Of a stretch of 64,000 nt of DNA, positions 1 to 64,000 are shown piece after piece. Position 1 is the stretch's first letter; each line of letters begins with the position of its first letter. A program made the position numbers and the translations under genes. This DNA is from Ruminococcus sp. FMBCY1 (GTDB lineage: Bacteria; Bacillota; Clostridia; Oscillospirales; Acutalibacteraceae): the NCBI RefSeq assembly GCF_023921805.1, contig NZ_CP074197.1, forward strand, positions 1,054,001 to 1,118,000, written 5' to 3'. Under the pieces are notes generated by a model. That model was not told the DNA's origin, did no database searches, and saw only the letters and a list, made by a program, of their open reading frames with translations.

Positions 1-2141
1 GGAACAACTACACTGATATCATAATCAATCGGCGGGAATTTTGACGGCTCATCGTAAACGATCGGAGCGGTCTGCGCATCGGTAAATGCATTCATATCAA
101 CCTCAGCAAATACCACGCTTGCTTTCTTGTCAAGCTTTTTGCCCACAGTCGGGTGAACAATACCGATTGTACCGATTTCCTCATTGTCAATCATAATTGT
201 GTAGAGGTTCACAGGGTGTTCATAGCTGTGTGTCGGCTCTGCTTTCTTAAAGCCAAGCGATTTGTGCTTAATGTCCTCTGAAAGTACAACAAGCATATCT
301 CTAAGCTCAAAGTAAAGTGTTTTAATATCCTTAACTTTGCTGAAAAGTGTGATTGCAAGTTTTTTCTGCTCAATGCAAAGGTTGTTTTCGTCAAGGCCTT
401 TTACAACTCTGCCAATTTCAAAAATACCGAAATCATTTGAATATGAAGTATTCGACTTAACCTGACAAAGCTGGGTAGGAATGATTGAATTTCTGATTGT
501 TTCAATGTTAGGGTTAGTAGCGTTTGCAAGCTTAACATTGTTTTCAACTTCAATGCCAAGTGCTTTAAGCTCGTCATTATATGCCCATACATATGAATGG
601 ACTTCATGAAGATTATATCTCTGAACAAGAATATCCTTTATTTTATCTTCATTACTCTTTAACTCGCCTGTTCTTACAGGATAAAGAGGTGAACGGGTTG
701 TATGGACGGCAAAGTTATCATAACCGTAAATTCTTGTGATTTCCTCAATGATGTCAGCCTTGATTGTAACATCCTTTGTAGCTCTCCATGACGGAACGGT
801 TACTGTGAAATCATCACCTGCAAGCTGCACACCGAATCCGAGGCTTTCAAGAGTTTTTACGATTCTTTCTTTGCTGATTTCAATACCTGTATAGCGGTCA
901 ACAAATGCCTTGTCAAATTCAAGAGTAATCTTTTCATAGTGGAAAGCATACTCGTCTGTAAGGCTTGAAACCACCTTAATATCGCTGTCATATGTCTTTA
1001 AAAGTTTAACAAATCTTGCGATTGCAACAGTTGTCATTTCAGGGTCAAGACACTTTTCGTAGCGAATAGATGCGTCTGTTCTGTGAGCAAGTCTTACTGT
1101 TGACTTACGAACCGATACTGCATTGAATGTAGCAGACTCAAGTGTAAGAGTTGTTGTATCGTCAACAATTTCCGAATCAAGACCTCCCATAATACCTGCG
1201 ATTGCAACAGGAGTATTATCGTTACAAATCATAAGTGTATTTTCGTCAATGTTTCTGTCCACACCGTCAAGTGTACGGAATACAAAAGGCTTGTCAAAAC
1301 GCTTAATACGAATTTTCTCTACTTTTCTTGAGTCAAAAGCGTGCATTGGCTGACCCATTTCGAGCATAAGATAGTTTGTAAGGTCAGCAAGGAAATTAAT
1401 ACCGCGAAGACCGCAGTAATAAAGTCTGATTCTCATATTTACGGGGCTTACATTTCTCTTGATGTTCTCAACCTGCAAACAGCTGTAACGCTGACAGAGC
1501 GGATCTTCAATCTTCATATCAACCTTTGCAAGCTCATTGTACTGAGTAAGATCTTCAACCTCAAGCGGCTTTAATGCTCTGCCCGAAAGTGCGGCAAACT
1601 CTCTTGCAATACCGTAATGTCCCCAAAGGTCAGGACGGTTTGTAAGTGACTTATTGTCAACTTCAAAAACTATATCGTCAATTTGGTAAACTTCTTTAAT
1701 ATCTGTACCGTTTGCAACATCATCTGTGATGTCCATAATACCCGAATTATCGTCACTGATTCCGATTTCCGCTTCACTGCAGCACATACCATATGAAGTA
1801 TGACCTGCGAGCGGACGAGGTGCAATGGTAATTTCACCGAGTTTAGCGCCAACCTTTGCGAAAGCGGTTTTCATACCTACTCTTACATTTGGTGCACCGC
1901 AAACTACATCAACAAGTTCGCTTTCACCTGCGTCAACCTTGAGTAAGTGCAGTTTCTTAGAATCAGGGTGATTTTCAATTGATTTAATTTCAGCTACAAC
2001 AACACCGCTTAATTCTGAACCCTTGAAGAAAATTTCGTTTTCCACCTCGGCTGTAGAGAGAGAAAACTGATGTATAAGCTCAACCTTGTCAAGTCCCGAT
2101 AAATCAACAAAGTCTGAAATCCAGTTCATTGATAAAAACAT
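1..2141 (-). CDS. pheT: phenylalanyl-tRNA synthetase beta subunit (3' end outside window)
   Basis: This is the beta subunit of the alpha2-beta2 enzyme that charges tRNA-Phe; it carries tRNA-binding and editing domains. The reverse strand is open from ATG at 2141 (MFLSMNWISDFVDLSGL) to the window edge, about 713 codons of a family that usually has about 800, so the C-terminal anticodon-binding part is missing here. An N-terminal OB-type tRNA-binding domain is visible (NHPDSKKLHLLKVDAG, about residues 57-72), followed by B3/B4-like stretches (NRPDLWGHYGIAREFAALSG and AGIMGG). It starts 14 nt after the pheS stop and shares the T-box leader upstream of pheS. The identification is secure; only the 3' end is unseen. 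Confidence 0.96.
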   Translation of the reverse strand, partial: MFLSMNWISDFVDLSGLDKVELIHQFSLSTAEVENEIFFKGSELSGVVVAEIKSIENHPDSKKLHLLKVDAGESELVDVVCGAPNVRVGMKTAFAKVGAKLGEITIAPRPLAGHTSYGMCCSEAEIGISDDNSGIMDITDDVANGTDIKEVYQIDDIVFEVDNKSLTNRPDLWGHYGIAREFAALSGRALKPLEVEDLTQYNELAKVDMKIEDPLCQRYSCLQVENIKRNVSPVNMRIRLYYCGLRGINFLADLTNYLMLEMGQPMHAFDSRKVEKIRIKRFDKPFVFRTLDGVDRNIDENTLMICNDNTPVAIAGIMGGLDSEIVDDTTTLTLESATFNAVSVRKSTVRLAHRTDASIRYEKCLDPEMTTVAIARFVKLLKTYDSDIKVVSSLTDEYAFHYEKITLEFDKAFVDRYTGIEISKERIVKTLESLGFGVQLAGDDFTVTVPSWRATKDVTIKADIIEEITRIYGYDNFAVHTTRSPLYPVRTGELKSNEDKIKDILVQRYNLHEVHSYVWAYNDELKALGIEVENNVKLANATNPNIETIRNSIIPTQLCQVKSNTSYSNDFGIFEIGRVVKGLDENNLCIEQKKLAITLFSKVKDIKTLYFELRDMLVVLSEDIKHKSLGFKKAEPTHSYEHPVNLYTIMIDNEEIGTIGIVHPTVGKKLDKKASVVFAEVDMNAFTDAQTAPIVYDEPSKFPPIDYDISVVV

Positions 2142-2155
2142 TACTATTCTCCCCC

Positions 2156-3208
2156 TTACTTATCGTCTGTAAACTGTGACAATGCCTTTAAGCTGCCACT
2201 GTTCAAATCTCTGATGTCTTTAATGCCGTACTTCATCATTGCAAGTCTTGTAAGACCAAGACCAAATGCAAAGCCTGTGTATTCGTCCGGGTCAATACCG
2301 CCCTCACGAAGTACATTCGGATGAATCATACCGCATGGGCAAAGCTCAAGCCAACCGCTGTGCTTACATGAAGGACAACCCTCGCCACCGCAGATAAGAC
2401 AACTGATATCAAGCTCAAATCCCGGTTCAACGAATGGGAAAAATCCGGGTCTTAATCGTACATTAATATCTTTTTGGAAAACTTCCGAAAGCATAGTTTT
2501 CATAAAGAAGATAAGGTTTGAAATTGAAATATTTTTGTCAACCATTACACCCTCCATCTGGAAGAATGTGTTTTCGTGACAAGCGTCGGTTGCCTCATTT
2601 CTGAAACATCTGCCCGGGAAAATTGCCTTAATCGGCACACCGTTTTCAATAAGGTTTTTACCGTATTTTTTAAGAATGGCGTTCTGTGCGGCAGAAGTCT
2701 GTGACTTCAAAAGCTGACCGTTATCAAGATAATAAGTATCCTGCATATCTCTTGCAGGGTGATGCTTAGGAATGTTAAGTGACTCAAAACATTCGTAATC
2801 GGTTACAATTTCAGAATAATCTTCTACAGTAAAGCCCATTGATTTAAAAATAGCCTCACACTGTCTTTGTACAAGTGTGATTGGATGATATGAGCCTTTT
2901 ACAATATTTGACGGAGCAGTAATATCAAAAGGACGCATAGAGGCGATTTCTCTTTCTACCTCTTTCTTCTTAAGTTCTTCGATTTTCTGCTCAATTTTTT
3001 CGCTCGCCATAGCCTTAAGCTGGTTTACTTCAGAGCCAAAAGCCTTTTTCTCATCCGGAGAAAGATCTTTCATACCCTTTAAAAGTGCAGTAATACTGCC
3101 CTTTTTACCAAGATAAGCAACTCTGATCTTGTCAAGCTCGACAAGATCGGAAATTTCTGAAACCTTGGCGTTGATTTCGCCCATAAGGCTTATGATTTTC
3201 TCGTTCAT
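2156..3208 (-). CDS. pheS: phenylalanyl-tRNA synthetase alpha subunit
   Basis: This is the catalytic alpha subunit, a class II synthetase that activates Phe and transfers it to tRNA-Phe. The protein has 350 aa, normal for the family. An N-terminal coiled coil covers about residues 1-90, and the class II core has motif 2 (GRCFRNEATDACHENTFFQ) and the FPFVEPGFELD segment followed by the usual Cys-rich insertion (CGGEGCPSC). I chose ATG 3208 because a strong GGAGG lies 5 nt upstream. The longer frame to 3307 would read through the T-box terminator and antiterminator, so it is not coding. The gene is first in pheST and is controlled by the T-box leader. Confidence 0.97.
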   Translation of the reverse strand: MNEKIISLMGEINAKVSEISDLVELDKIRVAYLGKKGSITALLKGMKDLSPDEKKAFGSEVNQLKAMASEKIEQKIEELKKKEVEREIASMRPFDITAPSNIVKGSYHPITLVQRQCEAIFKSMGFTVEDYSEIVTDYECFESLNIPKHHPARDMQDTYYLDNGQLLKSQTSAAQNAILKKYGKNLIENGVPIKAIFPGRCFRNEATDACHENTFFQMEGVMVDKNISISNLIFFMKTMLSEVFQKDINVRLRPGFFPFVEPGFELDISCLICGGEGCPSCKHSGWLELCPCGMIHPNVLREGGIDPDEYTGFAFGLGLTRLAMMKYGIKDIRDLNSGSLKALSQFTDDK

Positions 3209-3220
3209 ACATACCTCCGT

Positions 3221-3466
3221 AAAAATAAAAATCCCTGCGTAATCACTTACGCAGGGACGAATAATATCCGTGGTACCACCCTGATTTTTGCTTAAAGAAG
3301 CAAACACTTCCCGACCTGTAACGGAGTCAGCCGTTGAAACCTACTGTTATTTCAGTCTCACCACTCGGAAGTGAACTTCACGCAATTTCCGCCGCACAAT
3401 GCTTTCAGCCTTGACATCGCTCTCTTTTCGGCATAAAAAACGCTACTCTCTTCGTCAGCGTGTTAT
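3221..3466 (-). promoter_or_regulatory. T-box leader of pheST (tRNA-Phe responsive)
   Basis: The minus-strand leader contains the T-box core (AGGGTGGTACCACGG, about 3268-3283), followed by an intrinsic terminator whose stem is CCCTGCGTAA/TTACGCAGGG (3233-3242 with 3247-3256) with a U-rich tail at 3221-3231. The 5' part has the AGAGAG element of Stem I and a GAAGTTCAC segment. The TTC at 3373-3375 is the likely Phe specifier, which agrees with the downstream gene. Uncharged tRNA-Phe should pair with the T-box bulge and favour the antiterminator. The specifier assignment is an inference from position and gene content. Confidence 0.93.
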
Positions 3467-3473
3467 CATTAGT

Positions 3474-3502
3474 ATAATATCATTTTCTTTTTGATTTTGC
3501 AA
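3474..3502 (-). promoter_or_regulatory. sigma-A type promoter of the pheST T-box transcript
   Basis: On the minus strand the -35 is TTGCAA (3497-3502) and the -10 is TATTAT (3474-3479), with a 17-nt spacer. The predicted start lies just before Stem I of the T-box. Confidence 0.75.
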
Positions 3503-3572
3503 TAGTTTTATTGAAAAAAAACGCTTATTATGTTATTATACTATTAATCTACTTAAAAAAGGAGTAAAAAAA

Positions 3573-4109
3573 TTGGAAATATTTAACGAACAGCTTGTAA
3601 AAAGAGTTAAAAAGCCAAAACAGCTTATCATTAAAATTTTATCGGTAGCATTGCTTATAACAATTCCCGCCCTTTGCATTGCGCTTGCATATCCGCTCCA
3701 CCTTGCTTACCTTATCTATGTGGCGTTTTTTATTTTCCTTATAGGAATATACATAGTTTGGTATGTTTTCAGTATTCAGCGTGTAGAATATGAATATTCG
3801 GTTTCAGGCGGAATTATTGAGGTTTCAAAGATTATTGCTCTAAGAAAAAGAAAAACAATGTGCAAACTGCAGATAAGCGACATTGAAATTCTTGACAAAG
3901 ATGAAAAAGTAATTGATACAATGCGATTTGCTAAGCGCATTGAGGCTTGTGCCGATATTAATGACGAAAACAACTATTATGCTGTTTTTAATTCTGCGGC
4001 ATACGGCAAAACTTTGCTTGTATTTGCGCCTAACGAGAAAATTCTCAATGCAATGAAAGGTCATCTTAAGAAAGACATTGTACTCAAGATTTTTTACAAA
4101 AGAGGCTAA
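3573..4109 (+). CDS. conserved membrane protein of unknown function
   Basis: I do not recognise a named family. The protein has 178 aa. A basic N-terminus is followed by two closely spaced transmembrane segments at about residues 20-40 and 46-68. The rest is a cytosolic beta-rich domain (about residues 70-178), reminiscent of PH-like membrane-anchored domains. The start is TTG at 3573, supported by GGAG at 3561-3564 with 8 nt spacing; no better ATG exists. It ends 3 nt before nnrD, so the two are probably co-transcribed. It is transcribed divergently from pheST. Confidence 0.75.
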   Translation: MEIFNEQLVKRVKKPKQLIIKILSVALLITIPALCIALAYPLHLAYLIYVAFFIFLIGIYIVWYVFSIQRVEYEYSVSGGIIEVSKIIALRKRKTMCKLQISDIEILDKDEKVIDTMRFAKRIEACADINDENNYYAVFNSAAYGKTLLVFAPNEKILNAMKGHLKKDIVLKIFYKRG

Positions 4110-4112
4110 ATT

Positions 4113-4982
4113 ATGAAAGAAACAGATAGATTGCTTTTTAACAAGGCTGTTTTTAACCGTCCCGATGACTCCAATAAAGGTACTCTCGGCAGTTTACTGT
4201 GCATTTGCGGCAGTTACGGAATGGCAGGCGCTGCAATTATGGCAGGTAAGGCAGCCTTAAGATGCGGAATCGGTTTATTAAAAATTGCCGTACCGAAAAG
4301 CATTTATCCTGTCTGTGCAACAAATATTCTTGAAAGCGTATATTATCCGCTTGAAGAAACTTCAAACGGTGTAATTTCAAGTAAAAACACCGATTTTTTG
4401 CTTGAAATGTGCGAAAAATCTTCTGCCGTAGTAATAGGCTGCGGACTTTCGGTTTGTGATGACACAAAAAATTTAGTACAATCTGTAATTACAAATTGCG
4501 AAAAGCCGCTTGTGATTGATGCCGACGCATTGAACTGCATTTGCAATAAACCGGAAATTCTTAAAAATTTAAAAGCGCCTGCCATTATTACACCTCATCC
4601 CGGCGAAATGGCAAGACTTTTACATTCAACTCCAAAGACGGTTAATTCAAACAGAGAAAATACTGCGATTGATTTTGCAAAAAAATTCGGTGTAGTAACT
4701 GTTTTAAAAGGTGCGGGAACAATAATAGCATCACCTGACGGTGAAGTTTATATTAATCACACAGGCAATTCGGGAATGGCAACCGGAGGCAGCGGTGATG
4801 TCTTGTCAGGAATAATCGGCTCACTGCTTGCTCAAGGTGCATCCCCTATCAATGCAGCAGCGGCAGGAGTATTTCTTCACGGCACAATCGGCGACCTTGC
4901 CGCAGAAAAACTCGGTAAAATATCAATGCTGCCAACCGATATGATAGATATGATTCCAACAGCTTATTTGAAACTAATGTAA
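4113..4982 (+). CDS. nnrD: ADP/ATP-dependent NAD(P)H-hydrate dehydratase
   Basis: This metabolite-repair enzyme dehydrates the S-form of NAD(P)HX back to NAD(P)H, using ADP (or ATP) as energy source. The 289-aa protein matches the stand-alone C-terminal YjeF half, which has a ribokinase-like fold. Visible family signatures are the N-terminal GTLGSLLCICGSYGMAGAA glycine-rich segment, IITPHPGEMARL at about residues 160-172, and the catalytic GGSGDVLSG with its Asp near residue 228. No epimerase (NnrE) domain is fused; it would be encoded elsewhere. It follows the membrane-protein gene by 3 nt. The frame stays open beyond the TAA stop into the downstream winged-helix ORF. Confidence 0.94.
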   Translation: MKETDRLLFNKAVFNRPDDSNKGTLGSLLCICGSYGMAGAAIMAGKAALRCGIGLLKIAVPKSIYPVCATNILESVYYPLEETSNGVISSKNTDFLLEMCEKSSAVVIGCGLSVCDDTKNLVQSVITNCEKPLVIDADALNCICNKPEILKNLKAPAIITPHPGEMARLLHSTPKTVNSNRENTAIDFAKKFGVVTVLKGAGTIIASPDGEVYINHTGNSGMATGGSGDVLSGIIGSLLAQGASPINAAAAGVFLHGTIGDLAAEKLGKISMLPTDMIDMIPTAYLKLM

Positions 4983-4985
4983 ATT

Positions 4986-5052
4986 CAAAGTGCCACATAT
5001 GAAATTTCAAAGTGCCAAAATGACACTTTTGGAAAAGAAAATGGCACTTTGG
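4986..5052. repeat. direct and inverted CAAAGTGCCA repeats between nnrD and the winged-helix ORF
   Basis: CAAAGTGCCA occurs at 4986-4995 and 5008-5017, and its inverse TGGCACTTTG at 5042-5051. The middle unit also forms an imperfect palindrome with TGACACTTTTGG. This could be an operator for the adjacent winged-helix protein, or decayed linker-coding repeats of its parent gene. Confidence 0.5.
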
Positions 5053-5261
5053 AATTATCTCTTGAAGATTTATCAATCATAAAAGCGTTAAAAGAAAATC
5101 CGCAAATCACTCAAAAGGATTTAGCAGTTAAGGTAGGAAAATCAGAACGCTCTATAAAAAGGAAAACCGTACTTTTACAGGAAAAAGGCTTTATAAAGCG
5201 TGAAAGCGGAAAAAGAAACGGTAAATGGATTGTTTTAATTGACAATTCAAAAGCAAATTAA
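5049..5261 (+). CDS. small winged-helix protein, probably a remnant of an AlbA_2/HATPase_c_4-type regulator
   Basis: The 70-aa product is one winged-helix domain (ITQKDLAVKVGKSERSIKRK, then LQEKGFIKRE). It closely resembles the C-terminal DNA-binding domain of larger Schlafen AlbA_2/HATPase_c_4 proteins. The frame continues upstream without a stop as far as the nnrD TAA, in the same frame, through NDTFGKENGTLE-like sequence resembling the repetitive linker of those proteins. No Shine-Dalgarno sequence lies at a useful distance from TTG 5049 (GGA is 16 nt away). I therefore suspect a truncated remnant rather than a designed small regulator. A terminator follows directly. Confidence 0.5.
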   Translation: MELSLEDLSIIKALKENPQITQKDLAVKVGKSERSIKRKTVLLQEKGFIKRESGKRNGKWIVLIDNSKAN

Positions 5262-5266
5262 ATATT

Positions 5267-5312
5267 GGCAACATAGATAATTAAAGTTATTTATGTTGCC
5301 ATTTATTTTTTG
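5267..5312 (+). terminator. intrinsic terminator after the winged-helix ORF
   Basis: The 14-bp stem GGCAACATAGATAA/TTATTTATGTTGCC has one G-U pair and a 6-nt loop, and is followed by ATTTATTTTTT. Confidence 0.85.
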
Positions 5313-5374
5313 TATAAATAATTTTTGCCTTGCTTTTTACATATAATTAAGCAAAGACAGGAGAGTGGCGTAAT

Positions 5375-5881
5375 ATGAAAAAACTAAGGCTTTTTGTATT
5401 ATTCTTCTTAATGGCAATAATTTTTTCTGCTTGCCAAAGTAATGAAGTTAAAAAAAGTATAATTACAAATTTTAATGCCGATTTTACGGCAAGCAAAGGA
5501 GATTTTTCGGCAGGAGGAAGTATAACGGCAAATGACGGTCAAACCGAACTTGTTTTTAACAAACCGCAAACTGTTGACGGGTTAAAAATCGGCAATGACG
5601 GAGGTGAAATATCCATTGAAATAGATGACTTAACAAGTACTGCAGACGAGGCATATTTGCCAAATGACAATCTGTTGCAACTTATACATTGTGTTGCAAC
5701 AGAGATTTGTGACGGGAGAGAAATTCTTTATCAAAAAAATAATGAATACGATACATATATACTGGAAACTTCAAAGGGCAAATGCACATATTCCGTAGAT
5801 AAAAACGGATATATATTATCTGCGCAAATAAATTCTAAAAATTTTCGTATTGATTTCAGCAATCAATACGAGCTTGGTTAA
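5375..5881 (+). CDS. small exported lipoprotein of unknown function
   Basis: The 168-aa protein begins with a lipoprotein signal peptide (MKKLRLFVLFFLMAIIFSAC) with the lipobox Cys at residue 20, so it should be anchored to the outer face of the membrane. The mature part is beta-rich (repeated short strands such as GDFSAGGSITAND and TYSVDKNGYILSAQI), which would fit a LolA/LppX-like half-barrel, but I cannot confirm the family. AGGAGAG lies upstream of ATG 5375. It is flanked by a terminator upstream and by mazF downstream, and looks like a single-gene unit. Confidence 0.75.
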   Translation: MKKLRLFVLFFLMAIIFSACQSNEVKKSIITNFNADFTASKGDFSAGGSITANDGQTELVFNKPQTVDGLKIGNDGGEISIEIDDLTSTADEAYLPNDNLLQLIHCVATEICDGREILYQKNNEYDTYILETSKGKCTYSVDKNGYILSAQINSKNFRIDFSNQYELG

Positions 5882-6000
5882 TAAAATGAAAACTAAAAGC
5901 CTTCACAATTTTTACGCCCAAAAATATTATATAGTAGCTGTATAAAAACTTTTGGAAAGGGAAAAATATCAGTAATCTAATTATTTGGAGCGTGAAAGTC

Positions 6001-6348
6001 TTGAATATCAAACGAGGGGATATTTTTTATGCAGATTTAAGTCCGGTGATAGGCTCTGAACAAGGCGGAATAAGACCCGTACTTATAGTTCAGAACGATG
6101 TGGGAAACCGATTCAGTCCTACCGTTATAGCTGCGGCAATCACAAGTCAGCAGTCAAAGGCAAATCTGCCCACACACATTCCGCTCAATGCAGATTCTTC
6201 GGGACTTGCCAAAGACAGCGTTGTTTTGCTTGAACAAGTCCGCACCATAGATAAAAAACGACTCAAAGAAAAAATGGGCTCGGTTGACCAAAACTATATG
6301 AGCGAAATAAATGACGCAATTTCTATTTCTTTCGGACTTAATGTCTGA
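6001..6348 (+). CDS. mazF: MazF/PemK-family endoribonuclease toxin, no adjacent antitoxin
   Basis: The predicted product is a sequence-specific mRNA interferase of the CcdB/PemK fold. Family motifs are plain: KRGDIFYADLSPVIGSEQGG at the N-terminus, RPVLIVQND, and the T-S-Q/P-T-H-I-P segment that forms the active-site groove. I prefer TTG 6001 (115 aa, MNIKRGDIFY) because GGAG at 5987-5990 is 10 nt upstream. GTG 5992 would sit 1 nt from that site. In many Firmicutes mazF follows alr and an antitoxin gene (mazE/ndoAI); here the preceding gene is a lipoprotein and no antitoxin-like ORF is visible on either side. A terminator follows. Confidence 0.9.
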   Translation: MNIKRGDIFYADLSPVIGSEQGGIRPVLIVQNDVGNRFSPTVIAAAITSQQSKANLPTHIPLNADSSGLAKDSVVLLEQVRTIDKKRLKEKMGSVDQNYMSEINDAISISFGLNV

Positions 6349-6380
6349 TTATGTGCTACATATTTGTGGCACAATCTACA

Positions 6381-6405
6381 GCCTTCCTGAATTGGGAGGC
6401 TTTTT
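6381..6405 (+). terminator. intrinsic terminator of mazF
   Basis: Stem GCCTTCC/GGGAGGC (one G-U pair) with a 6-nt loop, followed by TTTTT. Confidence 0.85.
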
Positions 6406-6468
6406 GATTTATAAAAACCAATAAAATAGCAAATTTAAACAATTCACATAAAATTCACGAAAACGGGC

Positions 6469-6497
6469 TTGAAAAATTAACTGATTTAGTATATAAT
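6469..6497 (+). promoter_or_regulatory. sigma-A type promoter of ireB
   Basis: TTGAAA (6469-6474), 17-nt spacer, TATAAT (6492-6497); the ireB start is 34 nt further on. Confidence 0.8.
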
Positions 6498-6530
6498 ATA
6501 AAAAGAATAATTTACAGGAGGTGTTTCGGT

Positions 6531-6776
6531 ATGTTGGATAAGACTATGATTTTCTCACTTGGTGAGGAACGGGACGATGCTATTAAAAGAAGTCTTACCA
6601 TCGTTTATGATGCTCTCAGACAAAAGGGCTATAACCCAATAAACCAAATAGTAGGCTATATTCTTAGTGAGGATCCCACATATATAACAACTTACAACAA
6701 CGCACGCAACATTATCAGTAAAATTGACCGTGACGACTTACTTGAAGCACTCGTAAAATCTTACCTTAATGTTTAG
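6531..6776 (+). CDS. ireB: IreB family regulatory phosphoprotein (UPF0297)
   Basis: The 81-aa protein matches the IreB/UPF0297 family closely: MLDKTMIFSLGEERDDAIK at the start, then ALRQKGYNPINQIVGYILSEDPTYITTYNNARN. In Enterococcus, IreB is a small substrate of the PASTA kinase IreK and affects cephalosporin resistance; in most Clostridia it is simply conserved. A GGAGGTG ribosome site precedes ATG. The gene has its own consensus promoter and is followed by a second small gene 16 nt downstream. Confidence 0.95.
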   Translation: MLDKTMIFSLGEERDDAIKRSLTIVYDALRQKGYNPINQIVGYILSEDPTYITTYNNARNIISKIDRDDLLEALVKSYLNV

Positions 6777-6792
6777 AAAGGACTGATGCTTC

Positions 6793-7095
6793 GTGGCAGA
6801 AGCTAAAAAAACAGCTCAGGAATTTTCCACCTATAAAGGCAGACCGCTCGTAAGGTGTGGCGATGAGATTTATTACGGCAATATGTCTGAACCATATGTT
6901 ATCAGACTTCAGGTAAAAAGCAAAAACGAGGTAAACGGACTTCAGGTTGCGGATAAAGTTACTGTTCAGTTACTTGCCACTGACCCTGACCTTTCACCAA
7001 GAAAGCAGCTTGTAAAATCAAGCGAAAAGCACGGACTTTTTGTTGCAATGGATATTGCTGACATCTGGCTCGAAAGAGCACTTGCCAACAACTGA
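6793..7095 (+). CDS. small conserved hypothetical protein, co-transcribed with ireB
   Basis: The 100-aa soluble protein has no motif I can assign. It contains short beta-strand-like segments (GRPLVRCGDEIYYG, YVIRLQVKS, DKVTVQLLATD) and a C-terminal helix (GLFVAMDIADIWLERAL). The start is GTG 6793, with AAAGGA about 10 nt upstream. It lies 16 nt after ireB and ends in a strong terminator, so the two form a bicistronic unit. Confidence 0.8.
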   Translation: MAEAKKTAQEFSTYKGRPLVRCGDEIYYGNMSEPYVIRLQVKSKNEVNGLQVADKVTVQLLATDPDLSPRKQLVKSSEKHGLFVAMDIADIWLERALANN

Positions 7096-7107
7096 ATATT
7101 AATGCTG

Positions 7108-7142
7108 AAAAAGCTATCACATTGATTTGTGATAGCTTTTTT
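7108..7142 (+). terminator. intrinsic terminator of the ireB unit
   Basis: Stem AAGCTATCACA/TGTGATAGCTT (11 bp, 6-nt loop) followed by a run of T; the A-rich left flank would let it act in both directions. Confidence 0.88.
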
Positions 7143-7158
7143 GCTTTTTGTAAGAAAT

Positions 7159-7618
7159 CTTTATCAAAAGTTGAAGTAATTTATGGTTTAGCTGATTGCT
7201 TTATCAAGCAATTATAAAAGTTTGGTCGACCTTTTCAAAGGTCGTGGGTGTGGGCAAAGCCCACAAATATTTTCCGTTTATGCAAACTAACGATAGCCAA
7301 ACAGCTTGCTGTTTGGCGGCTTAAGTTCAACGGCTTAACCTATAAATGCGACAGCAACAAGAAAAGCCATTCGATATATAATGAAAAGTTAATTATTTCT
7401 TTTATAAAAGGCTACCGCCTGTTTTAGCAAACTTAGTTTTAGCACGCAAGCAGCATAGCTGTTTGCGCCTGATAAATTGTTATATCGGAAGATTTTTATG
7501 GATGCTGCCCAAACCCGCAATTTTTGAAAAAATTGAGTAAACTTTTTTGTTTTTGGGAGGATAATTTAGCGTTAGCTAAATTTCAATCCCCGACCGACAC
7601 TCCGCTAAACCGTAATTT
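7159..7618 (-). repeat. dispersed hairpin-rich element, copy 1 (inverted orientation)
   Basis: This is the reverse complement of the copies at 23.2 and 27.9 kb. Terminal inverted repeats are AATTTATGGTTTAGC (7178-7192) and GCTAAACCGTAATTT (7604-7618), plus a conserved tail (CTTTATCAAAAGTTGA, 7159-7174). The interior holds a series of short hairpins, for example around GACCTTTTCAAAGGTC and GTGGGCAAAGCCCAC. There is no ORF. It fills the gap between the convergent ireB unit and the GNAT gene and ends 3 nt from the GNAT stop codon. Confidence 0.88.
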
Positions 7619-7621
7619 ATA

Positions 7622-8173
7622 TCAGTTTTCATACATTTCTGTCTTATACAGCTTTGAGAAGAAAAAGCCTGTATAATTTTTCATCATTTCTCTGTATTCT
7701 TCAGGCTTTACTTCTCCGCCAAAGCCCATAGCGTCATACATAACATTGCCCTCTTTAATAGAAATACAGAGTTTTTGGAGTCCGTTTTTCTGATAAAATT
7801 TACTCCTGCTTACACGCTGAGCGTAATTATCCGCATTTTTGTCAAGCTGTTCAAGTGCAAGAAAAAATCTTCTGCCACTGTAAAGTTTATGAATCTCTCG
7901 GAGCACGGCAGAGCCTATTCCTTGCCCTCTTTGACTGTCATCAAGAGCAAAGTAGAAAACATACGAAAGGTCAAGATAATTAATTATATAAATCATTCCG
8001 ACCCATTTTTTCTCACAATAAATTGCGAGAAAATCGACATCTTCTCTTTTGGTTCGTTTTATCATCAAATAAAACGGTGCTCTTTCTTCAGACGGAAAAG
8101 CCGAAAAATACAACTGTTTGATTTGCTTATATTCGGGAAGTTTTTTTGTTACTCTTTTAAATTCAATATTCAT
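7622..8173 (-). CDS. GNAT family N-acetyltransferase
   Basis: The 183-aa protein has the acetyl-CoA-binding motif A (LDDSQRGQGIGSAVL, about residues 76-90) and the preceding beta-strand pattern of the GNAT fold. The substrate is unknown. The C-terminal FYQKNGLQKLCISIKEGNVMY segment is typical of this fold's motif B region. It starts 6 nt after the maf stop and is read in the same direction, so it is probably the last gene of the udg-nitroreductase-maf-GNAT run. The repeat element abuts its 3' end. Confidence 0.88.
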   Translation of the reverse strand: MNIEFKRVTKKLPEYKQIKQLYFSAFPSEERAPFYLMIKRTKREDVDFLAIYCEKKWVGMIYIINYLDLSYVFYFALDDSQRGQGIGSAVLREIHKLYSGRRFFLALEQLDKNADNYAQRVSRSKFYQKNGLQKLCISIKEGNVMYDAMGFGGEVKPEEYREMMKNYTGFFFSKLYKTEMYEN

Positions 8174-8179
8174 TTTATC

Positions 8180-8728
8180 CTATCCCTTTAATTCTTTATT
8201 GAGCCTTGCAACAGGCAAACCTACCACATTAAAATAATCGCCGACAATGCCTTTCACAAGCAATGAGCCTTTGCCCTGTATTCCGTATGAGCCTGCCTTG
8301 TCCATCGGCTCTCCTGTGGCAATATAGCTTTCGATTTCTTCTTCGGTAAGTTCGTAAAACTCAACCTCTGTAACTTGTGAAAAGCTGTTTACTTTACTGT
8401 TGCCGCAAATACAACAGCCTGTAATTACCTTGTGCTTTCTGCCCGAAAGTTCAGTCAGCATTTGCTTTGCATCCTCTTTGTTTTTAGGCTTGCCAAGCAT
8501 TTTACCGTCAATAAAAACTCCTGTATCACAACCGATTACAACATCATTTTTATGTCCGTTTTCATATATATGCTTTGCCTTTTTCACAGCAAGGTATTCG
8601 GGACTTTTTTCGGTTTCAATATTATTTGGCACACCTTCGTCTATATCGGACGGTATCACAATAAAATTTTCGGTAATCAGCTTTAAAAGCTCATGTCTGC
8701 GGGGAGATGCCGATGCAAGAATAATCAT
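8180..8728 (-). CDS. maf: Maf family nucleoside triphosphate pyrophosphatase
   Basis: Maf proteins hydrolyse non-canonical or modified nucleoside triphosphates, a house-cleaning role, and have been linked to septum formation. The 182-aa product begins with the signature ILASASPRRHELLKL. It also has the conserved E-K-S-P-E-Y-L-A-V-K-K-A-K segment, VIGCDTGVFIDGKMLGKPK with the catalytic Asp at about residues 66-84, and the SYGIQGKGSLLV segment near residue 147. Its length is normal. It lies 12 nt after the nitroreductase gene. Confidence 0.95.
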   Translation of the reverse strand: MIILASASPRRHELLKLITENFIVIPSDIDEGVPNNIETEKSPEYLAVKKAKHIYENGHKNDVVIGCDTGVFIDGKMLGKPKNKEDAKQMLTELSGRKHKVITGCCICGNSKVNSFSQVTEVEFYELTEEEIESYIATGEPMDKAGSYGIQGKGSLLVKGIVGDYFNVVGLPVARLNKELKG

Positions 8729-8740
8729 AGAACTTACCTC

Positions 8741-9268
8741 TTAATCTACATAAAAAACTCTGTTTTCTTTGCGTGGAAGCTCTGTGGGATAATTACCGTC
8801 AACATAACCGAGCGCACAGTTGCCGATACCCTCATAATCGCCCTCTATGCCAAGCGATTTGAGCAAATCTTTTCCCTCTTCCCTTTCAAAAAATTCTTTG
8901 GCACGGTGAATCCAACAACTGCCTATACCGAGTCCGTGTGCGGCAAGCATAAGATTGCCCATTACAAGCGAACCGTCATAAAGATAAGTAGGTACACTTT
9001 TATCCGCAAGAACTATGAGCATTACGGGCGCATTGTAGAACGGGTCAAAACCGTCGGGTTTACCCATAATCTCCGCATTAATTTTTGAAATTTTATCTCT
9101 TAATTCTTTATTAGTAACGGCAATAATGATAGGTGACTGACTGTTTCTGCCTGATGCCGCATATGTACCGGCTGTAATGATTTCATCTATAATTTCTTTT
9201 GGAATCATATCAGATTTAAATTTTCTTACGCTTCTTCTTGTAATCATCAGGTTTACTGTTTCATTCAT
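8741..9268 (-). CDS. nitroreductase family protein (FMN-dependent)
   Basis: The 175-aa protein matches the small nitroreductase fold. RRSVRKFKSD at the N-terminus and AASGRNSQSPIIIAV are the usual FMN phosphate and isoalloxazine contacts, and the C-terminal GIGNCALGYVDG is the common GxGxxxxGY segment. It probably acts as a dimer that reduces quinones, nitro compounds or flavins with NAD(P)H; the natural substrate cannot be read from the sequence. It is packed 1 nt after the UDG gene, so translation is likely coupled. Confidence 0.9.
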   Translation of the reverse strand: MNETVNLMITRRSVRKFKSDMIPKEIIDEIITAGTYAASGRNSQSPIIIAVTNKELRDKISKINAEIMGKPDGFDPFYNAPVMLIVLADKSVPTYLYDGSLVMGNLMLAAHGLGIGSCWIHRAKEFFEREEGKDLLKSLGIEGDYEGIGNCALGYVDGNYPTELPRKENRVFYVD

Positions 9269-9269
9269 T

Positions 9270-9842
9270 TTAAACGTCTCCTTTATTTAATTCTTCAAGT
9301 CTGTCACGCAATTTTAAAAAATCGTCAAAAGCCTCGGGCTTTTTGCGTGGATCTCTTAAAACAGCGGCAGGATGCAGCATAGCCATCATTTCAAAATTAC
9401 CTTTTTTAAACCACATTCCGTGTTCTTTGGTAATCTTTATGTCAGGCTTAATAAGTTTTGCCGCTGCAATTCTTCCAAGACAAACTATTATTTTAGGGTT
9501 AATCAGTTTTACCTGTGAGCGCAGCCAACCAATGCACATTTCCTGTTCCTCGGGTTTAGGATCACGATTTTGCGGCGGTCTGCATTTTACAATATTTGCA
9601 ATGTAAATATTCTCGTTTCTGTCGAGGTCAACCGCAGCAAGCATCTTGTCAAGCAGTTTGCCTGCTCTGCCCACAAAAGGTTCACCTTGTAAGTCCTCGT
9701 TCTCTCCCGGGCCCTCGCCTATAAACATAATATCGGCATTCGGATTTCCCACGCCCACAACTACATTTGTGCGTGTTTTGCAAAGTTCACACTTTTGGCA
9801 CGCTTTGCACTCGCTGTATAATTCTTCCCATGTTCTATACAT
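9270..9842 (-). CDS. family 4 uracil-DNA glycosylase ([4Fe-4S])
   Basis: This enzyme removes uracil from DNA as the first step of base excision repair. The 190-aa product has the family 4 features: Cys15 and Cys18 of the iron-sulfur site, [17 protein letters not shown] (motif A, about residues 42-58), the KCRPP motif with the third Cys near residue 88, a further Cys near 103, and HPAAVLR (motif B, about residue 157). It heads the run UDG-nitroreductase-maf-GNAT. The promoter region is shared divergently with pduL. Confidence 0.94.
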
Positions 9843-9937
9843 TTTCTTATCATTCCTTATTTTTAAAAATTAAAATCTCCAAACTAAAAATTCACCGCTA
9901 AATATGTCCGAAAATTAAATACATTAGCGTAAATGTG

Positions 9938-9966
9938 TTGAAATTTAAATAATTTAGTAGTAAAAT
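9938..9966 (+). promoter_or_regulatory. promoter of pduL-like gene
   Basis: TTGAAA (9938-9943), 17-nt spacer, TAAAAT (9961-9966). The intergenic stretch 9843-10014 is otherwise AT-rich with no gene. Confidence 0.6.
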
Positions 9967-10014
9967 ATATTCAAAGCCATTGGCTGTATTTATTTATGAT
10001 TGGTGGTAAAAAAT

Positions 10015-10584
10015 ATGAAAATTATGGTAGAAACCTCTGCTCGTCACATCCATGTGACAAAGGAAGTTTTCGCAACACTTTTCGGTGCAGACGCAACTCT
10101 CACTAAAAAGAAAGATCTTTCTCAGCCCGGTCAGTTTGCCTGTGCGGAAAAGGTTAAGGTTGTTGGCCCTAAGGGTGAAATGATGATGTCAATTCTTGGC
10201 CCTGAAAGAAGCGCTACACAGGTTGAGGTTGCTCTTACAGATGCAAGAAAACTCGGAATTGCCGCTCCTGTTCGTGAATCAGGTGATATTGCAGGTACAC
10301 CGGGCTGCAAACTTGTAGGTCCTGTCGGTGAGTGTGAAATTGAGTGCGGTGTAATCGCTGCTAAAAGACATATTCACCTTACTCCGGAAGCTGCCGCTGA
10401 ATTTGGCGTAACCGATAAGCAGATTGTTTCTGTTAAGGTTGGCGAAAACACAGGCAGAGCAACAACATTCGGTGATGTTGTTGTAAGAGTAAGCCCAAGC
10501 TATGCTCCTGCAATGCACATTGATACCGATGAATCAAACGCAGCAGGTCTTAGCGGTACTGTTGACGGCGAGGTTATTCTTTAA
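10015..10584 (+). CDS. pduL: PduL-type phosphate acyltransferase (phosphotransacylase)
   Basis: PduL-family enzymes interconvert acyl-CoA and acyl-phosphate (propanoyl or acetyl). The two zinc-binding signature repeats are present: SARHIHVTKE near the N-terminus and AKRHIHLTPEAA in the second half, together with GPERSATQVEVALTDARKLG. ATG 10015 gives 189 aa and has GGTGGT 7 nt upstream; the TTG at 10000 would lie upstream of that site. No microcompartment shell genes or encapsulation peptide are seen, so it more likely serves as a free Pta substitute in acetate/propionate metabolism. It is a single-gene unit with its own terminator. Confidence 0.92.
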   Translation: MKIMVETSARHIHVTKEVFATLFGADATLTKKKDLSQPGQFACAEKVKVVGPKGEMMMSILGPERSATQVEVALTDARKLGIAAPVRESGDIAGTPGCKLVGPVGECEIECGVIAAKRHIHLTPEAAAEFGVTDKQIVSVKVGENTGRATTFGDVVVRVSPSYAPAMHIDTDESNAAGLSGTVDGEVIL

Positions 10585-10603
10585 TAGTTACATATCGGCA
10601 TTT

Positions 10604-10634
10604 ACGCTCTGTCTTAAAGGCAGAGCGTTTTTTG
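10604..10634 (+). terminator. intrinsic terminator of pduL
   Basis: Stem ACGCTCTG/CAGAGCGT with a 9-nt loop, followed by TTTTTT. Confidence 0.88.
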
Positions 10635-10693
10635 TTGCTTTTATCGCTTATTTAAACTTACCGATATAAATTTTCAAGATTTCCACAGCTTTT

Positions 10694-11482
10694 TTACCTT
10701 GCTTGATCAAGAAATGTGTGCAGAAAATCAGGGAAAATTTCTCTCCATGCTTTTTCATTATGTGCATTTTCAAAAAGCAAAACTTCGTTGAACATATCGT
10801 ACGGATAACCGACCTCCGGTAAAAGGTCGTACATCATTTCCGTGCTCTGCATCAAGATTTCTTCAAGTGGATCTGCATTTCCGCAATACATATAAATATA
10901 CGGCATATTACCGTTCACTTTTGAAAGCAAATATGCTCTCCAATCGTCTTCCGTATAAACTGCAAATGCAGGCGACAATGCTCCTACAAATCCAAACTTG
11001 TCGCTGTGCTCCATTCCCTCAAAGAAAGCCTGCAAACCGCCCGATGAACTTCCGCATACCGAAACGCTTTCTTTATTTTTCTTTACAGGAAAATTATTTT
11101 CAACATACGGAATAACCGTATCCATAAGAAAGCTGTCGAACACCTCTCCCTCGGGAGTGAAAATATCGTTGAAATATTCTCTGTGCTGAATTTCTCCGAT
11201 ACACTTCGGGGTAAGCTCGCTGTCACGATAAACATTGCCGTTGTCAATGCCGACAATAACGGCAGAAAATCCTGTATCTTTCTGCTCTTTTTCTACGGCA
11301 GGAATAACATTCCAACAGCCGTACGGCGTGCTTTCCTCATCAAATAAATTTTGTCCGTCAGTCATATAAATTACAGGTAATTTTTCATCTTCGCTATGAC
11401 TTGGAATATATACCCAAATTTTACGCTCTCCTCTTTCGTTTGGAAATGGAAGTGTAAAAGTTTTTAATTCTGAATTAACCAT
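10694..11482 (-). CDS. putative esterase, alpha/beta hydrolase (esterase D/Fes-like)
   Basis: The 262-aa protein has the esterase family pattern: IWVYIPSHSEDEKLPVIYMTDGQNLFD near the N-terminus and the nucleophile elbow CGSSSGG (central Ser near residue 145), with a late His in ENAHNEKAW. The family includes siderophore and S-formylglutathione esterases and carbohydrate esterases; the substrate here is not evident. There is no signal peptide, so it is likely cytosolic. ATG 11482 is preferred over ATG 11494 because GGTGAT stands 4 nt upstream, a spacing repeated at other genes in this window. Confidence 0.85.
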   Translation of the reverse strand: MVNSELKTFTLPFPNERGERKIWVYIPSHSEDEKLPVIYMTDGQNLFDEESTPYGCWNVIPAVEKEQKDTGFSAVIVGIDNGNVYRDSELTPKCIGEIQHREYFNDIFTPEGEVFDSFLMDTVIPYVENNFPVKKNKESVSVCGSSSGGLQAFFEGMEHSDKFGFVGALSPAFAVYTEDDWRAYLLSKVNGNMPYIYMYCGNADPLEEILMQSTEMMYDLLPEVGYPYDMFNEVLLFENAHNEKAWREIFPDFLHTFLDQAR

Positions 11483-11577
11483 TAATATCACCATTTATAT
11501 TAAACCACAAATCAAAGCCTCTTGCAAGATGTATATTTTCCAAATGTTGAATAATAATATTTTCAGAGGTGATTTTT

Positions 11578-12006
11578 GTGATTAACGATAGTGAAATGCT
11601 TAATTATGTTCTGCAAAATGCCGAGATGGGCTGCAACGGTATTTCTGCTGTTCGCAAGCAATTAAAGGACAACAAAGTTGACGGTGTACTTTGCGAACAG
11701 CTTATAAAATACAGCAAGTTATACCATTGCGCAAATACAATGCTTAAAAGGCGAGGTGCGGATGTACACCATGTCAGTCCGATGACAAAGGCAATGACAA
11801 GCTATGCCGCAAACCGTGATTTAAAGCGTGATTCATCAGTCTCGCACATTGCGGAAATGATGATTAAAGGCAACACAATGGGCGTAAACAAAATGGCAAG
11901 ACATATGCGTGAATACGACGGCAGTGACCCGCATATAACGATGCTCGCCAAAAAGATGCTGGATACCGAAGAAGAAAACATAGGAGAGCTTAAATCTTAT
12001 TTATAG
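11578..12006 (+). CDS. hypothetical all-helical protein (possibly ferritin-like four-helix bundle)
   Basis: The 142-aa protein is predicted to be almost entirely helical, with a spaced His/Met/Cys content (MGCNG, YHCAN, VHHVSPM, HITMLAKKM). The layout of four amphipathic helices recalls DUF2383/ferritin-like proteins, but clear paired metal ligands are not evident, so this is only a suggestion. GTG 11578 has AGGTGAT 4-5 nt upstream; the GTG at 11569 overlaps that site. It is divergent from the esterase gene and convergent with dacF. Confidence 0.6.
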   Translation: MINDSEMLNYVLQNAEMGCNGISAVRKQLKDNKVDGVLCEQLIKYSKLYHCANTMLKRRGADVHHVSPMTKAMTSYAANRDLKRDSSVSHIAEMMIKGNTMGVNKMARHMREYDGSDPHITMLAKKMLDTEEENIGELKSYL

Positions 12007-12011
12007 GCATT

Positions 12012-12043
12012 ACAAAAGCCACCGCTTAGCTTTGCGGTGGCTT
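12012..12043 (-). terminator. terminator between the helical protein and dacF
   Basis: A 10-bp stem AAGCCACCGC/GCGGTGGCTT (12016-12025, 12034-12043). The U-run is good on the minus strand (TTTTG) and weak on the plus strand, so it mainly ends dacF transcripts but can serve both convergent genes. Confidence 0.75.
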
Positions 12044-12053
12044 AGTTTAAAAA

Positions 12054-13406
12054 TTAAAGATTGCGGTAATGCTTTACCTTTTTGGCTGCTTTGGCTTTTT
12101 TGCGGTTGATTTTAGAGGTAATATAGTAAATTACAAGAATTATTACAATAACTCCGACTGCTACCAAGAACCAATAAGATTTCATAATTGTGCCGATTAC
12201 ATTCATTACATAAAGGAATCCGCTGAGTTCTACCTTTTCACTCGGCACAAGATTAACTGTAGCAAGTTCCTGTTTTTCAGTCATTTTATCGTCCTGGTAA
12301 TAAATAGTAGCTGTGCCTACAACCGTATTTGTATCAAGCGGTGCGTCAACTTCGTCCGGAACATTGGTTTCTATGGTAATCCATTTTTCCTCATAGTCCG
12401 ATGGAACAATAGCACTGAAGTTCTTTTCGGGAACGAGGAGAACAGAATCTTTACCCCACGAAAGTTTAACTTTTTGCTCACAAATAGGAGTTTTTGTTGA
12501 TGCTACGGTATTAAGTTCAAGACTTGTAAGCGCCCAGCGAAAAAGGTCGGCGGCATCTGTAAAGGTATAATACTCTTCCTCAACACCCTCTTTATAAGGA
12601 GCTTTTAAAAGTACAAGCAAGTACGAATATCCGTCTGCCGATGCGGATGTAACAAGACATCTGCCCGCCTGGTCTGTAGTACCTGTCTTTATACCCTTTG
12701 CGTACATATAGTAATAATCTCCGCCACGCCACTGGTCGATAAGGTAGTTTGTTGTGGTAAGCGGTTCGTCATCGCCCTCACAATAATACTCGGTTGTATT
12801 TGTAATTTCTTCAAAATAAGGGAGTTTTAATGCATATGAAGCCATAGTATACATATCTCTTGCTGTTGTGTAGTGGTCTTCATCGTGCAAGCCGTCGGGG
12901 TTTTTAAAGTGTGTATTCTTTAAGCCAAGCTCTTTTGCCTTATCGTTCATCATATCAACAAATTTGTCAATACTTCCGCCGCCTACATAATCAGCAAGAG
13001 TCATTGCGGCGTCGTTGCCGGACGGAACCATCATACTGTAAAGTAAATCTTTAACAGACATTGTTTTTCCGATATGAGCCTCAAGGTTGGCAACAGAACT
13101 TCCCGTACCATTTAGCTTGTCAAGAACATCTTTTTTGATAGTTACCCTTGTATTTTCAATATCGTCCACATTTTCAATAACAACTATGTAAGTCATAATC
13201 TTTGTGGTAGATGCCGGATAGCGCTTGGTATCAGCCTCTTTTTCATAAACAGTCTGACCTGTATCCGTATTTACAAGTAAGATTGACTCCGATTTTGTTG
13301 CAACGCTGTTTGTAAACGAAGCAGCTCCTGCTGTTGGTGCAAATACACAGGCAAGCACAACAAGCGTGCAAAGCACCGACAATACCCTGATAAATTTCCT
13401 TTTCAT
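12054..13406 (-). CDS. dacF: D-alanyl-D-alanine carboxypeptidase (PBP5/DacF type)
   Basis: This exported penicillin-binding protein trims the terminal D-Ala of peptidoglycan stem peptides. The 450-aa product has a signal peptide (residues 1-28, ending in the AGAAS region), SxxK as STTK near residue 67, SGN near residue 127 (PSGNDAAM) and KTG near residue 239 (KTGTTDQAG). Unusually for PBP5, the C-terminus is not a short amphipathic anchor but a full transmembrane helix (about residues 412-436) followed by a Lys-rich cytosolic tail. It follows recG in the same direction with a 25-nt gap. Confidence 0.93.
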   Translation of the reverse strand: MKRKFIRVLSVLCTLVVLACVFAPTAGAASFTNSVATKSESILLVNTDTGQTVYEKEADTKRYPASTTKIMTYIVVIENVDDIENTRVTIKKDVLDKLNGTGSSVANLEAHIGKTMSVKDLLYSMMVPSGNDAAMTLADYVGGGSIDKFVDMMNDKAKELGLKNTHFKNPDGLHDEDHYTTARDMYTMASYALKLPYFEEITNTTEYYCEGDDEPLTTTNYLIDQWRGGDYYYMYAKGIKTGTTDQAGRCLVTSASADGYSYLLVLLKAPYKEGVEEEYYTFTDAADLFRWALTSLELNTVASTKTPICEQKVKLSWGKDSVLLVPEKNFSAIVPSDYEEKWITIETNVPDEVDAPLDTNTVVGTATIYYQDDKMTEKQELATVNLVPSEKVELSGFLYVMNVIGTIMKSYWFLVAVGVIVIILVIYYITSKINRKKAKAAKKVKHYRNL

Positions 13407-13431
13407 AAACTCGATTACTCCTAATAATATA

Positions 13432-15477
13432 TTAATTCAGACAATTATGACCGTTTGAAGAGAAAAGTCGGTCAACCTCTGCCCTCAACAATCTTAAATC
13501 ATCATGATAAAGATTTTTATAATTAAATATAATAAAATCAGCCATTTTTTGCGAAAGCTCCAAACTTTTGGTATCTGCAAAATCGGCAATCGCCATTTGC
13601 GGCAGACCGTGCTGTCGCTCTCCGAAAAAGTCGCCGGGACCTCTCAATTTTAAATCTTCGTCGGCAATTTTAAAGCCGTCATTCGTACTGCACATAACCT
13701 TCAGTCTTTGCATAGTTTCGGGATTTCTGTTATTGCTTATTAAAAAGCAATAAGAATCATACTTACCTCGACCTACTCTTCCCCTTAGCTGGTGAAGTTG
13801 AGAAAGGCCGAATCTCTCCGCATTTTCTATTGTCATAACGGTAGCGTTCGGAACATCTACGCCTACCTCAATTACAGTCGTTGCAACAAGCAAAGAAATT
13901 TCGTTATCCGCAAATTTTTTCATAACCTCGTCCTTTTCGGCAGGTTTCATATGTCCGTGAACAATACCGACTGAAATATTGGAAAAATCATTCAGCATAA
14001 GCTCCGCCGCATATTCCTCCGCCGAGGCTACATTTTCAAGTTCACCCTCTTCGACAAGCGGGCAAACTATGTACGCCTGCCTGCCCTGTGCTATTTCATT
14101 TTTTATAAATCCATAGCAGTTTTTACGCTTAAGCGTGCTTATTGCATAGGTTTTAACAGGTTTTCTTGACGGCGGAAGTTCGTCGATTATCGAAATGTCA
14201 AGATCGCCGAAAATAACAAGTCCGAGAGTTCTCGGAATAGGGGTTGCGCTCATAACAAGCAAATGCGGATTACTGCCTTTTGATAAAAGCTTTGCCCTCT
14301 GCGATACTCCGAAACGGTGCTGTTCATCCGTTACAGCTATTCCGAGATTGTAAAAATTGGTTTTTTCGGTTATCAGTGCATGAGTGCCGACTACAAAAGA
14401 GATGTCGCCGTTTTCAAGCTCCGCTCTTACAGCTTTTTTCTCGGACTCTTTCATTGAACCCGTAAGCAAAGCTGTTTTTATATCGGTACCTTTAAAAAGT
14501 TCGGTAAAGGTTTTATAATGCTGTCTTGCAAGAATATCGGTGGGAGCCATAAAAGCCGCCTGAAATCCGTTGCGTATTACAGTATGACAAACGGCGGCTG
14601 CAACAGCCGTTTTTCCGGAACCTACATCACCCTGAACAAGTCTGTTCATCGGTTTTGTACCTTTTGTCAGGTCAGATATACATTCGCCTACAACCCGACT
14701 TTGTGCATTCGTCATTGTAAAAGGTAAAAGTTCTTTAAATTCATCAAAATAACTTTTAGTAATATCAACTCCGCTTTCACCTCGACTGTGTTCTTTGAGT
14801 GAACGCATACCGAGATTAAGCACAAGGAGTTCCTCTGTGACAAGCCTTTTTCTTGCCGACGCAAGCGACTCTGAATTATTGGGGAAATGTATATTCTGTA
14901 TTGCATATTTCAAATCACACAGAGCAAATGTGCTTCGTACGCTTTCGGGCAACGGGTCGTTTACCTTTTCAGGCAAATACGACAGAGCCTGCTTTACCGC
15001 ATTTGCAATTATCTTTGAATTAAGACCTGCTGTCTGCTTATATATCGGGTGAATTTTTGAGCCCTCGCCGACAGGTGAAAAAGTCGGAGAAATCATTTGC
15101 CAACCGCCTATTCCGCCTGTAACTCTGCCGTAAAAATAATATTCTTCACCTGCGTGAATCATAGCGCTTATGTATCGGTTATTAAAAAAGACAAGTTGCA
15201 GTGTACCCGTGTCATCATACACCATACCTTTGGATATAATTCGTCCTCCGGGCAAAACTCCGTCTTTTATCTGTGCTCCGAGCACCGCTTTGATACATAC
15301 ATTCATACCGTCTTGCAGGCTTTCGATTTTAACGGTTGAACTCCAATCCTCGTATCCTTTCGGATAAAAACTAAGCAAATCTCCTATGCTGTAAATGCCC
15401 AGCTTATTAAAAAGCTCGGCTCTTTTTTTGCCTATTCCGTTTAATTTATCAATTGAAATTTTATACAGAGAAGCCAT
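13432..15477 (-). CDS. recG: ATP-dependent DNA helicase RecG
   Basis: RecG remodels stalled replication forks and branch-migrates Holliday junctions. The 681-aa product has the N-terminal wedge/OB domain (from about residue 60), Walker A GDVGSGKTAVA near residue 285, the DEQH box near residue 384 (VTDEQHRFG), MSATPIPRTL, and the C-terminal helicase motifs VIEVGVDVPNA and QLRGRVGRG. ATG 15477 is chosen (GGTGG 4 nt upstream); the longer TTG start adds six residues that overlap the upstream terminator. All motifs look intact. Confidence 0.96.
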   Translation of the reverse strand: MASLYKISIDKLNGIGKKRAELFNKLGIYSIGDLLSFYPKGYEDWSSTVKIESLQDGMNVCIKAVLGAQIKDGVLPGGRIISKGMVYDDTGTLQLVFFNNRYISAMIHAGEEYYFYGRVTGGIGGWQMISPTFSPVGEGSKIHPIYKQTAGLNSKIIANAVKQALSYLPEKVNDPLPESVRSTFALCDLKYAIQNIHFPNNSESLASARKRLVTEELLVLNLGMRSLKEHSRGESGVDITKSYFDEFKELLPFTMTNAQSRVVGECISDLTKGTKPMNRLVQGDVGSGKTAVAAAVCHTVIRNGFQAAFMAPTDILARQHYKTFTELFKGTDIKTALLTGSMKESEKKAVRAELENGDISFVVGTHALITEKTNFYNLGIAVTDEQHRFGVSQRAKLLSKGSNPHLLVMSATPIPRTLGLVIFGDLDISIIDELPPSRKPVKTYAISTLKRKNCYGFIKNEIAQGRQAYIVCPLVEEGELENVASAEEYAAELMLNDFSNISVGIVHGHMKPAEKDEVMKKFADNEISLLVATTVIEVGVDVPNATVMTIENAERFGLSQLHQLRGRVGRGKYDSYCFLISNNRNPETMQRLKVMCSTNDGFKIADEDLKLRGPGDFFGERQHGLPQMAIADFADTKSLELSQKMADFIIFNYKNLYHDDLRLLRAEVDRLFSSNGHNCLN

Positions 15478-15493
15478 AATTCCACCGAAAAAC

Positions 15494-15520
15494 AAAAGGG
15501 CGTGAATGCACGCCCCTTTT
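15494..15520 (-). terminator. terminator between fakA-like gene and recG
   Basis: On the minus strand a GGGCGTG/CACGCCC stem is followed by TTTTGTTTTT. The arms continue as A/T pairs, and a T-run is present on both strands. Confidence 0.82.
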
Positions 15521-15581
15521 AATCAAATAACTTTCTACTTTTATACTCAGCCACAGGGCAAGCAAGACAATGCTTACAAAA

Positions 15582-17225
15582 TTATTCTACACTGAGGATA
15601 AAGTAATAAACCGGCTGATCACCCTTTACGAGAGTAACATCTGTGCGTGAACCGAACTTATCCGAAAGCTCGTTGAATGCTGTCTTTGCATCTTCTTCGC
15701 TGATGTCATTACCGTAAATAAGTGTGATAAACGAAGTATCACGGGTTACCATATTCTTGGCAAGCTTTACAACTGCCTTTACAGGATTTTTCTCTGTAAT
15801 GGTAAGCTTACCGTTTTCAAGAGCAATTATGTCGCCCTCTTTAATCTTCTTACCGCCAAACTCACTGTTTCTTGCTGCAAATGTAACAAGACCTGTGCCT
15901 ACACCTGTTGCGGCATCCATCATAAGCTGAGCGTTGCTTTCGGGGGAAATCTCCGAATCAAAGTTAAGAAGTGCTGTCATACCCTGCGGAATTGTTCTTG
16001 TAGGAACAATAACAACATTTCTGTCCTTAACCATAGGTATAGTCTGCTCGGCAGCAAGAATGATATTTTTATTATTCGGGAACACCAATACATTTTTAGC
16101 CGGTGTAGCCATTACCGCTGCGTAAATATCGTCTGTGCTCGGGTTCATACTCTGACCGCCGGAAACAACATTGGCACAACCTAAATCCTTGAAGAGGTTT
16201 TTAAGTCCCTCGCCTGCCGCAACCGCAACAAAGCCAAAGTCTTCAACAGGTTCTGCCGGCTCAAAAGTTTCTTTCTTAGGTTTAGCGGCAGCCTTGGCAT
16301 TTTTGTGCTGTTCTTTCATATTTTCAACTTTTACTGTCAAAAGCTGACCGAACAAAAGAGCTTTTGTAAGAGCCTTACCCGGCTGTTCGGTATGAACATG
16401 AACTTTAATAATCTCTTCGTCATTAACTACTACAACGCAGTCGCCGATAGTCTGAAGATAAGATCTAAGCTCGTCCGGGTCGGGAGCGTCCTCTATATTT
16501 CTGCCTATAATAAATTCTGTGCAGTAAGTAAACTGAATATCATCGTCAAATTCAGCAGCCGCACTTTCAAAATTATCAACAGTAGCCTCTTTTTTTGCCT
16601 CGGTGTACTCAATCATTACACCGTCCTTAAGGTAGGAAAGCATACCCTCAAAGATTACACAAAGACCCTTACCGCCTGCGTCAACAACTCCTGCCTTTTT
16701 AAGAACAGGTAAGAGTTCCGGAGTAATTGCAAGTGCCTCGTTTGCCTTATTGCAAATGCACTGCCATACATAAAGGCTGTCGGAGTTTATTCTTGAAGCC
16801 TCAACACCCTCTTCATAAGCCATACGGGCTACTGTAAGGATTGTGCCCTCTGTAGGTTTCATTACAGCCTTATACGCTGCGTCAACACCGATACCGAGAG
16901 CTGCGGCAAGGCTTTTGCCGTTTACTTCTTTCATACCCTTAAGTCCCTGTGCAAAGCCACGGAAAATAAGAGATGTAATAACACCCGAGTTACCTCTTGC
17001 TCCTCTTAACATTGCGGAAGCTGTAATCTGTGCTACCTCGCCCGCATCGTCACCGTCATAATCGGCAAGAGCTTTTGCGGCAGCCATTATAGTCATAGAC
17101 ATATTTGTACCTGTATCACCGTCGGGAACAGGAAAAATATTAAGATCATTAATCTGATTTTTCTGTGAGCTTATATTGTTTGCACCAGAAATTATCGCAT
17201 TCTTTAAGATTTCGCCGTTAAACAT
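15582..17225 (-). CDS. fakA: DAK2/YloV-type kinase, FakA-like fatty acid kinase
   Basis: FakA phosphorylates fatty acids bound to a FakB (DegV) carrier so they can enter phospholipid synthesis. The 547-aa product has the DAK2 nucleotide/Mg motif FPVPDGDTGTNMSMT at residues 31-45, GNSGVI, a middle linker, and the YloV C-terminal half ending in DVTLVKGDQPVYYF. ATG 17225 is preferred (AAAGGA upstream); the frame to 17312 has no site and lies in promoter-like DNA. The usual upstream asp23/yloU partner is not next to it: ymdB is. No degV/fakB gene is in the window, so the FakA role is inferred from the family. Confidence 0.85.
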   Translation of the reverse strand: MFNGEILKNAIISGANNISSQKNQINDLNIFPVPDGDTGTNMSMTIMAAAKALADYDGDDAGEVAQITASAMLRGARGNSGVITSLIFRGFAQGLKGMKEVNGKSLAAALGIGVDAAYKAVMKPTEGTILTVARMAYEEGVEASRINSDSLYVWQCICNKANEALAITPELLPVLKKAGVVDAGGKGLCVIFEGMLSYLKDGVMIEYTEAKKEATVDNFESAAAEFDDDIQFTYCTEFIIGRNIEDAPDPDELRSYLQTIGDCVVVVNDEEIIKVHVHTEQPGKALTKALLFGQLLTVKVENMKEQHKNAKAAAKPKKETFEPAEPVEDFGFVAVAAGEGLKNLFKDLGCANVVSGGQSMNPSTDDIYAAVMATPAKNVLVFPNNKNIILAAEQTIPMVKDRNVVIVPTRTIPQGMTALLNFDSEISPESNAQLMMDAATGVGTGLVTFAARNSEFGGKKIKEGDIIALENGKLTITEKNPVKAVVKLAKNMVTRDTSFITLIYGNDISEEDAKTAFNELSDKFGSRTDVTLVKGDQPVYYFILSVE

Positions 17226-17342
17226 TGCGAACACATCCTTTATCATACAATTAAATTCATAGACATAGTTATTATATATTTTAGAACGGAATTTTGCAAG
17301 TAAAATTCGCAAAAATATATCAAATTTAAAATTTTGGTTACC

Positions 17343-18116
17343 TTATTCAATTCTGAATGACTCTGCGGTCAATGTTTTGCCTGTTTTGTCATCAATATCG
17401 AAAAGCACACATTCCATTTTACATTCACCGTCCGCAAGGTCAAATCTTGCAGGCAGCTTGGTTTTGAATTTATTGATAATTATTTCGCTTTTTACACCCA
17501 AAACCGAATGAATTGTTCCTGTCATACCTACATCGGTTATATATCCGCTACCGTTAGGCAAAACCTGTGCGTCAGAAGTCTGCACATGAGTATGTGTACC
17601 AAACATTGCAGATACCTTACCGTCAAGGAAATATCCCATAGCTCTTTTTTCGCCCGTAGCCTCAGCATGAAAGTCAACTATAATAATATTGCTCTCCGCT
17701 TTCTTAAGCATATTTTCGGCACAATCAAACGCACAATCAAGGTTGTTGTCCATAAAGGTATTGCCCATAATATTGATTACGGTAATTATCTTTCTGCCTG
17801 TATCAACATTTACAATTCCCATACCCGGAGTAGTTCCGTCAGGAAAATTTGCGGGACGAACTATAAACGGATTTTCGTCAATAAAGTCATAAGCCTCTTT
17901 ACGCCTGAAAGAATGGTTGCCGAGAGTAATAACATTTACACCGCTGTCGAGAAGATAATTTGCAGATGACGGTGTAATTCCGTTGCCGTCTGCCGAGTTT
18001 TCTCCGTTGCAAAGCACAAAGTCTATTCCTTTTACTTTCTTCAAAGTCGGCAACTTATCACGCAAAAAGCGACAGCCTATACTGCCTACGACATCACCTA
18101 TACATAAAATCCGCAT
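17343..18116 (-). CDS. ymdB: YmdB family metallophosphoesterase
   Basis: The 257-aa protein matches the TIGR00282/YmdB family of dinuclear-metal phosphoesterases. In Bacillus YmdB is a 2',3'-cyclic-nucleotide phosphodiesterase that affects biofilm and motility choices. Metal-ligand motifs are in place: GDVVGSIG at residues 7-14, NGENSADGNGI near residue 38, GNHSFRR near residue 66, DFHAEATGEK near residue 148, and GTHTHVQTSD near residue 172. It lies downstream of yqfD and upstream of the fakA-like gene on the same strand. Confidence 0.94.
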   Translation of the reverse strand: MRILCIGDVVGSIGCRFLRDKLPTLKKVKGIDFVLCNGENSADGNGITPSSANYLLDSGVNVITLGNHSFRRKEAYDFIDENPFIVRPANFPDGTTPGMGIVNVDTGRKIITVINIMGNTFMDNNLDCAFDCAENMLKKAESNIIIVDFHAEATGEKRAMGYFLDGKVSAMFGTHTHVQTSDAQVLPNGSGYITDVGMTGTIHSVLGVKSEIIINKFKTKLPARFDLADGECKMECVLFDIDDKTGKTLTAESFRIE

Positions 18117-18164
18117 AATATCACCCTATAATAATCTAATAAGTTTAATTATACCACATATATT

Positions 18165-19343
18165 TTAATCTGTCACACTTAATTCTGATGTTTGTGCTAT
18201 ATTTTCATTAAAAATATAGCTGATTTCAGCATTAAAATTATTATTGCTCTTTTTTATATTGATTTTCCTGCTTACAAGCGTACTATCTTGCTTTTCAAAC
18301 ACTTCATAAAGCATTGACTGTGCAAGTAATTTTTTATCAAGAACGGCTTTATCCATATTTACACTGCTTTTACTAACTTCAATTTCACTCTGCGTCGTAA
18401 ACTCTATCGGTATATTTGTATTGTTAAAACACAATTTCTCTTTATTTTTTACGAACACACTGTCATCATAAGACAAAAAACTTATTGAACAGGGAAATTT
18501 AAAATTTAAAAAGCCGCACATATATCTGTCGGTTCTGTTATCGGTTATCGAATAATAATCATAGCTTTTGGGCAATGTATATTCTTTTTTATATATTACA
18601 TCTGCCATTATCTCGGCACTTGCGTGCACATATTCTATTGTTTCCTGCTTTGTTTCCACTATACCGCTTACAAGCAGATCTCCTTTTACAACTCCGCTGC
18701 CTTTCATTACCTTTGTTTCCCCTCTTGATGTCTTTATACTTGTTATTACTCCGTCATTATTTGCTTTTATGTTACAAGGAGTTTTAAAGTCCGGAGTATC
18801 GGGTTTCGGAGCTTTTTCTTCAATATTAACACTCATCGTACTGCCCGTAATATTAAGACTTATCCAGCCAATCTGCTCGTTTTTCAAAATCAGTCTGCGC
18901 TCGGTATTTTCGGTATCTATAGAATTTATATACGAACCTACTTTTACATTATCCTCCTCAAGAGCGGAAAGAATTTGTGAGGTACTCAAACTCTTTGTAG
19001 GAGGTGCATCAATATACCATATAAATTTTGACAAGACCGAAATCAAAACAATTCCGATTATTGCTCCAATCAAAAGTCCCACTCTCTGCCTATAGCGTTG
19101 TACATAAAAAGGAAGTCCGTGTCTGCCTGTAACACGCATTTTCAGTTTTGATTTATAAGCTATACTGCGTATATTTTTGTAATCATACACCTGCATTGTA
19201 GCAGTCAAGCCTTTTTCTGTGGGCTTTAAATTCCATACATTAATTCCGTTACGGGTGGTAAGATTAATAAATCGTTCGGGAAATTTTCCGCTTGCAGAAA
19301 AATCGACATAGCCCTTGCTCCATCTTATAAGCTTTAACAGCAT
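18165..19343 (-). CDS. yqfD: sporulation protein YqfD
   Basis: YqfD is a sigma-E regulon membrane protein of endospore formers. The 392-aa product has an N-terminal cytosolic domain (GYVDFSASGKFPERFINLTTRNGI), one transmembrane helix at about residues 90-112, then a long extracytoplasmic beta-rich domain (IGWISLNITGSTMSVNIEEK; VVKGDLLVSGI). It follows yqfC by 14 nt, the usual order in Clostridia and Bacilli, so the identification is strong despite low sequence conservation. Confidence 0.93.
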   Translation of the reverse strand: MLLKLIRWSKGYVDFSASGKFPERFINLTTRNGINVWNLKPTEKGLTATMQVYDYKNIRSIAYKSKLKMRVTGRHGLPFYVQRYRQRVGLLIGAIIGIVLISVLSKFIWYIDAPPTKSLSTSQILSALEEDNVKVGSYINSIDTENTERRLILKNEQIGWISLNITGSTMSVNIEEKAPKPDTPDFKTPCNIKANNDGVITSIKTSRGETKVMKGSGVVKGDLLVSGIVETKQETIEYVHASAEIMADVIYKKEYTLPKSYDYYSITDNRTDRYMCGFLNFKFPCSISFLSYDDSVFVKNKEKLCFNNTNIPIEFTTQSEIEVSKSSVNMDKAVLDKKLLAQSMLYEVFEKQDSTLVSRKINIKKSNNNFNAEISYIFNENIAQTSELSVTD

Positions 19344-19357
19344 ATTAACGCCCCGCT

Positions 19358-19651
19358 TTATGTAATAAAATCAATTCCCGTTATAAATCCCTCAATTACA
19401 ACATCAACTGCAGAAATGCACTTTACCGTAAGTCCTCTGCCGCATACGGAAACAACCATTTTGTTTGTGTTAATCTTTATATTTTCGCTTTCATACCTCA
19501 ACACGCCTGTCGAACCCTCGATTGTTATTCGCCTGTTGCCAAGCATATCAAGTGTCGGCAAACCTGAATTTAAATCAAGCGTAAGCGAACTTGCCGATTC
19601 GTTTTTCGGCTTATCGTTTTTTCTCTGCAAAATATATCTCTCCCGTTTCAT
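19358..19651 (-). CDS. yqfC: YqfC/YabP family sporulation protein
   Basis: The 97-aa protein has the family pattern of a short beta-sandwich domain: LPTLDMLGNRRITIEGSTGV, then YESENIKINTNK and SVCGRGLTVKCISAVDVVIEG. In spore formers it is made in the mother cell under sigma-E and sits next to yqfD. It is divergent from ylbJ, and the 54 nt between them must hold both start signals. Confidence 0.92.
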   Translation of the reverse strand: MKRERYILQRKNDKPKNESASSLTLDLNSGLPTLDMLGNRRITIEGSTGVLRYESENIKINTNKMVVSVCGRGLTVKCISAVDVVIEGFITGIDFIT

Positions 19652-19705
19652 AGCTTTATTATTATTTTTATGCAGAGTGTTACATATATATTAATGGTGA
19701 TTGCT

Positions 19706-20773
19706 ATGTTTATTAAGGCAAATTTTCACAAATTTACAGTCGCACTGCTTTCGCTTGCAATAGTTATTGTATGCATAATGCTTTTAATTTTTTCAAAAGA
19801 ATGTGCAGACGGAGTGTTTTCGGGAATTGAAATGTGCATAAATGTACTTATTCCCTCTCTGTTTCCGTTTATGGCAGTGTCATCGTTTACGGTAAAAAGC
19901 GGTATTTCCGATTTTTTAGGCAAACCTTTCGGCAAAATTATGAAATCGGTATTCGGACTAAGTCCATGCTTTGCACCCATATTACTGCTTTCGGTTACGG
20001 GAGGTTATCCTATCGGTGCAAAAAGCTGTAACGAACTTTACAAAAACGGAAATGCGGGAACAGAAGAATGTAAAAGAGCAAGTATGTTTATGGTGTGTGC
20101 GGGTCCGGGTTTTTTAGTAAGTTTTATAGGAATGTCAATTTACAACGATAAAAAAATCGGCATAATAATGCTCTGCTCACAAATTTTGTCGGTACTCATT
20201 ACAGGCATTGCGAATAGAATAATAAACAGAGGGAAAATTTTTGTAACTGCCAAAGGAAGCAATAAAATCAGGCTAAGCCTTACAAAATCTCTTGTGGAAG
20301 CGGTGTACGATGCATCAAAAGGTATGTTTTCAATATGCTCGTTTGTTATAGCTTTTTCCGCCGTCGCAGGTATTATTTCGACAGTGCTTGATGACGGATT
20401 TGTAAAAATCGCCGTGCTGTCAATATTTGAAGTGTGCACGGGTGTAAAAACGGCTTCTTCCGAATTACCTGTATGGGCAGTTGCGTTTGTGGCGGGATTT
20501 GGCGGAATATGCGTACACTTTCAAATTTTTTCAGTGCTTGGCAATCTTAAGATTAATAAATTGATATTTTTCTGTTACAGAATTATTCAAGGAATATTAA
20601 CCGCACTTTTCACCTATATCGGTATGCTGATATTTTACGATACCAAAAGCGTATTTTCCGTAGGTACGGTTTCAGGCAGTTCCGTTTACGGAGGCACGGC
20701 ATTTTCGGGAATTGCACTTACGGCGCTGATGATTTGCTTTTTATTTTTACTTAAAAATTACAGAAACAATTAA
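19706..20773 (+). CDS. ylbJ: sporulation integral membrane protein YlbJ
   Basis: YlbJ is a nucleoside-recognition-domain (Gate) membrane protein required for efficient spore formation. The 355-aa protein has about eight hydrophobic segments and the conserved stretches NVLIPSLFPFMAVSSF and TGGYPIGAKSCNELYKNG, with the internal FGGICVHFQIFSVL repeat. ATG 19706 is preferred over ATG 19670 because GGTGAT lies 4 nt upstream. Its location next to yqfC-yqfD makes this a small cluster of sporulation genes in opposite orientations. Confidence 0.9.
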   Translation: MFIKANFHKFTVALLSLAIVIVCIMLLIFSKECADGVFSGIEMCINVLIPSLFPFMAVSSFTVKSGISDFLGKPFGKIMKSVFGLSPCFAPILLLSVTGGYPIGAKSCNELYKNGNAGTEECKRASMFMVCAGPGFLVSFIGMSIYNDKKIGIIMLCSQILSVLITGIANRIINRGKIFVTAKGSNKIRLSLTKSLVEAVYDASKGMFSICSFVIAFSAVAGIISTVLDDGFVKIAVLSIFEVCTGVKTASSELPVWAVAFVAGFGGICVHFQIFSVLGNLKINKLIFFCYRIIQGILTALFTYIGMLIFYDTKSVFSVGTVSGSSVYGGTAFSGIALTALMICFLFLLKNYRNN

Positions 20774-20785
20774 CGGAGGTTACTT

Positions 20786-22618
20786 ATGTGTGGTATTGCA
20801 GGTTGGTTTGACAACGAAATTGATATGAGTAAACAGATTCCTGTTCTATATAAAATGTCACAAACCCTTAGCAAGAGAGGTCCTGACGAAAACGGGCTTT
20901 ACATTAATAAAGGTTGTGCTCTGCTGCACAGACGGCTTATTGTTATTGACAAAGAAAACGGCAAACAGCCTATGGCGGCACGACACAGAGGAAAAACATA
21001 TATAATCGTCTATAACGGAGAGCTTTACAACACCGATGAATTAAGAGAAGATTTAAAAGCAAGCGGCTATCATTTCAGAGGGCACAGCGATACCGAAGTT
21101 GTGCTTAAATCATATATGAAATACAAAGAGAAATGCGCCGATATGCTCAACGGCATTTTTGCTTTTGCGATATATGATGTAAGCGAAAACAGTATTTTCC
21201 TTTGCCGAGATAAAATCGGAGTAAAACCGTTGTTTTATTATGAATACGACGGAGGAATTTTGTTTGCGTCAGAAATAAAGGCTCTGCTTGCAAGTAAGAT
21301 TGTAAAACCGCAGATTGACGAAACAGGTCTATATGAAATTTTCTTCTTAGGTCCTGCCCGTACTCCGTCATGCGGCGTTTTTAAGGGAATTAAAGAATTA
21401 AAACCGGGTGAATCGGCACTTTATAAAAATCAAAAACTGACTAAAAAAAGTTACTTTACAATTCAAGCGAAAGAACACACGGACAGCGTTGAAGAAACTG
21501 TTGAAAAAACACGCTTTTTGCTTACCGACGCTATAAACCGTCAGCTTGTCAGCGATATGCCGCTCTGCTTTTTCCTGTCGGGCGGACTTGACAGCAGTAT
21601 AATTGTAAAAACCGCCTCGCAATATTATAAGGAAAATAAGCTCGGCAAAATCAACACTTATTCGGTTGAATATCGTGACAATGAAAAATATTTTAAGAAA
21701 AGTCTGTTTCAGCCAAATGCCGATTTTGAATATATTTCACTTATGTCACGCAATGCTGACAGTCGGCACAGGGAAATTATACTTGATAACAAGGCGGTTG
21801 CCGACGCACTTTATGACAGTGTAATAGCAAGAGATTTGCCCGGTTATGTAGATGTTGACTCCTCGTTACTTTTGTTCTGCGGCGAAATCAAAAAAGATTA
21901 TACCGTTGCGTTGTCGGGTGAATGTGCTGATGAACTTTTCGGCGGTTATCCGTGGTACCACAACAAAGAAATTTTATTTGAAGATAATTTTCCATGGTCA
22001 AAAAGTCAGGATGTCCGCTCCTCAATATTAAAAGACGGAGTTTTGCCAAAGGGTTCAGAATATGTGCGGCAAAAATATCTTGATACAATTAACCTTGCCC
22101 CAAAACTGAAAACAGATTCAAAAACAGACGCACGAATGAGAGAGATGTTTTATCTTAATTTTTACTGGTTTATGCAATGTTTGCTTGAACGAAAAGACCG
22201 CTGTTCAATGTATAACGGACTTGAGGTGCGTGTACCGTTCTGCGACTACAGACTTGCGGAATATGCATACAATATGCCTTGGAAAATCAAAGCATATAAT
22301 AACCGTGAAAAAGGAATTGTGCGAAAAGCCTTTGAGGATATTTTGCCCGAAGAAATTTGTTGGCGAAAGAAAAGTCCTTACCCTAAAACCCACAACCCGA
22401 TATATTTTGACATCTGTAAAGAGCGAGTTATAAATATTCTGAAAAAGAAAAATCCACTTACCGAAATGCTAAGCAAAGAAGGTATAATGAATATAATCGA
22501 AAATCCCGACAGTATAACAACACCTTGGTACGGTCAGCTTATGCAAGCACCGCAAATACTTGCGTATATTATTGAACTTGATTATTGGTTTGAAAAATAT
22601 AATGTTGAAATAGTTTAA
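20786..22618 (+). CDS. asnB: asparagine synthase (glutamine-hydrolysing)
   Basis: AsnB makes asparagine from aspartate, glutamine and ATP. The 610-aa product starts MCGIAGWF, so Cys2 is available as the Ntn glutaminase nucleophile. Further glutaminase motifs are RGPDENG, HRRLIVID and YNGELYN, and the synthetase domain has the PP-loop FLSGGLDSSII near residue 265 and LSGECADELFGGYPW. A strong GGAGG precedes ATG, 12 nt after ylbJ. Gln-hydrolysing AsnB is normal in this group; no aspartate- or cell-wall-amidating variation is obvious. Confidence 0.95.
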   Translation: MCGIAGWFDNEIDMSKQIPVLYKMSQTLSKRGPDENGLYINKGCALLHRRLIVIDKENGKQPMAARHRGKTYIIVYNGELYNTDELREDLKASGYHFRGHSDTEVVLKSYMKYKEKCADMLNGIFAFAIYDVSENSIFLCRDKIGVKPLFYYEYDGGILFASEIKALLASKIVKPQIDETGLYEIFFLGPARTPSCGVFKGIKELKPGESALYKNQKLTKKSYFTIQAKEHTDSVEETVEKTRFLLTDAINRQLVSDMPLCFFLSGGLDSSIIVKTASQYYKENKLGKINTYSVEYRDNEKYFKKSLFQPNADFEYISLMSRNADSRHREIILDNKAVADALYDSVIARDLPGYVDVDSSLLLFCGEIKKDYTVALSGECADELFGGYPWYHNKEILFEDNFPWSKSQDVRSSILKDGVLPKGSEYVRQKYLDTINLAPKLKTDSKTDARMREMFYLNFYWFMQCLLERKDRCSMYNGLEVRVPFCDYRLAEYAYNMPWKIKAYNNREKGIVRKAFEDILPEEICWRKKSPYPKTHNPIYFDICKERVINILKKKNPLTEMLSKEGIMNIIENPDSITTPWYGQLMQAPQILAYIIELDYWFEKYNVEIV

Positions 22619-22655
22619 ATCTTGTGTTAAAATAGCGTAAGAATGTTCAAACGGG

Positions 22656-23159
22656 GTGATTGTTATAAGTACGGAAACATATAAAAGCATTGTCGGTTTC
22701 TTTAAAAGAAATAAGCCTTGCAACACCGTATTAAAATTATGCTATAACTTTCTCCCTCTTATAATGTTTGTATCGTATGGCATTCTTATTATTTTTATGT
22801 TTTTTTCCGATATTAAAATTTTTGCAAGAATTACGCTGTCACCGCTTACAGTATTTGCAATAGTTACTTTTTTCAGAAAAATATTTAACAGACCTCGACC
22901 GTACGAAAAATTTGCTACTACATCTGTATTCGGTAAAAACAAGAAAGGCGAAAGTATGCCGAGCCGTCACACCGCCTGTGCCTTTATAATTGCAATGGCA
23001 TTTATGTATGTAAGTATTCCGCTCGGAATTGCTTATCTTATAATCAGCGCTTTGATTATGATTTCAAGAGTCCTTGCCGGGGTGCATTTTATAAGCGATG
23101 TCATAGCAGGTATGGCAATCTCACTTCTTTACGGCTATTTTTCATTTTTTATAATTTAA
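22656..23159 (+). CDS. PAP2 family membrane phosphatase
   Basis: The predicted integral membrane acid phosphatase acts on lipid or undecaprenyl phosphates. The three-part active site is complete: KIFNRPRPYEK (C1, about residues 70-80), SMPSRHTA (C2, near residue 100) and SRVLAGVHFISD (C3, near residue 136), between five to six hydrophobic segments. The start is uncertain. GTG 22656 lies inside GGGGTGAT, the apparent ribosome site. ATA 22665, in frame and 4 nt after GGTGAT, occupies the position where other genes here have ATG. The protein sequence of the core is unaffected. Confidence 0.88.
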   Translation: MIVISTETYKSIVGFFKRNKPCNTVLKLCYNFLPLIMFVSYGILIIFMFFSDIKIFARITLSPLTVFAIVTFFRKIFNRPRPYEKFATTSVFGKNKKGESMPSRHTACAFIIAMAFMYVSIPLGIAYLIISALIMISRVLAGVHFISDVIAGMAISLLYGYFSFFII

Positions 23160-23224
23160 ATAACAGAAAAGCAGTTGCAATCCAAATAAGATTACAACTG
23201 CTTTTATTATAAGTCTATTATTTT

Positions 23225-23685
23225 AAATTATGGTTTAGCGGAGTGTCGGTCGGGCATTGAAAATTAGCTAACGCTAAATTATCCTCCCAAAAAGCAAAAA
23301 GTTTACTCAATTTTTTCAAAAATTGCGGGTATGGGCAGCGCCCATAAAAATCTTCCGATACAACAATTTATCAGGCGCAAACAGCCACGCTGTTTGCGTG
23401 CTAAAACCAAGTTTGTTAAAACAGGCGACAGCCTTTTATAAAAGAAATAATTAACTTTTTTCATTATATAGTGAATGTATTTTCTTTTTGCTTTCGCATT
23501 TTAAGGCATTCACCGTTGTGTTCAAGCCGCCAAACAGCGAACTGTTCGGCTATCGTCAGATTGCGTAAACGGAAAGTATTTGTGGGCTTTGCCCACACCC
23601 ACGACCTTTGAAAAGGTCGACCAAACTTTTATAATTGCTTGATAAAGCAATCAGCTAAACCATAATTATCTCAACCTTTGATAAA
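23225..23685 (+). repeat. dispersed hairpin-rich element, copy 2
   Basis: Terminal inverted repeats AAATTATGGTTTAGC (23225-23239) and GCTAAACCATAATT (23654-23667) match perfectly over 14 nt; the conserved tail TCAACCTTTGATAAA follows (23671-23685). It is collinear and highly similar to copy 3 throughout, including the GCAAACAGC-CAC-GCTGTTTGC and GACCTTTGAAAAGGTC hairpins. There is no ORF. It fills the gap between the convergent PAP2 and ilvE genes. Confidence 0.9.
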
Positions 23686-23698
23686 ACCTCACATATGC

Positions 23699-23728
23699 AA
23701 AAAGTGCCCAAGCAGAATGCTCGGGCAC
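23699..23728 (-). terminator. intrinsic terminator of ilvE
   Basis: The minus strand has an 11-bp stem GTGCCCGAGCA/TGCTTGGGCAC (one G-U pair, 3-nt loop) followed by TTTTT. Confidence 0.9.
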
Positions 23729-23762
23729 AAATTTTTATAATTATATTTTCGATAATATGTAA

Positions 23763-24788
23763 TTATTCGATTACCTTTATCCAACCCTTAGGAGCTTCAA
23801 TTCTGCCCATCTGAATACCTGTGAGTGTTTCATAGAGCTTCTTTGTAACAGGGCCCATTTCTTCCATACCGCTTGGAAAACAAATTTCTTTGCCGTGGTC
23901 GTTGATTTTGCCAACAGGTGAGATAACAGCCGCTGTACCGCAAAGACCACACTCTGCAAAATCTTTAACCTCGTCAAAGTAAACTTCTCTCTCCTCTACC
24001 TCAAGACCGAGATACTCTTTTGCAACATACATAAGAGAACGACGGGTAATAGAAGGAAGAATACTGTTTGACTTAGGAGTAACAACTTTGCCGTCCTTTG
24101 TAACGAAGATAAAGTTTGCACCGCCTGTTTCCTCTACCTTTGTACGGGTAGCAGCATCAAGATACATATTCTCGGCAAAACCTTCTTCATGAGCTGTAAC
24201 AATTGCATGCAAGCTCATTGCATAGTTAAGACCTGCTTTGATGTGACCTGTACCGTGCGGTGCGGCTCTGTCAAAGTCAGAAACCTTAATTGTGATAGGC
24301 TTTGCACCACCCTTAAAGTATGGACCTACAGGGGTTGCGAAAAGTCTGAACTGATATTCTGTTGAAGGCTTAACACCGATAACAGGTCCGATACCGAACA
24401 TATACGGACGGAGATAAAGTGTTGCACCCGAACCGTAAGGAGGTACATAGTCTGCATTAGCCTTTACTACCTTGCAAACTGCGTCTACAAACATATTCTC
24501 CGGAAGAACAGGCATTTCAAGTCTTTTGCATGAATCCTGCATTCTTGCTGCATTAAGGTCAGGTCTGAAAACTACGATTTTTCCGTCCTGTGTTGTATAG
24601 GCTTTTAAGCCTTCAAAGCAAGTTTGAGCATACTGCAAAACACCGGCACATTCACTCATTGTGACTGTTGCATCGGTTGTCATTGCACCTTCGTCCCACT
24701 TGCCGTCTTTATAATTAGCTACAAATCTTTCACCGGTAGGCATATAACCAAAACCGATATTCGCCCAATCAATATTCTGCTTTTCCAT
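23763..24788 (-). CDS. ilvE: branched-chain amino acid aminotransferase
   Basis: This PLP enzyme of fold type IV carries out the last step of Val/Leu/Ile synthesis and the first of their breakdown. The 341-aa product is of the longer (eukaryote-like) BCAT group: CFEGLKAYTTQDGKIVVFRPD, FATPVGPYFKGG, and the PLP lysine segment GTGHIKAGLNYAMSL near residue 185. Also visible are EETGGANFIFV and the late CGTAAVISPVG. AAGGAAG lies upstream of ATG, and a near-consensus promoter stands about 50 nt upstream. Clustering with azlCD fits branched-chain amino acid handling. Confidence 0.95.
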   Translation of the reverse strand: MEKQNIDWANIGFGYMPTGERFVANYKDGKWDEGAMTTDATVTMSECAGVLQYAQTCFEGLKAYTTQDGKIVVFRPDLNAARMQDSCKRLEMPVLPENMFVDAVCKVVKANADYVPPYGSGATLYLRPYMFGIGPVIGVKPSTEYQFRLFATPVGPYFKGGAKPITIKVSDFDRAAPHGTGHIKAGLNYAMSLHAIVTAHEEGFAENMYLDAATRTKVEETGGANFIFVTKDGKVVTPKSNSILPSITRRSLMYVAKEYLGLEVEEREVYFDEVKDFAECGLCGTAAVISPVGKINDHGKEICFPSGMEEMGPVTKKLYETLTGIQMGRIEAPKGWIKVIE

Positions 24789-24835
24789 GATATATTACTT
24801 CCTTTCATAGTAGGCAAATTGTGTTATAAGTATAT

Positions 24836-24862
24836 ATTATACTTATTATCGTAATTTGTCAA
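24836..24862 (-). promoter_or_regulatory. promoter of ilvE
   Basis: On the minus strand TTGACA (24857-24862) stands 15 nt from TATAAT (24836-24841); TAATAT two nt further gives a 17-nt spacer. The rest of 24863-25071 is AT-rich, and I see no gene in it. Confidence 0.7.
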
Positions 24863-25071
24863 CAATTAAAGTCGGATTATTAGCGTATAAAAGTATATTT
24901 TGTACCAATTTTTTAAAATCATAAAATTACAATTCCTTTATCGAATTAAAGCAGTAAAATTTTATAAAACAACTTCCGTTTTCATTAATTTATGCAAAAC
25001 GAAAAGGTTTGAAATCTATTTACATTTTTTACCAAAATGCAATTTACGAACTTCAAACCTTCATTTTAAAT

Positions 25072-25380
25072 TCAGCAAATTATAAATTCACAAACAAATA
25101 CAAGTAAGCAACAGATTACCGATACCTTAAACAGTCCTGCATCAAACCAAGCTGCCACAAGACCTGCCGCAAAGGCTATTGCTCCCGCTATCGGACTTTG
25201 CGTAGCATTGATAATTGCGGGAAAAGTCATAACCGAAAGCGTTACATACGGCACATAGTAGAGAAATGATTTTACAAATTTATTTGTGAATTGTTTTTTT
25301 ACAACGGTCAGAGGCAACACTCTGATTAAAAATGTAACACCTGCCATTATAAATATGTAAATATAAGGATTATGCGACAT
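25072..25380 (-). CDS. azlD: AzlD-type branched-chain amino acid export subunit
   Basis: AzlD is the small membrane partner of AzlC. The 102-aa product has three to four hydrophobic segments and the family pattern FLIRVLPLTVVKK followed by YVPYVTLSVMTFPAI. I chose ATG 25380 because GAGGAGGGC stands 7 nt upstream within the azlC end; the gene overlaps azlC by 11 nt, so translation is coupled. Together the pair probably exports branched-chain amino acids. Confidence 0.9.
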   Translation of the reverse strand: MSHNPYIYIFIMAGVTFLIRVLPLTVVKKQFTNKFVKSFLYYVPYVTLSVMTFPAIINATQSPIAGAIAFAAGLVAAWFDAGLFKVSVICCLLVFVCEFIIC

Positions 25381-26113
25381 TTTCACTGCCCTCCTCATCT
25401 TTTACAGGGAACAGCAAAGCTGCTGCTGCGGATATAATAACAGTTAAAATTATTGTTCTTGTACCCTCTGAAATCTCGCTTATCACAGGCAGATAAGCAA
25501 ATGCAAGGCTTGCAATAAAGCTGAAAATAACTATTCCCATAAGAGGTTTATTGCTCTTTGTCGGCGGCACGATAATCGCAAGAAACATTCCGAACAGCGC
25601 TACGCTTAACGCACTTACAACTCTAAGCGGCAAAACATTACCCGCTATTGTACCGAGCGCCGTACCTACCGCCCAACAAGGTCCTGCAAAGATTATTGCT
25701 CCGTATGTATAATACGGATTTACACTGCCTTTTCTTGATATTGTAATTCCGAAAAATTCATCGGTTATAAAAAAGCCGAGCAATAATCTGTGAATCAGTG
25801 AAGTGCCGCTTTTTATTCTCTGACTTAGCGCACAACTCATCAGCAAATATCTTGCATTTGCAATAAGCGTTACTACCGCCATTTCAAAATATGTTGCATC
25901 CGCAGCAATAACCGTAAAACCCGAATATTCACCCGCAGACGCATTACATAACAAACTTGCAAGAAAACTTTGAAAAAAGTTAAGTCCTGCATTTTTTGCC
26001 GCAATACCTAACGAAAACGACACCGCAAGATAACCAAGTCCAATAGGAACACCGTCACGCAATCCCTCAGCTATAACCTTTCGGTTAGATTTTATTATAT
26101 TTTTCCTACCCAT
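25370..26113 (-). CDS. azlC: AzlC-type branched-chain amino acid permease
   Basis: The 247-aa integral membrane protein matches the AzlC/YgaZ family: GVPIGLGYLAVSFSLGIAAKN at the N-terminus, NASAGEYSGF, and TLIANARYLLMSCALSQRI. It forms a two-subunit exporter with AzlD, encoded next to it. ACGGAG precedes ATG 26113. Its place beside ilvE suggests relief of excess branched-chain amino acids. It is divergent from eno. Confidence 0.93.
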   Translation of the reverse strand: MGRKNIIKSNRKVIAEGLRDGVPIGLGYLAVSFSLGIAAKNAGLNFFQSFLASLLCNASAGEYSGFTVIAADATYFEMAVVTLIANARYLLMSCALSQRIKSGTSLIHRLLLGFFITDEFFGITISRKGSVNPYYTYGAIIFAGPCWAVGTALGTIAGNVLPLRVVSALSVALFGMFLAIIVPPTKSNKPLMGIVIFSFIASLAFAYLPVISEISEGTRTIILTVIISAAAALLFPVKDEEGSENVA

Positions 26114-26268
26114 TTTTTTACTCCGTAACTTTTAATACAAAAACAATCTGTCACATAAAAGACTGTTTTTACTTTTGTTATAATAAACAGCACTGATTAT
26201 TATAACATATACAAGAATTAAATTAAACTGTCATTTTTATTAAAATTTATAAAATTGTAAAAAAATAC

Positions 26269-26297
26269 TTGATTTTATTTTGAGTGTAGTATATAAT
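26269..26297 (+). promoter_or_regulatory. promoter of eno
   Basis: TTGATT (26269-26274), 17-nt spacer, TATAAT (26292-26297). The transcript would start near 26304, leaving a leader of about 130 nt. Confidence 0.8.
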
Positions 26298-26304
26298 GTA
26301 TCCA

Positions 26305-26320
26305 GTTAGTTAAAACTAAC
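26305..26320. promoter_or_regulatory. palindrome at the eno transcription start (candidate operator)
   Basis: GTTAGTTAAAACTAAC has perfect 6-bp arms and begins 7 nt after the -10 box, where a repressor would block initiation. It differs at two of 16 positions from the palindrome at 52885-52900. Confidence 0.5.
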
Positions 26321-26338
26321 CGATTGAATAAATCATGT

Positions 26339-26411
26339 GGACTTCCTATGAATCCTCTACTTCTATTCGCCGGAGGGCACTGCTGACCTTCCGGAAGGAA
26401 GTCTGCGAATA
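26339..26411 (+). promoter_or_regulatory. candidate pseudoknotted leader element of eno
   Basis: Three helices can form together. P1 is GGACTTCC (26339-26346) with GGAAGTCT (26397-26404), 8 bp including one G-U. P2 is CGGAGGG (26371-26377) with CCTTCCG (26387-26393). P3 is TATTCGC (26364-26370) with GCGAATA (26405-26411), 7 perfect pairs. P1 and P3 cross, giving an H-type pseudoknot with P2 nested inside; the P1 and P3 3' strands abut and could stack. It ends 9 nt before GGAG of the eno ribosome site. It does not match any riboswitch class I can recall. Confidence 0.6.
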
Positions 26412-26412
26412 A

Positions 26413-27729
<1,317 letters not shown>

Positions 27730-27756
27730 AATTTTTATCTTGCATTAATGTAATTA

Positions 27757-27798
27757 AGAGAGAGCAGGTAGCATGCAGCTGTCTGCTCTCTCTGTTTG
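27757..27798 (+). terminator. probable terminator of eno
   Basis: An 11-bp perfect stem AGAGAGAGCAG/CTGCTCTCTCT with a 15-nt loop that can fold further; the T-run after it is weak (GTTTG). Confidence 0.7.
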
Positions 27799-27852
27799 TG
27801 AGGATTATATGGCAAGAATGTTTTGTTATGTTTAATGCCGAAGAAGTATTTT

Positions 27853-28308
27853 AAATTATAGTTTAGCGGAGTGTCGGTCGGGGATTGAAATTTAGCTAAC
27901 GCTAAATTATCCTCCCAAAAGCAAAAAAGTTTACTCAATTTTTTCAAAAATTGCGGGTTTGGGCAGCGCCCATAAAAATCTTCCGATACAACAATTTATC
28001 AGGCGCAAACAGCCACGCTGTTTGCGTGCTAAAACTAAGTTTGTTAAAACAGGCGACAGCCATTAAAAAACCTATATTTTATTAATGAAATAACGAATTT
28101 TTTTCTTATTGCTATCGCTTTTTAAGGCTAACGCCGTTGTGTTCAAGCCGCCAAACAGCGAGCTGTTTGGCTATCGTCAGATTGCATAAACGGAAAGTAT
28201 TTGTGGGCTTTGCCCACACCCACGACCTTTGAAAAGGTCGACCAAACTTTTATAATTGCTTGATAAAGCAATCAGCTAAACCATAATTTATCCCAACTTT
28301 TGATAAAG
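27853..28308 (+). repeat. dispersed hairpin-rich element, copy 3
   Basis: Terminal inverted repeats AAATTATAGTTTAGC (27853-27867) and GCTAAACCATAATTT (28275-28289) match at 14 of 15 positions; the conserved tail CAACTTTTGATAAAG ends at 28308. Short hairpins in order: 27891-27906, 27937-27954, 27961-27971, 28005-28025, 28150-28171, 28202-28218, 28224-28239 and 28255-28272. There is no ORF. It lies between the convergent eno and MetE-like genes, 3 nt from the latter's stop. Confidence 0.9.
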
Positions 28309-28311
28309 AAT

Positions 28312-29424
28312 TTACTTCCAAACTTCTTCTGCAATTTCCTTTACAAGTGCGAGTTTAGCCCACTGCTGTTCTTCGGTGAGTTTGTTGCCGATTTCACAAG
28401 ACGCAAAGCCGCACTGCGGACTAAGGTAAAGTCTGTCAAGCGGAATGTACTTGCTTGCTTCTTTAATTCTTTCGATTACTGTCTGCTTGTCCTCAAGTTT
28501 CGGTGATTTTGTAGTGATAAGACCGAGAACAACTTTTTTGTTGCCGCTTACATATTTTAAAGGCTCAAAGCCGCCTGAACGCTCATCGTCAAATTCAAGG
28601 TAATAAGCGTCAACATTTTCTCTGCCGAACAGTGGCTCTGCAACTGAGTCATATGCACCGCTTGAGAAATATGCGGAATGATAGTTACCTCTGCAAATGT
28701 GTGTTGTAATAACCAAATCTTCAGGCTTGCCCTCAATTGCAAGATTATTTACTTTTAAGAGCTTTTCTTTAATATCTTCAAGGTTGTTTTCTTTGCCGTA
28801 ACGAATTACACTGCCTTCGGCAACGAGTACACCCCAGGTGCAATCGTCAAACTGAATGTTTCTGCAACCTGCGTTATATAAATCGTTAATAACCTTTTTA
28901 TAACCGTTTGCAATGTCAGTAATAAGCTCGTCATCGGTTGCATAGAATTTTCTTGTTGTTTCAATATTTGCAGGAATAATCATCTGCTGGAAAAACTGAG
29001 CAGGTGCAGGAATTGTCTGCTTGGCAACAGTGTTTTCGTCTTCAAAAGTTTTTATAAATTTGTAGTGCTCAACAAACGGGTGGTTGTCAACCGAGATTTT
29101 ACCTGTAAGCCATGTATCGTCAATCAACGCAGGTTCGCCGTGGAATGCTACGCCCTTTTCTGTCTTTTTGTGTGCAACACCGTTAAATCCCCACATAAAG
29201 TCGAGATGCCATGTTGCTCTGCGAAATTCACCGTCTGTTATAACCTTGTATCCTAATTCTTTCTGCTTTTTTACAAGGTCTGTAATGGCTTTGTTTTCAA
29301 TTTCTGTAAGTTCTTCTTTTGTTATATTTCTTTTTTCAAAATCTGCTCTGGCTTTTTTTAGATAGTCCGGTCTTAAAAAACTTCCTACATAGTCAAATCT
29401 GAATGGTACATTATTTTTACTCAT
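28312..29424 (-). CDS. cobalamin-independent methionine synthase family protein (MetE C-terminal domain, YxjG/YxjH-like)
   Basis: The 370-aa protein matches the single-domain MetE C-terminal family. The likely zinc ligands are in place: His and Cys in TTHICRGNYHSAYF near residue 230, and the late Cys in SPQCGFAS near residue 335. The N-terminal FDYVGSFLRPDYLKKAR is typical of the YxjG/YxjH group. Members lack the N-terminal half of MetE and probably transfer methyl groups to homocysteine from a different donor. ATG 29424 has AAGGAGGT 7 nt upstream; the longer frame starts inside that region. No SAM riboswitch is visible upstream. Confidence 0.9.
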   Translation of the reverse strand: MSKNNVPFRFDYVGSFLRPDYLKKARADFEKRNITKEELTEIENKAITDLVKKQKELGYKVITDGEFRRATWHLDFMWGFNGVAHKKTEKGVAFHGEPALIDDTWLTGKISVDNHPFVEHYKFIKTFEDENTVAKQTIPAPAQFFQQMIIPANIETTRKFYATDDELITDIANGYKKVINDLYNAGCRNIQFDDCTWGVLVAEGSVIRYGKENNLEDIKEKLLKVNNLAIEGKPEDLVITTHICRGNYHSAYFSSGAYDSVAEPLFGRENVDAYYLEFDDERSGGFEPLKYVSGNKKVVLGLITTKSPKLEDKQTVIERIKEASKYIPLDRLYLSPQCGFASCEIGNKLTEEQQWAKLALVKEIAEEVWK

Positions 29425-29487
29425 AAATATTACCTCCTTGTTCATTTGTTAAAAGTATAAGGCGAAAATCAATATTTGTAAAATACA

Positions 29488-29532
29488 TAAAAAGTGCAGT
29501 TGGCTATAGCTTTTAACTATAACCGACTGCAC
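29488..29532 (-). terminator. intrinsic terminator of yitT-like gene
   Basis: The minus strand has a stem of about 16 bp, GTGCAGTCGGTTATAG with CTATAGCCAACTGCAC (one mismatch, one wobble), followed by TTTTT. Confidence 0.85.
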
Positions 29533-29550
29533 CTGTCGTTAATAAAAATA

Positions 29551-30444
29551 TTAGTTTTTATCGTCGGAATTTGCCGAATAAACATCGGCTATTTCATTTA
29601 TGGAGATATAGGCTTTCGGGTCAATATCGTGTACAAGTCTTTTCATTTTATCAACTTGAAAACGGTTTATTACAAAGTAAATCATTGTCTTTTTTGAACC
29701 TGAATAGTAACCCTTGGCGTCTATCATAGTAATACCGTTTTCAAATGTTTGCGAAAGTTTCTCACAAACAGCATCTGACTTGGTTGTAATAATAAAAGCG
29801 CCTTTTGCACGGTCAAAACCCTCTACAAAGAAATCTATCATTTTAACAGCCACAGCATAAGTTACTATGGAATAGAGCGGCAATATCCAACTGCCTATTA
29901 CTATGCCGCAAATGATATAGAGAATTACATTGTAAATCATAATGAATGTGCCTATGCTTAAGTGAAGTTTTTTTGCAAACATTACGGCGAGAATATCTAT
30001 TCCGTCCATAGCGCCGCCAAAGCGCATTGCAAGACCGCTGCCGCAGCCTGAAATTACACCGCCGAATATTGCGCATAAGAACAGGTCATTGCCCGCAAGG
30101 GGAGATATAAAGCTGACATCTATCGGTAAAATATCAGTTATTATCCATGCAACCAAAGAGTAAATGAATACCGTGTAAATTGCATATACGGTAAACTTTA
30201 GCCCCTCTCGTTTAAGACCGAGCAGAAACAGAGGAATGTTAAGTAAAATAAGTATAAGTGATAAACTGCACCATGCAGGAGTTTCTTGCGAAATAAGCAT
30301 TGATGTACCTGAAATTCCGCTGTCGTAAAGTTTTACCGGAGCAAGAAACACAACTACGCCAAAAGCATTTATAATGCCTGCAAGCGTTAAGAACAGGAAA
30401 TTTACTATTTTTAATTCTTTAAATGTACTGATAAAATTTTTCAT
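29551..30444 (-). CDS. YitT family membrane protein (DUF161 plus DUF2179)
   Basis: The 297-aa protein has five to six transmembrane helices in the first 200 residues, including the YitT repeat pattern GGVISGCGSGLAMRFGGAMDGIDILAV. A cytosolic C-terminal DUF2179 domain (about residues 215-290: GAFIITTKSDAVCEKLSQTF, YSGSKKTMIYFVINRFQ) has a ferredoxin-like fold thought to bind a ligand. The function of the family is not established. It lies 22 nt downstream of the LysR gene on the same strand, so it may be its target. Confidence 0.9.
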   Translation of the reverse strand: MKNFISTFKELKIVNFLFLTLAGIINAFGVVVFLAPVKLYDSGISGTSMLISQETPAWCSLSLILILLNIPLFLLGLKREGLKFTVYAIYTVFIYSLVAWIITDILPIDVSFISPLAGNDLFLCAIFGGVISGCGSGLAMRFGGAMDGIDILAVMFAKKLHLSIGTFIMIYNVILYIICGIVIGSWILPLYSIVTYAVAVKMIDFFVEGFDRAKGAFIITTKSDAVCEKLSQTFENGITMIDAKGYYSGSKKTMIYFVINRFQVDKMKRLVHDIDPKAYISINEIADVYSANSDDKN

Positions 30445-30466
30445 TTATGCCTCCTTGTATTAAATA

Positions 30467-31366
30467 TCACTTAATGTATTTGTTCAAGTGATTTAAGAAT
30501 TTTTTGCAAAGCGGGCTTAAAACTAATTTTTTATGACTGATATATCCTATACGCATATCTCCTTCCTTGATTAATGGGATTGAAATAATATTCGAACCGT
30601 TAAGACCGCTGTCAATTACTCCGCTGCAAACCGTATAACCGTTAAGACCTATCAATAAATTGAAAAGTGTGGCTCGGTCTGTTACACGAATATTTTTTTT
30701 GCGTTCTACAGTGCTGAAAATTTCTTCCGAATAATAAAAAGAGTTATGATTGCCCTGTTCAAAAGAAAGATAAGGGTAGTCTGCAAGCTCTTCCATAGTA
30801 ACGGATTCTTTATTTGCAAGCGGATGTTCCGCCGTTACAAAAATATGAGGCTTTGCTATAAAAAGCTCATTAAAGCACAAACCTTTTGATTTAATGATTT
30901 TCGTAAGAGCCGCTTCGTTAAAAGCGTTTAAATAAATAATTCCGATTTCGCTTTTCATTGTAGCTACATCGTCAATTATCTCGTAAGTTTGAGTTTCTCT
31001 GATTGAGAAGTCATACTCGTTTTGAGGCAACTCTTTAATTAAATCTACAAACGCATTTACAACGAATGCATAATGTTGAGTGGAAACAGAAAAGCGCTGC
31101 TTATCCCTTACCGAGGTTTTATATGCACTTTCAAGCAGGTTAGCCTGTTCAAGCACCTGTCTTGCATAGCCCAAAAATTGTTCACCCTCGGTAGAAACAG
31201 CAACGCCTTTGTTGGTTCTGTTAAATATTGTAATGTTCATTTCTTTTTCAAGTTCACGGATTGCATTGGTCAGGCTCGGCTGTGAAATAAAAAGTTCCTT
31301 TGCCGCCTCGCTTATTGTACCTTTTTGAGCAACCGTGATAACATATCTCAGTTGTTGCAGAGTCAT
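30467..31366 (-). CDS. LysR family transcriptional regulator
   Basis: The 299-aa protein has the N-terminal winged helix-turn-helix (QLRYVITVAQKGTISEAAKE, SQPSLTNAIRELEKEM, residues 4-45) and a periplasmic-binding-protein-like effector domain from about residue 90. It is transcribed with the YitT gene and divergently from the PurF-like gene across about 300 nt of AT-rich DNA, so either could be its target. The effector cannot be deduced. Confidence 0.93.
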   Translation of the reverse strand: MTLQQLRYVITVAQKGTISEAAKELFISQPSLTNAIRELEKEMNITIFNRTNKGVAVSTEGEQFLGYARQVLEQANLLESAYKTSVRDKQRFSVSTQHYAFVVNAFVDLIKELPQNEYDFSIRETQTYEIIDDVATMKSEIGIIYLNAFNEAALTKIIKSKGLCFNELFIAKPHIFVTAEHPLANKESVTMEELADYPYLSFEQGNHNSFYYSEEIFSTVERKKNIRVTDRATLFNLLIGLNGYTVCSGVIDSGLNGSNIISIPLIKEGDMRIGYISHKKLVLSPLCKKFLNHLNKYIK

Positions 31367-31585
31367 ATTAATATTCCTTTATTTAAAATTAATGTTTACT
31401 GTTTTGATAAGAATTTACTATATTATAACATAAAATATAAATTGTGTAAATCTCTTATTTAAAAATAATTGTGATTCTTTGCGTGAAATATTATATATAA
31501 TAAACAAATAAGCAAAAAAGTATATATGTTAAAAATCAGTTATGATAATATTACCTTAATTATGACATTTTATTTTATTTTTGTA

Positions 31586-31614
31586 TAGACAACAGCAAGA
31601 AATAATAATATAAT
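31586..31614 (+). promoter_or_regulatory. promoter of PurF-like gene
   Basis: TAGACA (31586-31591), 17-nt spacer, TATAAT (31609-31614). The 306-nt LysR/PurF-like intergenic region is otherwise very AT-rich; I see no gene or clear LysR box. Confidence 0.65.
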
Positions 31615-31672
31615 TAATATTACTATTATATTAGTTTGCATATGGCAGACAGAATTAAAAAGGAGAAAAGAT

Positions 31673-33082
31673 ATGGGCGGATATATGGGAGTAGCAGCCA
31701 AAGAGGACTGCGTTTTTGATTTGTATTTTGGTATTGACTATCACTCACACCTCGGCACAAGAAGAGGCGGTATGGTAGTTTACGATGACGAAAAGGGTTT
31801 TGACAGATCTATTCATAATATTGAAAATGCACCTTTCAGAACTAAGTTTGATAAAGATATGCAGAGTATGAAAGGCAGACTTGGCATCGGTTGTATTTCC
31901 GATTATGAGCCGCAGCCGCTTATGGTGCGTTCACATCACGGTACATACGCTATCACAACCGTAAGTAAAATTAACAATACAGACGAGCTCGTTCAGGAGA
32001 TTTTCTCAAACGGCAATTCTCATTTTCTTGAAATGAGCGGCGGTGAAATCAACCCTACAGAACTTGTTGCAACACTTATAAATCAGAAAGAAAATCTTAT
32101 TGACGGTATTAATTACGCACTCGAAAAGGTAGACGGTTCACTTTCACTTTTACTTATGAATCCAAACGGAATTTATTGTGCAAGAGATAAGTACGGCAGA
32201 ACTCCTATTGCTATCGGCAAGAAAGAGGACGCTTTCTGTGCCGCTTTTGAGAGCTTTTCATATAAAAACCTCGGTTACAGCAATTACAAAGAGCTTGGCC
32301 CTGGTGAGATTGTTGTTATTACAGATAAAAACTGCGTTACCTTAAAACAGCCCGGAAATGATATGAAAATATGCACATTCCTTTGGGTTTACTACGGCTA
32401 CCCTGCAAGCTCATACGAGGGAATGAGCGTTGAGCAGATGCGTTACCTCTGCGGTGCAAAAATGGCAAAGAGAGATAATGTAAAGCCTGATGTTGTTGCA
32501 GGTGTTCCTGATTCGGGTATTGCACACGCAGTCGGATATGCTAATGAGTCGGGTATTCCCTTCTCAAGACCGTTTATTAAATACACACCAACATGGCCGA
32601 GATCCTTTATGCCTACAATTCAGAGCCAGCGTAATCTTATTGCCAAGATGAAGTTGCTTGCAGTTGAAGATTTAATCAGAGATAAGAGCCTGCTTTTAAT
32701 TGACGATTCAATCGTGCGTGGTACTCAGCTTAGAGAAACCACAGAGTATCTCTTTGAAAGCGGTGCAAAGGAAGTTCATATCAGACCTGCTTGTCCTCCT
32801 CTTGTTTACGGATGTAAGTATCTCAATTTCTCACGCTCATCTTCTGAAATGGATCTGATTACAAGACGAGTTATTGAAAGACTTGAAAACGGCAATGTTA
32901 CCGATGAAGTTTTAAAGGAATACACAAATCCCGATTCTGAGAAGTACGAAAAAATGGTTGACGAAATCTGCAAGGAGCTCAAGTTTACTTCACTTCGATT
33001 TAACCGCCTTGACGATATGCTTGATTCCTGCGGTATAGATAAATGTAAACTCTGTACTTATTGCTGGAACGGTGAAGAATAA
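31673..33082 (+). CDS. PurF-like amidophosphoribosyltransferase homologue lacking the N-terminal Cys nucleophile
   Basis: The 469-aa protein has both PurF halves: an Ntn-type N-terminal domain and a PRTase domain with an intact PRPP loop (LLLIDDSIVRGTQ, near residue 340). Four Cys at positions equivalent to the Bacillus-type [4Fe-4S] ligands are kept (KICTF near 233, YGCKY near 380, CKLC near 458). However, it begins MGGYMGVAAKED. The CGVxGI start, whose Cys attacks glutamine in true PurF, is replaced by Met5-Gly-Val, with the nearest Cys at residue 13. It could be ammonia-dependent or have another role. AAGGAG precedes ATG; it is monocistronic. Confidence 0.85.
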   Translation: MGGYMGVAAKEDCVFDLYFGIDYHSHLGTRRGGMVVYDDEKGFDRSIHNIENAPFRTKFDKDMQSMKGRLGIGCISDYEPQPLMVRSHHGTYAITTVSKINNTDELVQEIFSNGNSHFLEMSGGEINPTELVATLINQKENLIDGINYALEKVDGSLSLLLMNPNGIYCARDKYGRTPIAIGKKEDAFCAAFESFSYKNLGYSNYKELGPGEIVVITDKNCVTLKQPGNDMKICTFLWVYYGYPASSYEGMSVEQMRYLCGAKMAKRDNVKPDVVAGVPDSGIAHAVGYANESGIPFSRPFIKYTPTWPRSFMPTIQSQRNLIAKMKLLAVEDLIRDKSLLLIDDSIVRGTQLRETTEYLFESGAKEVHIRPACPPLVYGCKYLNFSRSSSEMDLITRRVIERLENGNVTDEVLKEYTNPDSEKYEKMVDEICKELKFTSLRFNRLDDMLDSCGIDKCKLCTYCWNGEE

Positions 33083-33127
33083 AAATAATCAAAAGTGAGC
33101 TGTAAAAAACAGCCCAAATAAAAAACG

Positions 33128-33209
33128 ACTGCATTCTAACCTAAAGGTAGGAATGCAGTTCAGCCTGTAGAAAAACTCGAAATTCAGATTAACCGGATTT
33201 CGAGTTTTT
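33128..33209 (+). terminator. two tandem hairpins after the PurF-like gene
   Basis: The first stem is ACTGCATTC/GAATGCAGT (33128-33136, 33151-33159), which has a T-run only on the minus strand. The second is a perfect 13-bp stem AAAAACTCGAAAT/ATTTCGAGTTTTT (33171-33183, 33197-33209) with T-runs on both strands. Together they insulate the PurF-like gene from the transposase remnant. Confidence 0.75.
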
Positions 33210-33253
33210 GAAATTTTAGAATAAATTTTAAATAATTTCCTCATCACGGAAAA

Positions 33254-33727
33254 ATGTTAAGAGAGGAAGGCTACAAGCCGAGGATACTTGCTGTTGATGA
33301 ATTTGCAATCCATCAAGGACATAGTTACGCAACCTGCGTGATGAATCTGGAGCATGGAGATATCTTATGGTTCGGAAATGGCAGAGCGATGAAGGATTTT
33401 GAAAAATTCTTTAAAGATGTGCCTTCCGACTCCTTGTCAGCAGTCATTGCGGTAGCGATGGACATGAACGCATCTTACAACAAGCTTGTAACAAAGCACG
33501 GATTGAATATGATCGGTTTCATATGCAGTCGCAATTTGGCAGATATGTTCTCGGCGTTGTTCGTCTGGATGAAGCTCGCAGGCTTCAACAACAAGATCAA
33601 GGTCGCTAAACGAATCGGCTACGGTTACCGTGACGACGACTTCTTCTTTACCCTGATTTGCTATCTTTCTATTCCGTCTGTCCGTTACCATCCCGCAAAA
33701 AATCGTGATGAACCTAATATTTACTAA
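33254..33727 (+). pseudogene. ISL3 family transposase remnant
   Basis: The 157-aa ORF contains ISL3-type DDE transposase pieces: ILAVDEFAIHQGHSYATCVM, NLEHGDILWFGNGRAMKDFE and AVAMDMNASYN from the middle, then jumps to the extreme C-terminal NNKIKVAKRIGYGYRDDDFF and LSIPSVRYHP. Full-length members have about 400 aa, so the N-terminal zinc/HTH domain and about 150 central residues, including the last catalytic acid, are missing. TCATCACG at 33240-33247 has its inverse at 33703-33710, possibly vestiges of the element's ends. It is inactive and has no passenger genes. Confidence 0.85.
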
Positions 33728-33765
33728 AAACGCCGACCGATACAGTCTTTATGTATAGGTCGGCG
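33726..33765 (-). terminator. terminator of the MarR-ABC operon
   Basis: Stem CGCCGACC/GGTCGGCG (33731-33738, 33758-33765) extended by inner A-T pairs; the minus strand continues with TTTTT. Confidence 0.88.
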
Positions 33766-33791
33766 CTATATTATAAAGTGTTTAACTATCC

Positions 33792-35699
33792 TTAAGCGGT
33801 TTTACCTGTATAGAGCTGATAATACTTACCCTTCTGCTCTATAAGCTGTTCGTGTGTGCCCTTTTCTATAATTCTGCCGTGCTCAAGAACAATAATACAA
33901 TCTGAATTTCTTACGGTTGAAAGTCTGTGAGCAATTACAAATGTTGTTCTGCCCTTCATCAGCTTATCCATACCGTCCTGTACAATCTTTTCTGTACGGG
34001 TATCAATTGAACTTGTTGCCTCGTCAAGAATAAGTGCAGGCGGATTGGCAACTGCGGCTCTTGCGATTGCAAGCATTTGGCGTTGTCCCTGGCTAAGGTT
34101 TCCGCCGTCACCTGTAAGAACCGTATCGTATCCGTGCGGAAGTTTACGGATAAAGCTGTCTGCGTTGGCAAGTTTAGCCGCCGCAATAACTTCTTCATCG
34201 GTAGCGTCAAGTCTGCCGTAACGGATATTTTCCATTACTGTATCTGTGAAAAGATGCGTTTCCTGCAATACAATACCGAGAGAGCGTCTTAAGTCAGCTT
34301 TCTTAATCTTATTGATATTTATGCCGTCATAGCGGATTTTACCGTCCTGAATGTCATAAAATCTGTTGATAAGGTTTGTAATTGTAGTTTTGCCTGCACC
34401 TGTAGAACCTACAAATGCAATCTTCTGACCCGGCTTTGCATAAAGGTCAATATTATGGAGAACCATTTTATCATCTGTATAACCAAAGTCAACATCGTCC
34501 ATTACAAGGTCGCCCTTGAGCTGACGGTACTCTGTTGTACCGTCCTCGCTGTGAGTATGTTTCCAAGCCCACACACCTGTTCTCTCTTCAGACGGTTCGA
34601 TTTTGCCGTCAACAATTTTAGCATTGACAAGATTTACATATCCGTCGTCCTCTTCAGGTTTTTCGTCAAGAAGTTTGAAAATTCTGTCTGCACCTGCAAG
34701 AGCCATAATAATGCTGTTGAGCTGCATACTGATCTGATTAATTGGCTGACTGAAATTTTTGTTAAATGTCATAAATGCCACAAGTCCGCCAAGTGTAAGT
34801 CCTGCAAAGTGATTAAACGCAAGCACACCGCCGACTATTGCGCAAAGCACATAGCTGATATTACCGAGCTGTGCATTGATAGGCATAAGAATATTTGCAA
34901 ATTTATTTGCATTATATGCGCTGTCAAAAAGTTTGTCGTTGAGTTCGTTAAATTCTTCAACAGCCTTACCCTCGTGATTAAATACCTTTACAACTTTCTG
35001 ACCGTTCATCATTTCTTCAATGTAGCCGTTCACCTTGCCGAGGTCATCCTGTTGAGCCGTAAAATATTTACTGCTCTTGCCGCCGATTTTGCCCGATACA
35101 ATAAACATTACGGCAACCATAACAAGTGTAAGAAGTGTAAGCGGAATACTGATTGAAATCATACTTACAATTACAGATACAATTGTAATTGTACTTGAGA
35201 AAAGCTGAACCATACTCTGGCTAATCATCTGACGGAGAGTATCAATATCATTTGTATAAACCGACATAATATCGCCGTGAGAATGAGTATCGAAGAATTT
35301 AATCGGTAAACTCTCCATATGTGAGAAAATATCAATTCTCAAATTACGCATTGTACCCTGTGTTACATAAACCATAAGTTTTGAATACGCAAAAGTTGAA
35401 GCAGCACCGAGCAAGTAAAAACCTGCTACTCTTGCTATTGCGAAAAGCAAGGGAGTAAAATCAGGCGAACTTGTATTCATAAGCGGAGTGATGTAATCAT
35501 CAATAAGCGACTGAATAAATAATGTACCCTGTACATTTGCAAGTACACTGACGATAATACATATAAATACGATTATCATATGGATTTTATAATTTTTAAA
35601 TGTATATCTTAAAATTCTTCCGAGGATTTTTCCCGGATTTTTAACCTTAGGTTTTGCACCCATCTGGCGTCTTCTGCCGCCACCCATAGGACCCGGCAT
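33792..35699 (-). CDS. ABC exporter, fused permease-ATPase (second half of a heterodimer)
   Basis: The 635-aa protein has an N-terminal extension (MGGGRRRQMGAK), six transmembrane helices to about residue 350, and a C-terminal nucleotide-binding domain: Walker A GSTGAGKTTI, signature LSQGQ, and Walker B LILDEATSSID. Its ATG overlaps the stop of the upstream ABC gene by 1 nt (TAATG), indicating coupled translation and a heterodimer of the MdlAB/BmrCD kind. An insertion of about 45 residues between the two domains (RTGVWAWKHTHSEDG) is unusual but seen in this subgroup. It is probably a drug or peptide exporter controlled by the upstream MarR regulator. Confidence 0.93.
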   Translation of the reverse strand: MPGPMGGGRRRQMGAKPKVKNPGKILGRILRYTFKNYKIHMIIVFICIIVSVLANVQGTLFIQSLIDDYITPLMNTSSPDFTPLLFAIARVAGFYLLGAASTFAYSKLMVYVTQGTMRNLRIDIFSHMESLPIKFFDTHSHGDIMSVYTNDIDTLRQMISQSMVQLFSSTITIVSVIVSMISISIPLTLLTLVMVAVMFIVSGKIGGKSSKYFTAQQDDLGKVNGYIEEMMNGQKVVKVFNHEGKAVEEFNELNDKLFDSAYNANKFANILMPINAQLGNISYVLCAIVGGVLAFNHFAGLTLGGLVAFMTFNKNFSQPINQISMQLNSIIMALAGADRIFKLLDEKPEEDDGYVNLVNAKIVDGKIEPSEERTGVWAWKHTHSEDGTTEYRQLKGDLVMDDVDFGYTDDKMVLHNIDLYAKPGQKIAFVGSTGAGKTTITNLINRFYDIQDGKIRYDGININKIKKADLRRSLGIVLQETHLFTDTVMENIRYGRLDATDEEVIAAAKLANADSFIRKLPHGYDTVLTGDGGNLSQGQRQMLAIARAAVANPPALILDEATSSIDTRTEKIVQDGMDKLMKGRTTFVIAHRLSTVRNSDCIIVLEHGRIIEKGTHEQLIEQKGKYYQLYTGKTA

Positions 35700-37447
35700 T
35701 ACATCTCCCCCTTTGCATCAAAATCACCGCTGCCCTTAGTCTGGGCCTCATAAATTTCGGTGTAAATATCATTTTTATTCAAGAGTTCATCGTGTGAGCC
35801 TACGCCGCTGATTTTACCGTTATCAAGAACTATAATCTTATCGGCATTCTGAACACTTGAAATTCTCTGTGAAATAATAAGCTTTGTTGTATTAGGAATT
35901 TCCTCTGCAAAAGCCTTTCTTATCTTTGCATCCGTTGCTGTATCGACCGCACTTGTAGAGTCGTCAAGAATAAGAATTTTAGGCTTTTTAAGTAATGCTC
36001 TTGCAATACAGATACGCTGTTTCTGACCGCCCGATACATTAGTACCGCCACGCTCAATAAATGTATTATACTTTTCGGGGAATGTCTGAATAAAATCATC
36101 AGCGCACGCAAGTTTGCAGGCATTTACACATTCCTCTTCCGTTGCGTTTTCGTTACCCCAACGGAGGTTATCTAAAATTGTACCGCTGAAAAGTACATTT
36201 GACTGAAGAACTACAGATACCTCGTCACGGAGCTTTTCAAGGTCATACTCTTTAACATTTCTGCCGCCGACAAGAACTTCACCGCTTGTTACATCGTAAA
36301 GTCTGCCGATAAGGTTTACAAGACTTGTTTTAGAGCTGCCCGTACCGCCAATGATACCGACTGTTTCGCCTGACTTGATCTTTAAGTTAATATCGTCAAG
36401 TACAGGTTCTGCGCCTGTTTTGTTATAACTGAAATATACATCTTTAAATTCAATACTGCCGTCAGGCACATTTTTAACAGGATTTTCGCCGTTTGTAAGG
36501 TTACTCTTCTCGTTGAGAACACCTGCTACACGCTTTGCACTTGCGGCACTCATAGTAATCATTACAAATACCATACCGAGCATCATAAGTGACATAAGAA
36601 TGTTCATACAATATGTAAGCATACTTGTAAGCTCACCTGTTGTAAGTGTTGAACCGACAATCATATTTGCGCCAAACCAGCTTATTGCAATGATACAAGC
36701 ATAAACGGTAAGCTGCATTATAGGCGTTACAGATACCATACAGTTTTCAGCCTTAACAAAAAGTTTGTAAAGGTTGTTTGCGGCTTTTGAGAATTTTTTG
36801 GTTTCGTGATCCTCACGAACGAAAGCCTTTACTACTCTGATACCGGATACATTCTCCTGAACGCTTGCGTTCAAATCATCGTACTTTTTAAATACCTGAT
36901 TAAAGTATTTCATAGTAAATTTCATAAGGGAAGCAAGAACAATCGCAAGAAAAATAATTGCAACGAGGTACACACTTGCAAGTTTTGCGTTGATTATAAA
37001 TGCCATAACCATTGCACAAATAAGGCTTGTCGGTGCACGCATACACATTCTGAGTATCATCTGATACGCATTTTGTAAGTTGGTTACATCGGTAGTAAGT
37101 CTTGTAACAAGACCTGCGGTTGAGTATTTATCAATGTTTGAAAACGAAAATGTCTGAATATTCGCAAACATTGAGCGGCGAAGATTTCGTGCAAAACCGG
37201 CTGATGCCTTTGCACCGAAGCTGCCGCCGAGAATACCGCAGATAAGTCCGCCGATAGCACAAAGAACCATTCCTCCTCCGACAAAGAGAATATGATTCAT
37301 ATCGCCTTTGTTGATACCGTCATCAATAATTGAGGCCATAAGAAGCGGGATAAGCGTTTCAAAAACAACCTCAAGTATCATAAAAACAGGCGTCAGTACA
37401 GATTCTTTTACAAATCCCTTAATCTGTTTTGATAAAGTTTTTATCAT
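35699..37447 (-). CDS. ABC exporter, fused permease-ATPase (first half of a heterodimer)
   Basis: The 582-aa protein has six transmembrane helices (about residues 18-310) and a nucleotide-binding domain with Walker A GGTGSSKTSL, signature VSGGQ and Walker B LILDDSTSAVD. The Walker B is followed by Asp-Ser where active sites normally have Asp-Glu, so this half likely holds the degenerate ATP site of the heterodimer, while the partner has the catalytic Glu. It lies 20 nt downstream of the marR gene. Confidence 0.93.
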   Translation of the reverse strand: MIKTLSKQIKGFVKESVLTPVFMILEVVFETLIPLLMASIIDDGINKGDMNHILFVGGGMVLCAIGGLICGILGGSFGAKASAGFARNLRRSMFANIQTFSFSNIDKYSTAGLVTRLTTDVTNLQNAYQMILRMCMRAPTSLICAMVMAFIINAKLASVYLVAIIFLAIVLASLMKFTMKYFNQVFKKYDDLNASVQENVSGIRVVKAFVREDHETKKFSKAANNLYKLFVKAENCMVSVTPIMQLTVYACIIAISWFGANMIVGSTLTTGELTSMLTYCMNILMSLMMLGMVFVMITMSAASAKRVAGVLNEKSNLTNGENPVKNVPDGSIEFKDVYFSYNKTGAEPVLDDINLKIKSGETVGIIGGTGSSKTSLVNLIGRLYDVTSGEVLVGGRNVKEYDLEKLRDEVSVVLQSNVLFSGTILDNLRWGNENATEEECVNACKLACADDFIQTFPEKYNTFIERGGTNVSGGQKQRICIARALLKKPKILILDDSTSAVDTATDAKIRKAFAEEIPNTTKLIISQRISSVQNADKIIVLDNGKISGVGSHDELLNKNDIYTEIYEAQTKGSGDFDAKGEM

Positions 37448-37467
37448 ACTTTTTCTCCTTTACCATA

Positions 37468-37974
37468 TTATTGTCCCGAAATGCCTGCCTTAAGTTTTCG
37501 TATTAAAAACAAAAAGGTTTGCTTTTCTTCGGGTGTAAAAATACTGTCAAATTCCTGCTCGTTAGATATAATTGCTTTATCTATCGAGCTTTTTATGCTC
37601 ATTCCCTTTTCGGTAAGCACAATTTTTTTAAGTCGTGCGTCATTTTCAACAGACTCTCTCTTTATGTACCCCTTTTTTTCCATAAGCTGTAAAATATTAG
37701 TTACGGATGAGCGTGAAATTGAAAACTCGCTTTCAAGATTTTTCTGGAAAATATCGTTGTCCTGATTATTGTAAAGATACGCTATTATCCAGCCGTGCAT
37801 AATCGTTACCTTATCCACACCGTTTTTTGCCGCACTTTCAAGCATTTTCCTGTGCATAAGGTGGTTTACCGCCTTAATTTCGTGACCTATTGCGTCACAT
37901 ATATGGCAATCCTTTTCAAAATTTTTCTCTGTATCCGCATTTAATTTTTCGTCCTCCCCAAACATATCACACAC
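37468..37974 (-). CDS. MarR family transcriptional regulator
   Basis: The 168-aa protein has the MarR winged helix (SISRSSVTNILQLMEKKGYIKRE, about residues 90-112) and the wing DARLKKIVLTEKG. The N-terminal 25 residues include Cys2, Cys23 and Cys26 (CHIC), which could sense oxidants or metal. GTG 37974 is supported by GGAGGTG about 8 nt upstream. It is the first gene of the operon and most likely represses its own promoter at the long inverted repeat just upstream. Confidence 0.93.
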   Translation of the reverse strand: MCDMFGEDEKLNADTEKNFEKDCHICDAIGHEIKAVNHLMHRKMLESAAKNGVDKVTIMHGWIIAYLYNNQDNDIFQKNLESEFSISRSSVTNILQLMEKKGYIKRESVENDARLKKIVLTEKGMSIKSSIDKAIISNEQEFDSIFTPEEKQTFLFLIRKLKAGISGQ

Positions 37975-38005
37975 TAAAAAACACCTCCGAATCGCAATTC
38001 AATAT

Positions 38006-38053
38006 AAGTTCGGTATAAAACTGTTATATATTAAATTGTTTGATACCGAACTT
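38006..38053. promoter_or_regulatory. inverted repeat, probable MarR operator
   Basis: AAGTTCGGTAT (38006-38016) and ATACCGAACTT (38043-38053) are perfect 11-bp arms 26 nt apart. The arm nearest the promoter begins 7 nt past the -10 box, the other lies in the leader, so binding would block initiation or loop the start region. Confidence 0.75.
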
Positions 38054-38060
38054 TTATAAC

Positions 38061-38089
38061 ATTATAGTCTTTTTGTTTTTATTTGTCAA
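38061..38089 (-). promoter_or_regulatory. consensus promoter of the MarR-ABC operon
   Basis: The minus strand carries TTGACA (38084-38089), 17-nt spacer, TATAAT (38061-38066): a perfect sigma-A consensus, as expected for a repressor-controlled operon. Confidence 0.88.
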
Positions 38090-38119
38090 GAACTAATTTT
38101 AATTTTATGTAAGACAGCT

Positions 38120-38833
38120 TTACGCTGTCATTTTTTGTTGTAGCGATGTAGTGTCATTTATATTAATTTTTCCGTTATCGTCTAAATCTGCCGAATATAA
38201 TACAAATTTTTCTTCATCAGAACATTCTGTTTTAATAATATCCGCACTCAAATTCTGCACTGTTTTAACATCGTTATCGTTAATTTTACCGTCGGCATTT
38301 ACATCGCACTCTTTCAGCATAAATCCTGTTCCCACAATTACAAAATCCGTATTGCCGTCATCAAGCATTTTTTGCACTACGGTCTTTTTAGCCTTAAAAG
38401 TGTATGTGCCTACCGTTGAAAACTTGAGTTTATTCTGTGAAATTTCTTTTTTATAATTACTGAAAAACTCGTCCGACTTGCCGTTTACAATACCTTTTTT
38501 CTCAAGATATGCGTTAAGATTACCGATTATCTGTGTACAATATGCAGGGTCTGCGGTTATTTTTTCCGTATCAATATCATTTGCAATATAAAACATTGAT
38601 AAATAAAACATTATTTTCGGACTGCTTAAATCAAGACCGCAATATACAATTGCATCTACAGTATCTTCGTCATTATAATTTTTCAGAGCAGTCCTTGAAC
38701 ATCCGTTCATAAGTGTAAAGTATTCTTTGGCATTTTCAAGTGAAAAATCTGCCTTTGAAGTTGCAGATACGCATATCATACCGGAAATCATTATTGAAAC
38801 AGCAAGTGCCGTACAGGTAAATTTTTTTAACAT
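38120..38833 (-). CDS. secreted protein with C-terminal dockerin-like repeats
   Basis: The 237-aa product starts with a signal peptide (MLKKFTCTALAVSIMISGMI, cleavage likely near CVSA) and carries a helical middle domain I do not recognise. It ends with two type I dockerin calcium loops, DVNADGKINDND and DLDDNGKININD, about 45 residues apart. Dockerins bind cohesins, so the protein probably attaches to a scaffoldin or cell-surface cohesin encoded elsewhere. ATG 38833 has AGGAGGTG 6 nt upstream. No catalytic domain is evident. Confidence 0.8.
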   Translation of the reverse strand: MLKKFTCTALAVSIMISGMICVSATSKADFSLENAKEYFTLMNGCSRTALKNYNDEDTVDAIVYCGLDLSSPKIMFYLSMFYIANDIDTEKITADPAYCTQIIGNLNAYLEKKGIVNGKSDEFFSNYKKEISQNKLKFSTVGTYTFKAKKTVVQKMLDDGNTDFVIVGTGFMLKECDVNADGKINDNDVKTVQNLSADIIKTECSDEEKFVLYSADLDDNGKININDTTSLQQKMTA

Positions 38834-38885
38834 AAAAAGCACCTCCTGAGTTAGTATAACTCAAAAAGGCGCTTTAACACACTTA

Positions 38886-39803
38886 TTATTTACTTTTCCT
38901 TTTAACTTTCCGTTTTATCAGTGAAACTAACTTTTTAAATGAAAATTTCTTTATAGTGTCGTGATAAACATAATTTATTTCAGCACATATCATTAATAGC
39001 AGCATTAAAAAATACAGCAAAACCATTATGATAGCAAGACCTGTAATTACGCCGTAAACAGAAAAACCGTTAAAACTTTTTACATATATTGAGATTCCGA
39101 GAGCCAATACAAACCACGAAATTGTACACAAAACCGCACCCGGGAGTTGAGATTTAAAATTATATTCCTTTTTCTGCTCTTTGGAAATACACGGGAAATT
39201 CCTGTATATAGACGCAAAAGTAAAAGTCAGAATTAAAAATACAAGTAAATATCTTGATCTGAAAATTGCTGTAATTATGTTTGGCAAACTGCTTATAAAC
39301 GGTTGGATCCAATCGTCAAGATATGAACCGAGAGCAATTATTACCAACGACGCAGACATTAATATAAAGAAAATAACAGTATAAAACATTGCACGAAAGC
39401 GCAAAACTATCCACATACGGTTTTCATATGCATCATAAACTCTGTTAAGTCCGTTAGTGATTGCATGTATTCCCTGCGATGCAGACCACAATGTAACCAC
39501 AATTGAAACAAAAGAAATTCCTATAGTATTCTGATATGTTTCGGTTAAAAAATACTTTATCTGTGTAAGAAATACATCTGTAAATACACTTTGCAGCGCC
39601 TGTTCAATAAACGAAGTCGATATATGCAAGCCTTGCAGAATCGACAAACAAAACGCTAACAAAGGAACAGATGAAAGCACAATAAAAAAAGCAGACTGTC
39701 CGGCTATGGCAAAAATATTATCGTGAATACATTTGCTTATTATAGGATCATATTTTTTCATTATTTTATCATAAAAAGCAAAAGCTTTTTTTACTGCTTT
39801 CAT
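38886..39803 (-). CDS. YihY/BrkB family inner membrane protein
   Basis: The 305-aa integral membrane protein has six hydrophobic segments and family motifs: AFFIVLSSVPLLAFCLSILQ, the WSASQGIHAITNGLNRVYD stretch near residue 107, and PGAVLCTISWFVLALGISIYV. It was once mis-annotated as ribonuclease BN; the true function is unknown. The C-terminus is very Lys/Arg-rich. There is no evident operon partner. Confidence 0.92.
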   Translation of the reverse strand: MKAVKKAFAFYDKIMKKYDPIISKCIHDNIFAIAGQSAFFIVLSSVPLLAFCLSILQGLHISTSFIEQALQSVFTDVFLTQIKYFLTETYQNTIGISFVSIVVTLWSASQGIHAITNGLNRVYDAYENRMWIVLRFRAMFYTVIFFILMSASLVIIALGSYLDDWIQPFISSLPNIITAIFRSRYLLVFLILTFTFASIYRNFPCISKEQKKEYNFKSQLPGAVLCTISWFVLALGISIYVKSFNGFSVYGVITGLAIIMVLLYFLMLLLMICAEINYVYHDTIKKFSFKKLVSLIKRKVKRKSK

Positions 39804-39885
39804 AGCAAATCTCCTGTTTTATGAGTAGATATAATGTAATGTATTTATATGACACTTAGGACTGATTTAATCTGATTTAAAAAAA

Positions 39886-40896
39886 TTATCGAGCCATAAT
39901 CACGCTATCGGTTTTAAGTTCTACTATGTTATTGATTTTTTCGTCATCTTTTAGAGGTACTTCAATAAGCATAAGACAAACGCCCTTTGATTGATTGCTG
40001 TCCTTTGATTTCTGATATTGAACACACGGAACCTGCGAACTGATTGCATAGCTAAGTCCCCTAAAGCTGACTCTGTCTGCCGACGATTCAAGCTCAACAG
40101 GAGCAACATAAAGGCAATTGCTGTTAAAAAATCCGTCACTGTAGTTGCGGCTGAAATTAAGCAATTCACTCATATTTACCGAACCTTTGTAAGAGCTGCA
40201 AAAATTTTCATACTCGCTCATACTGTATATTCCTTTTGTGCCGTATGACGGGAGCTTTGAAAAGTTTGTTACATTAACAGACTCTGTGTAGTAAAAATGA
40301 GCCATATCATTATTGCTCACATCATTATAATAACCATCGGAAGAAAGATAGACATATCTTACCGTAAATATTGATGTATTTATACTCAAAAAACCTGCCG
40401 CAACAAGCATTACAAGCGGCAGAGCGGCAAAAGTAACTCTTTCTTTTATTTTTGCCTTAACAAAAAGCAGAATATACAAAATCAGTACAAATGATATGCC
40501 TGCAATGACATACATATAAAACGGCTGTTTGTATACATACATCATAAATTCGGAAAAACCAAACAGCAATTCCGCTATTATCAGAACCGCTAAATCAACC
40601 GAACGCAAGTCAATTGACATTTTTCTGTATCCATGTACTGTGGCGGCAACAATTATTAATGTAAGAGCCTCAAGAATTACGCTGAGCAAACCGACATACT
40701 CCGAACTTTTAAGCATTAACTGAACCGTAACAAAAAACATAGTTTCGACTATTGCAAGTACCAACAGTACAAAAGAAAGCACCGTAAGTCTGTGATTACT
40801 GCGAATACGCTTTACACGCTCCTGATACTGCTGCATTTCTTTTCCACTAAACGGAAATCTGTCAGTAGTATCTCCATAAAAACTAAATTCTCTCAT
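39886..40896 (-). CDS. membrane protein of unknown function
   Basis: The 336-aa product has a short cytosolic N-terminus, then six hydrophobic helices between about residues 38 and 180 in pairs. An extracytoplasmic domain of about 155 residues with Tyr/Ser-rich character follows (SSDGYYNDVSNNDMAHFYY), ending in beta-strand-like KGVCLMLIEVPL. I do not recognise the family. Adjacent genes give no functional clue. A perfect 20-bp tandem duplication lies about 50 nt upstream of its start. Confidence 0.7.
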   Translation of the reverse strand: MREFSFYGDTTDRFPFSGKEMQQYQERVKRIRSNHRLTVLSFVLLVLAIVETMFFVTVQLMLKSSEYVGLLSVILEALTLIIVAATVHGYRKMSIDLRSVDLAVLIIAELLFGFSEFMMYVYKQPFYMYVIAGISFVLILYILLFVKAKIKERVTFAALPLVMLVAAGFLSINTSIFTVRYVYLSSDGYYNDVSNNDMAHFYYTESVNVTNFSKLPSYGTKGIYSMSEYENFCSSYKGSVNMSELLNFSRNYSDGFFNSNCLYVAPVELESSADRVSFRGLSYAISSQVPCVQYQKSKDSNQSKGVCLMLIEVPLKDDEKINNIVELKTDSVIMAR

Positions 40897-40947
40897 TTTT
40901 TCCGCCTTTCAAAACTTCATAAAATATTTATCAACAAACGACAATTT

Positions 40948-40987
40948 CATATTATCATTTGCCATATCATATTATCATTTGCCATAT
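40948..40987. repeat. perfect 20-bp tandem duplication
   Basis: CATATTATCATTTGCCATAT occurs twice in direct succession (40948-40967 and 40968-40987), in the divergent region between the membrane protein gene and the queuine-salvage operon. Confidence 0.97.
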
Positions 40988-41053
40988 AAATTATATACAA
41001 TTTTGCTTATAAATTCAAGTAGAATTGCTATTAAATATATTTTTCCTGATAAT

Positions 41054-41082
41054 TTGACAAAAAGCCTCTATTGTGATAACAT
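41054..41082 (+). promoter_or_regulatory. promoter of the queuine-salvage operon
   Basis: TTGACA (41054-41059), 17-nt spacer, TAACAT (41077-41082); transcription should begin near 41089. Confidence 0.75.
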
Positions 41083-41088
41083 ATTAGT

Positions 41089-41206
41089 CAAGCAGTTCGT
41101 AACCATCCTGCTCGAGCAATTAACCAAAAGGGGCTTGCTCAATCAAAACTAAGGAGGAAAGGCATAGGACTTACTGTGTCCGTACACCCCCTGTGGGTGT
41201 TTTTTT
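41089..41206 (+). promoter_or_regulatory. structured leader with terminator, candidate preQ1-class riboswitch
   Basis: Two hairpins stand at the 5' end: AGCAG/CTGCT (41091-41095, 41108-41112) and GAGCAA/TTGCTC (41114-41119, 41135-41140). The A-rich stretch AATCAAAACTAAGGAGG follows, like the 3' part of known preQ1 aptamers. An intrinsic terminator follows, ACACCC/GGGTGT then seven T (41184-41206). The hairpin loop AGGGG (41129-41133) can pair with CCCCT (41188-41192) in the terminator, a plausible switch. The downstream genes are queuosine salvage. The aptamer class is not assignable by eye; class III is the one reported from Ruminococcaceae. Confidence 0.55.
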
Positions 41207-41217
41207 ATGCCAAATTT

Positions 41218-41913
41218 ATGGAAAGGTACAGTATAATTCACGAAAAAAACAGTCGTGAAATTGTCCTTCTGCGTGGCAGTGGGTGTGTTTATACCAAATG
41301 CACATTCTGCGACTATTACAGTGACAGCTGTAAAAATGAAGAAGAAAATTTCAGGCTGAACAGCAAGGTGCTTGAAAATGTAACAGGCATCTTTCAAAAC
41401 CTTGAAGTAATAAACTCGGGGTCGGTGTTTGAACTTGACAAAAATACCGTCGAGCTTATAAAAAAGGTTTGCAAACAAAAGAATATCCACACAATTCATT
41501 TTGAGTCGCACTATCTTTACAACAACAGAATTGCTGATTTGAGAAAAGAGTTTTCCGACTTTACGCTTAAAATGAAACTCGGTCTTGAAACCTTTGATTA
41601 TGATTTCAGAGAGAATGTGCTTAAAAAGGGAATCAAAGAAAAAAATCCCGAAAAAATCTCTGAAAATTTCGATGAAGCTAATTTCCTTTTCGGAATTAAA
41701 GGTCAGACCGTTGAGTCTATAAGAAACGATATTGAACTTGGACTCAAATATTTTGAACGAATTTGCATTAATATAATGTGCGAAAATTCCACAAGCGTAA
41801 AACCCGATAAAGAACTTATAAAGGCTTTTATAAAAGAAATTTATCCTATATATAAGGATAACGACAGAGCCGATATTTTAATTAACAATACTGATTTTGG
41901 AGTGGGTGACTGA
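41218..41913 (+). CDS. queL: radical SAM queuine lyase-like protein (QueL-like)
   Basis: QueL-type radical SAM enzymes, described in Clostridioides difficile, cleave salvaged queuine to give a queuosine precursor (preQ1). The 231-aa product has an unusual cluster motif, Cys23-X4-Cys28-X2-Cys31 (CVYTKCTFCDYY), then EVINSGSVFELD, IHTIHFESHYLY and KMKLGLETFDYDFRENVLKKG. ATG 41218 follows directly after the leader terminator and lacks a good ribosome site; the GTG at 41176 would place the terminator inside the gene. It overlaps closely with the transporter gene, consistent with salvage of a Q precursor. Confidence 0.82.
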   Translation: MERYSIIHEKNSREIVLLRGSGCVYTKCTFCDYYSDSCKNEEENFRLNSKVLENVTGIFQNLEVINSGSVFELDKNTVELIKKVCKQKNIHTIHFESHYLYNNRIADLRKEFSDFTLKMKLGLETFDYDFRENVLKKGIKEKNPEKISENFDEANFLFGIKGQTVESIRNDIELGLKYFERICINIMCENSTSVKPDKELIKAFIKEIYPIYKDNDRADILINNTDFGVGD

Positions 41914-41914
41914 T

Positions 41915-42631
41915 ATGCCAAACGAACTTATACTTATATGTTCCGTAGTATTTATTTACGGTGCAGCACTTTTAGGATACAATTTTTTTGGAAAAATAGG
42001 ACTTTATTGTATATCTGTAATTGCAACTATTCTTGCAAATATTGAAGTTACAATAATGATAAACGCATTCGGAATGGAACAAACACTCGGTAATGTTCTT
42101 TTTGCCGTAACATTTTTGATAACCGATATTTTGTCGGAATGTGAAGGCAAAAAAGCCGCACAAACCGCCGTATATGCCGGTATATTCTGTTCAATATTCT
42201 TCCTTGTGCTTTCGCAAAGCTGGATGCTTTATACGCCAAGCGCAACAGATACAATTATGCCGTCAATAAAAGCAGTGTTCTCAAACACACCACGAATGAT
42301 TCTTGCATCTCTTGTTGTATATGCCGTAAGCCAGATGTTTGATGTTTGGCTTTACCATAAATGGTGGAATTTTACAGAAAAGAAGTTTGGCAGCAAACGC
42401 AGATTTTTGTGGCTTAGAAATAACGGTTCAACACTTATCAGTCAGATTCTTAACACTGCTCTTTTCACAGCATTCGCTTTCTGGGGCACATATGATATTC
42501 CGACACTTATTTCAATTTTCATTTCAAGCTATGTTATCTATATTTTCACAAGTTTGCTCGATACCCCGTTTGTTTATATTGCAAGAAAAATTCATGATAA
42601 AAAGCTTAATGCAAAAGCCGAAAAAGCATAA
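41915..42631 (+). CDS. yhhQ: queuosine precursor transporter (YhhQ/DUF165)
   Basis: The 238-aa integral membrane protein has six hydrophobic segments and the family's conserved LFAVTFLITDILSECEGKKAAQTAVYAG and SKRRFLWLRNNGSTLISQI segments. YhhQ imports preQ0, preQ1 or queuine. ATG 41915 comes 1 nt after the queL-like stop, with GGGTGAC upstream, so the two are coupled. Transporter and lyase together suggest the cell takes up free queuine from gut contents and remakes it into a usable precursor. Confidence 0.92.
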   Translation: MPNELILICSVVFIYGAALLGYNFFGKIGLYCISVIATILANIEVTIMINAFGMEQTLGNVLFAVTFLITDILSECEGKKAAQTAVYAGIFCSIFFLVLSQSWMLYTPSATDTIMPSIKAVFSNTPRMILASLVVYAVSQMFDVWLYHKWWNFTEKKFGSKRRFLWLRNNGSTLISQILNTALFTAFAFWGTYDIPTLISIFISSYVIYIFTSLLDTPFVYIARKIHDKKLNAKAEKA

Positions 42632-42637
42632 AACTTT

Positions 42638-42670
42638 CCTGACAGTTCTTTTGAATTGTCAGGATTTTTA
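42638..42670 (+). terminator. intrinsic terminator of the queuine-salvage operon
   Basis: Fully paired 11-bp stem CCTGACAGTTC/GAATTGTCAGG (one G-U, 4-nt loop), then ATTTTTATT. Confidence 0.92.
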
Positions 42671-42700
42671 TTGCAAAAAACTATGCGAATATGCTATAAT
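42671..42700 (+). promoter_or_regulatory. promoter of the GIY-YIG gene
   Basis: TTGCAA (42671-42676), 18-nt spacer, TATAAT (42695-42700). Confidence 0.7.
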
Positions 42701-42715
42701 TTTACAGGTGATTTT

Positions 42716-43039
42716 ATGTACTACACATACATACTGCGGTGTTGCGACAATACCCTTTATACAGGTATTGCCTTGGATATAGAAAAAAGAATGAACGAGC
42801 ATTTTTTGCAAAATGAAAAATGTGCAAAATACACCCGCACTCATAAAGCTAAAAAGCTCGAATCGCTGTGGATAAGCGAAAACCGAGCCACAGCCTCTAA
42901 ACTTGAATACCATATTAAACATCTTACCAAAAAGCAAAAAGAAGAAATCATATCATTAAAAAGCCTTGATGTATTAAAAGATAAACTTCCGATTGAAAAT
43001 TATAATTATTCAGATATGAAATTAAATTCCGTAAACTAA
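42716..43039 (+). CDS. GIY-YIG domain protein (UPF0213/YhbQ type)
   Basis: The 107-aa protein is a single GIY-YIG nuclease domain: YYTYILRCCDNTLYTGIALD with the paired GIY/YIG-equivalent strands (TYI and YTG), then RMNEHF and the conserved Arg/Lys pattern KYTRTHKAKKLES. The family is thought to act on branched DNA, but its cellular role is unclear. ATG 42716 is chosen because AGGTGAT is 3 nt upstream; the longer frame begins inside the previous terminator. A C-terminal extension of about 20 residues (LPIENYNYSDMKLNSVN) goes beyond the usual length. Confidence 0.9.
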   Translation: MYYTYILRCCDNTLYTGIALDIEKRMNEHFLQNEKCAKYTRTHKAKKLESLWISENRATASKLEYHIKHLTKKQKEEIISLKSLDVLKDKLPIENYNYSDMKLNSVN

Positions 43040-43044
43040 GCAAA

Positions 43045-43078
43045 AAGTCCGACCGTCGAAGTCGGGCTTTTATTTTTT
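43045..43078. terminator. terminator after the GIY-YIG gene
   Basis: Stem AAGTCCGAC/GTCGGGCTT with a 7-nt loop and T-rich tail (TTTTATTTTTT) on the plus strand. AAAAA on the left gives a T-run on the minus strand too. Confidence 0.85.
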
Positions 43079-43240
43079 ATCATCTATCCATTTTGATTTT
43101 GAAATTACCATTCTTTCAATTTCATTGTCGCTGACATACAGAGGTACAAATACAACAATTTGCATATCCGCAGTTATTTTTATTGCTGCGCTTTTTCTTT
43201 TGCTTCGTCTTACCTCAACATTATATTCGCCTATCTTCAT
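43070..43240 (-). pseudogene. truncated YgjP/DUF45-type metallopeptidase N-terminus
   Basis: The 56-aa frame from ATG 43240 (AAAGGAA upstream) reads EVRRSKRKSAAIKITADMQI, VVFVPLYVSDNEIERMVISK and SKWIDDKK. This is the conserved N-terminal strand-and-helix region of YgjP-like (DUF45) M48-clan peptidases of about 240 aa. It stops right at the shared terminator, before the zinc motif HExxH could occur. It is either a 3'-truncated remnant or a reduced protein; nothing resembling the missing part is seen nearby. Confidence 0.65.
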
Positions 43241-43391
43241 TTTAATCATTCCTTTATAGACAAATTTTAGCATAACCGTACCTGCTTAGCAAGCTGTTGC
43301 AAATAAAATTTTTTTGGTATAAAATTATTAATAAATATTATTCTTCACACAAAACACAAATAAAAAAGTTACTTTATATATGGTGATTACA

Positions 43392-44066
43392 ATGTACAAA
43401 ATACTTCTTGTAGAAGATGACAAAAACATAAGAGAAATGGTTGTTGAATATTTTTCTAACAAAGGCAAAGGAAACTTTCCTGTTGCCGTTGCGCCAAACG
43501 GAGAAACCGGACTGCAAATGGCATATGAAAATCCATATGATTTACTTCTGCTCGATGTAAACCTGCCCAAAATGGACGGATTTTCTATCTGTAAAGAGGT
43601 CAGACGATACAGCGATGTGCCTATTATGTTCATTACCGCACGGGTAAACGAAGAAGATGTGCTTAACGGCTATGCCCTCGGATGTGACGATTACATAATA
43701 AAACCTTTTGCCCTGCCTGTTCTTTTTGAAAAGGTAAAGGCTCTTATCAAGCGGTCAAAGGGACTTGTGCGTTCCTCTGTACTTACGGCAGGAACTCTTA
43801 CACTGAATCCAAACAACGGAATCGTAATTTCCGACGGTGACGAAGTTGATTTGACAGCTAAAGAATACAAAATACTTAAATTTCTTTTAGAGAACAAAAA
43901 TATTGTAATCTCCAGAACAAAACTGATAGACAAGCTTTGGGGCTATGACTCTAATGTTGACATTCGTGTACTTGACACGCATATAAAAAATCTCCGAAAA
44001 GCATTAAAAGATAACTCAAAGCTGATTAAGACGGTAATCGGCAGAGGTTACAAAATTGAGGAATAA
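43392..44066 (+). CDS. response regulator, OmpR/PhoB family
   Basis: The 224-aa protein has a receiver domain (Asp8-Asp9 acidic pocket EDD, phospho-acceptor Asp55 in LLLLDVNLP, switch Thr in FITAR, Lys in IIKPF) and a C-terminal winged helix (VDLTAKEYKILKFLLENKN; VDTHIKNLRKAL-like). ATG 43392 has GGTGAT 4 nt upstream; the earlier in-frame GTG overlaps it. It lies 2 nt before the histidine kinase gene, so it is the regulator of that pair. Confidence 0.95.
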   Translation: MYKILLVEDDKNIREMVVEYFSNKGKGNFPVAVAPNGETGLQMAYENPYDLLLLDVNLPKMDGFSICKEVRRYSDVPIMFITARVNEEDVLNGYALGCDDYIIKPFALPVLFEKVKALIKRSKGLVRSSVLTAGTLTLNPNNGIVISDGDEVDLTAKEYKILKFLLENKNIVISRTKLIDKLWGYDSNVDIRVLDTHIKNLRKALKDNSKLIKTVIGRGYKIEE

Positions 44067-44068
44067 TT

Positions 44069-45853
44069 ATGAATAAAAAGCTGAAAAAAGAAAATAGAAA
44101 AATTCTCATAAATATAATTTCAATAGTTCTGCTTATTTGCCTGCTGACAATCGGTACTTTTTCTTACCTGACATACAATTTCACAAAACAAATCGATCAA
44201 TATCAGGCTGAACTGCAATCTAAATATATTTATGACAATACAAAATATATTGATATAACCGAAAGCGGTCAAATAAATACATTTATTGTGACAAATCTCA
44301 ACAATTACTATTACGGTAATTCCTCATACAATGACATATATGTATCATTGGAAAATGATTACTATAATATTTCGGTTGACAGCGCAAATAAAATGGCAAT
44401 TGAACTTGACGATTATTATTCAAGTTTTGATACTTTTTCCGATACCGATAACATGGTAAATAATTACAGCCTGGGGGGTTATCTTGATTATTTTACTCTC
44501 CGAAACAGTATGACCGATGAGCAGTATAATAAAATTGCCGATTATCTTAATTCCGAACCGGACGAAAACGGTAATTATTATATTTTGTCCGTCAATCAAT
44601 ATGCAATGGATAATTACAACGGCGTCGGTACAGACGAGATGATACCAATACGATTAGAAATTCTGCGTACAAACGAAAACCATGTTTGGTATGCCGAAGA
44701 TGAACATATTGAGTATTTTGACTTATCATCAGACAAAATAAGCGAGATAAAAGAATTACAAAAACAAGTGGAAGAAAATTACAAAAAAATTATTGATAGC
44801 GCTTCCAATACCGTATTAATCGGACCTATTCACTCAATAGGCGATATGAAGAAAAATGAAATTACAAAGGATTTTTTCTTTAACGGAGGCAAGGAAAACG
44901 AATTAAAAGAATACAACAAAAATAATCCCGAAGATTCTGATATTTTCACCGCATATATACCTCTTGATGATTTTTCATTTATATACAGACAAATCTACGA
45001 AGCAAACCCAAATTATACAGACGGATTTTCATCTGTTGATGAGATGAACTCATATAATCAAAAAACATGCAAGATTTGTATATATCAAAAGCTTGAACCT
45101 CTGAAAGCCTGTATGCCTACTCTTATAATCGGCAACAGCATTATTCTTGCTTTCTTTATTTTAATCGGCATTTTGCTTTCTCTGATTATTTGGAGAAACT
45201 TTAAAAACAGGGCAATCCGAGAACAACACAGAATAGAAATGACAAACGCAGTTGCCCACAATCTTAAAACACCGCTATGCATAATAAACGGTTTTTCTGA
45301 AAATCTGCGTGAGGAAGACGGTTACCTTACAAAACAGCATTACATAGATGTCATTCAACAGCAGGCAGGCGATATGGACGCCCTTGTGCATAAAATGCTG
45401 AATTTTTCAAAACTCGAATCCGACTCTGCAAAACTTAATATAAAATCGTTCAATATTAAAACAGAACTTGAAAATATTGCGAAGAAATACAATGATATTT
45501 CAAGTAAAAATATTATCGTAACTGCAGATGACAAGGAAATTTTTGCAGACAAAGAACTTATGGAGCTTGTGTTTGAAAATCTGATTGAGAATGCTGTTAA
45601 ATACTCAAAAGATAATTCCGATATTAAAATATCCTTTGCAAATAATAATTTCAATATTTCAAACGAATGTGATGAAATTTCTAAAAAAGATTTAAAAAAG
45701 ATATGGAAACCGTATAACCGTTTGGAAAAAGACGAAGAGGTGCGTGGCACAGGTATAGGACTTTCCATAGTAAAGCATATTCTTAAACTGCATAGAATAA
45801 AGCCGTATACCGAATATTCGGGCGGCAGATTGATTATCGGATTTTATATTTAA
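44069..45853 (+). CDS. sensor histidine kinase with large extracellular sensor domain
   Basis: The 594-aa protein has a transmembrane helix at about residues 12-34, an extracytoplasmic domain of about 310 residues rich in Tyr/Asn/Asp, and a second helix at about 352-372. A HisKA domain with phospho-acceptor His397 (AVAHNLKTPL) and an HATPase domain follow: N box LIENAVKYS, and GTGIGLSIVKH. The H box reads HNLKTPL rather than the usual HELRTPL. The extracellular domain is unrecognised. No target genes lie adjacent apart from the convergent ATPase unit. Confidence 0.93.
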   Translation: MNKKLKKENRKILINIISIVLLICLLTIGTFSYLTYNFTKQIDQYQAELQSKYIYDNTKYIDITESGQINTFIVTNLNNYYYGNSSYNDIYVSLENDYYNISVDSANKMAIELDDYYSSFDTFSDTDNMVNNYSLGGYLDYFTLRNSMTDEQYNKIADYLNSEPDENGNYYILSVNQYAMDNYNGVGTDEMIPIRLEILRTNENHVWYAEDEHIEYFDLSSDKISEIKELQKQVEENYKKIIDSASNTVLIGPIHSIGDMKKNEITKDFFFNGGKENELKEYNKNNPEDSDIFTAYIPLDDFSFIYRQIYEANPNYTDGFSSVDEMNSYNQKTCKICIYQKLEPLKACMPTLIIGNSIILAFFILIGILLSLIIWRNFKNRAIREQHRIEMTNAVAHNLKTPLCIINGFSENLREEDGYLTKQHYIDVIQQQAGDMDALVHKMLNFSKLESDSAKLNIKSFNIKTELENIAKKYNDISSKNIIVTADDKEIFADKELMELVFENLIENAVKYSKDNSDIKISFANNNFNISNECDEISKKDLKKIWKPYNRLEKDEEVRGTGIGLSIVKHILKLHRIKPYTEYSGGRLIIGFYI

Positions 45854-45885
45854 GGTTATGTCTTGAATTTGCCGATAATCTTAAT

Positions 45886-45993
45886 AAATTATGGTTTAAC
45901 GCACAAGTTAAGCGGAATAATTAAAAAATTCAGTTTTAAAGGTTGACCAAACTTTTATAATTGATTGGCAAATCAATTTGCTAAACCATAATT
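45886..45993 (+). repeat. dispersed element, copy 4 (internally deleted, 108 bp)
   Basis: The ends AAATTATGGTTTAAC (45886-45900) and GCTAAACCATAATT (45980-45993) and the right-hand segment GACCAAACTTTTATAATTG match the full copies; about 330 bp of interior are missing. The last hairpin has changed on both sides: ATTGATT/AATCAAT here against ATTGCTT/AAGCAAT in the other copies. It lies between the convergent kinase and ATPase genes. Confidence 0.85.
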
Positions 45994-46006
45994 ACTCAAC
46001 TTTCAT

Positions 46007-46042
46007 ATAAAAACCGCTCTGCACATAAAATACAGAGCGGTT
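46007..46042 (-). terminator. terminator of the P-type ATPase unit
   Basis: 10-bp perfect stem AACCGCTCTG/CAGAGCGGTT (46012-46021, 46033-46042); the minus strand continues with TTTTT. Confidence 0.9.
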
Positions 46043-46053
46043 AATTTTATAAG

Positions 46054-48171
46054 TTAATTATTCTCTTTTAGTTTTCTTCTTTTATGCTTTTTCTCTGTGA
46101 GCGGAGTCATACTCTTGGCACAAATAAGCATAGTGGAAGAATTATGCAATAATGCAGACATAGACGGAGAAATAAGACCTAAAAATCCCGAAGCCATCAG
46201 TGCTGAATTAAAACCTACAATAAATCTGTAATTGCGGTTAATTCTATCCATTAATGTCTGACTTATTGTTCTTATTCTCGCAAGTTCGGTAAGGTCGGAG
46301 CTTTTGATTGTAATATCTGCGGTTTCTCTTGCAATATCAGACGCATCTCGCATAGCAACAGATACATTTGCAGCCGCAAGCGCCGGTGTATCGTTAATAC
46401 CGTCACCAACCATAATTACGCCCTTGCTGCTCTTCTTGAGTTCTTCAACATATTTATGTTTATCCTCGGGAAGTACCTGACATTTATATTCGGTAATGCC
46501 AAGCATTTCTGCGGTCATTTGAGCCGCTTTCTGACTGTCGCCGGTAAGCATTACAACTCTTTCAATACCCTGATTTCTAAGCATTCGAATAGCTCTCGCA
46601 GCCTCTTCTCGTGGTGGGTCACTTATACATAACGCACCGACAAGCACACCGCCGATAGCAAGATAAAGCACAGAGCAAGCTCCTGATTTTTCATCAATAG
46701 TTTTCTGCTGTTCTTCGGTTACAGAAATCTGCTCGTCCTCCACTACAAAATGCTTACTGCCTATTACAGCCTTTTTGCCGTGCAGTGTGGTTGCAATTCC
46801 GTGTGCAACAATATACTGAACATCAGAGTGCTCCTCTATGTGAGATAATCCTCTTTCATTCGCTGCATTTACAACGGCATTCGCAACGCTGTGAGGGAAA
46901 TGCTCCTCAAGACAAGCTGCAATTTTGAGTATTTCTTCCTCTGAATAATCACTGAAAGAAATTACTTTTTCAAGCTTCGGCTCGGCATTTGTCAGTGTAC
47001 CTGTTTTATCAAATACAATGGTATCTGCGTGAGCATATGCCTCAAGATACTTACCGCCTTTAACGGTAATATCGTGGTCGGCCGCCTCCTTGATTGCGGA
47101 AATAACCGCAATCGGAGTAGAAAGTTTGATAGCACAGGAATAGTCAACCATAAGCAAAGAAACAGCTTTGGTAATATTCCTTGTAAGAACCAAAGTAGCC
47201 AAAAAACCTAAAAAGCTGAACGGTACAATTCTGTCTGCCAAAGTTTCGGCACGGCTTTGTACTCCTGCCTTAAGATTTTCCGAATTATCAATAAGGTCAA
47301 TAATTTTACTTATTTTTGTGTTTGAAGAAAGAGCCTTTACATTAACTACAATGTTTCCCTCTTCCACAACAGTACCGGCAAATACGGTTATGCCCTCACG
47401 CTTTGCAACAGGGAGCGGCTCACCTGTCATAGACGACTCGTTTACTGTTGCCTCACCCGATACAACAACACCGTCAACAGGAATAACATTGCCTGTCTGT
47501 ACTCTGATGTTATCACCCTCTGTCAAATCAGACATAGGAATAAGTACTTCTGAATTATCATCGGTTACAAGCCATACCTTGTCCGCCTTAACAGCAAGGC
47601 TGTCCGTAAGCACAGCTTTTGTACGGGCATGAGTATAATCCTCGAGCATACCGGATACGGTAAGCAAGAACATTATCGTTCCTGCGGTTTTAAAGTTTCT
47701 CTGTAACAAGCAGGTTGCAATTGACGCACCGTCAAGCACATCAACATTAAGTTTGCAGTCCCAAAGTGCCTTTAAAGCCTTTTTTATGTATTTTATACTT
47801 GTGTAAATTGTGACTATCATTCTGATAGGTGCGGGCAAAAGCCATTTTTGCAAAAGTCTTTTTGCGACGCAAGAAATCAGATTATGTTTAAAATTATTGT
47901 CAATATCTTGAACGCTGACAGTTTTCTTTGCCTCAACTTTTACAAGAGAACTGCGCTCTATTGACGCTATAACATCAATTACATTCTGACGATAACCTTT
48001 GTCATACATAACAAGGATACCGCCGTTTTCAGAATTTACTTCAACCTTTTTTACATAATTTTTCTCTATAAGAAAATTATAAATACAACCCTCATACGCC
48101 TTATCAAAAGCATATGCGCCGCAGCGGAATCTGATTCGCTGCGGCTTATCATATACAATAGAATATTTCAT
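46054..48171 (-). CDS. P1B-type heavy-metal ATPase with non-canonical SCA(I)K membrane motif
   Basis: The 705-aa protein has the P-type machinery: SSMTGEPLPV near residue 247, the phosphorylated Asp in FDKTGTLT near residue 388, MLTGDSQKAA, and GDGINDTPALAAA near residue 592. The TM6 metal-site motif reads DYSCAIKLSTP (near residue 342) instead of CPC/SPC/TPC, as in a CtpC-like subgroup for which Mn, Zn or Fe export has been proposed. The N-terminal 75 residues look HMA-like but lack CxxC. The ATG overlaps the DUF6110 stop by 1 nt (TAATG), so translation is coupled. The metal cannot be assigned from sequence. Confidence 0.92.
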   Translation of the reverse strand: MKYSIVYDKPQRIRFRCGAYAFDKAYEGCIYNFLIEKNYVKKVEVNSENGGILVMYDKGYRQNVIDVIASIERSSLVKVEAKKTVSVQDIDNNFKHNLISCVAKRLLQKWLLPAPIRMIVTIYTSIKYIKKALKALWDCKLNVDVLDGASIATCLLQRNFKTAGTIMFLLTVSGMLEDYTHARTKAVLTDSLAVKADKVWLVTDDNSEVLIPMSDLTEGDNIRVQTGNVIPVDGVVVSGEATVNESSMTGEPLPVAKREGITVFAGTVVEEGNIVVNVKALSSNTKISKIIDLIDNSENLKAGVQSRAETLADRIVPFSFLGFLATLVLTRNITKAVSLLMVDYSCAIKLSTPIAVISAIKEAADHDITVKGGKYLEAYAHADTIVFDKTGTLTNAEPKLEKVISFSDYSEEEILKIAACLEEHFPHSVANAVVNAANERGLSHIEEHSDVQYIVAHGIATTLHGKKAVIGSKHFVVEDEQISVTEEQQKTIDEKSGACSVLYLAIGGVLVGALCISDPPREEAARAIRMLRNQGIERVVMLTGDSQKAAQMTAEMLGITEYKCQVLPEDKHKYVEELKKSSKGVIMVGDGINDTPALAAANVSVAMRDASDIARETADITIKSSDLTELARIRTISQTLMDRINRNYRFIVGFNSALMASGFLGLISPSMSALLHNSSTMLICAKSMTPLTEKKHKRRKLKENN

Positions 48172-48425
48172 TATTCTTCAACTTCTGTTTCAGTTTCTGC
48201 TTCAATGCCGGCTTCTGCCTTTGCATCGTAGCAAAGATCTGCCGCATCGTCTTTCATGCTCTGGAATTTAGCCTTAGCATCTTTCTGAAGCTTCATACCT
48301 TTTGCAAGACCGGTTACTGCAACGCTGCGAGTCTTTGGTGAAGTAAATACTTTTTTACCTACAATAACTGCTGCTGCACCTGCAACAACGCACCATAATT
48401 TTTCATTTTTTAAAAAATTCTTCAT
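48171..48425 (-). CDS. DUF6110-type small membrane protein, partner of the P-type ATPase
   Basis: The 84-aa protein has an N-terminal membrane segment (LWCVVAGAAAVIVGKKVF, about residues 11-28), then a Lys/Ala helical stretch, and an acidic tail (EAGIEAETETEVEE). This layout of one membrane helix plus charged tail encoded immediately before a P1B ATPase parallels the mycobacterial PacL (DUF1490) proteins that assist Ctp exporters, though sequence similarity is not obvious. A possible metal-binding site is Cys in DLCYDAKAE and the acidic tail. The stop overlaps the ATPase start by 1 nt. Confidence 0.8.
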   Translation of the reverse strand: MKNFLKNEKLWCVVAGAAAVIVGKKVFTSPKTRSVAVTGLAKGMKLQKDAKAKFQSMKDDAADLCYDAKAEAGIEAETETEVEE

Positions 48426-48517
48426 AACTGTTCCTCCTAAGATTTATGATAATTATATTATACTCATTTGTCACAATTTGTCAATACTGTAAGAAAAGCC
48501 TAACCGAAATTTGTAGG

Positions 48518-49300
48518 TTATCCCAAACCAACATCTAAAATCATCATAATTACGAACCCAATTGCAACTCCGATTGTACCGATATTTGAGTGTTTTCCGC
48601 TCTGCGATTCGGGTATTAATTCTTCCGTTACAACATAAATCATAGCACCTGCCGCAAAAGACAACAGATACGGCAGAATTTGTGTCACTATTCCCGCAAA
48701 AATCAAAGTAATCATTGCACCTATCGGTTCAACCACACCCGAAATCACGCCGTAATAAAATGATTTTAACTTTGAACAGCCGCCGTCTTTGAGCGGCAGA
48801 GATATTATTGCTCCCTCCGGGAAATTCTGAATTGCAATTCCGACTGCAAGTGAAATCGCACCTGCCACGGTTATACCCGTATTTTCTGTAATTGCACCTG
48901 CCAAAGTTACGCCTACAGCCATACCTTCCGGAATATTATGCAATGTAACCGCAAGCACAAGCATAGTATTTTTTGAAAGTCTTGACTTTACACCCTCAGG
49001 TTTGTCACTGTTAAGATGCAAATGAGGGATTACACTGTCAAGCAAGAGCAAAAATCCTATTCCGAGCAAAAATCCCACCGCAGCAGGCAGCCATTCGATT
49101 ACATTTTGTTTAGCGGACATTTCAACAGACGGAATAATCAGCGACCACACTGATGCGGCTATCATTACTCCCGAGGCAAAACCGAGTAAAAATTTCTGGA
49201 ATTTTTCGTTAATTTTATTTTTTGTAAAGAAAACCATTGCAGAACCCAAAGAAGTTCCTAAAAACGGTATTAAAAGTATTGCTGTTTGTTGATAAAGCAT
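48518..49300 (-). CDS. ZIP family metal transporter (ZupT-like)
   Basis: The 260-aa membrane protein has eight hydrophobic segments. The two ZIP metal-site helices are intact: TLHNIPEGMAVGVTLAGA in TM4 (HNxPEG) and QNFPEGAIISLPL in TM5. A short His-containing loop (HLHLNSDK) is seen before TM4. ZIP proteins import Zn, Fe or Mn. Together with the P1B ATPase downstream it suggests a divalent-metal homeostasis neighbourhood, although the two are separated by about 90 nt. Confidence 0.93.
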   Translation of the reverse strand: MLYQQTAILLIPFLGTSLGSAMVFFTKNKINEKFQKFLLGFASGVMIAASVWSLIIPSVEMSAKQNVIEWLPAAVGFLLGIGFLLLLDSVIPHLHLNSDKPEGVKSRLSKNTMLVLAVTLHNIPEGMAVGVTLAGAITENTGITVAGAISLAVGIAIQNFPEGAIISLPLKDGGCSKLKSFYYGVISGVVEPIGAMITLIFAGIVTQILPYLLSFAAGAMIYVVTEELIPESQSGKHSNIGTIGVAIGFVIMMILDVGLG

Positions 49301-49372
49301 CTTCCACCACCTTATATTACTGTTTTATAATATGCAAAGAAAGTCTGTAAAAAGCAGTCTTTCTTTACAAGT

Positions 49373-51112
49373 TTATGCATTAATTTTCCAACCTGCCGCT
49401 TGCTGTCGGGCATTAACAAAGTTCTTGTAAATTCCGCCCTCCTGCATAAGCTGCGTATGTGTTCCGAGCTGTGCTATTTTTCCGCTGTCAACAACAACAA
49501 TCTGATCTGCATTGCGCACCGTCTTTAATCTGTGCGCAATCATAATTATTGTTTTTTCCTTTGTAAGAGCGTCAATCGCTTCAACAAGCTCTTTTTCGTT
49601 TTCGGGGTCAACATTTGCGGTTGCTTCGTCCAAAATAATTATAGGTGCATTTTTCATAATTGCTCTTGCTATTGAAATTCTCTGTTTTTCACCGCCTGAA
49701 ATACTTGCACCACCCTCACCTATCACTGTATCGTAACCATCGGGCAAACTCATAATAAAATCGTGGCAGCAAGCCTTTTTTGCGGCAGTTACAATTTCTT
49801 CTCTTGTAGCGTTTTCTCTGCCAAAAGCAATGTTATTTGCTATGGTATCCGCAAAAAGATAAACATTCTGGAACACAAAGCTAAAGTTTTTCATAAGGCT
49901 GTCCATACTGTATTCCCGTACATCAATACCGCCCAGTCGGATATTACCTCCGTCAACATCCCAAAACCTTGAAATAAGATTGCAAAGGGTTGATTTGCCT
50001 CCGCCTGACGGACCGACAACTGCGGTTGTGGTCTTTTGCGGGATATGCAATGAAATGCCGTCAATAATTTTTCGTTTGTCATATGAAAATTCAATATTAT
50101 TAACATCTATATCGTAGTTTTGCGGAATAATATCTTTTCCGTCAATATCCATTGTATCAAGGTCAAGAATTTTCTGCGCTTTGTCAATACAAATATCAAT
50201 CGTACGCAAAAGTGCCGAGTAACTTCCTGCCTGTTCAAGACTTGAGTAAAGCATAAATGCGCAAATTGTCATACCAATGCAAATCATAAGGCTCATAGAA
50301 CCGTTAAGATAAAGCAAAACAGAAACAAACATCATAACCGCACCCGTAAGTTTTGTTATAATATTCTGAATTGTCATATACGGAATAAATGCAAATTCCA
50401 TTTCGGTGTTTACTTTTACATTGTTATCAATAGCTTTATTCAGTTTTTTAGTTTGCTTGCCGAAAAGGTTGTATGATTTAACTTCCGCTATGCCTTGCAC
50501 ATACTCCATTATTTCACTTACAAGTTTTTGGTCCGATTCAACTTTTTCGGCAGAAAGTTTATCGCCTGCTTTTTGTAGAAGAGAATTAACAACAAAAAAT
50601 AAAATTACACCTGCGGTGGCAATAAGACCTATTCTGAAATCAAAACATAACAGCATTACAATTATAAGCGCTGTATTTAAAATCCCCTGTGTGCTCATCA
50701 TTACAACTCGGGTTGCAACATCTCCGAGATTTTCCATTGTATTGGTTGCTACGGAGGTAATTGAACCAAGGCTGTTCTTATTAAAATAGCCCATTGGGAG
50801 ATAACGCAAATGCTGTGCAATTTCAATTCTCTTGTTTGCCGCCGCATTATAACCTGCTTCTGTCTGCAGCATAGCTGATTTTTTCCTTACAAAGAAATCA
50901 ACCGTAATTGAAACAAACATTATAGCAAGCGACAAAAATACAGTTTTTGAACTAAGCGTATTATCGGTTATATCCATAAGAACAATCATAATCGCAGGGA
51001 TTTTCATAGCCTCGCAAACAGCCTGAATAACTCCGAGCACGATTGAAATTTGAAACTTCTTTTTATTTACACTTCCGCAAAAATCAAAAAACTTATTTAA
51101 AATTTTAAGCAT
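49373..51112 (-). CDS. ABC transporter, fused permease-ATPase (second of TetR-linked pair)
   Basis: The 579-aa protein has six transmembrane helices and a nucleotide-binding domain: Walker A GPSGGGKSTL, signature ISGGE, Walker B IILDEATANVDPE. ATG 51112 lies inside the last codons of the upstream ABC gene and uses its GGAGGTGAT, so the long N-terminal extension in the same frame (to 51277) is not coding. The pair resembles the IrtAB/YbtPQ-like group of ABC proteins, which includes siderophore importers with an exporter fold, but the substrate is not proven. Confidence 0.9.
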   Translation of the reverse strand: MLKILNKFFDFCGSVNKKKFQISIVLGVIQAVCEAMKIPAIMIVLMDITDNTLSSKTVFLSLAIMFVSITVDFFVRKKSAMLQTEAGYNAAANKRIEIAQHLRYLPMGYFNKNSLGSITSVATNTMENLGDVATRVVMMSTQGILNTALIIVMLLCFDFRIGLIATAGVILFFVVNSLLQKAGDKLSAEKVESDQKLVSEIMEYVQGIAEVKSYNLFGKQTKKLNKAIDNNVKVNTEMEFAFIPYMTIQNIITKLTGAVMMFVSVLLYLNGSMSLMICIGMTICAFMLYSSLEQAGSYSALLRTIDICIDKAQKILDLDTMDIDGKDIIPQNYDIDVNNIEFSYDKRKIIDGISLHIPQKTTTAVVGPSGGGKSTLCNLISRFWDVDGGNIRLGGIDVREYSMDSLMKNFSFVFQNVYLFADTIANNIAFGRENATREEIVTAAKKACCHDFIMSLPDGYDTVIGEGGASISGGEKQRISIARAIMKNAPIIILDEATANVDPENEKELVEAIDALTKEKTIIMIAHRLKTVRNADQIVVVDSGKIAQLGTHTQLMQEGGIYKNFVNARQQAAGWKINA

Positions 51113-52859
51113 TAATATCACCTCCGTTATCTTTAACAGAAATATGAGCCTGCCACATTTGCTTGTATAATCCGTTATCCTCAAGCAATTCCTTGTGAGT
51201 TCCCTGTTCGCAAACTCTGCCGTCGTCAATAACAAAAATTTTGTCTGCGTCTGTAATTGTAGAAAGTCTGTGTGCAATTACAATTAAAGTTTTGCCTGCC
51301 ACAAGTTTTGCAACAGACGACTGTATTACCGCTTCATTTTCAGGGTCGGTATATGCAGTAGCCTCGTCAAGAATTACAATCGGCGCATTTTTAAGCATTG
51401 CCCTCGCAATGGAAATTCGCTGTCTTTCGCCGCCCGAAAGGTGTCCGCCCGCACCGCCTGCTACGGTGTCAAAGCCGTTTTCAAGCGACATTATAAAGTC
51501 ATAACAGCCGCTGAGCCTTGCCGCCTGCTCAACCTCTTTGTCAGTCGCATTCAGATTGCCCTGTCTGATGTTTTCCCTTACTGTTTCGTTAAAAAGGTAA
51601 TTGTCTTGTGCAACATAAGCTACGCTCTTATTGTATTCTTCAAGCGACAAATCTCTGATATTTACACCGCCGATTTCAATACTTCCGCTGTCTGTATCCC
51701 ACAGAGAAGCTATGAGTTTTGCAATTGTTGATTTACCGCTGCCCGAAGGACCTACAATAGCGTTTACACTGCCCGAATCCATACACATATTTATGTTGTG
51801 CAGGACTTCTTCATCGTGATAACCAAAGCATATATCTTTAAGTCTTATAGAATAATCATAAGGCTTTTTCTTTGATTTTTCGGGTCTGTCAAGTTCCTTT
51901 TGGGTGAGAATACCTGCCACTTCGCCCACAACAGTGCCTATTTTGCCGAGGTCATCGGTGTAGCTCATAACGGCAATGAGCGGTCCTACAATGCTCAGTG
52001 CAAGAATAATGCACATTACAAAATTTGCAACAGAAAGACTGCCGTTTAAAATAAACATTGCGCCAAACGGCAAAACGGTGAGAAGTGTGTACGGGGTAAG
52101 AACAAGCGAAATGCTATGATAAATACAGCATTTGCGCATCCAGCCGATATACGCCTCTGCTCCCTCTTTAGCGGCTTTTGTGAATTTTTCGTAAGAGGAG
52201 TCCGCCTTGCCGAATACCTTTATAACCTCAATGCCGTTTATGTATTCCACTGCCGCATTGTTAAGCGCCTTGGTTTTTTCGACCGCATTTTTAAAGTTTT
52301 CTTCATAGCCGATAAACATTCCAAAGGTTGAGCAAAAGCCGAGCACAACGGTTACAAGCGAAAGCAGTGCCATTCGCCAGTCAATTATGAATAAATACAC
52401 AAGAACAACAATCGGAGGAATTATGTTTGAAGTAAATTCCGGCAAAATATGCGCAAGCGTTGTTTCTATGCTGTCTATTCGCTCGACCATTATGTTCTTA
52501 AGCGTACCCGATGATGTATCTTTAACATATCCGAGCGGCACTCTTGAAAGTTTGTCGCAGGTTTCTTTACGAATCTGACCGAGTACGCTGAAAGTAGCTT
52601 TGTGTGAAAAAGCAGTTGAAATCGAATGGAATATTTCGGCTATAACAAAAGAAGCCGCTATCATTGCAATTTCAATCAGATACACCGAAAAGTTTTTCTC
52701 ACCGTTTAACAGTTTGTTTATAACATCACCTATAATGAAAAACGGTATCAGCTTGAACAATACATTCAAAATCGCAAGCACTACGCTTACTGCGTAAAGA
52801 GATTTGTGCCTGCCTGCCCACTGCATAATCCATGCCGCAGAGGATTTTTCTTTTTTCAT
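51105..52859 (-). CDS. ABC transporter, fused permease-ATPase (first of TetR-linked pair)
   Basis: The 584-aa protein has six transmembrane helices over about residues 18-310, Walker A GPSGSGKSTI, signature LSGGE, and Walker B VILDEATAYTDPE. It lies 97 nt after the tetR stop on the same strand. A palindrome (AGTTAG-N6-CTAACT) stands 25 nt before its ATG. Because both halves carry a catalytic Glu, both ATP sites may be active. Probable partner of the next gene; iron-siderophore or drug transport are the leading options. Confidence 0.9.
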   Translation of the reverse strand: MKKEKSSAAWIMQWAGRHKSLYAVSVVLAILNVLFKLIPFFIIGDVINKLLNGEKNFSVYLIEIAMIAASFVIAEIFHSISTAFSHKATFSVLGQIRKETCDKLSRVPLGYVKDTSSGTLKNIMVERIDSIETTLAHILPEFTSNIIPPIVVLVYLFIIDWRMALLSLVTVVLGFCSTFGMFIGYEENFKNAVEKTKALNNAAVEYINGIEVIKVFGKADSSYEKFTKAAKEGAEAYIGWMRKCCIYHSISLVLTPYTLLTVLPFGAMFILNGSLSVANFVMCIILALSIVGPLIAVMSYTDDLGKIGTVVGEVAGILTQKELDRPEKSKKKPYDYSIRLKDICFGYHDEEVLHNINMCMDSGSVNAIVGPSGSGKSTIAKLIASLWDTDSGSIEIGGVNIRDLSLEEYNKSVAYVAQDNYLFNETVRENIRQGNLNATDKEVEQAARLSGCYDFIMSLENGFDTVAGGAGGHLSGGERQRISIARAMLKNAPIVILDEATAYTDPENEAVIQSSVAKLVAGKTLIVIAHRLSTITDADKIFVIDDGRVCEQGTHKELLEDNGLYKQMWQAHISVKDNGGDINA

Positions 52860-52883
52860 TATTCCACACTCCTTTGATAAAAT

Positions 52884-52901
52884 AGTTAGTTTAAGCTAAC
52901 T
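52884..52901. promoter_or_regulatory. palindrome upstream of the ABC pair (candidate operator)
   Basis: AGTTAGTTTAAGCTAACT has perfect 6-bp arms around a 6-nt centre. It shares 14 of 16 core positions with the palindrome at the eno start (26305-26320) and recalls DtxR-family boxes (TTAGGnnAGCCTAA type), which is only a resemblance. Confidence 0.45.
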
Positions 52902-52907
52902 TTTATT

Positions 52908-52939
52908 TAAAAATTTTCGTATCTGCCTATACAGATACG
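52908..52939 (-). terminator. hairpin between tetR and the ABC pair
   Basis: 8-bp perfect stem CGTATCTG/CAGATACG (52918-52925, 52932-52939) with AAAATTTTT beyond it on the minus strand; it may attenuate read-through from tetR. Confidence 0.6.
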
Positions 52940-52956
52940 AAAAAATTATACTGATT

Positions 52957-53577
52957 TTAAAATGATATACCGAAAAGTTTTTCCCAGCCTCCGGTATAAA
53001 ACATTTTCAGCTTTTTGACACGCTCAATCGCAACGCTCTTTTTCATATCGTGAACCACAATTTCAAACATTGCCGAAAACATACCGCTCGACACCATATG
53101 AATAAAGTCCTTGTCAAGCTGCGGAATTTCCGTTCCGCTTTTTCGCATATCTTCAATAAATTTAAGGGTTGACTGCGTTTCTCTTTCAACAAGATTATGT
53201 ATAAAAGAAGTAAACTCCGTGCCGTCAGCCTTACAAAGCAGCAATTTAAAATTATCGTAATGTTCGTAAATATAGTTGAGCATTTGCGTGATGGAATCCG
53301 TTGAAACTCTGGTCATAGCATTTTGCTGTTCACTGCTCGACAAAGTCTGAAAATTTTGCAAAGTAACATCATAAATAGAATATATTTTATTTGCATACGG
53401 TTCAACCAGCGAAGCAAATAAATCTTCTTTAGTAGAAAAATATTTGTAAAACGCACCTGTGGTAAGTCCTGCATTTTTTACTATTTGTCTTAATGAGGCA
53501 TTGGCAAAACCTTTTTCCATAAATTCATCAAGAGCCGCTTTTTCGATTTTTGCCTTTGTTTCTTCATTACCTGTCAT
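52957..53577 (-). CDS. TetR family transcriptional regulator
   Basis: The 206-aa protein has the TetR helix-turn-helix (AALDEFMEKGFANASLRQIVKNAGLTTGAFYKYFSTKEDLF, about residues 12-53) and a helical ligand domain. The promoter overlaps a long palindrome, so it very likely represses itself. It precedes the ABC pair on the same strand and probably senses that transporter's substrate. Confidence 0.95.
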   Translation of the reverse strand: MTGNEETKAKIEKAALDEFMEKGFANASLRQIVKNAGLTTGAFYKYFSTKEDLFASLVEPYANKIYSIYDVTLQNFQTLSSSEQQNAMTRVSTDSITQMLNYIYEHYDNFKLLLCKADGTEFTSFIHNLVERETQSTLKFIEDMRKSGTEIPQLDKDFIHMVSSGMFSAMFEIVVHDMKKSVAIERVKKLKMFYTGGWEKLFGISF

Positions 53578-53593
53578 TTAAATTACCTCGCAA

Positions 53594-53625
53594 AAGATAA
53601 CAGCGTTATATAACACTGTTATCTT
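53594..53625. promoter_or_regulatory. TetR operator (autoregulatory palindrome)
   Basis: AAGATAACAG (53594-53603) and CTGTTATCTT (53616-53625) are perfect arms around a centre that is itself palindromic (GTTATATAAC). The right arm overlaps the -10 box. Confidence 0.8.
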
Positions 53626-53649
53626 ATCATTAATTTATCTCTTTGTCAA
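53621..53649 (-). promoter_or_regulatory. promoter of tetR
   Basis: Minus strand: TTGACA (53644-53649), 17-nt spacer, TAAGAT (53621-53626). Confidence 0.8.
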
Positions 53650-53692
53650 GAGAGTTTTTAATTGTATAACATATTAAATAAACCTGCATTAT

Positions 53693-53736
53693 AAAAATCC
53701 CTCAACAGCAAATTATGAAATTTACCGTTGAGGGAT
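53693..53736 (-). terminator. terminator of the FtsX-type ABC operon
   Basis: 10-bp perfect stem ATCCCTCAAC/GTTGAGGGAT (53697-53706, 53727-53736) and TTTTT on the minus strand. Confidence 0.85.
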
Positions 53737-53741
53737 TGTTC

Positions 53742-54929
53742 TTATCTTTCTCTAAGTAAGACGGTTAAGTCTGTTTTTTCAGACCGTTTTACCGCTGTTT
53801 TACAAACTATAAAGAGGAGCAATATAATCATCAGTATTACCGTTGAAATTTCACCAATCGTTATTTTTACGGTCATTTCCATAATTGTATTGCCAAGCAA
53901 TGAATATATATAAGGATTTATAAGCAGATTTCCTAACAAGAAAGCGAAAATTATACCTATAAATATCGAAATCAAAGCGAGTATTATATGCTCTGTAAAA
54001 ATTATATAAAATATATGCTTTGTTTTGTAGCCGAGAGCACGGTATAAAGCAAGCTCGTTTGTACGATTGCTTATATTGTTTTTCAAAAAAATAAAAAATC
54101 CGACTATAATAAAAGCAATAAATAAAACCGCCGTCGCAAGAGAAATATACATTGCTGTATTATAAGTCTGTACATTTATAACATCCGTTCTTTTATAAAC
54201 ATTACATATATCAGACAACTCCTGCAGCGCCGTTTCGGTATTTTCGGGTTTATCTACAACAATCATATAACTTTTATCGCCCGAATATTCACCCGATACT
54301 GCCGCATCGTATTTAAACAAATCATTCTTCGGCACAAGTATTTCTTTATTTTCAAATATAGGATCCGATGTACTGTAAGCGCCGATTATTTTTATTTTAA
54401 ATACCGTATCCTCTCCTACATTTAATTCAAGAGTTTTTCCGATTAAATCTTCACCGTTTATCTCACTGAATTTGCGTTCGTTTTCATTGTAATCTTTTAT
54501 TTTTTCGGGAACAAGCGCTACTCCGGTTTCGCTTTCGTCAAAAGTTCTGCCCGAAGTAATTAAAGGAGAGCTTTCGTTATGAACAAACGCCAATGTGTAT
54601 TGTGACGACAAAGTTTTAGAACTATCGGAAAAAGTCAGTTTTGACGGAATTTTATAAACATCGGTTACATATTGATTTTCTTTCAGCTTTGTGATTTTAC
54701 TTTCTATATAGTCGTCCGGTATATTATCCGTAAAATCAGTTTCAAGTTCTCGTCTTGAAATATGATTATTAATTTTATTTACCACATTGTCAGTCATAGG
54801 TAAAATCAAACCAATCGACAAAAGCATAAGAACTGTTGATAATATCACAAATATACAGAAAAATGCGGAAGACAGCTTTCTGGTTTTTACCGATGATTTT
54901 ATCAGAATATTTAGTTTTGCAAGTTTCAT
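53742..54929 (-). CDS. FtsX/MacB-type ABC permease (second)
   Basis: The 395-aa protein has one N-terminal helix (about residues 20-42), an extracytoplasmic MacB-like domain of about 220 residues, and three C-terminal helices (about 265-385) with the FtsX pattern NRTNELALYRALGYKTKHIF. It lies 1 nt from the ATPase gene, so the three genes form one operon. The substrate is unknown; antimicrobial-peptide export or lipoprotein/cell-wall signalling are the usual roles. Confidence 0.9.
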   Translation of the reverse strand: MKLAKLNILIKSSVKTRKLSSAFFCIFVILSTVLMLLSIGLILPMTDNVVNKINNHISRRELETDFTDNIPDDYIESKITKLKENQYVTDVYKIPSKLTFSDSSKTLSSQYTLAFVHNESSPLITSGRTFDESETGVALVPEKIKDYNENERKFSEINGEDLIGKTLELNVGEDTVFKIKIIGAYSTSDPIFENKEILVPKNDLFKYDAAVSGEYSGDKSYMIVVDKPENTETALQELSDICNVYKRTDVINVQTYNTAMYISLATAVLFIAFIIVGFFIFLKNNISNRTNELALYRALGYKTKHIFYIIFTEHIILALISIFIGIIFAFLLGNLLINPYIYSLLGNTIMEMTVKITIGEISTVILMIILLLFIVCKTAVKRSEKTDLTVLLRER

Positions 54930-54930
54930 T

Positions 54931-55599
54931 TTACTTTTCTCCCAATACTCCGTCTTTCATAGTATATATTTTATCCGCAAAATCAATAACGGCGTCATTA
55001 TGACTTACAACAAGCACACCTTTGCCAAGATAACACAACTTTTTTAATTCTTCAAAAACCATAAGTTCGTTTTTACTGTCAAGATTTCCTGTCGGTTCGT
55101 CGGCGAGAATAAAATCGGGGTCATTGGCAAGCGCTCTTGCAATGGCAACTCTCTGCTGTTCACCGCCAGAAAGTTCGAAAGGATAATGTTCTTTGCGGTT
55201 AGTAAGACCTACCGAATCTATCAGCTGCATTGCCTGTTCTTTCATATCATTCATTGAGGTGAATTTATCGTTTATCAGCATAGGTACCATAACATTTTCG
55301 TAGAGTTTTAAATGTGCATTAAGATGAAAGGCTTGAAACACAAAGCCTAAATTTTCCATACGAACATCTGCAAGCGCATTTTTGTCAAGGGTAGATACAT
55401 CATTGCCGTTAATAATTACCTGCCCCGATGTGCAAGTATCAAGTAAACCCGCAATTTGAAGCAAAGTGCTTTTTCCGCTGCCCGACTGTCCCATAACGGC
55501 AATAAATTCACCTTGATTTACCGTAAGCGAAACATTGTCCACGGCAACTACACTGTTGTTATATATTTTTGAAATTTCTTTTAATTCTATTGCGTTCAT
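54931..55599 (-). CDS. ABC transporter ATP-binding protein (LolD/MacB type)
   Basis: The 222-aa ATPase has Walker [11 protein letters not shown] near residue 36, the Q-loop, signature [15 protein letters not shown], Walker [17 protein letters not shown] and the H-loop VSHND. It sits between the two FtsX-type permease genes and serves both. Confidence 0.96.
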
Positions 55600-55617
55600 A
55601 ACAGTACCTCGTTTAAT

Positions 55618-56988
55618 TTAATTCATAGCGTCCTTTGGCTGTATTTTATTAATTTTGCAGAGTGAAATAAGCTGACATATAAGCGGAACAACAACTGCCA
55701 AAGCCAATGAAACGGCAAGGAAAATCAGGTAATCAGTCCAATTTACAACATACAAACGATTTATATATGTATCATGATTAAACATAAAATTCATAACCGC
55801 AATTACCAATGCTGAAATAACCGCACCTATAGCACAGCCCCTTATTGTAAGAATCAACTGTTCAAAATACATACATTTAAATATCTGACTGTTTTTATAA
55901 CCTATAGCTTTCAGCAAACCGATTTCACCCTTTCTGTTAAGCAGAGAAAGCACCGTCGATTGTATAAGAATAACAACACACAGTATAAGCGATGCCGAAA
56001 TCATAAAAACACTTAATATTTTGAAAACTTTTGATAATTTAACCGTTTCCTCCTGTATTCCGAGTTCGGGGTCGGAAAATACAAAATACCCTGCCTCATT
56101 AAGTTCATTACACAACGGTACTATGTTATCGTAATCATCAACGACTATAAAGTGATCGTGCAAAGACGGGGTCTTGTACCAATGCACGGCATTTGACCTT
56201 TCATCATTCAAATCTATTATTGAAGCGTCAAAAGCGTCTTGAATTATCTGCACCCCCGTATCCTCCGAAACAAATATATGGTTATAATAGCCCTTAGTTG
56301 TAGGCTCTGAATAATACACACCCACAACTTTCAACTTATATTCAATTGCAGGCAAATACATAGTTTTATTTTCATACATTGCCAATTCAGGGTCGATATT
56401 ATAAAAAACTTCAAGTCCGTCACCATTCGAAGGCGTTACTGTAATTGTTTTTCCGATAAGACTTTCGCCGTCTATATAATTAAGGTCAGAATCAGTGTTT
56501 TCATATTCAAAAGGATAAAAAAGACTTGGTATTATACAACTGTACACGGGACTTTCATCAAGACTTTTTCCTGCCATTACATCCATTTTTTCATCGCCTA
56601 TCAACGGATATAAATTTAAACTGCCTTTTAAATCTTCGTTGCCTTTATAAAAATCTTTATATTCGCCGTTTTCGTCACTTACATCAACTACATCCATATA
56701 CTGATTTATTATTCCCTTAAGTTCGTATATATCTTCCACATGGTCAAAAGACATTAACTTGCTCTTTAATTCGTCGGTAACGGCACCATTGTCTATCGGA
56801 CTGAAAGTAATCATTCTCGCACGAATATCATTTTTATAATCAGTTACGGCTCTGTTAATTGTTACGGCATAACTTGAAATCAATGTAAGGGAAATAACAA
56901 GTATAACCATAAAAGCTGTAATAAATATACTCTTTCGATTACCTTTGATATTTGCTTTTGCCAAGAAATTAATATTTTTTATCTTCAT
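55618..56988 (-). CDS. FtsX/MacB-type ABC permease (first)
   Basis: The 456-aa protein has an N-terminal helix (about residues 16-40), an extracytoplasmic domain of about 280 residues, and three C-terminal helices with the FtsX signature NRKGEIGLLKAIGYKNSQIF. It is the first gene of the three-gene operon behind a consensus promoter. It is longer than the second permease mainly in the extracytoplasmic domain, so the two probably form a heterodimer. Confidence 0.9.
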   Translation of the reverse strand: MKIKNINFLAKANIKGNRKSIFITAFMVILVISLTLISSYAVTINRAVTDYKNDIRARMITFSPIDNGAVTDELKSKLMSFDHVEDIYELKGIINQYMDVVDVSDENGEYKDFYKGNEDLKGSLNLYPLIGDEKMDVMAGKSLDESPVYSCIIPSLFYPFEYENTDSDLNYIDGESLIGKTITVTPSNGDGLEVFYNIDPELAMYENKTMYLPAIEYKLKVVGVYYSEPTTKGYYNHIFVSEDTGVQIIQDAFDASIIDLNDERSNAVHWYKTPSLHDHFIVVDDYDNIVPLCNELNEAGYFVFSDPELGIQEETVKLSKVFKILSVFMISASLILCVVILIQSTVLSLLNRKGEIGLLKAIGYKNSQIFKCMYFEQLILTIRGCAIGAVISALVIAVMNFMFNHDTYINRLYVVNWTDYLIFLAVSLALAVVVPLICQLISLCKINKIQPKDAMN

Positions 56989-57053
56989 TACTTTTCACCC
57001 ATAAATAAATCTGTGTAATATTTGCATATAAAATATAAAGTTAATACAATTTT

Positions 57054-57082
57054 ATAATATCATTAACGATTATTTTTGTCAA
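57054..57082 (-). promoter_or_regulatory. promoter of the FtsX-type ABC operon
   Basis: Minus strand: TTGACA (57077-57082), 17-nt spacer, TATTAT (57054-57059). Apart from this promoter and the sulfate-operon terminator, 56989-57169 holds nothing I can identify. Confidence 0.82.
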
Positions 57083-57111
57083 TTAAATTTCGACATATAC
57101 ATCAATTTTAC

Positions 57112-57151
57112 AAAAAACGACAGTGTATGAAATAAAAATCACACACTGTCG
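57112..57151 (-). terminator. terminator of the sulfate-assimilation operon
   Basis: Stem CGACAGTGT/ACACTGTCG (57118-57126, 57143-57151) with TTTTTT after it on the minus strand. It lies beyond the small membrane ORF, so that ORF would be in the transcript. Confidence 0.88.
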
Positions 57152-57169
57152 TATATTTGTCTTTTTAAT

Positions 57170-57319
57170 TTATTCTGCAATTGTTTTCACAAAGAATATA
57201 AAATAAATCAGGTGACAAAGCCATACTATCGCTAAAATTATGCACGGTACGATTATACCTTTTATCATAATTATTACAAAGCCGAATGTCATCAGCACAG
57301 TAACAGACGCAAAACTCAA
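57170..57319 (-). CDS. possible 49-aa membrane protein at the end of the sulfate operon
   Basis: The minus strand after cysN holds a frame that reads as two hydrophobic helices (SVTVLMTFGFVIIMI and IIVPCIILAIVWLCHLIYF) ending in KTIAE. The only usual start is TTG 57319, 35 nt after the cysN stop, and no ribosome site is evident, so the call is weak. The other two frames do not look like protein. It lies before the operon's terminator. No family is recognised. Confidence 0.35.
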   Translation of the reverse strand: MSFASVTVLMTFGFVIIMIKGIIVPCIILAIVWLCHLIYFIFFVKTIAE

Positions 57320-57354
57320 ATTCGTTTTACATCTGTTTTTATGTATTGTGGTTA

Positions 57355-59046
57355 TTATAGCTTTTGAATTACAATTTTTCTGTATGTATTAAACTTTACC
57401 CATTTTGCAAAGAATTTTGAATCGTTAATATCTTCAAGATTTTTGTATTCGTCAAGCATTGTTTTGATTTTTTCATCGCTGTCTGCAAGAATCTCAAAAC
57501 CCCTGCCGTTGATAACAGGCACAGCGCTGTATTTGTAATCATCTGCATGAGTAATTGCAGTAACCACCTTATTGCGAACGCTTACCGCAACAAGATCACG
57601 AAGTACAATAATATCAAAGCTGTCAGGATATGAGTAGCTGTCGCCGCTTGTCGGAATTTCGTCACCGACAGTGTAAGTTTCTCTTACAGGCTGATATTTA
57701 AGTACATTAAGGCTTGTGGTATCATAGTAGAATTCTTCAAAAATATCTCCTCTTGCCTCAAGCTCGCCGTTTTTGAACGAAGCTTTTTCAGAACCCGATA
57801 CGCCTTTCTGACTTACCTTTTCAACCACACCGCATGCCGAAGTCATATTCGTTACACGATTTATAAGTATAAGTTCACCCAAAGTTTTGTGAGCAGAGAA
57901 CAAGTCGGCAACAATCGGCTCGGTAAGTAAAAGATTACATACCGCAATACCGTTTTTATTTAAAGCATCTGCCTTGATATGCTCGCCTGTATTTACATCA
58001 ACAGCATATTCAATACCTGTAATAATACCGCTGATTGTCTTTGTACCGAGTTTTACAAGATAATCTGTACCGACCGCAAGAGGTTCGTCGTCCATCCAGA
58101 GAATTGATACATTAAGTTTCTGATAAGACGCAAGTTTTGTGTCCTTTGCAATTACACAGCCTCTTGACACATCAACTTCTTTATCAAGTGTAATTGTAAC
58201 AGGCTGACCCTTAAATGCGGTTTTTACATCTTTGCCTGCCGCAAGCAACTGCTTAACCTTAGCTTTTTCGTTGCTTGGCAATGCAATGATTTCATCGCCT
58301 ACATTTATACTGCCCGACTCAATCTGTCCCTGAAAACCTCTGAATGTGTGATCGGGACGGCAAACTCTTTGAACAGGCATATAAAAGCCCTCTTCCTCCT
58401 CTGATGCTGATACATCAACCTTTTCGAGGTATTCAAGGAGCGGCACTCCGTTATACCAGGGAATATTCTTTGACTTTACAGTTACATTGTCGCCCTCTGT
58501 GGCAGAAAGCGGAATAATGTAGATATTTTCAAGAGAAAGCTCTTTTTTAAGCTCGTCAATCTGTGCTACGATTTCATTAAAACGCTGTTCACTGTAATTT
58601 ACAAGGTCCATTTTATTTACCGCAAAAACAAAATGTCTTATACCCATAAGTTTGCAGATTCTTGCGTGTCTTCTTGTCTGCACAAGTACACCCTGAGATG
58701 CGTCTATAAGAATTACGGCGAGGTCTGCAAAAGACGCACCTACCGCCATATTTCTTGTATATTCCTCATGGCCGGGGGTATCGGCTACAATAAAACTTCT
58801 GTTATCGGTTGTAAAATAACGGTAAGCAACATCTATTGTGATGCCCTGTTCACGCTCTGCCATAAGACCGTCAAGCAAAAGCGAATAGTCAATGTCACCG
58901 TTACGGCTGCCTAACTTACTGTCAAGCTCAAGAGCTTTTTCCTGGTCGGCGTAAATTAACTTTGCATCATACAGAATATGACCTATAAGTGTAGATTTAC
59001 CGTCATCCACACTTCCGCAGGTAATAAACTTCAATAAACCTTTCAT
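57355..59046 (-). CDS. cysN: sulfate adenylyltransferase subunit 1 (GTPase) with C-terminal extension
   Basis: CysN is the GTPase that drives CysD in making APS from sulfate and ATP. The 563-aa product has G1 GSVDDGKST at residues 11-19, the AEREQGITIDVAYRYF switch, G3 DTPGHEEY near residue 90 and G4 NKMD near residue 144. About 135 residues beyond the usual end (from about 428) form an extra domain (FDIIVLRDLVAVSVRNKVV; ILADSDEKIKTMLDEYKNL). It has no P-loop, so it is not a fused APS kinase. Its ATG overlaps the cysD stop by 1 nt (TAATG). Confidence 0.94.
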   Translation of the reverse strand: MKGLLKFITCGSVDDGKSTLIGHILYDAKLIYADQEKALELDSKLGSRNGDIDYSLLLDGLMAEREQGITIDVAYRYFTTDNRSFIVADTPGHEEYTRNMAVGASFADLAVILIDASQGVLVQTRRHARICKLMGIRHFVFAVNKMDLVNYSEQRFNEIVAQIDELKKELSLENIYIIPLSATEGDNVTVKSKNIPWYNGVPLLEYLEKVDVSASEEEEGFYMPVQRVCRPDHTFRGFQGQIESGSINVGDEIIALPSNEKAKVKQLLAAGKDVKTAFKGQPVTITLDKEVDVSRGCVIAKDTKLASYQKLNVSILWMDDEPLAVGTDYLVKLGTKTISGIITGIEYAVDVNTGEHIKADALNKNGIAVCNLLLTEPIVADLFSAHKTLGELILINRVTNMTSACGVVEKVSQKGVSGSEKASFKNGELEARGDIFEEFYYDTTSLNVLKYQPVRETYTVGDEIPTSGDSYSYPDSFDIIVLRDLVAVSVRNKVVTAITHADDYKYSAVPVINGRGFEILADSDEKIKTMLDEYKNLEDINDSKFFAKWVKFNTYRKIVIQKL

Positions 59047-59945
59047 TAGAAATAGCCCTCCCTTTTTCTGCGTTCCATACTTCCTGCCGCCTCGTTGTCA
59101 ATAACTCTTGAGGTACGCTCGGAAGACACAGAGCTTAAAGTTTCGTCAATGATTTCGTCAAGGGTAGTTGCGGTTGATTCAATACCGCCTGTAAGAGGAT
59201 AACAGCCAAGGGTTCTGAAACGAACCGACTTGTACTCCGGTACTTCACCCTCTTTGAGCGGGAATCTGTCATCGTCAACCATTATAATATTGCCGTCACG
59301 ATATACAACAGGTCTTTTCGCCGCAAAATAAAGCGGAACAATATCTATATTTTCTCTCTTTATGTACTGCCAGATGTCTTTTTCTGTCCAGTTTGAAATT
59401 GGGAAAACTCTTATGCTTTCGCCCTTGTTGATTTTAGTGTTGTAAAGTTTCCACATCTCGGGACGCTGATTTTTAGGGTCCCAAGCCTGCGCCTGATTTC
59501 TGAAAGAGAAAATTCTCTCTTTTGCTCTTGACTTTTCTTCATCTCGTCTGCCGCCGCCGAATGCCGCTGTAAAGCCGTACTTTGTAAGTGCCTGCTTTAA
59601 AGCCTGTGTTTTCATAATATCCGTATAAGCAGCGCCGTGGTCAAACGGATTGATACCCTGCTTTATTCCCTCTTCGTTGGAATAAACAATCATCTCAATG
59701 CCAAGTTTTTTTGCTGTATCGTCACGGAATTTAATCATATCTTTAAACTTCCATGTAGTGTCTATGTGCATAAACGGGAACGGCGGCTTTTCAGGGTAAA
59801 AAGCCTTCATTGCGAGGTGGAGCATAACAGAGCTGTCCTTGCCTATTGAATAGAGCATAACAGGCTTTTCGCACTCTGCGGCTACCTCTCTGATTATATA
59901 TATAGCCTCTGCTTCAAGCTCATCTAAATGTGAAAGCTGACTCAT
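59046..59945 (-). CDS. cysD: sulfate adenylyltransferase subunit 2
   Basis: CysD is the PP-loop ATP sulfurylase catalytic subunit. The 299-aa product has the PP-loop [10 protein letters not shown] at about residues 33-42, [26 protein letters not shown], and the C-terminal [11 protein letters not shown] and RRKREGYF characteristic of the family. Length is standard. It is coupled to cysN downstream and follows aprB upstream by 12 nt, which places sulfate activation and APS reduction in one operon. Confidence 0.97.
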
Positions 59946-59957
59946 TCTTATTCCTCC

Positions 59958-60272
59958 TCAGTACTTATTCGATTCCTTTTGGTTAATATCTATCTTAATG
60001 GTTTCACCCTCGGGCTTGTCAATCATCCAACTAAGTATATCGCCCTTTTTCTCGGTATGAACAAGACTGCCCATACCGCCGATATCTGCACCAAGATAAA
60101 AGCTGATTGCATATGCAGGACATTCCTTAATACATGAAGTACAGCCCCAGCAATCTTTCGGATACTTTATGTAAGCACGGTTGTCACTGTCAAGCTTTAT
60201 AAGACTGCCGGGACATACATTTCGGCATCTTCCGCAGCCTATGCACTTCTGCTTGTCAATCGCAATGCTCAT
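59958..60272 (-). CDS. aprB: APS reductase beta subunit (ferredoxin-like)
   Basis: The 104-aa protein carries two [4Fe-4S] sites: Cys10, 13, 16, 20 (KCIGCGRCRNVCPG) and Cys41, 44, 47, 51 (CWGCTSCIKECP). A C-terminal AprB tail follows (GADIGGMGSLVHTEKKGDILSW) that wraps around AprA. It transfers electrons to the FAD of AprA for reduction of APS to sulfite and AMP. It overlaps the aprA end by 17 nt and uses a GGGAGG inside aprA, so expression is coupled. Confidence 0.95.
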   Translation of the reverse strand: MSIAIDKQKCIGCGRCRNVCPGSLIKLDSDNRAYIKYPKDCWGCTSCIKECPAYAISFYLGADIGGMGSLVHTEKKGDILSWMIDKPEGETIKIDINQKESNKY

Positions 60273-61938
60273 AGCTTTTACCTCCCTCTACCAAATCTCG
60301 GATAATTATTTTAATTTCGCCGTTTTCGAGGCGTGAATTTACATATTTATTAAAGTTTTTGTCATCCTTATTCGGATAATCAAGGTTTTCCGCAAAGCTG
60401 TGCCAACGGGTTTCCTTTCTTGCCTTTAAGTGAGCAATTACACTTCTGCAAACCGTAAGTCTTTCCCTAAGCTCGTAAATATACATAAGCTCCTGAAAAT
60501 CTTCCGCATATAAACTGCCTGAAAGTTTAATAAGCTGTTTGATTTTGTAGTCTGCAATATCAAGCTGTTTTTCGTTAAAACGGTAGTTTGTTTTTATACC
60601 GCCTGCATAGCTGTCCATTACAGTCTGCATTGCCTCTTCAAGCTGTTCCGTTGTATAACGGGTATCTTTTTTTGTTAAAAATTCTCCAACTTCGGCAATG
60701 TGCTTATCGGTTATTTCATCTTCAAGCTGCGGTGCTTGTGTATGATTGTTCACATACTCAATAGCCGACATACCTGCGATTTCACCCTCTGCAAGTGCAC
60801 CTGTTACATACTTCTGCGGGCAACCGCCTGCAACATCACCGCCTGCAAACAATCCGTCAATTGTTGTGGCTCTTTTGGTATCAACCCAATAGCCGCTCGC
60901 TGTGTGACCGCCGACAATATACGGTTCCGTTCCCTCAATCTCAACATTTTGCTGTGACGGGTTCTTGCCGCTTTCTATCCACTTAATTGTCTGTGACGGC
61001 GCCATATTAAGATAAGCCTTTAACAGCGATTCGTCCTGCTCGGTCGTTATACCCTCTGTACGAAGATAGCACGGACCTCTGCCCTCTTGGTTTTCGTTTA
61101 CTGTGCCGTAAACTCGCTGTGAAGTTGTAAGTCCGTAGTTGGTTTCATATACCTCGCCGAGCGAATTTACCTGTTTTGCGCCGACGCCCTGTGCAAGTGT
61201 ACCTGTCGGAGCGATGGTGTCTTTACAGCGAAGTGCGATAAAGCGCATTTCAAATGTTGTCATCTCCGCACCCGCATTAATGCCCATTGCATAGCCTGCG
61301 CCAGTATTAAACGGAGGATACCACATTTTGTGTCTTGAAAAGCCCGGATTATTCGGCTTGTAAAGACCTGCCGCACCGCCTGTGGCAACGATTACGGCTT
61401 TTGCTTCTATTATGTAAAATGTATCGTTTTCAATGCCTATACCGTAAGCACCGTTGATTTTATTGTTTTTTACGGCAAAATCTGTAATGTTTACTCTGTT
61501 GAGGATTTCAACATTCTTTGTTTTTTCAACAGCCGAGGCAAGAATAGGTTTAATGTTTTCACCGTTTATTTTAAGGTTTCTATTACCCCTTGTAACATAC
61601 TTACCGTTTTCATCCTTTAAAATAACAAGACCTAACTTTTCAAGCCTATCCGTTACCTCATTCAGCTTTTCGGACATTGTAAGGAGTAAATCTTCTCTTA
61701 CAATTCCGTCGGCATCTTTTTTTGCGTAATCAACATAATCCTGCGGCTTTCTTCCCTCAACGATGTATGCGTTAAGAGCGTTTACTCCTGCCGCAAGACA
61801 TCCGCTGCGCTTGATGTGTGCCTTTTCGCAAATTAAAACTTTTTTATCTGAATTTTCTGAAATAGTGAGTGCGGCATAACAGCCTGCTGTACCTCCGCCT
61901 ATTATCAGAATATCTGTACTTAATTTTTCAATTTTCAT
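60256..61938 (-). CDS. aprA: APS reductase alpha subunit (FAD)
   Basis: The 560-aa flavoprotein belongs to the fumarate-reductase-like superfamily: FAD-binding IIGGGTAGCYAAL at residues 12-24, ATGGAAGLYKP, and GLFAGGDVAGGCPQKYVTGALAEG near residue 375. AprA is best known from sulfate reducers. Here it is clustered with cysDN and sulfur-carrier-type genes, with no dsrAB or qmo genes in view, so an assimilatory role is likely. It is shorter than the roughly 650-aa dissimilatory enzymes. Confidence 0.92.
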   Translation of the reverse strand: MKIEKLSTDILIIGGGTAGCYAALTISENSDKKVLICEKAHIKRSGCLAAGVNALNAYIVEGRKPQDYVDYAKKDADGIVREDLLLTMSEKLNEVTDRLEKLGLVILKDENGKYVTRGNRNLKINGENIKPILASAVEKTKNVEILNRVNITDFAVKNNKINGAYGIGIENDTFYIIEAKAVIVATGGAAGLYKPNNPGFSRHKMWYPPFNTGAGYAMGINAGAEMTTFEMRFIALRCKDTIAPTGTLAQGVGAKQVNSLGEVYETNYGLTTSQRVYGTVNENQEGRGPCYLRTEGITTEQDESLLKAYLNMAPSQTIKWIESGKNPSQQNVEIEGTEPYIVGGHTASGYWVDTKRATTIDGLFAGGDVAGGCPQKYVTGALAEGEIAGMSAIEYVNNHTQAPQLEDEITDKHIAEVGEFLTKKDTRYTTEQLEEAMQTVMDSYAGGIKTNYRFNEKQLDIADYKIKQLIKLSGSLYAEDFQELMYIYELRERLTVCRSVIAHLKARKETRWHSFAENLDYPNKDDKNFNKYVNSRLENGEIKIIIRDLVEGGKSYEHCD

Positions 61939-61976
61939 AGGCTGCCTCTCCCTTTTACACTCACCTTATTTTCATA

Positions 61977-62888
61977 TCATTTTATTTTTTCAAGATAATC
62001 TTCCGCAGATAATACGCAATTAGCACCGTCCGATACAGCTGTTACAACCTGTCTTAACTTTTTGGTACGAACATCACCTGCAACAAATATTCCGTTTGCC
62101 GAAGTTACTCCGTCCTCATTTGCAACAATATAGCCGTTATTGTCAACTTCAACCAAATCCCTAAGAATTGCCGAATTAGGCACACTGCCGACTGCAACAA
62201 AAACGCCGTCAACTTTGATTTCGGCTTCTGCGCCGTTTTTATCAACTGTAATCGACTCAACCTTATTACTGCCGTTAATCTTTTTTATCTGCGAATTAAG
62301 CAATATTTCTACATTAGAAATATTTTCAACTTTTTGCTGTAAGGTTTTATTGGCTCTGAATTTATCTCTGCGATGAATAAGATAAACTTTTTTCGCAAAC
62401 TTTGAAAGCAAAGCCGCATCGCCAAGTGCGGTATCTCCGCCGCCTGCAACAGCTGTGATTTTATCTTTATAAAATGCAGCGTCACAAACTGCGCAATACG
62501 ATACTCCTCTGCCCGAAAACTCTTTTTCACCCTCAACCTGAAGTTTTCTGCGTTCCGTACCGACCGCATAAATTACAGTGTGAGTTTCTAATGAATTTCC
62601 GTTGTCAAGTTCAATGCTGTAATCAGTTGTGTTTTTGCTGATTTTAACAGCCTCTCCCTCTATAAATTCAGTACCGAGGCTTTCTGCGTGTGATCTGAAC
62701 TTTTCGCCCAAATCAAAGCCGTTTTCGCCGTATAATCCCGGGTAATTATCTACACGCTCGCTTTCTGAAATCTGACCTGTGCCAAGGTAGTTTTTCTCAA
62801 CCACAACTGCCTTAAGTCCTGCTCGTTGAGCATAAATTGCCGAAGAAAGTCCTGCCGGACCGCTTCCGATAATAACTATGTCGTACAT
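61977..62888 (-). CDS. trxB: thioredoxin reductase-like flavoprotein
   Basis: The 303-aa product has FAD motif IGSGPAGLSSAIYAQRAG at the N-terminus, the redox-active CAVC (near residue 133), the NADPH site GGGDTALGDAALLSKF with the HRRDKFRA motif, and the final GIFVAGDVRTK segment. All are standard for low-Mr thioredoxin reductase. It lies between the JAMM peptidase and aprA genes in the sulfate operon. That suggests it feeds electrons, directly or through a thioredoxin, to APS or sulfite reduction, or to a thiocarboxylate step. Confidence 0.9.
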   Translation of the reverse strand: MYDIVIIGSGPAGLSSAIYAQRAGLKAVVVEKNYLGTGQISESERVDNYPGLYGENGFDLGEKFRSHAESLGTEFIEGEAVKISKNTTDYSIELDNGNSLETHTVIYAVGTERRKLQVEGEKEFSGRGVSYCAVCDAAFYKDKITAVAGGGDTALGDAALLSKFAKKVYLIHRRDKFRANKTLQQKVENISNVEILLNSQIKKINGSNKVESITVDKNGAEAEIKVDGVFVAVGSVPNSAILRDLVEVDNNGYIVANEDGVTSANGIFVAGDVRTKKLRQVVTAVSDGANCVLSAEDYLEKIK

Positions 62889-62903
62889 AATTTCCCTCCT
62901 TGT

Positions 62904-63314
62904 TTAGTAAATAACCAATTCTTCCTTTTCTGAAGCTGTGCCGTTGATTTTAAATGAATTTAGCACGGGATTTTCTCTGTCCATAAGTGACAAAATCATA
63001 TAGCTTGCCTTGCTGTCATATGCAAGTCGCTTGTCCTCATCCGACGGTCTTGACGGAGATTCGGGATGTGAATGCCAGTTACCGAGCGGTACAAAACCGT
63101 TCTGTCGCATATCCTTTACCGCCGCAAGCTGTTCCTTTGGGTCAAGCGAAAAATGCTCGTTTGAATGGTCGATGTTTGAAAGAAGATAAACTTTTTTAAT
63201 CTCCTTGTTTTCGCCGTCAACCGTACCCGCAATCAATCCGCAAGCCTCGTTAGGCAGCTCACTTTCTGCGTGAGCCACAATTTTATTATAATCAGCTTTT
63301 GATAATTTAATCAT
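62904..63314 (-). CDS. JAMM/MPN+ metallopeptidase (M67, Mec-like)
   Basis: The 136-aa protein is a single JAMM domain: catalytic Glu in PNEACGLIAG near residue 22 and the zinc motif HSHPESPSRPSDED (H-x-H-x7-S-x2-D, near residues 80-93). In the CysO/CysM pathway of actinobacteria, Mec removes cysteine from the C-terminus of the sulfur carrier. The neighbouring E1-like gene, which it overlaps by 4 nt, fits such a carrier-protein pathway. A ThiS/CysO-like carrier gene is not in the window and would be expected just beyond its end. Confidence 0.92.
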   Translation of the reverse strand: MIKLSKADYNKIVAHAESELPNEACGLIAGTVDGENKEIKKVYLLSNIDHSNEHFSLDPKEQLAAVKDMRQNGFVPLGNWHSHPESPSRPSDEDKRLAYDSKASYMILSLMDRENPVLNSFKINGTASEKEELVIY

Positions 63315-64000
63315 AAATGAACACCGTCACATTCTGCCTGTTCGTAATCTATAAGCTCGGTAATTGTAGGATGATCACCGCAAACCGCACAATTATGTGT
63401 ATTTGACGGAAGTTTTATCTTACGAAATTCCATTTTGAGTGCATCGTATGTAAGTAAATATCCTGTGAGTAAATCACCCTTGCCGAGAATATACTTAATA
63501 GCCTCCATTGCCTGCAAACTGCCGATAACACCGCCCATTGCTCCGATTACACCCGCTTGCTTACAAGTAGGAACTGCGTCCTTTGGCGGTGGGTTTTTAA
63601 ATACACAACGGTAGCAAGGACCTTCACCGGGCACATATGTCATAAGCTGTCCCTGAAATCTGATAATACCTGCGTGTGAAAAAGGTTTTTTAGCCATTAC
63701 GCAAGCGTCATTTATAAGAAACTTTGCCGGGAAATTATCGGTACCGTCAATGATGAAATCGTAATCTTTGATAAGGTCCATAATATTTTCACTTGTAACA
63801 AAGGTATGGTAAGTTTTTACCGTAACATCGGGATTCATAGCCTCCATAGTTTCCTTTGCCGATTCTACCTTTGGCTTGCCTACATCTTTTGTAGCGTGAA
63901 TAATCTGGCGCTGAAGATTTGAAAGGTCAACCTCGTCAGCATCGGCAATACCGATTGTACCGATACCGGCAGCGGCAAGATACATTGCTACTGGTGCACC
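63311..64000 (-). CDS. ThiF/MoeB/HesA family E1-like adenylyltransferase (5' end outside window)
   Basis: The visible 229 codons include the glycine-rich nucleotide start (GAPVAMYLAAAGIGTIGIAD), NLQRQIIH, the Asp of DGTDNFPAKFLINDACV, the Cys-pair zinc sites CYRC and CAVC, and GVIGAMGGVIGSLQAMEAIK. These enzymes adenylate the C-terminal Gly of a ubiquitin-like sulfur carrier. The first roughly 35 codons lie beyond 64000. Grouped with JAMM, AprAB and CysDN, it likely serves carrier-bound sulfur transfer to cysteine rather than molybdopterin or thiamine synthesis. Confidence 0.92.
   Translation of the reverse strand, partial: GAPVAMYLAAAGIGTIGIADADEVDLSNLQRQIIHATKDVGKPKVESAKETMEAMNPDVTVKTYHTFVTSENIMDLIKDYDFIIDGTDNFPAKFLINDACVMAKKPFSHAGIIRFQGQLMTYVPGEGPCYRCVFKNPPPKDAVPTCKQAGVIGAMGGVIGSLQAMEAIKYILGKGDLLTGYLLTYDALKMEFRKIKLPSNTHNCAVCGDHPTITELIDYEQAECDGVHL

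Follow-up and report, generated by a model that had tools for sequence, protein, structure and literature searches.

A hairpin-rich repeat concentrated at gene 3' ends in a Ruminococcus genome has the features of an ISL3-family MITE

We found that a hairpin-rich repeat in the genome of Ruminococcus sp. FMBCY1 forms a family of at least 87 elements in 2.38 Mb, 34 of them about full length, and that its bias toward the 3' ends of genes is strong genome-wide. The repeat is short and has no transposase ORF, it shares terminal inverted repeats with an IS, and its dispersed copies include some with target duplications; these sequence features lend good support to its classification as a MITE, a non-autonomous element, of the ISL3 IS family. 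The 3'-end bias probably stems from target choice. Taken together, we consider it likely that the repeat is an ISL3-family MITE that would be mobilised in trans, aimed at the tails of terminators, and built around a passenger core.

We examined a window of 64,000 nucleotides, bases 1,054,001-1,118,000 of a single 2,375,995-bp contig, in which a preliminary description had noted four copies with inverted ends and no ORF, located in four of eight convergent gene junctions and in no tandem or divergent gap. All four copies are present, and their cores lie within a few bases of where that description placed them, except in copy 1, where an arm had been counted into the start. The 14-mer GCTAAACCATAATT, with up to two mismatches, occurs 102 + 101 times in the genome against 18 + 10 times for the reversed pattern, bearing out the inverted ends, and the full copies in the window are without any ORF of 80 aa or more. 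The gap count was reproduced with gene calls from a home-made codon-bias caller: the window has eight convergent gaps, four of them occupied, and no copy in any of its 8 divergent or 45 tandem gaps.

Copy 1, on the minus strand (7155-7617), combines a core at 7179-7617 with an ISL3-like arm at 7155-7178, of the form designated A below; the opposite side has no recognisable arm, and the core there is adjoined by TA. It occupies the convergent gap between genes at 6793-7095 (+) and 7622-8173 (-, GNAT acetyltransferase), and a terminator-like hairpin of the intrinsic type (7109-7145, +) lies behind the upstream gene, its stem base 8 nt from the fitted start of the arm. Copy 2 (23226-23690, +), between a PAP2 gene (+) and an aminotransferase class IV gene (-), has a core (23226-23667) with an A arm to the right (about 23668-23690) and, to the left, TA and no recognisable arm; the terminator-like hairpin behind its right-hand gene (23700-23736, -) has its stem base 15 nt from the arm. 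In copy 3 (27854-28312, +), between enolase (+) and a methionine-synthase-like gene (-), the core (27854-28288) is followed by an A arm (about 28289-28312) that extends to the stop codon of the right-hand gene, and no terminator was found between this arm and that gene. Copy 4 (45887-46015, +), between a histidine kinase (+) and a P-type ATPase (-), is an internally deleted core (45887-45993) with a decayed A arm (about 45994-46015) that overlaps, as read by eye, the base of the right-hand gene's terminator-like hairpin. Elsewhere in the window we observed a T-box leader (RF00230, 120.5 bits) at 3250-3467 (-), and bases 5002-5930 share 98.5% identity with the initial 930 bases of Ruminococcus phage NatCom_28775 (PV036440) and may mark the border of a prophage remnant or the flank of an attachment site. 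The closest relatives of one protein encoded in the window come from uncultured Clostridia and Ruminococcus.

A whole-genome search with copy 3, as the preliminary description had proposed, brought out many further copies beyond the window. BLAST with copy 3 gave about 40 long or partial copies (40 of 172 candidates were scored), and a short form, searched at a similar depth of 40 scored candidates in about 170, gave more. From 153 clusters of end and BLAST hits we chose 101, which include 27 single ends with 0-1 mismatch (single ends with two mismatches were left out); these were merged to 81 stretches, of which 80 were used, and the stretch around a 34-bp pair at 2294666 was dropped from the catalogue. 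A profile was then built from 33 long copies, and its matches were merged into the 87 elements. The catalogue is incomplete, as it lacks at least two other short copies, located near 837.1 kb and 1143.6 kb. Between 519.5 and 971.5 kb of the genome (about 450 kb) there is no long copy among the BLAST matches listed, and copies are dense elsewhere.

Tabulating the flanking genes across the genome overturned the idea that the repeat is found only between convergent genes and left a strong convergent and 3'-end bias standing. Among the 85 of 87 elements that could be classified, 46 lie in convergent gaps, 38 in tandem gaps and one, a short fragment, in a divergent gap, with none inside genes. The full-length copies divide into 22 convergent, 12 tandem and 0 divergent (n = 34), and the non-short elements into 37, 23 and 0 (n = 60). 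Unoccupied gaps of at least 30 bp in the same 80 stretches comprise 24 convergent, 142 tandem and 48 divergent ones, and comparing the 60 non-short elements with them by a Fisher test gave p = 1e-14 for the convergent excess and 3e-6 for the divergent absence. In tandem gaps, the median distance of the 23 non-short elements is 54 bp to the stop codon upstream and 133 bp to the start codon downstream.

The core of the repeat is about 440 bp long, with ends AATTATGGTTTAGC...GCTAAACCATAATT, and forms an imperfect palindrome, most long copies also matching the profile on the opposite strand; it contains a series of small hairpins. Its minimum free energy averages -149 kcal/mol over 34 copies, and folding relative to shuffled sequence gave z of -7.6 to -11.2 over both strands in the four of 34 full-length copies that were compared in this way. 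Identity of full-length cores to their consensus is 86-96%, with a pairwise median of 89%, and sizes range from about 484-513 bp for full-length copies with two arms to internally deleted cores of as little as 50 bp. Across the 34 full-length copies the hairpin tips GCCACGC/GCGTGGC, GCGAGC/GCTCGC and GCAAGC/GCTTGC are found in both orientations, suggesting template switching or hairpin processing of DNA. Some short forms (for example, genome 1892685-1892780 and 1656947-1657060) have a second core type, marked by TTAAGC and stretches resembling AATAATTTAAAAATTCAGGTCAAGCC; it has its core ends in common with the long family and some of its members carry arms, so that the repeats seem to be a mixture of several core lineages.

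In many copies the core is flanked by arms, 24 or about 33 bp long, that come in two forms, A and B, and these match the two ends of a resident ISL3 IS, A at 21 of 24 positions and the best B at 27 of 28 (counted by eye). Both arm forms are present in one of two 50-bp mini-forms, A flanking one end and B the opposite end. The resident IS is present in six intact copies of 1387-1396 bp with open frames of 407-410 aa (401 aa from ATG), and its transposase matches PF01610 at 248 bits and NF033550 at 328 bits. On the strength of the shared ends, this element is the likely parent of the MITE. A decayed ISL3-family transposase gene also lies in the window at 33254-33727 (+), with PF01610 matching at genome positions 1087287-1087655 and NF033550 at E 7.5e-23 over profile positions 122-197 of 370.

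Four of the six IS copies have an exact 8-bp target duplication. The search for target duplications around the repeat gave a divided answer: 4 of the 60 long and mid copies have an exact 8-bp duplication at their fitted ends, and the other 56 have no exact one there. Among the 27 MITEs with both ends fitted, exact 8-bp duplications number three, against none in 702 swapped flank pairs. Where detectable, the duplication is 8 bp long and AT-rich in MITE and IS alike. The suggestion of a MITE-like element at 3' ends is thus well supported by the many copies, IS-like ends, 8-bp duplications, size variants and likely parent IS. At genome positions 2219333-2221196, an intact ISL3 copy and a MITE copy are immediate neighbours, both behind one terminator-like hairpin, and a 7-bp repeat, TTTTTCG, is present in shifted position.

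A terminator-like hairpin lies within 30 nt of five of the six IS copies (p = 2e-4), which sit 9-24 nt behind it, and of 11 of 19 MITEs (p = 4e-6), the null being 12.8% for 1500 positions drawn at random from unoccupied gaps. These 19 MITEs were taken from the 60 because both of their ends fit an arm under a loose limit; stricter scoring leaves at least one of them (1324973) without an arm, and the terminator detectors of the separate tests differ somewhat in loop and stem limits. By gap type, the null stands at 40% in convergent, 12% in tandem and 7% in divergent gaps, and at 8.9% of 640 random positions anywhere. Because random positions in convergent gaps already reach 40%, the 8 of 13 MITEs near a terminator there are not distinctive; within convergent gaps the MITE data cannot separate a terminator preference from lack of space, and the tandem gaps contribute only 3 of 6. 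Fitted ends that face a stop codon have a terminator-like hairpin before the element in 40 of 52 cases, a fraction without a null, and in 30 of those 40 the stem base is 2-28 nt from the element. ISL3 elements of two other genera are terminator-adjacent in 3 of 4 cases (G234) and 3 of 10 (G509), with p of about 0.05 for either genus relative to random positions drawn from its own stretches; the copies tested were those with ends that a comparison of several copies could fix, 4 of 5 in G234 and 10 of 10 in G509. ISL3 hits occur in further genomes as well, G054 and G141 among them. The most economical interpretation is a preference of the transposase for terminator tails.

In the account that we favor, the parental ISL3 transposase would move the MITE in trans and would prefer the T-rich tail just downstream of intrinsic terminators. 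Insertion behind terminators would place new copies at gene 3' ends, and hence in convergent gaps or, in a tandem pair, after the first gene; insertions elsewhere would be lost to purifying selection. The host terminator would survive an 8-bp duplication of T-rich sequence undamaged. The palindrome, large and imperfect, with its small hairpins may be a passenger architecture kept alike by gene conversion, for which one locus gives an indication (below), and the core would require no host function. Counting against this account are the 56 of 60 MITEs without an exact 8-bp duplication, the many core sides without an arm, the terminator adjacency in convergent gaps that is not distinctive, a published IS survey that places the ISL3 excess in co-directional gaps (PMC9208149), and the three strain-matched loci, none of which showed a differing insertion. 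A rival that we think unlikely, though it deserves weight, does without target preference: AT-rich DNA would be hit at random, and occupancy of 3' ends would result solely from purifying selection against insertions in genes and promoters. The bias of bacterial MITEs to 3' ends and convergent gaps has been read in this way, as a result of selection, for pneumococcal repeats (PMC3049150), and the 40% chance adjacency to terminators in convergent gaps agrees with it; the parent IS, at 9-24 nt behind terminator-like hairpins in five of six copies, argues against it, as does the closer approach of tandem elements to the upstream stop, although promoter avoidance contributes to the latter. As the parent IS occupies the same place without the structured core, target choice becomes testable apart from both selection and RNA function.

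No DNA match to the repeat was found among 58 related genomes, 35 of the same genus, with at most 11 candidates scored per genome, so the search of relatives that had been proposed came back empty. The exact 22-base core pattern matched no stretch in genome and viral contig collections, in which records of the present genome were perhaps left out, and plasmid sequences gave no match. Four records labeled as phage do match the repeat. Three of them align with the chromosome at 98-99% identity over 1966, 2938 and 6786 bases and look, by this comparison, like bacterial contigs of other strains; the fourth is MT839063. The near-identical strain contigs come from human stool from Mexico. At three loci compared between strains there was no differing insertion, the element being in both strains at each. 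At one locus, the hairpin allele differs between the strains: the second strain has six substitutions within 9 nt relative to the present genome, and the tract matches an allele of another copy in the present genome. Strain differences at this locus amount to 9 of about 187 aligned element bases and 19 of about 2750 bases outside, and together these observations suggest gene conversion between copies at the one locus.

The preliminary description had also entertained a functional structure, such as a bidirectional terminator or a protector of mRNA 3' ends. Local hairpins are paired in 96.9% of 1825 cells, about 57 being unpaired, and conservation by column is 97.7% in stems, 95.4% in unpaired positions nearby and 87% in the centre. 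Double changes occur in 6 of 54 local pairs, a level that none of 500 shuffles reached. Of the nine double-change cells, four come from one copy and four more represent a single G-C to A-U change shared by four copies, and the RNAalifold covariation term is +0.54 kcal/mol, that is, not favourable, with no net covariation support. We accordingly set aside covariation as proof of RNA function, the double changes being too thin. As far as tested, the proposed role is unsupported, given that facing genes keep their own terminator at 40 of 52 tested ends, the scarcity of compensatory change, and interiors whose similarity can be explained by gene conversion between copies. From the sequence data, nothing requires a terminator or mRNA-protecting role, and a host function is unproven.

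Two further explanations start from the structure of the core. It might have been exapted as a 3'-end structure, its palindrome giving either neighbour a similar hairpin-rich 3' UTR that could serve as an orientation-independent terminator, an RNase barrier or a block to transcription collision, like REP/BIME. The extreme foldability on both strands, the higher conservation of stem columns, the double changes beyond all shuffles and the near absence from divergent gaps would fit such a role, as would those ends at which no host terminator was found, such as the right side of copy 3. We nevertheless rate it as quite improbable: compensatory change is thin and comes mostly from one copy and one repeated change, some 57 cells are unpaired and the covariation term is unfavourable, the facing genes mostly retain their own terminator, apparent copy-to-copy conversion can explain the similar interiors, and the parent IS is placed likewise without a core. 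Group IIC introns insert behind terminators, and an ORF-less member of that class would be alike in size, structure and position. We regard this as extraordinarily unlikely, since terminal inverted repeats and 8-bp target duplications are features of DNA transposons and no domain V or group II Rfam match was present in the window; cmscan at gathering thresholds matched no known RNA family there besides the T-box.

The arms bear on the history of the core. By one scoring, the 68 sides of full-length copies comprise 36 with a recognisable arm, 9 doubtful ones and 23 that resemble random DNA in score, three of the 68 being mis-scored owing to neighbouring copies or an IS; 16 of 34 copies are one-armed, at least two of them mis-scored. 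TA adjoins the core on 26 of 36 armed sides and, among unarmed sides whose core end is good, on 14 of 19; the chance level of about 10% is an estimate without a control run. That unarmed sides keep TA and cores remain 86-96% like the consensus suggests possible mobility of the core on its own as well. Either such movement of bare cores at TA takes place too, or arms decay while cores stay alike. A nested origin, which we hold to be doubtful, would make the core (TIR AATTATGGTTTAGC, target TA) an independent MITE, served by a TA-specific transposase and inserted into an ISL3 MITE, after which some copies would have moved with ISL3 arms and others as bare core. It would account for the sharp core boundary at TA and for unarmed flanks that score as random intergenic DNA and still keep TA. 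In a sister species, G001, a core end AATTATAGTTTAGC, usually after TA, is joined to other outer repeats (52 sites against 4 in the control), which favours a modular, nested history. Set against this, the genome has no IS630-type transposase (PF13358), no intact 'empty' ISL3 palindrome was found in the stretches searched, one of the two 50-bp forms retains both ISL3 arms, and one-armed copies fit neither mode cleanly. An independent IS630-type parent was rejected for want of a PF13358 match in the genome, and empty ISL3 palindromes as landing sites for the core were rejected after a fuzzy search of the stretches gave only chance-looking matches.

The repeat of G001 (for example, L240-L259 and L266-L275) is a different palindromic family, with core end AATTATAGTTTAGC and outer ends near CGCTTCATAAGTTT. 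TTTT lies at most 14 nt upstream of 61 of its 74 outer ends (no control). With genes on both sides (n = 20), 15 copies are tandem, 4 convergent and 1 divergent, and 12 more lie at edges; many contigs of the G001 assembly end in this repeat.

Returning to the ISL3-directed account, a broader form of it can be offered tentatively, as a conjecture that we would not yet call probable. ISL3-type transposases of gut Clostridia may be terminator-homing, recognising the end of a transcription unit (hairpin and T-tract, perhaps an extruded hairpin or a paused polymerase) and inserting behind it, which would open a host-safe 3' niche for IS and MITEs; the palindromic MITE would then be an orientation-independent 3'-end module, constantly refreshed by gene conversion. 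If targeting of terminators holds, it would give a common IS family a safe-harbour target, of use in annotation and perhaps in engineering the genomes of gut Clostridia. A large IS survey records ISL3 as over-represented in co-directional rather than convergent gaps (PMC9208149), a result that fits only partly. We found no report of terminator targeting by ISL3 elements or MITEs in the titles and opening lines of abstracts of open-licence PMC literature, and 'ISL3' is absent from the main text of a MITE review (PMC10969869).

Convergent-gene bias of bacterial MITEs is already published; new here is an ISL3-type, terminator-adjacent family, and one with no DNA match in the 58 relatives. Compared with ISL3-family IS (NF033550, PF01610), the MITE is alike in both ends, which match its arms, and in its 8-bp AT-rich target duplications, and differs in having no transposase gene, a palindromic core of about 440 bp in its place, and far more copies. 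REP/BIME elements are likewise palindromic and intergenic, and they lie at gene 3' ends. REPs, however, are units of 20-40 bp in two large super-families, as described in PMC3733652, whereas the present element has IS-type arms and 8-bp TSDs. QMITE2, Chunjie, BrickBuilt and ERIC, as the review describes them (PMC10969869), are alike, by description, in being under about 500 bp and intergenic, with TIRs and size variants; QMITE2 is stated there to lie mostly in gene 3' UTRs. A parallel in placement exists in pneumococcus, for which RUP, BOX, SPRITE and IS elements are described as over-represented between convergent genes (PMC3049150): RUP, BOX and SPRITE are also short, non-coding, strongly folded repeats with a significant convergent-gap excess, but they have other parents, and SPRITE is itself terminator-like, whereas the present element sits behind the terminators of its host.
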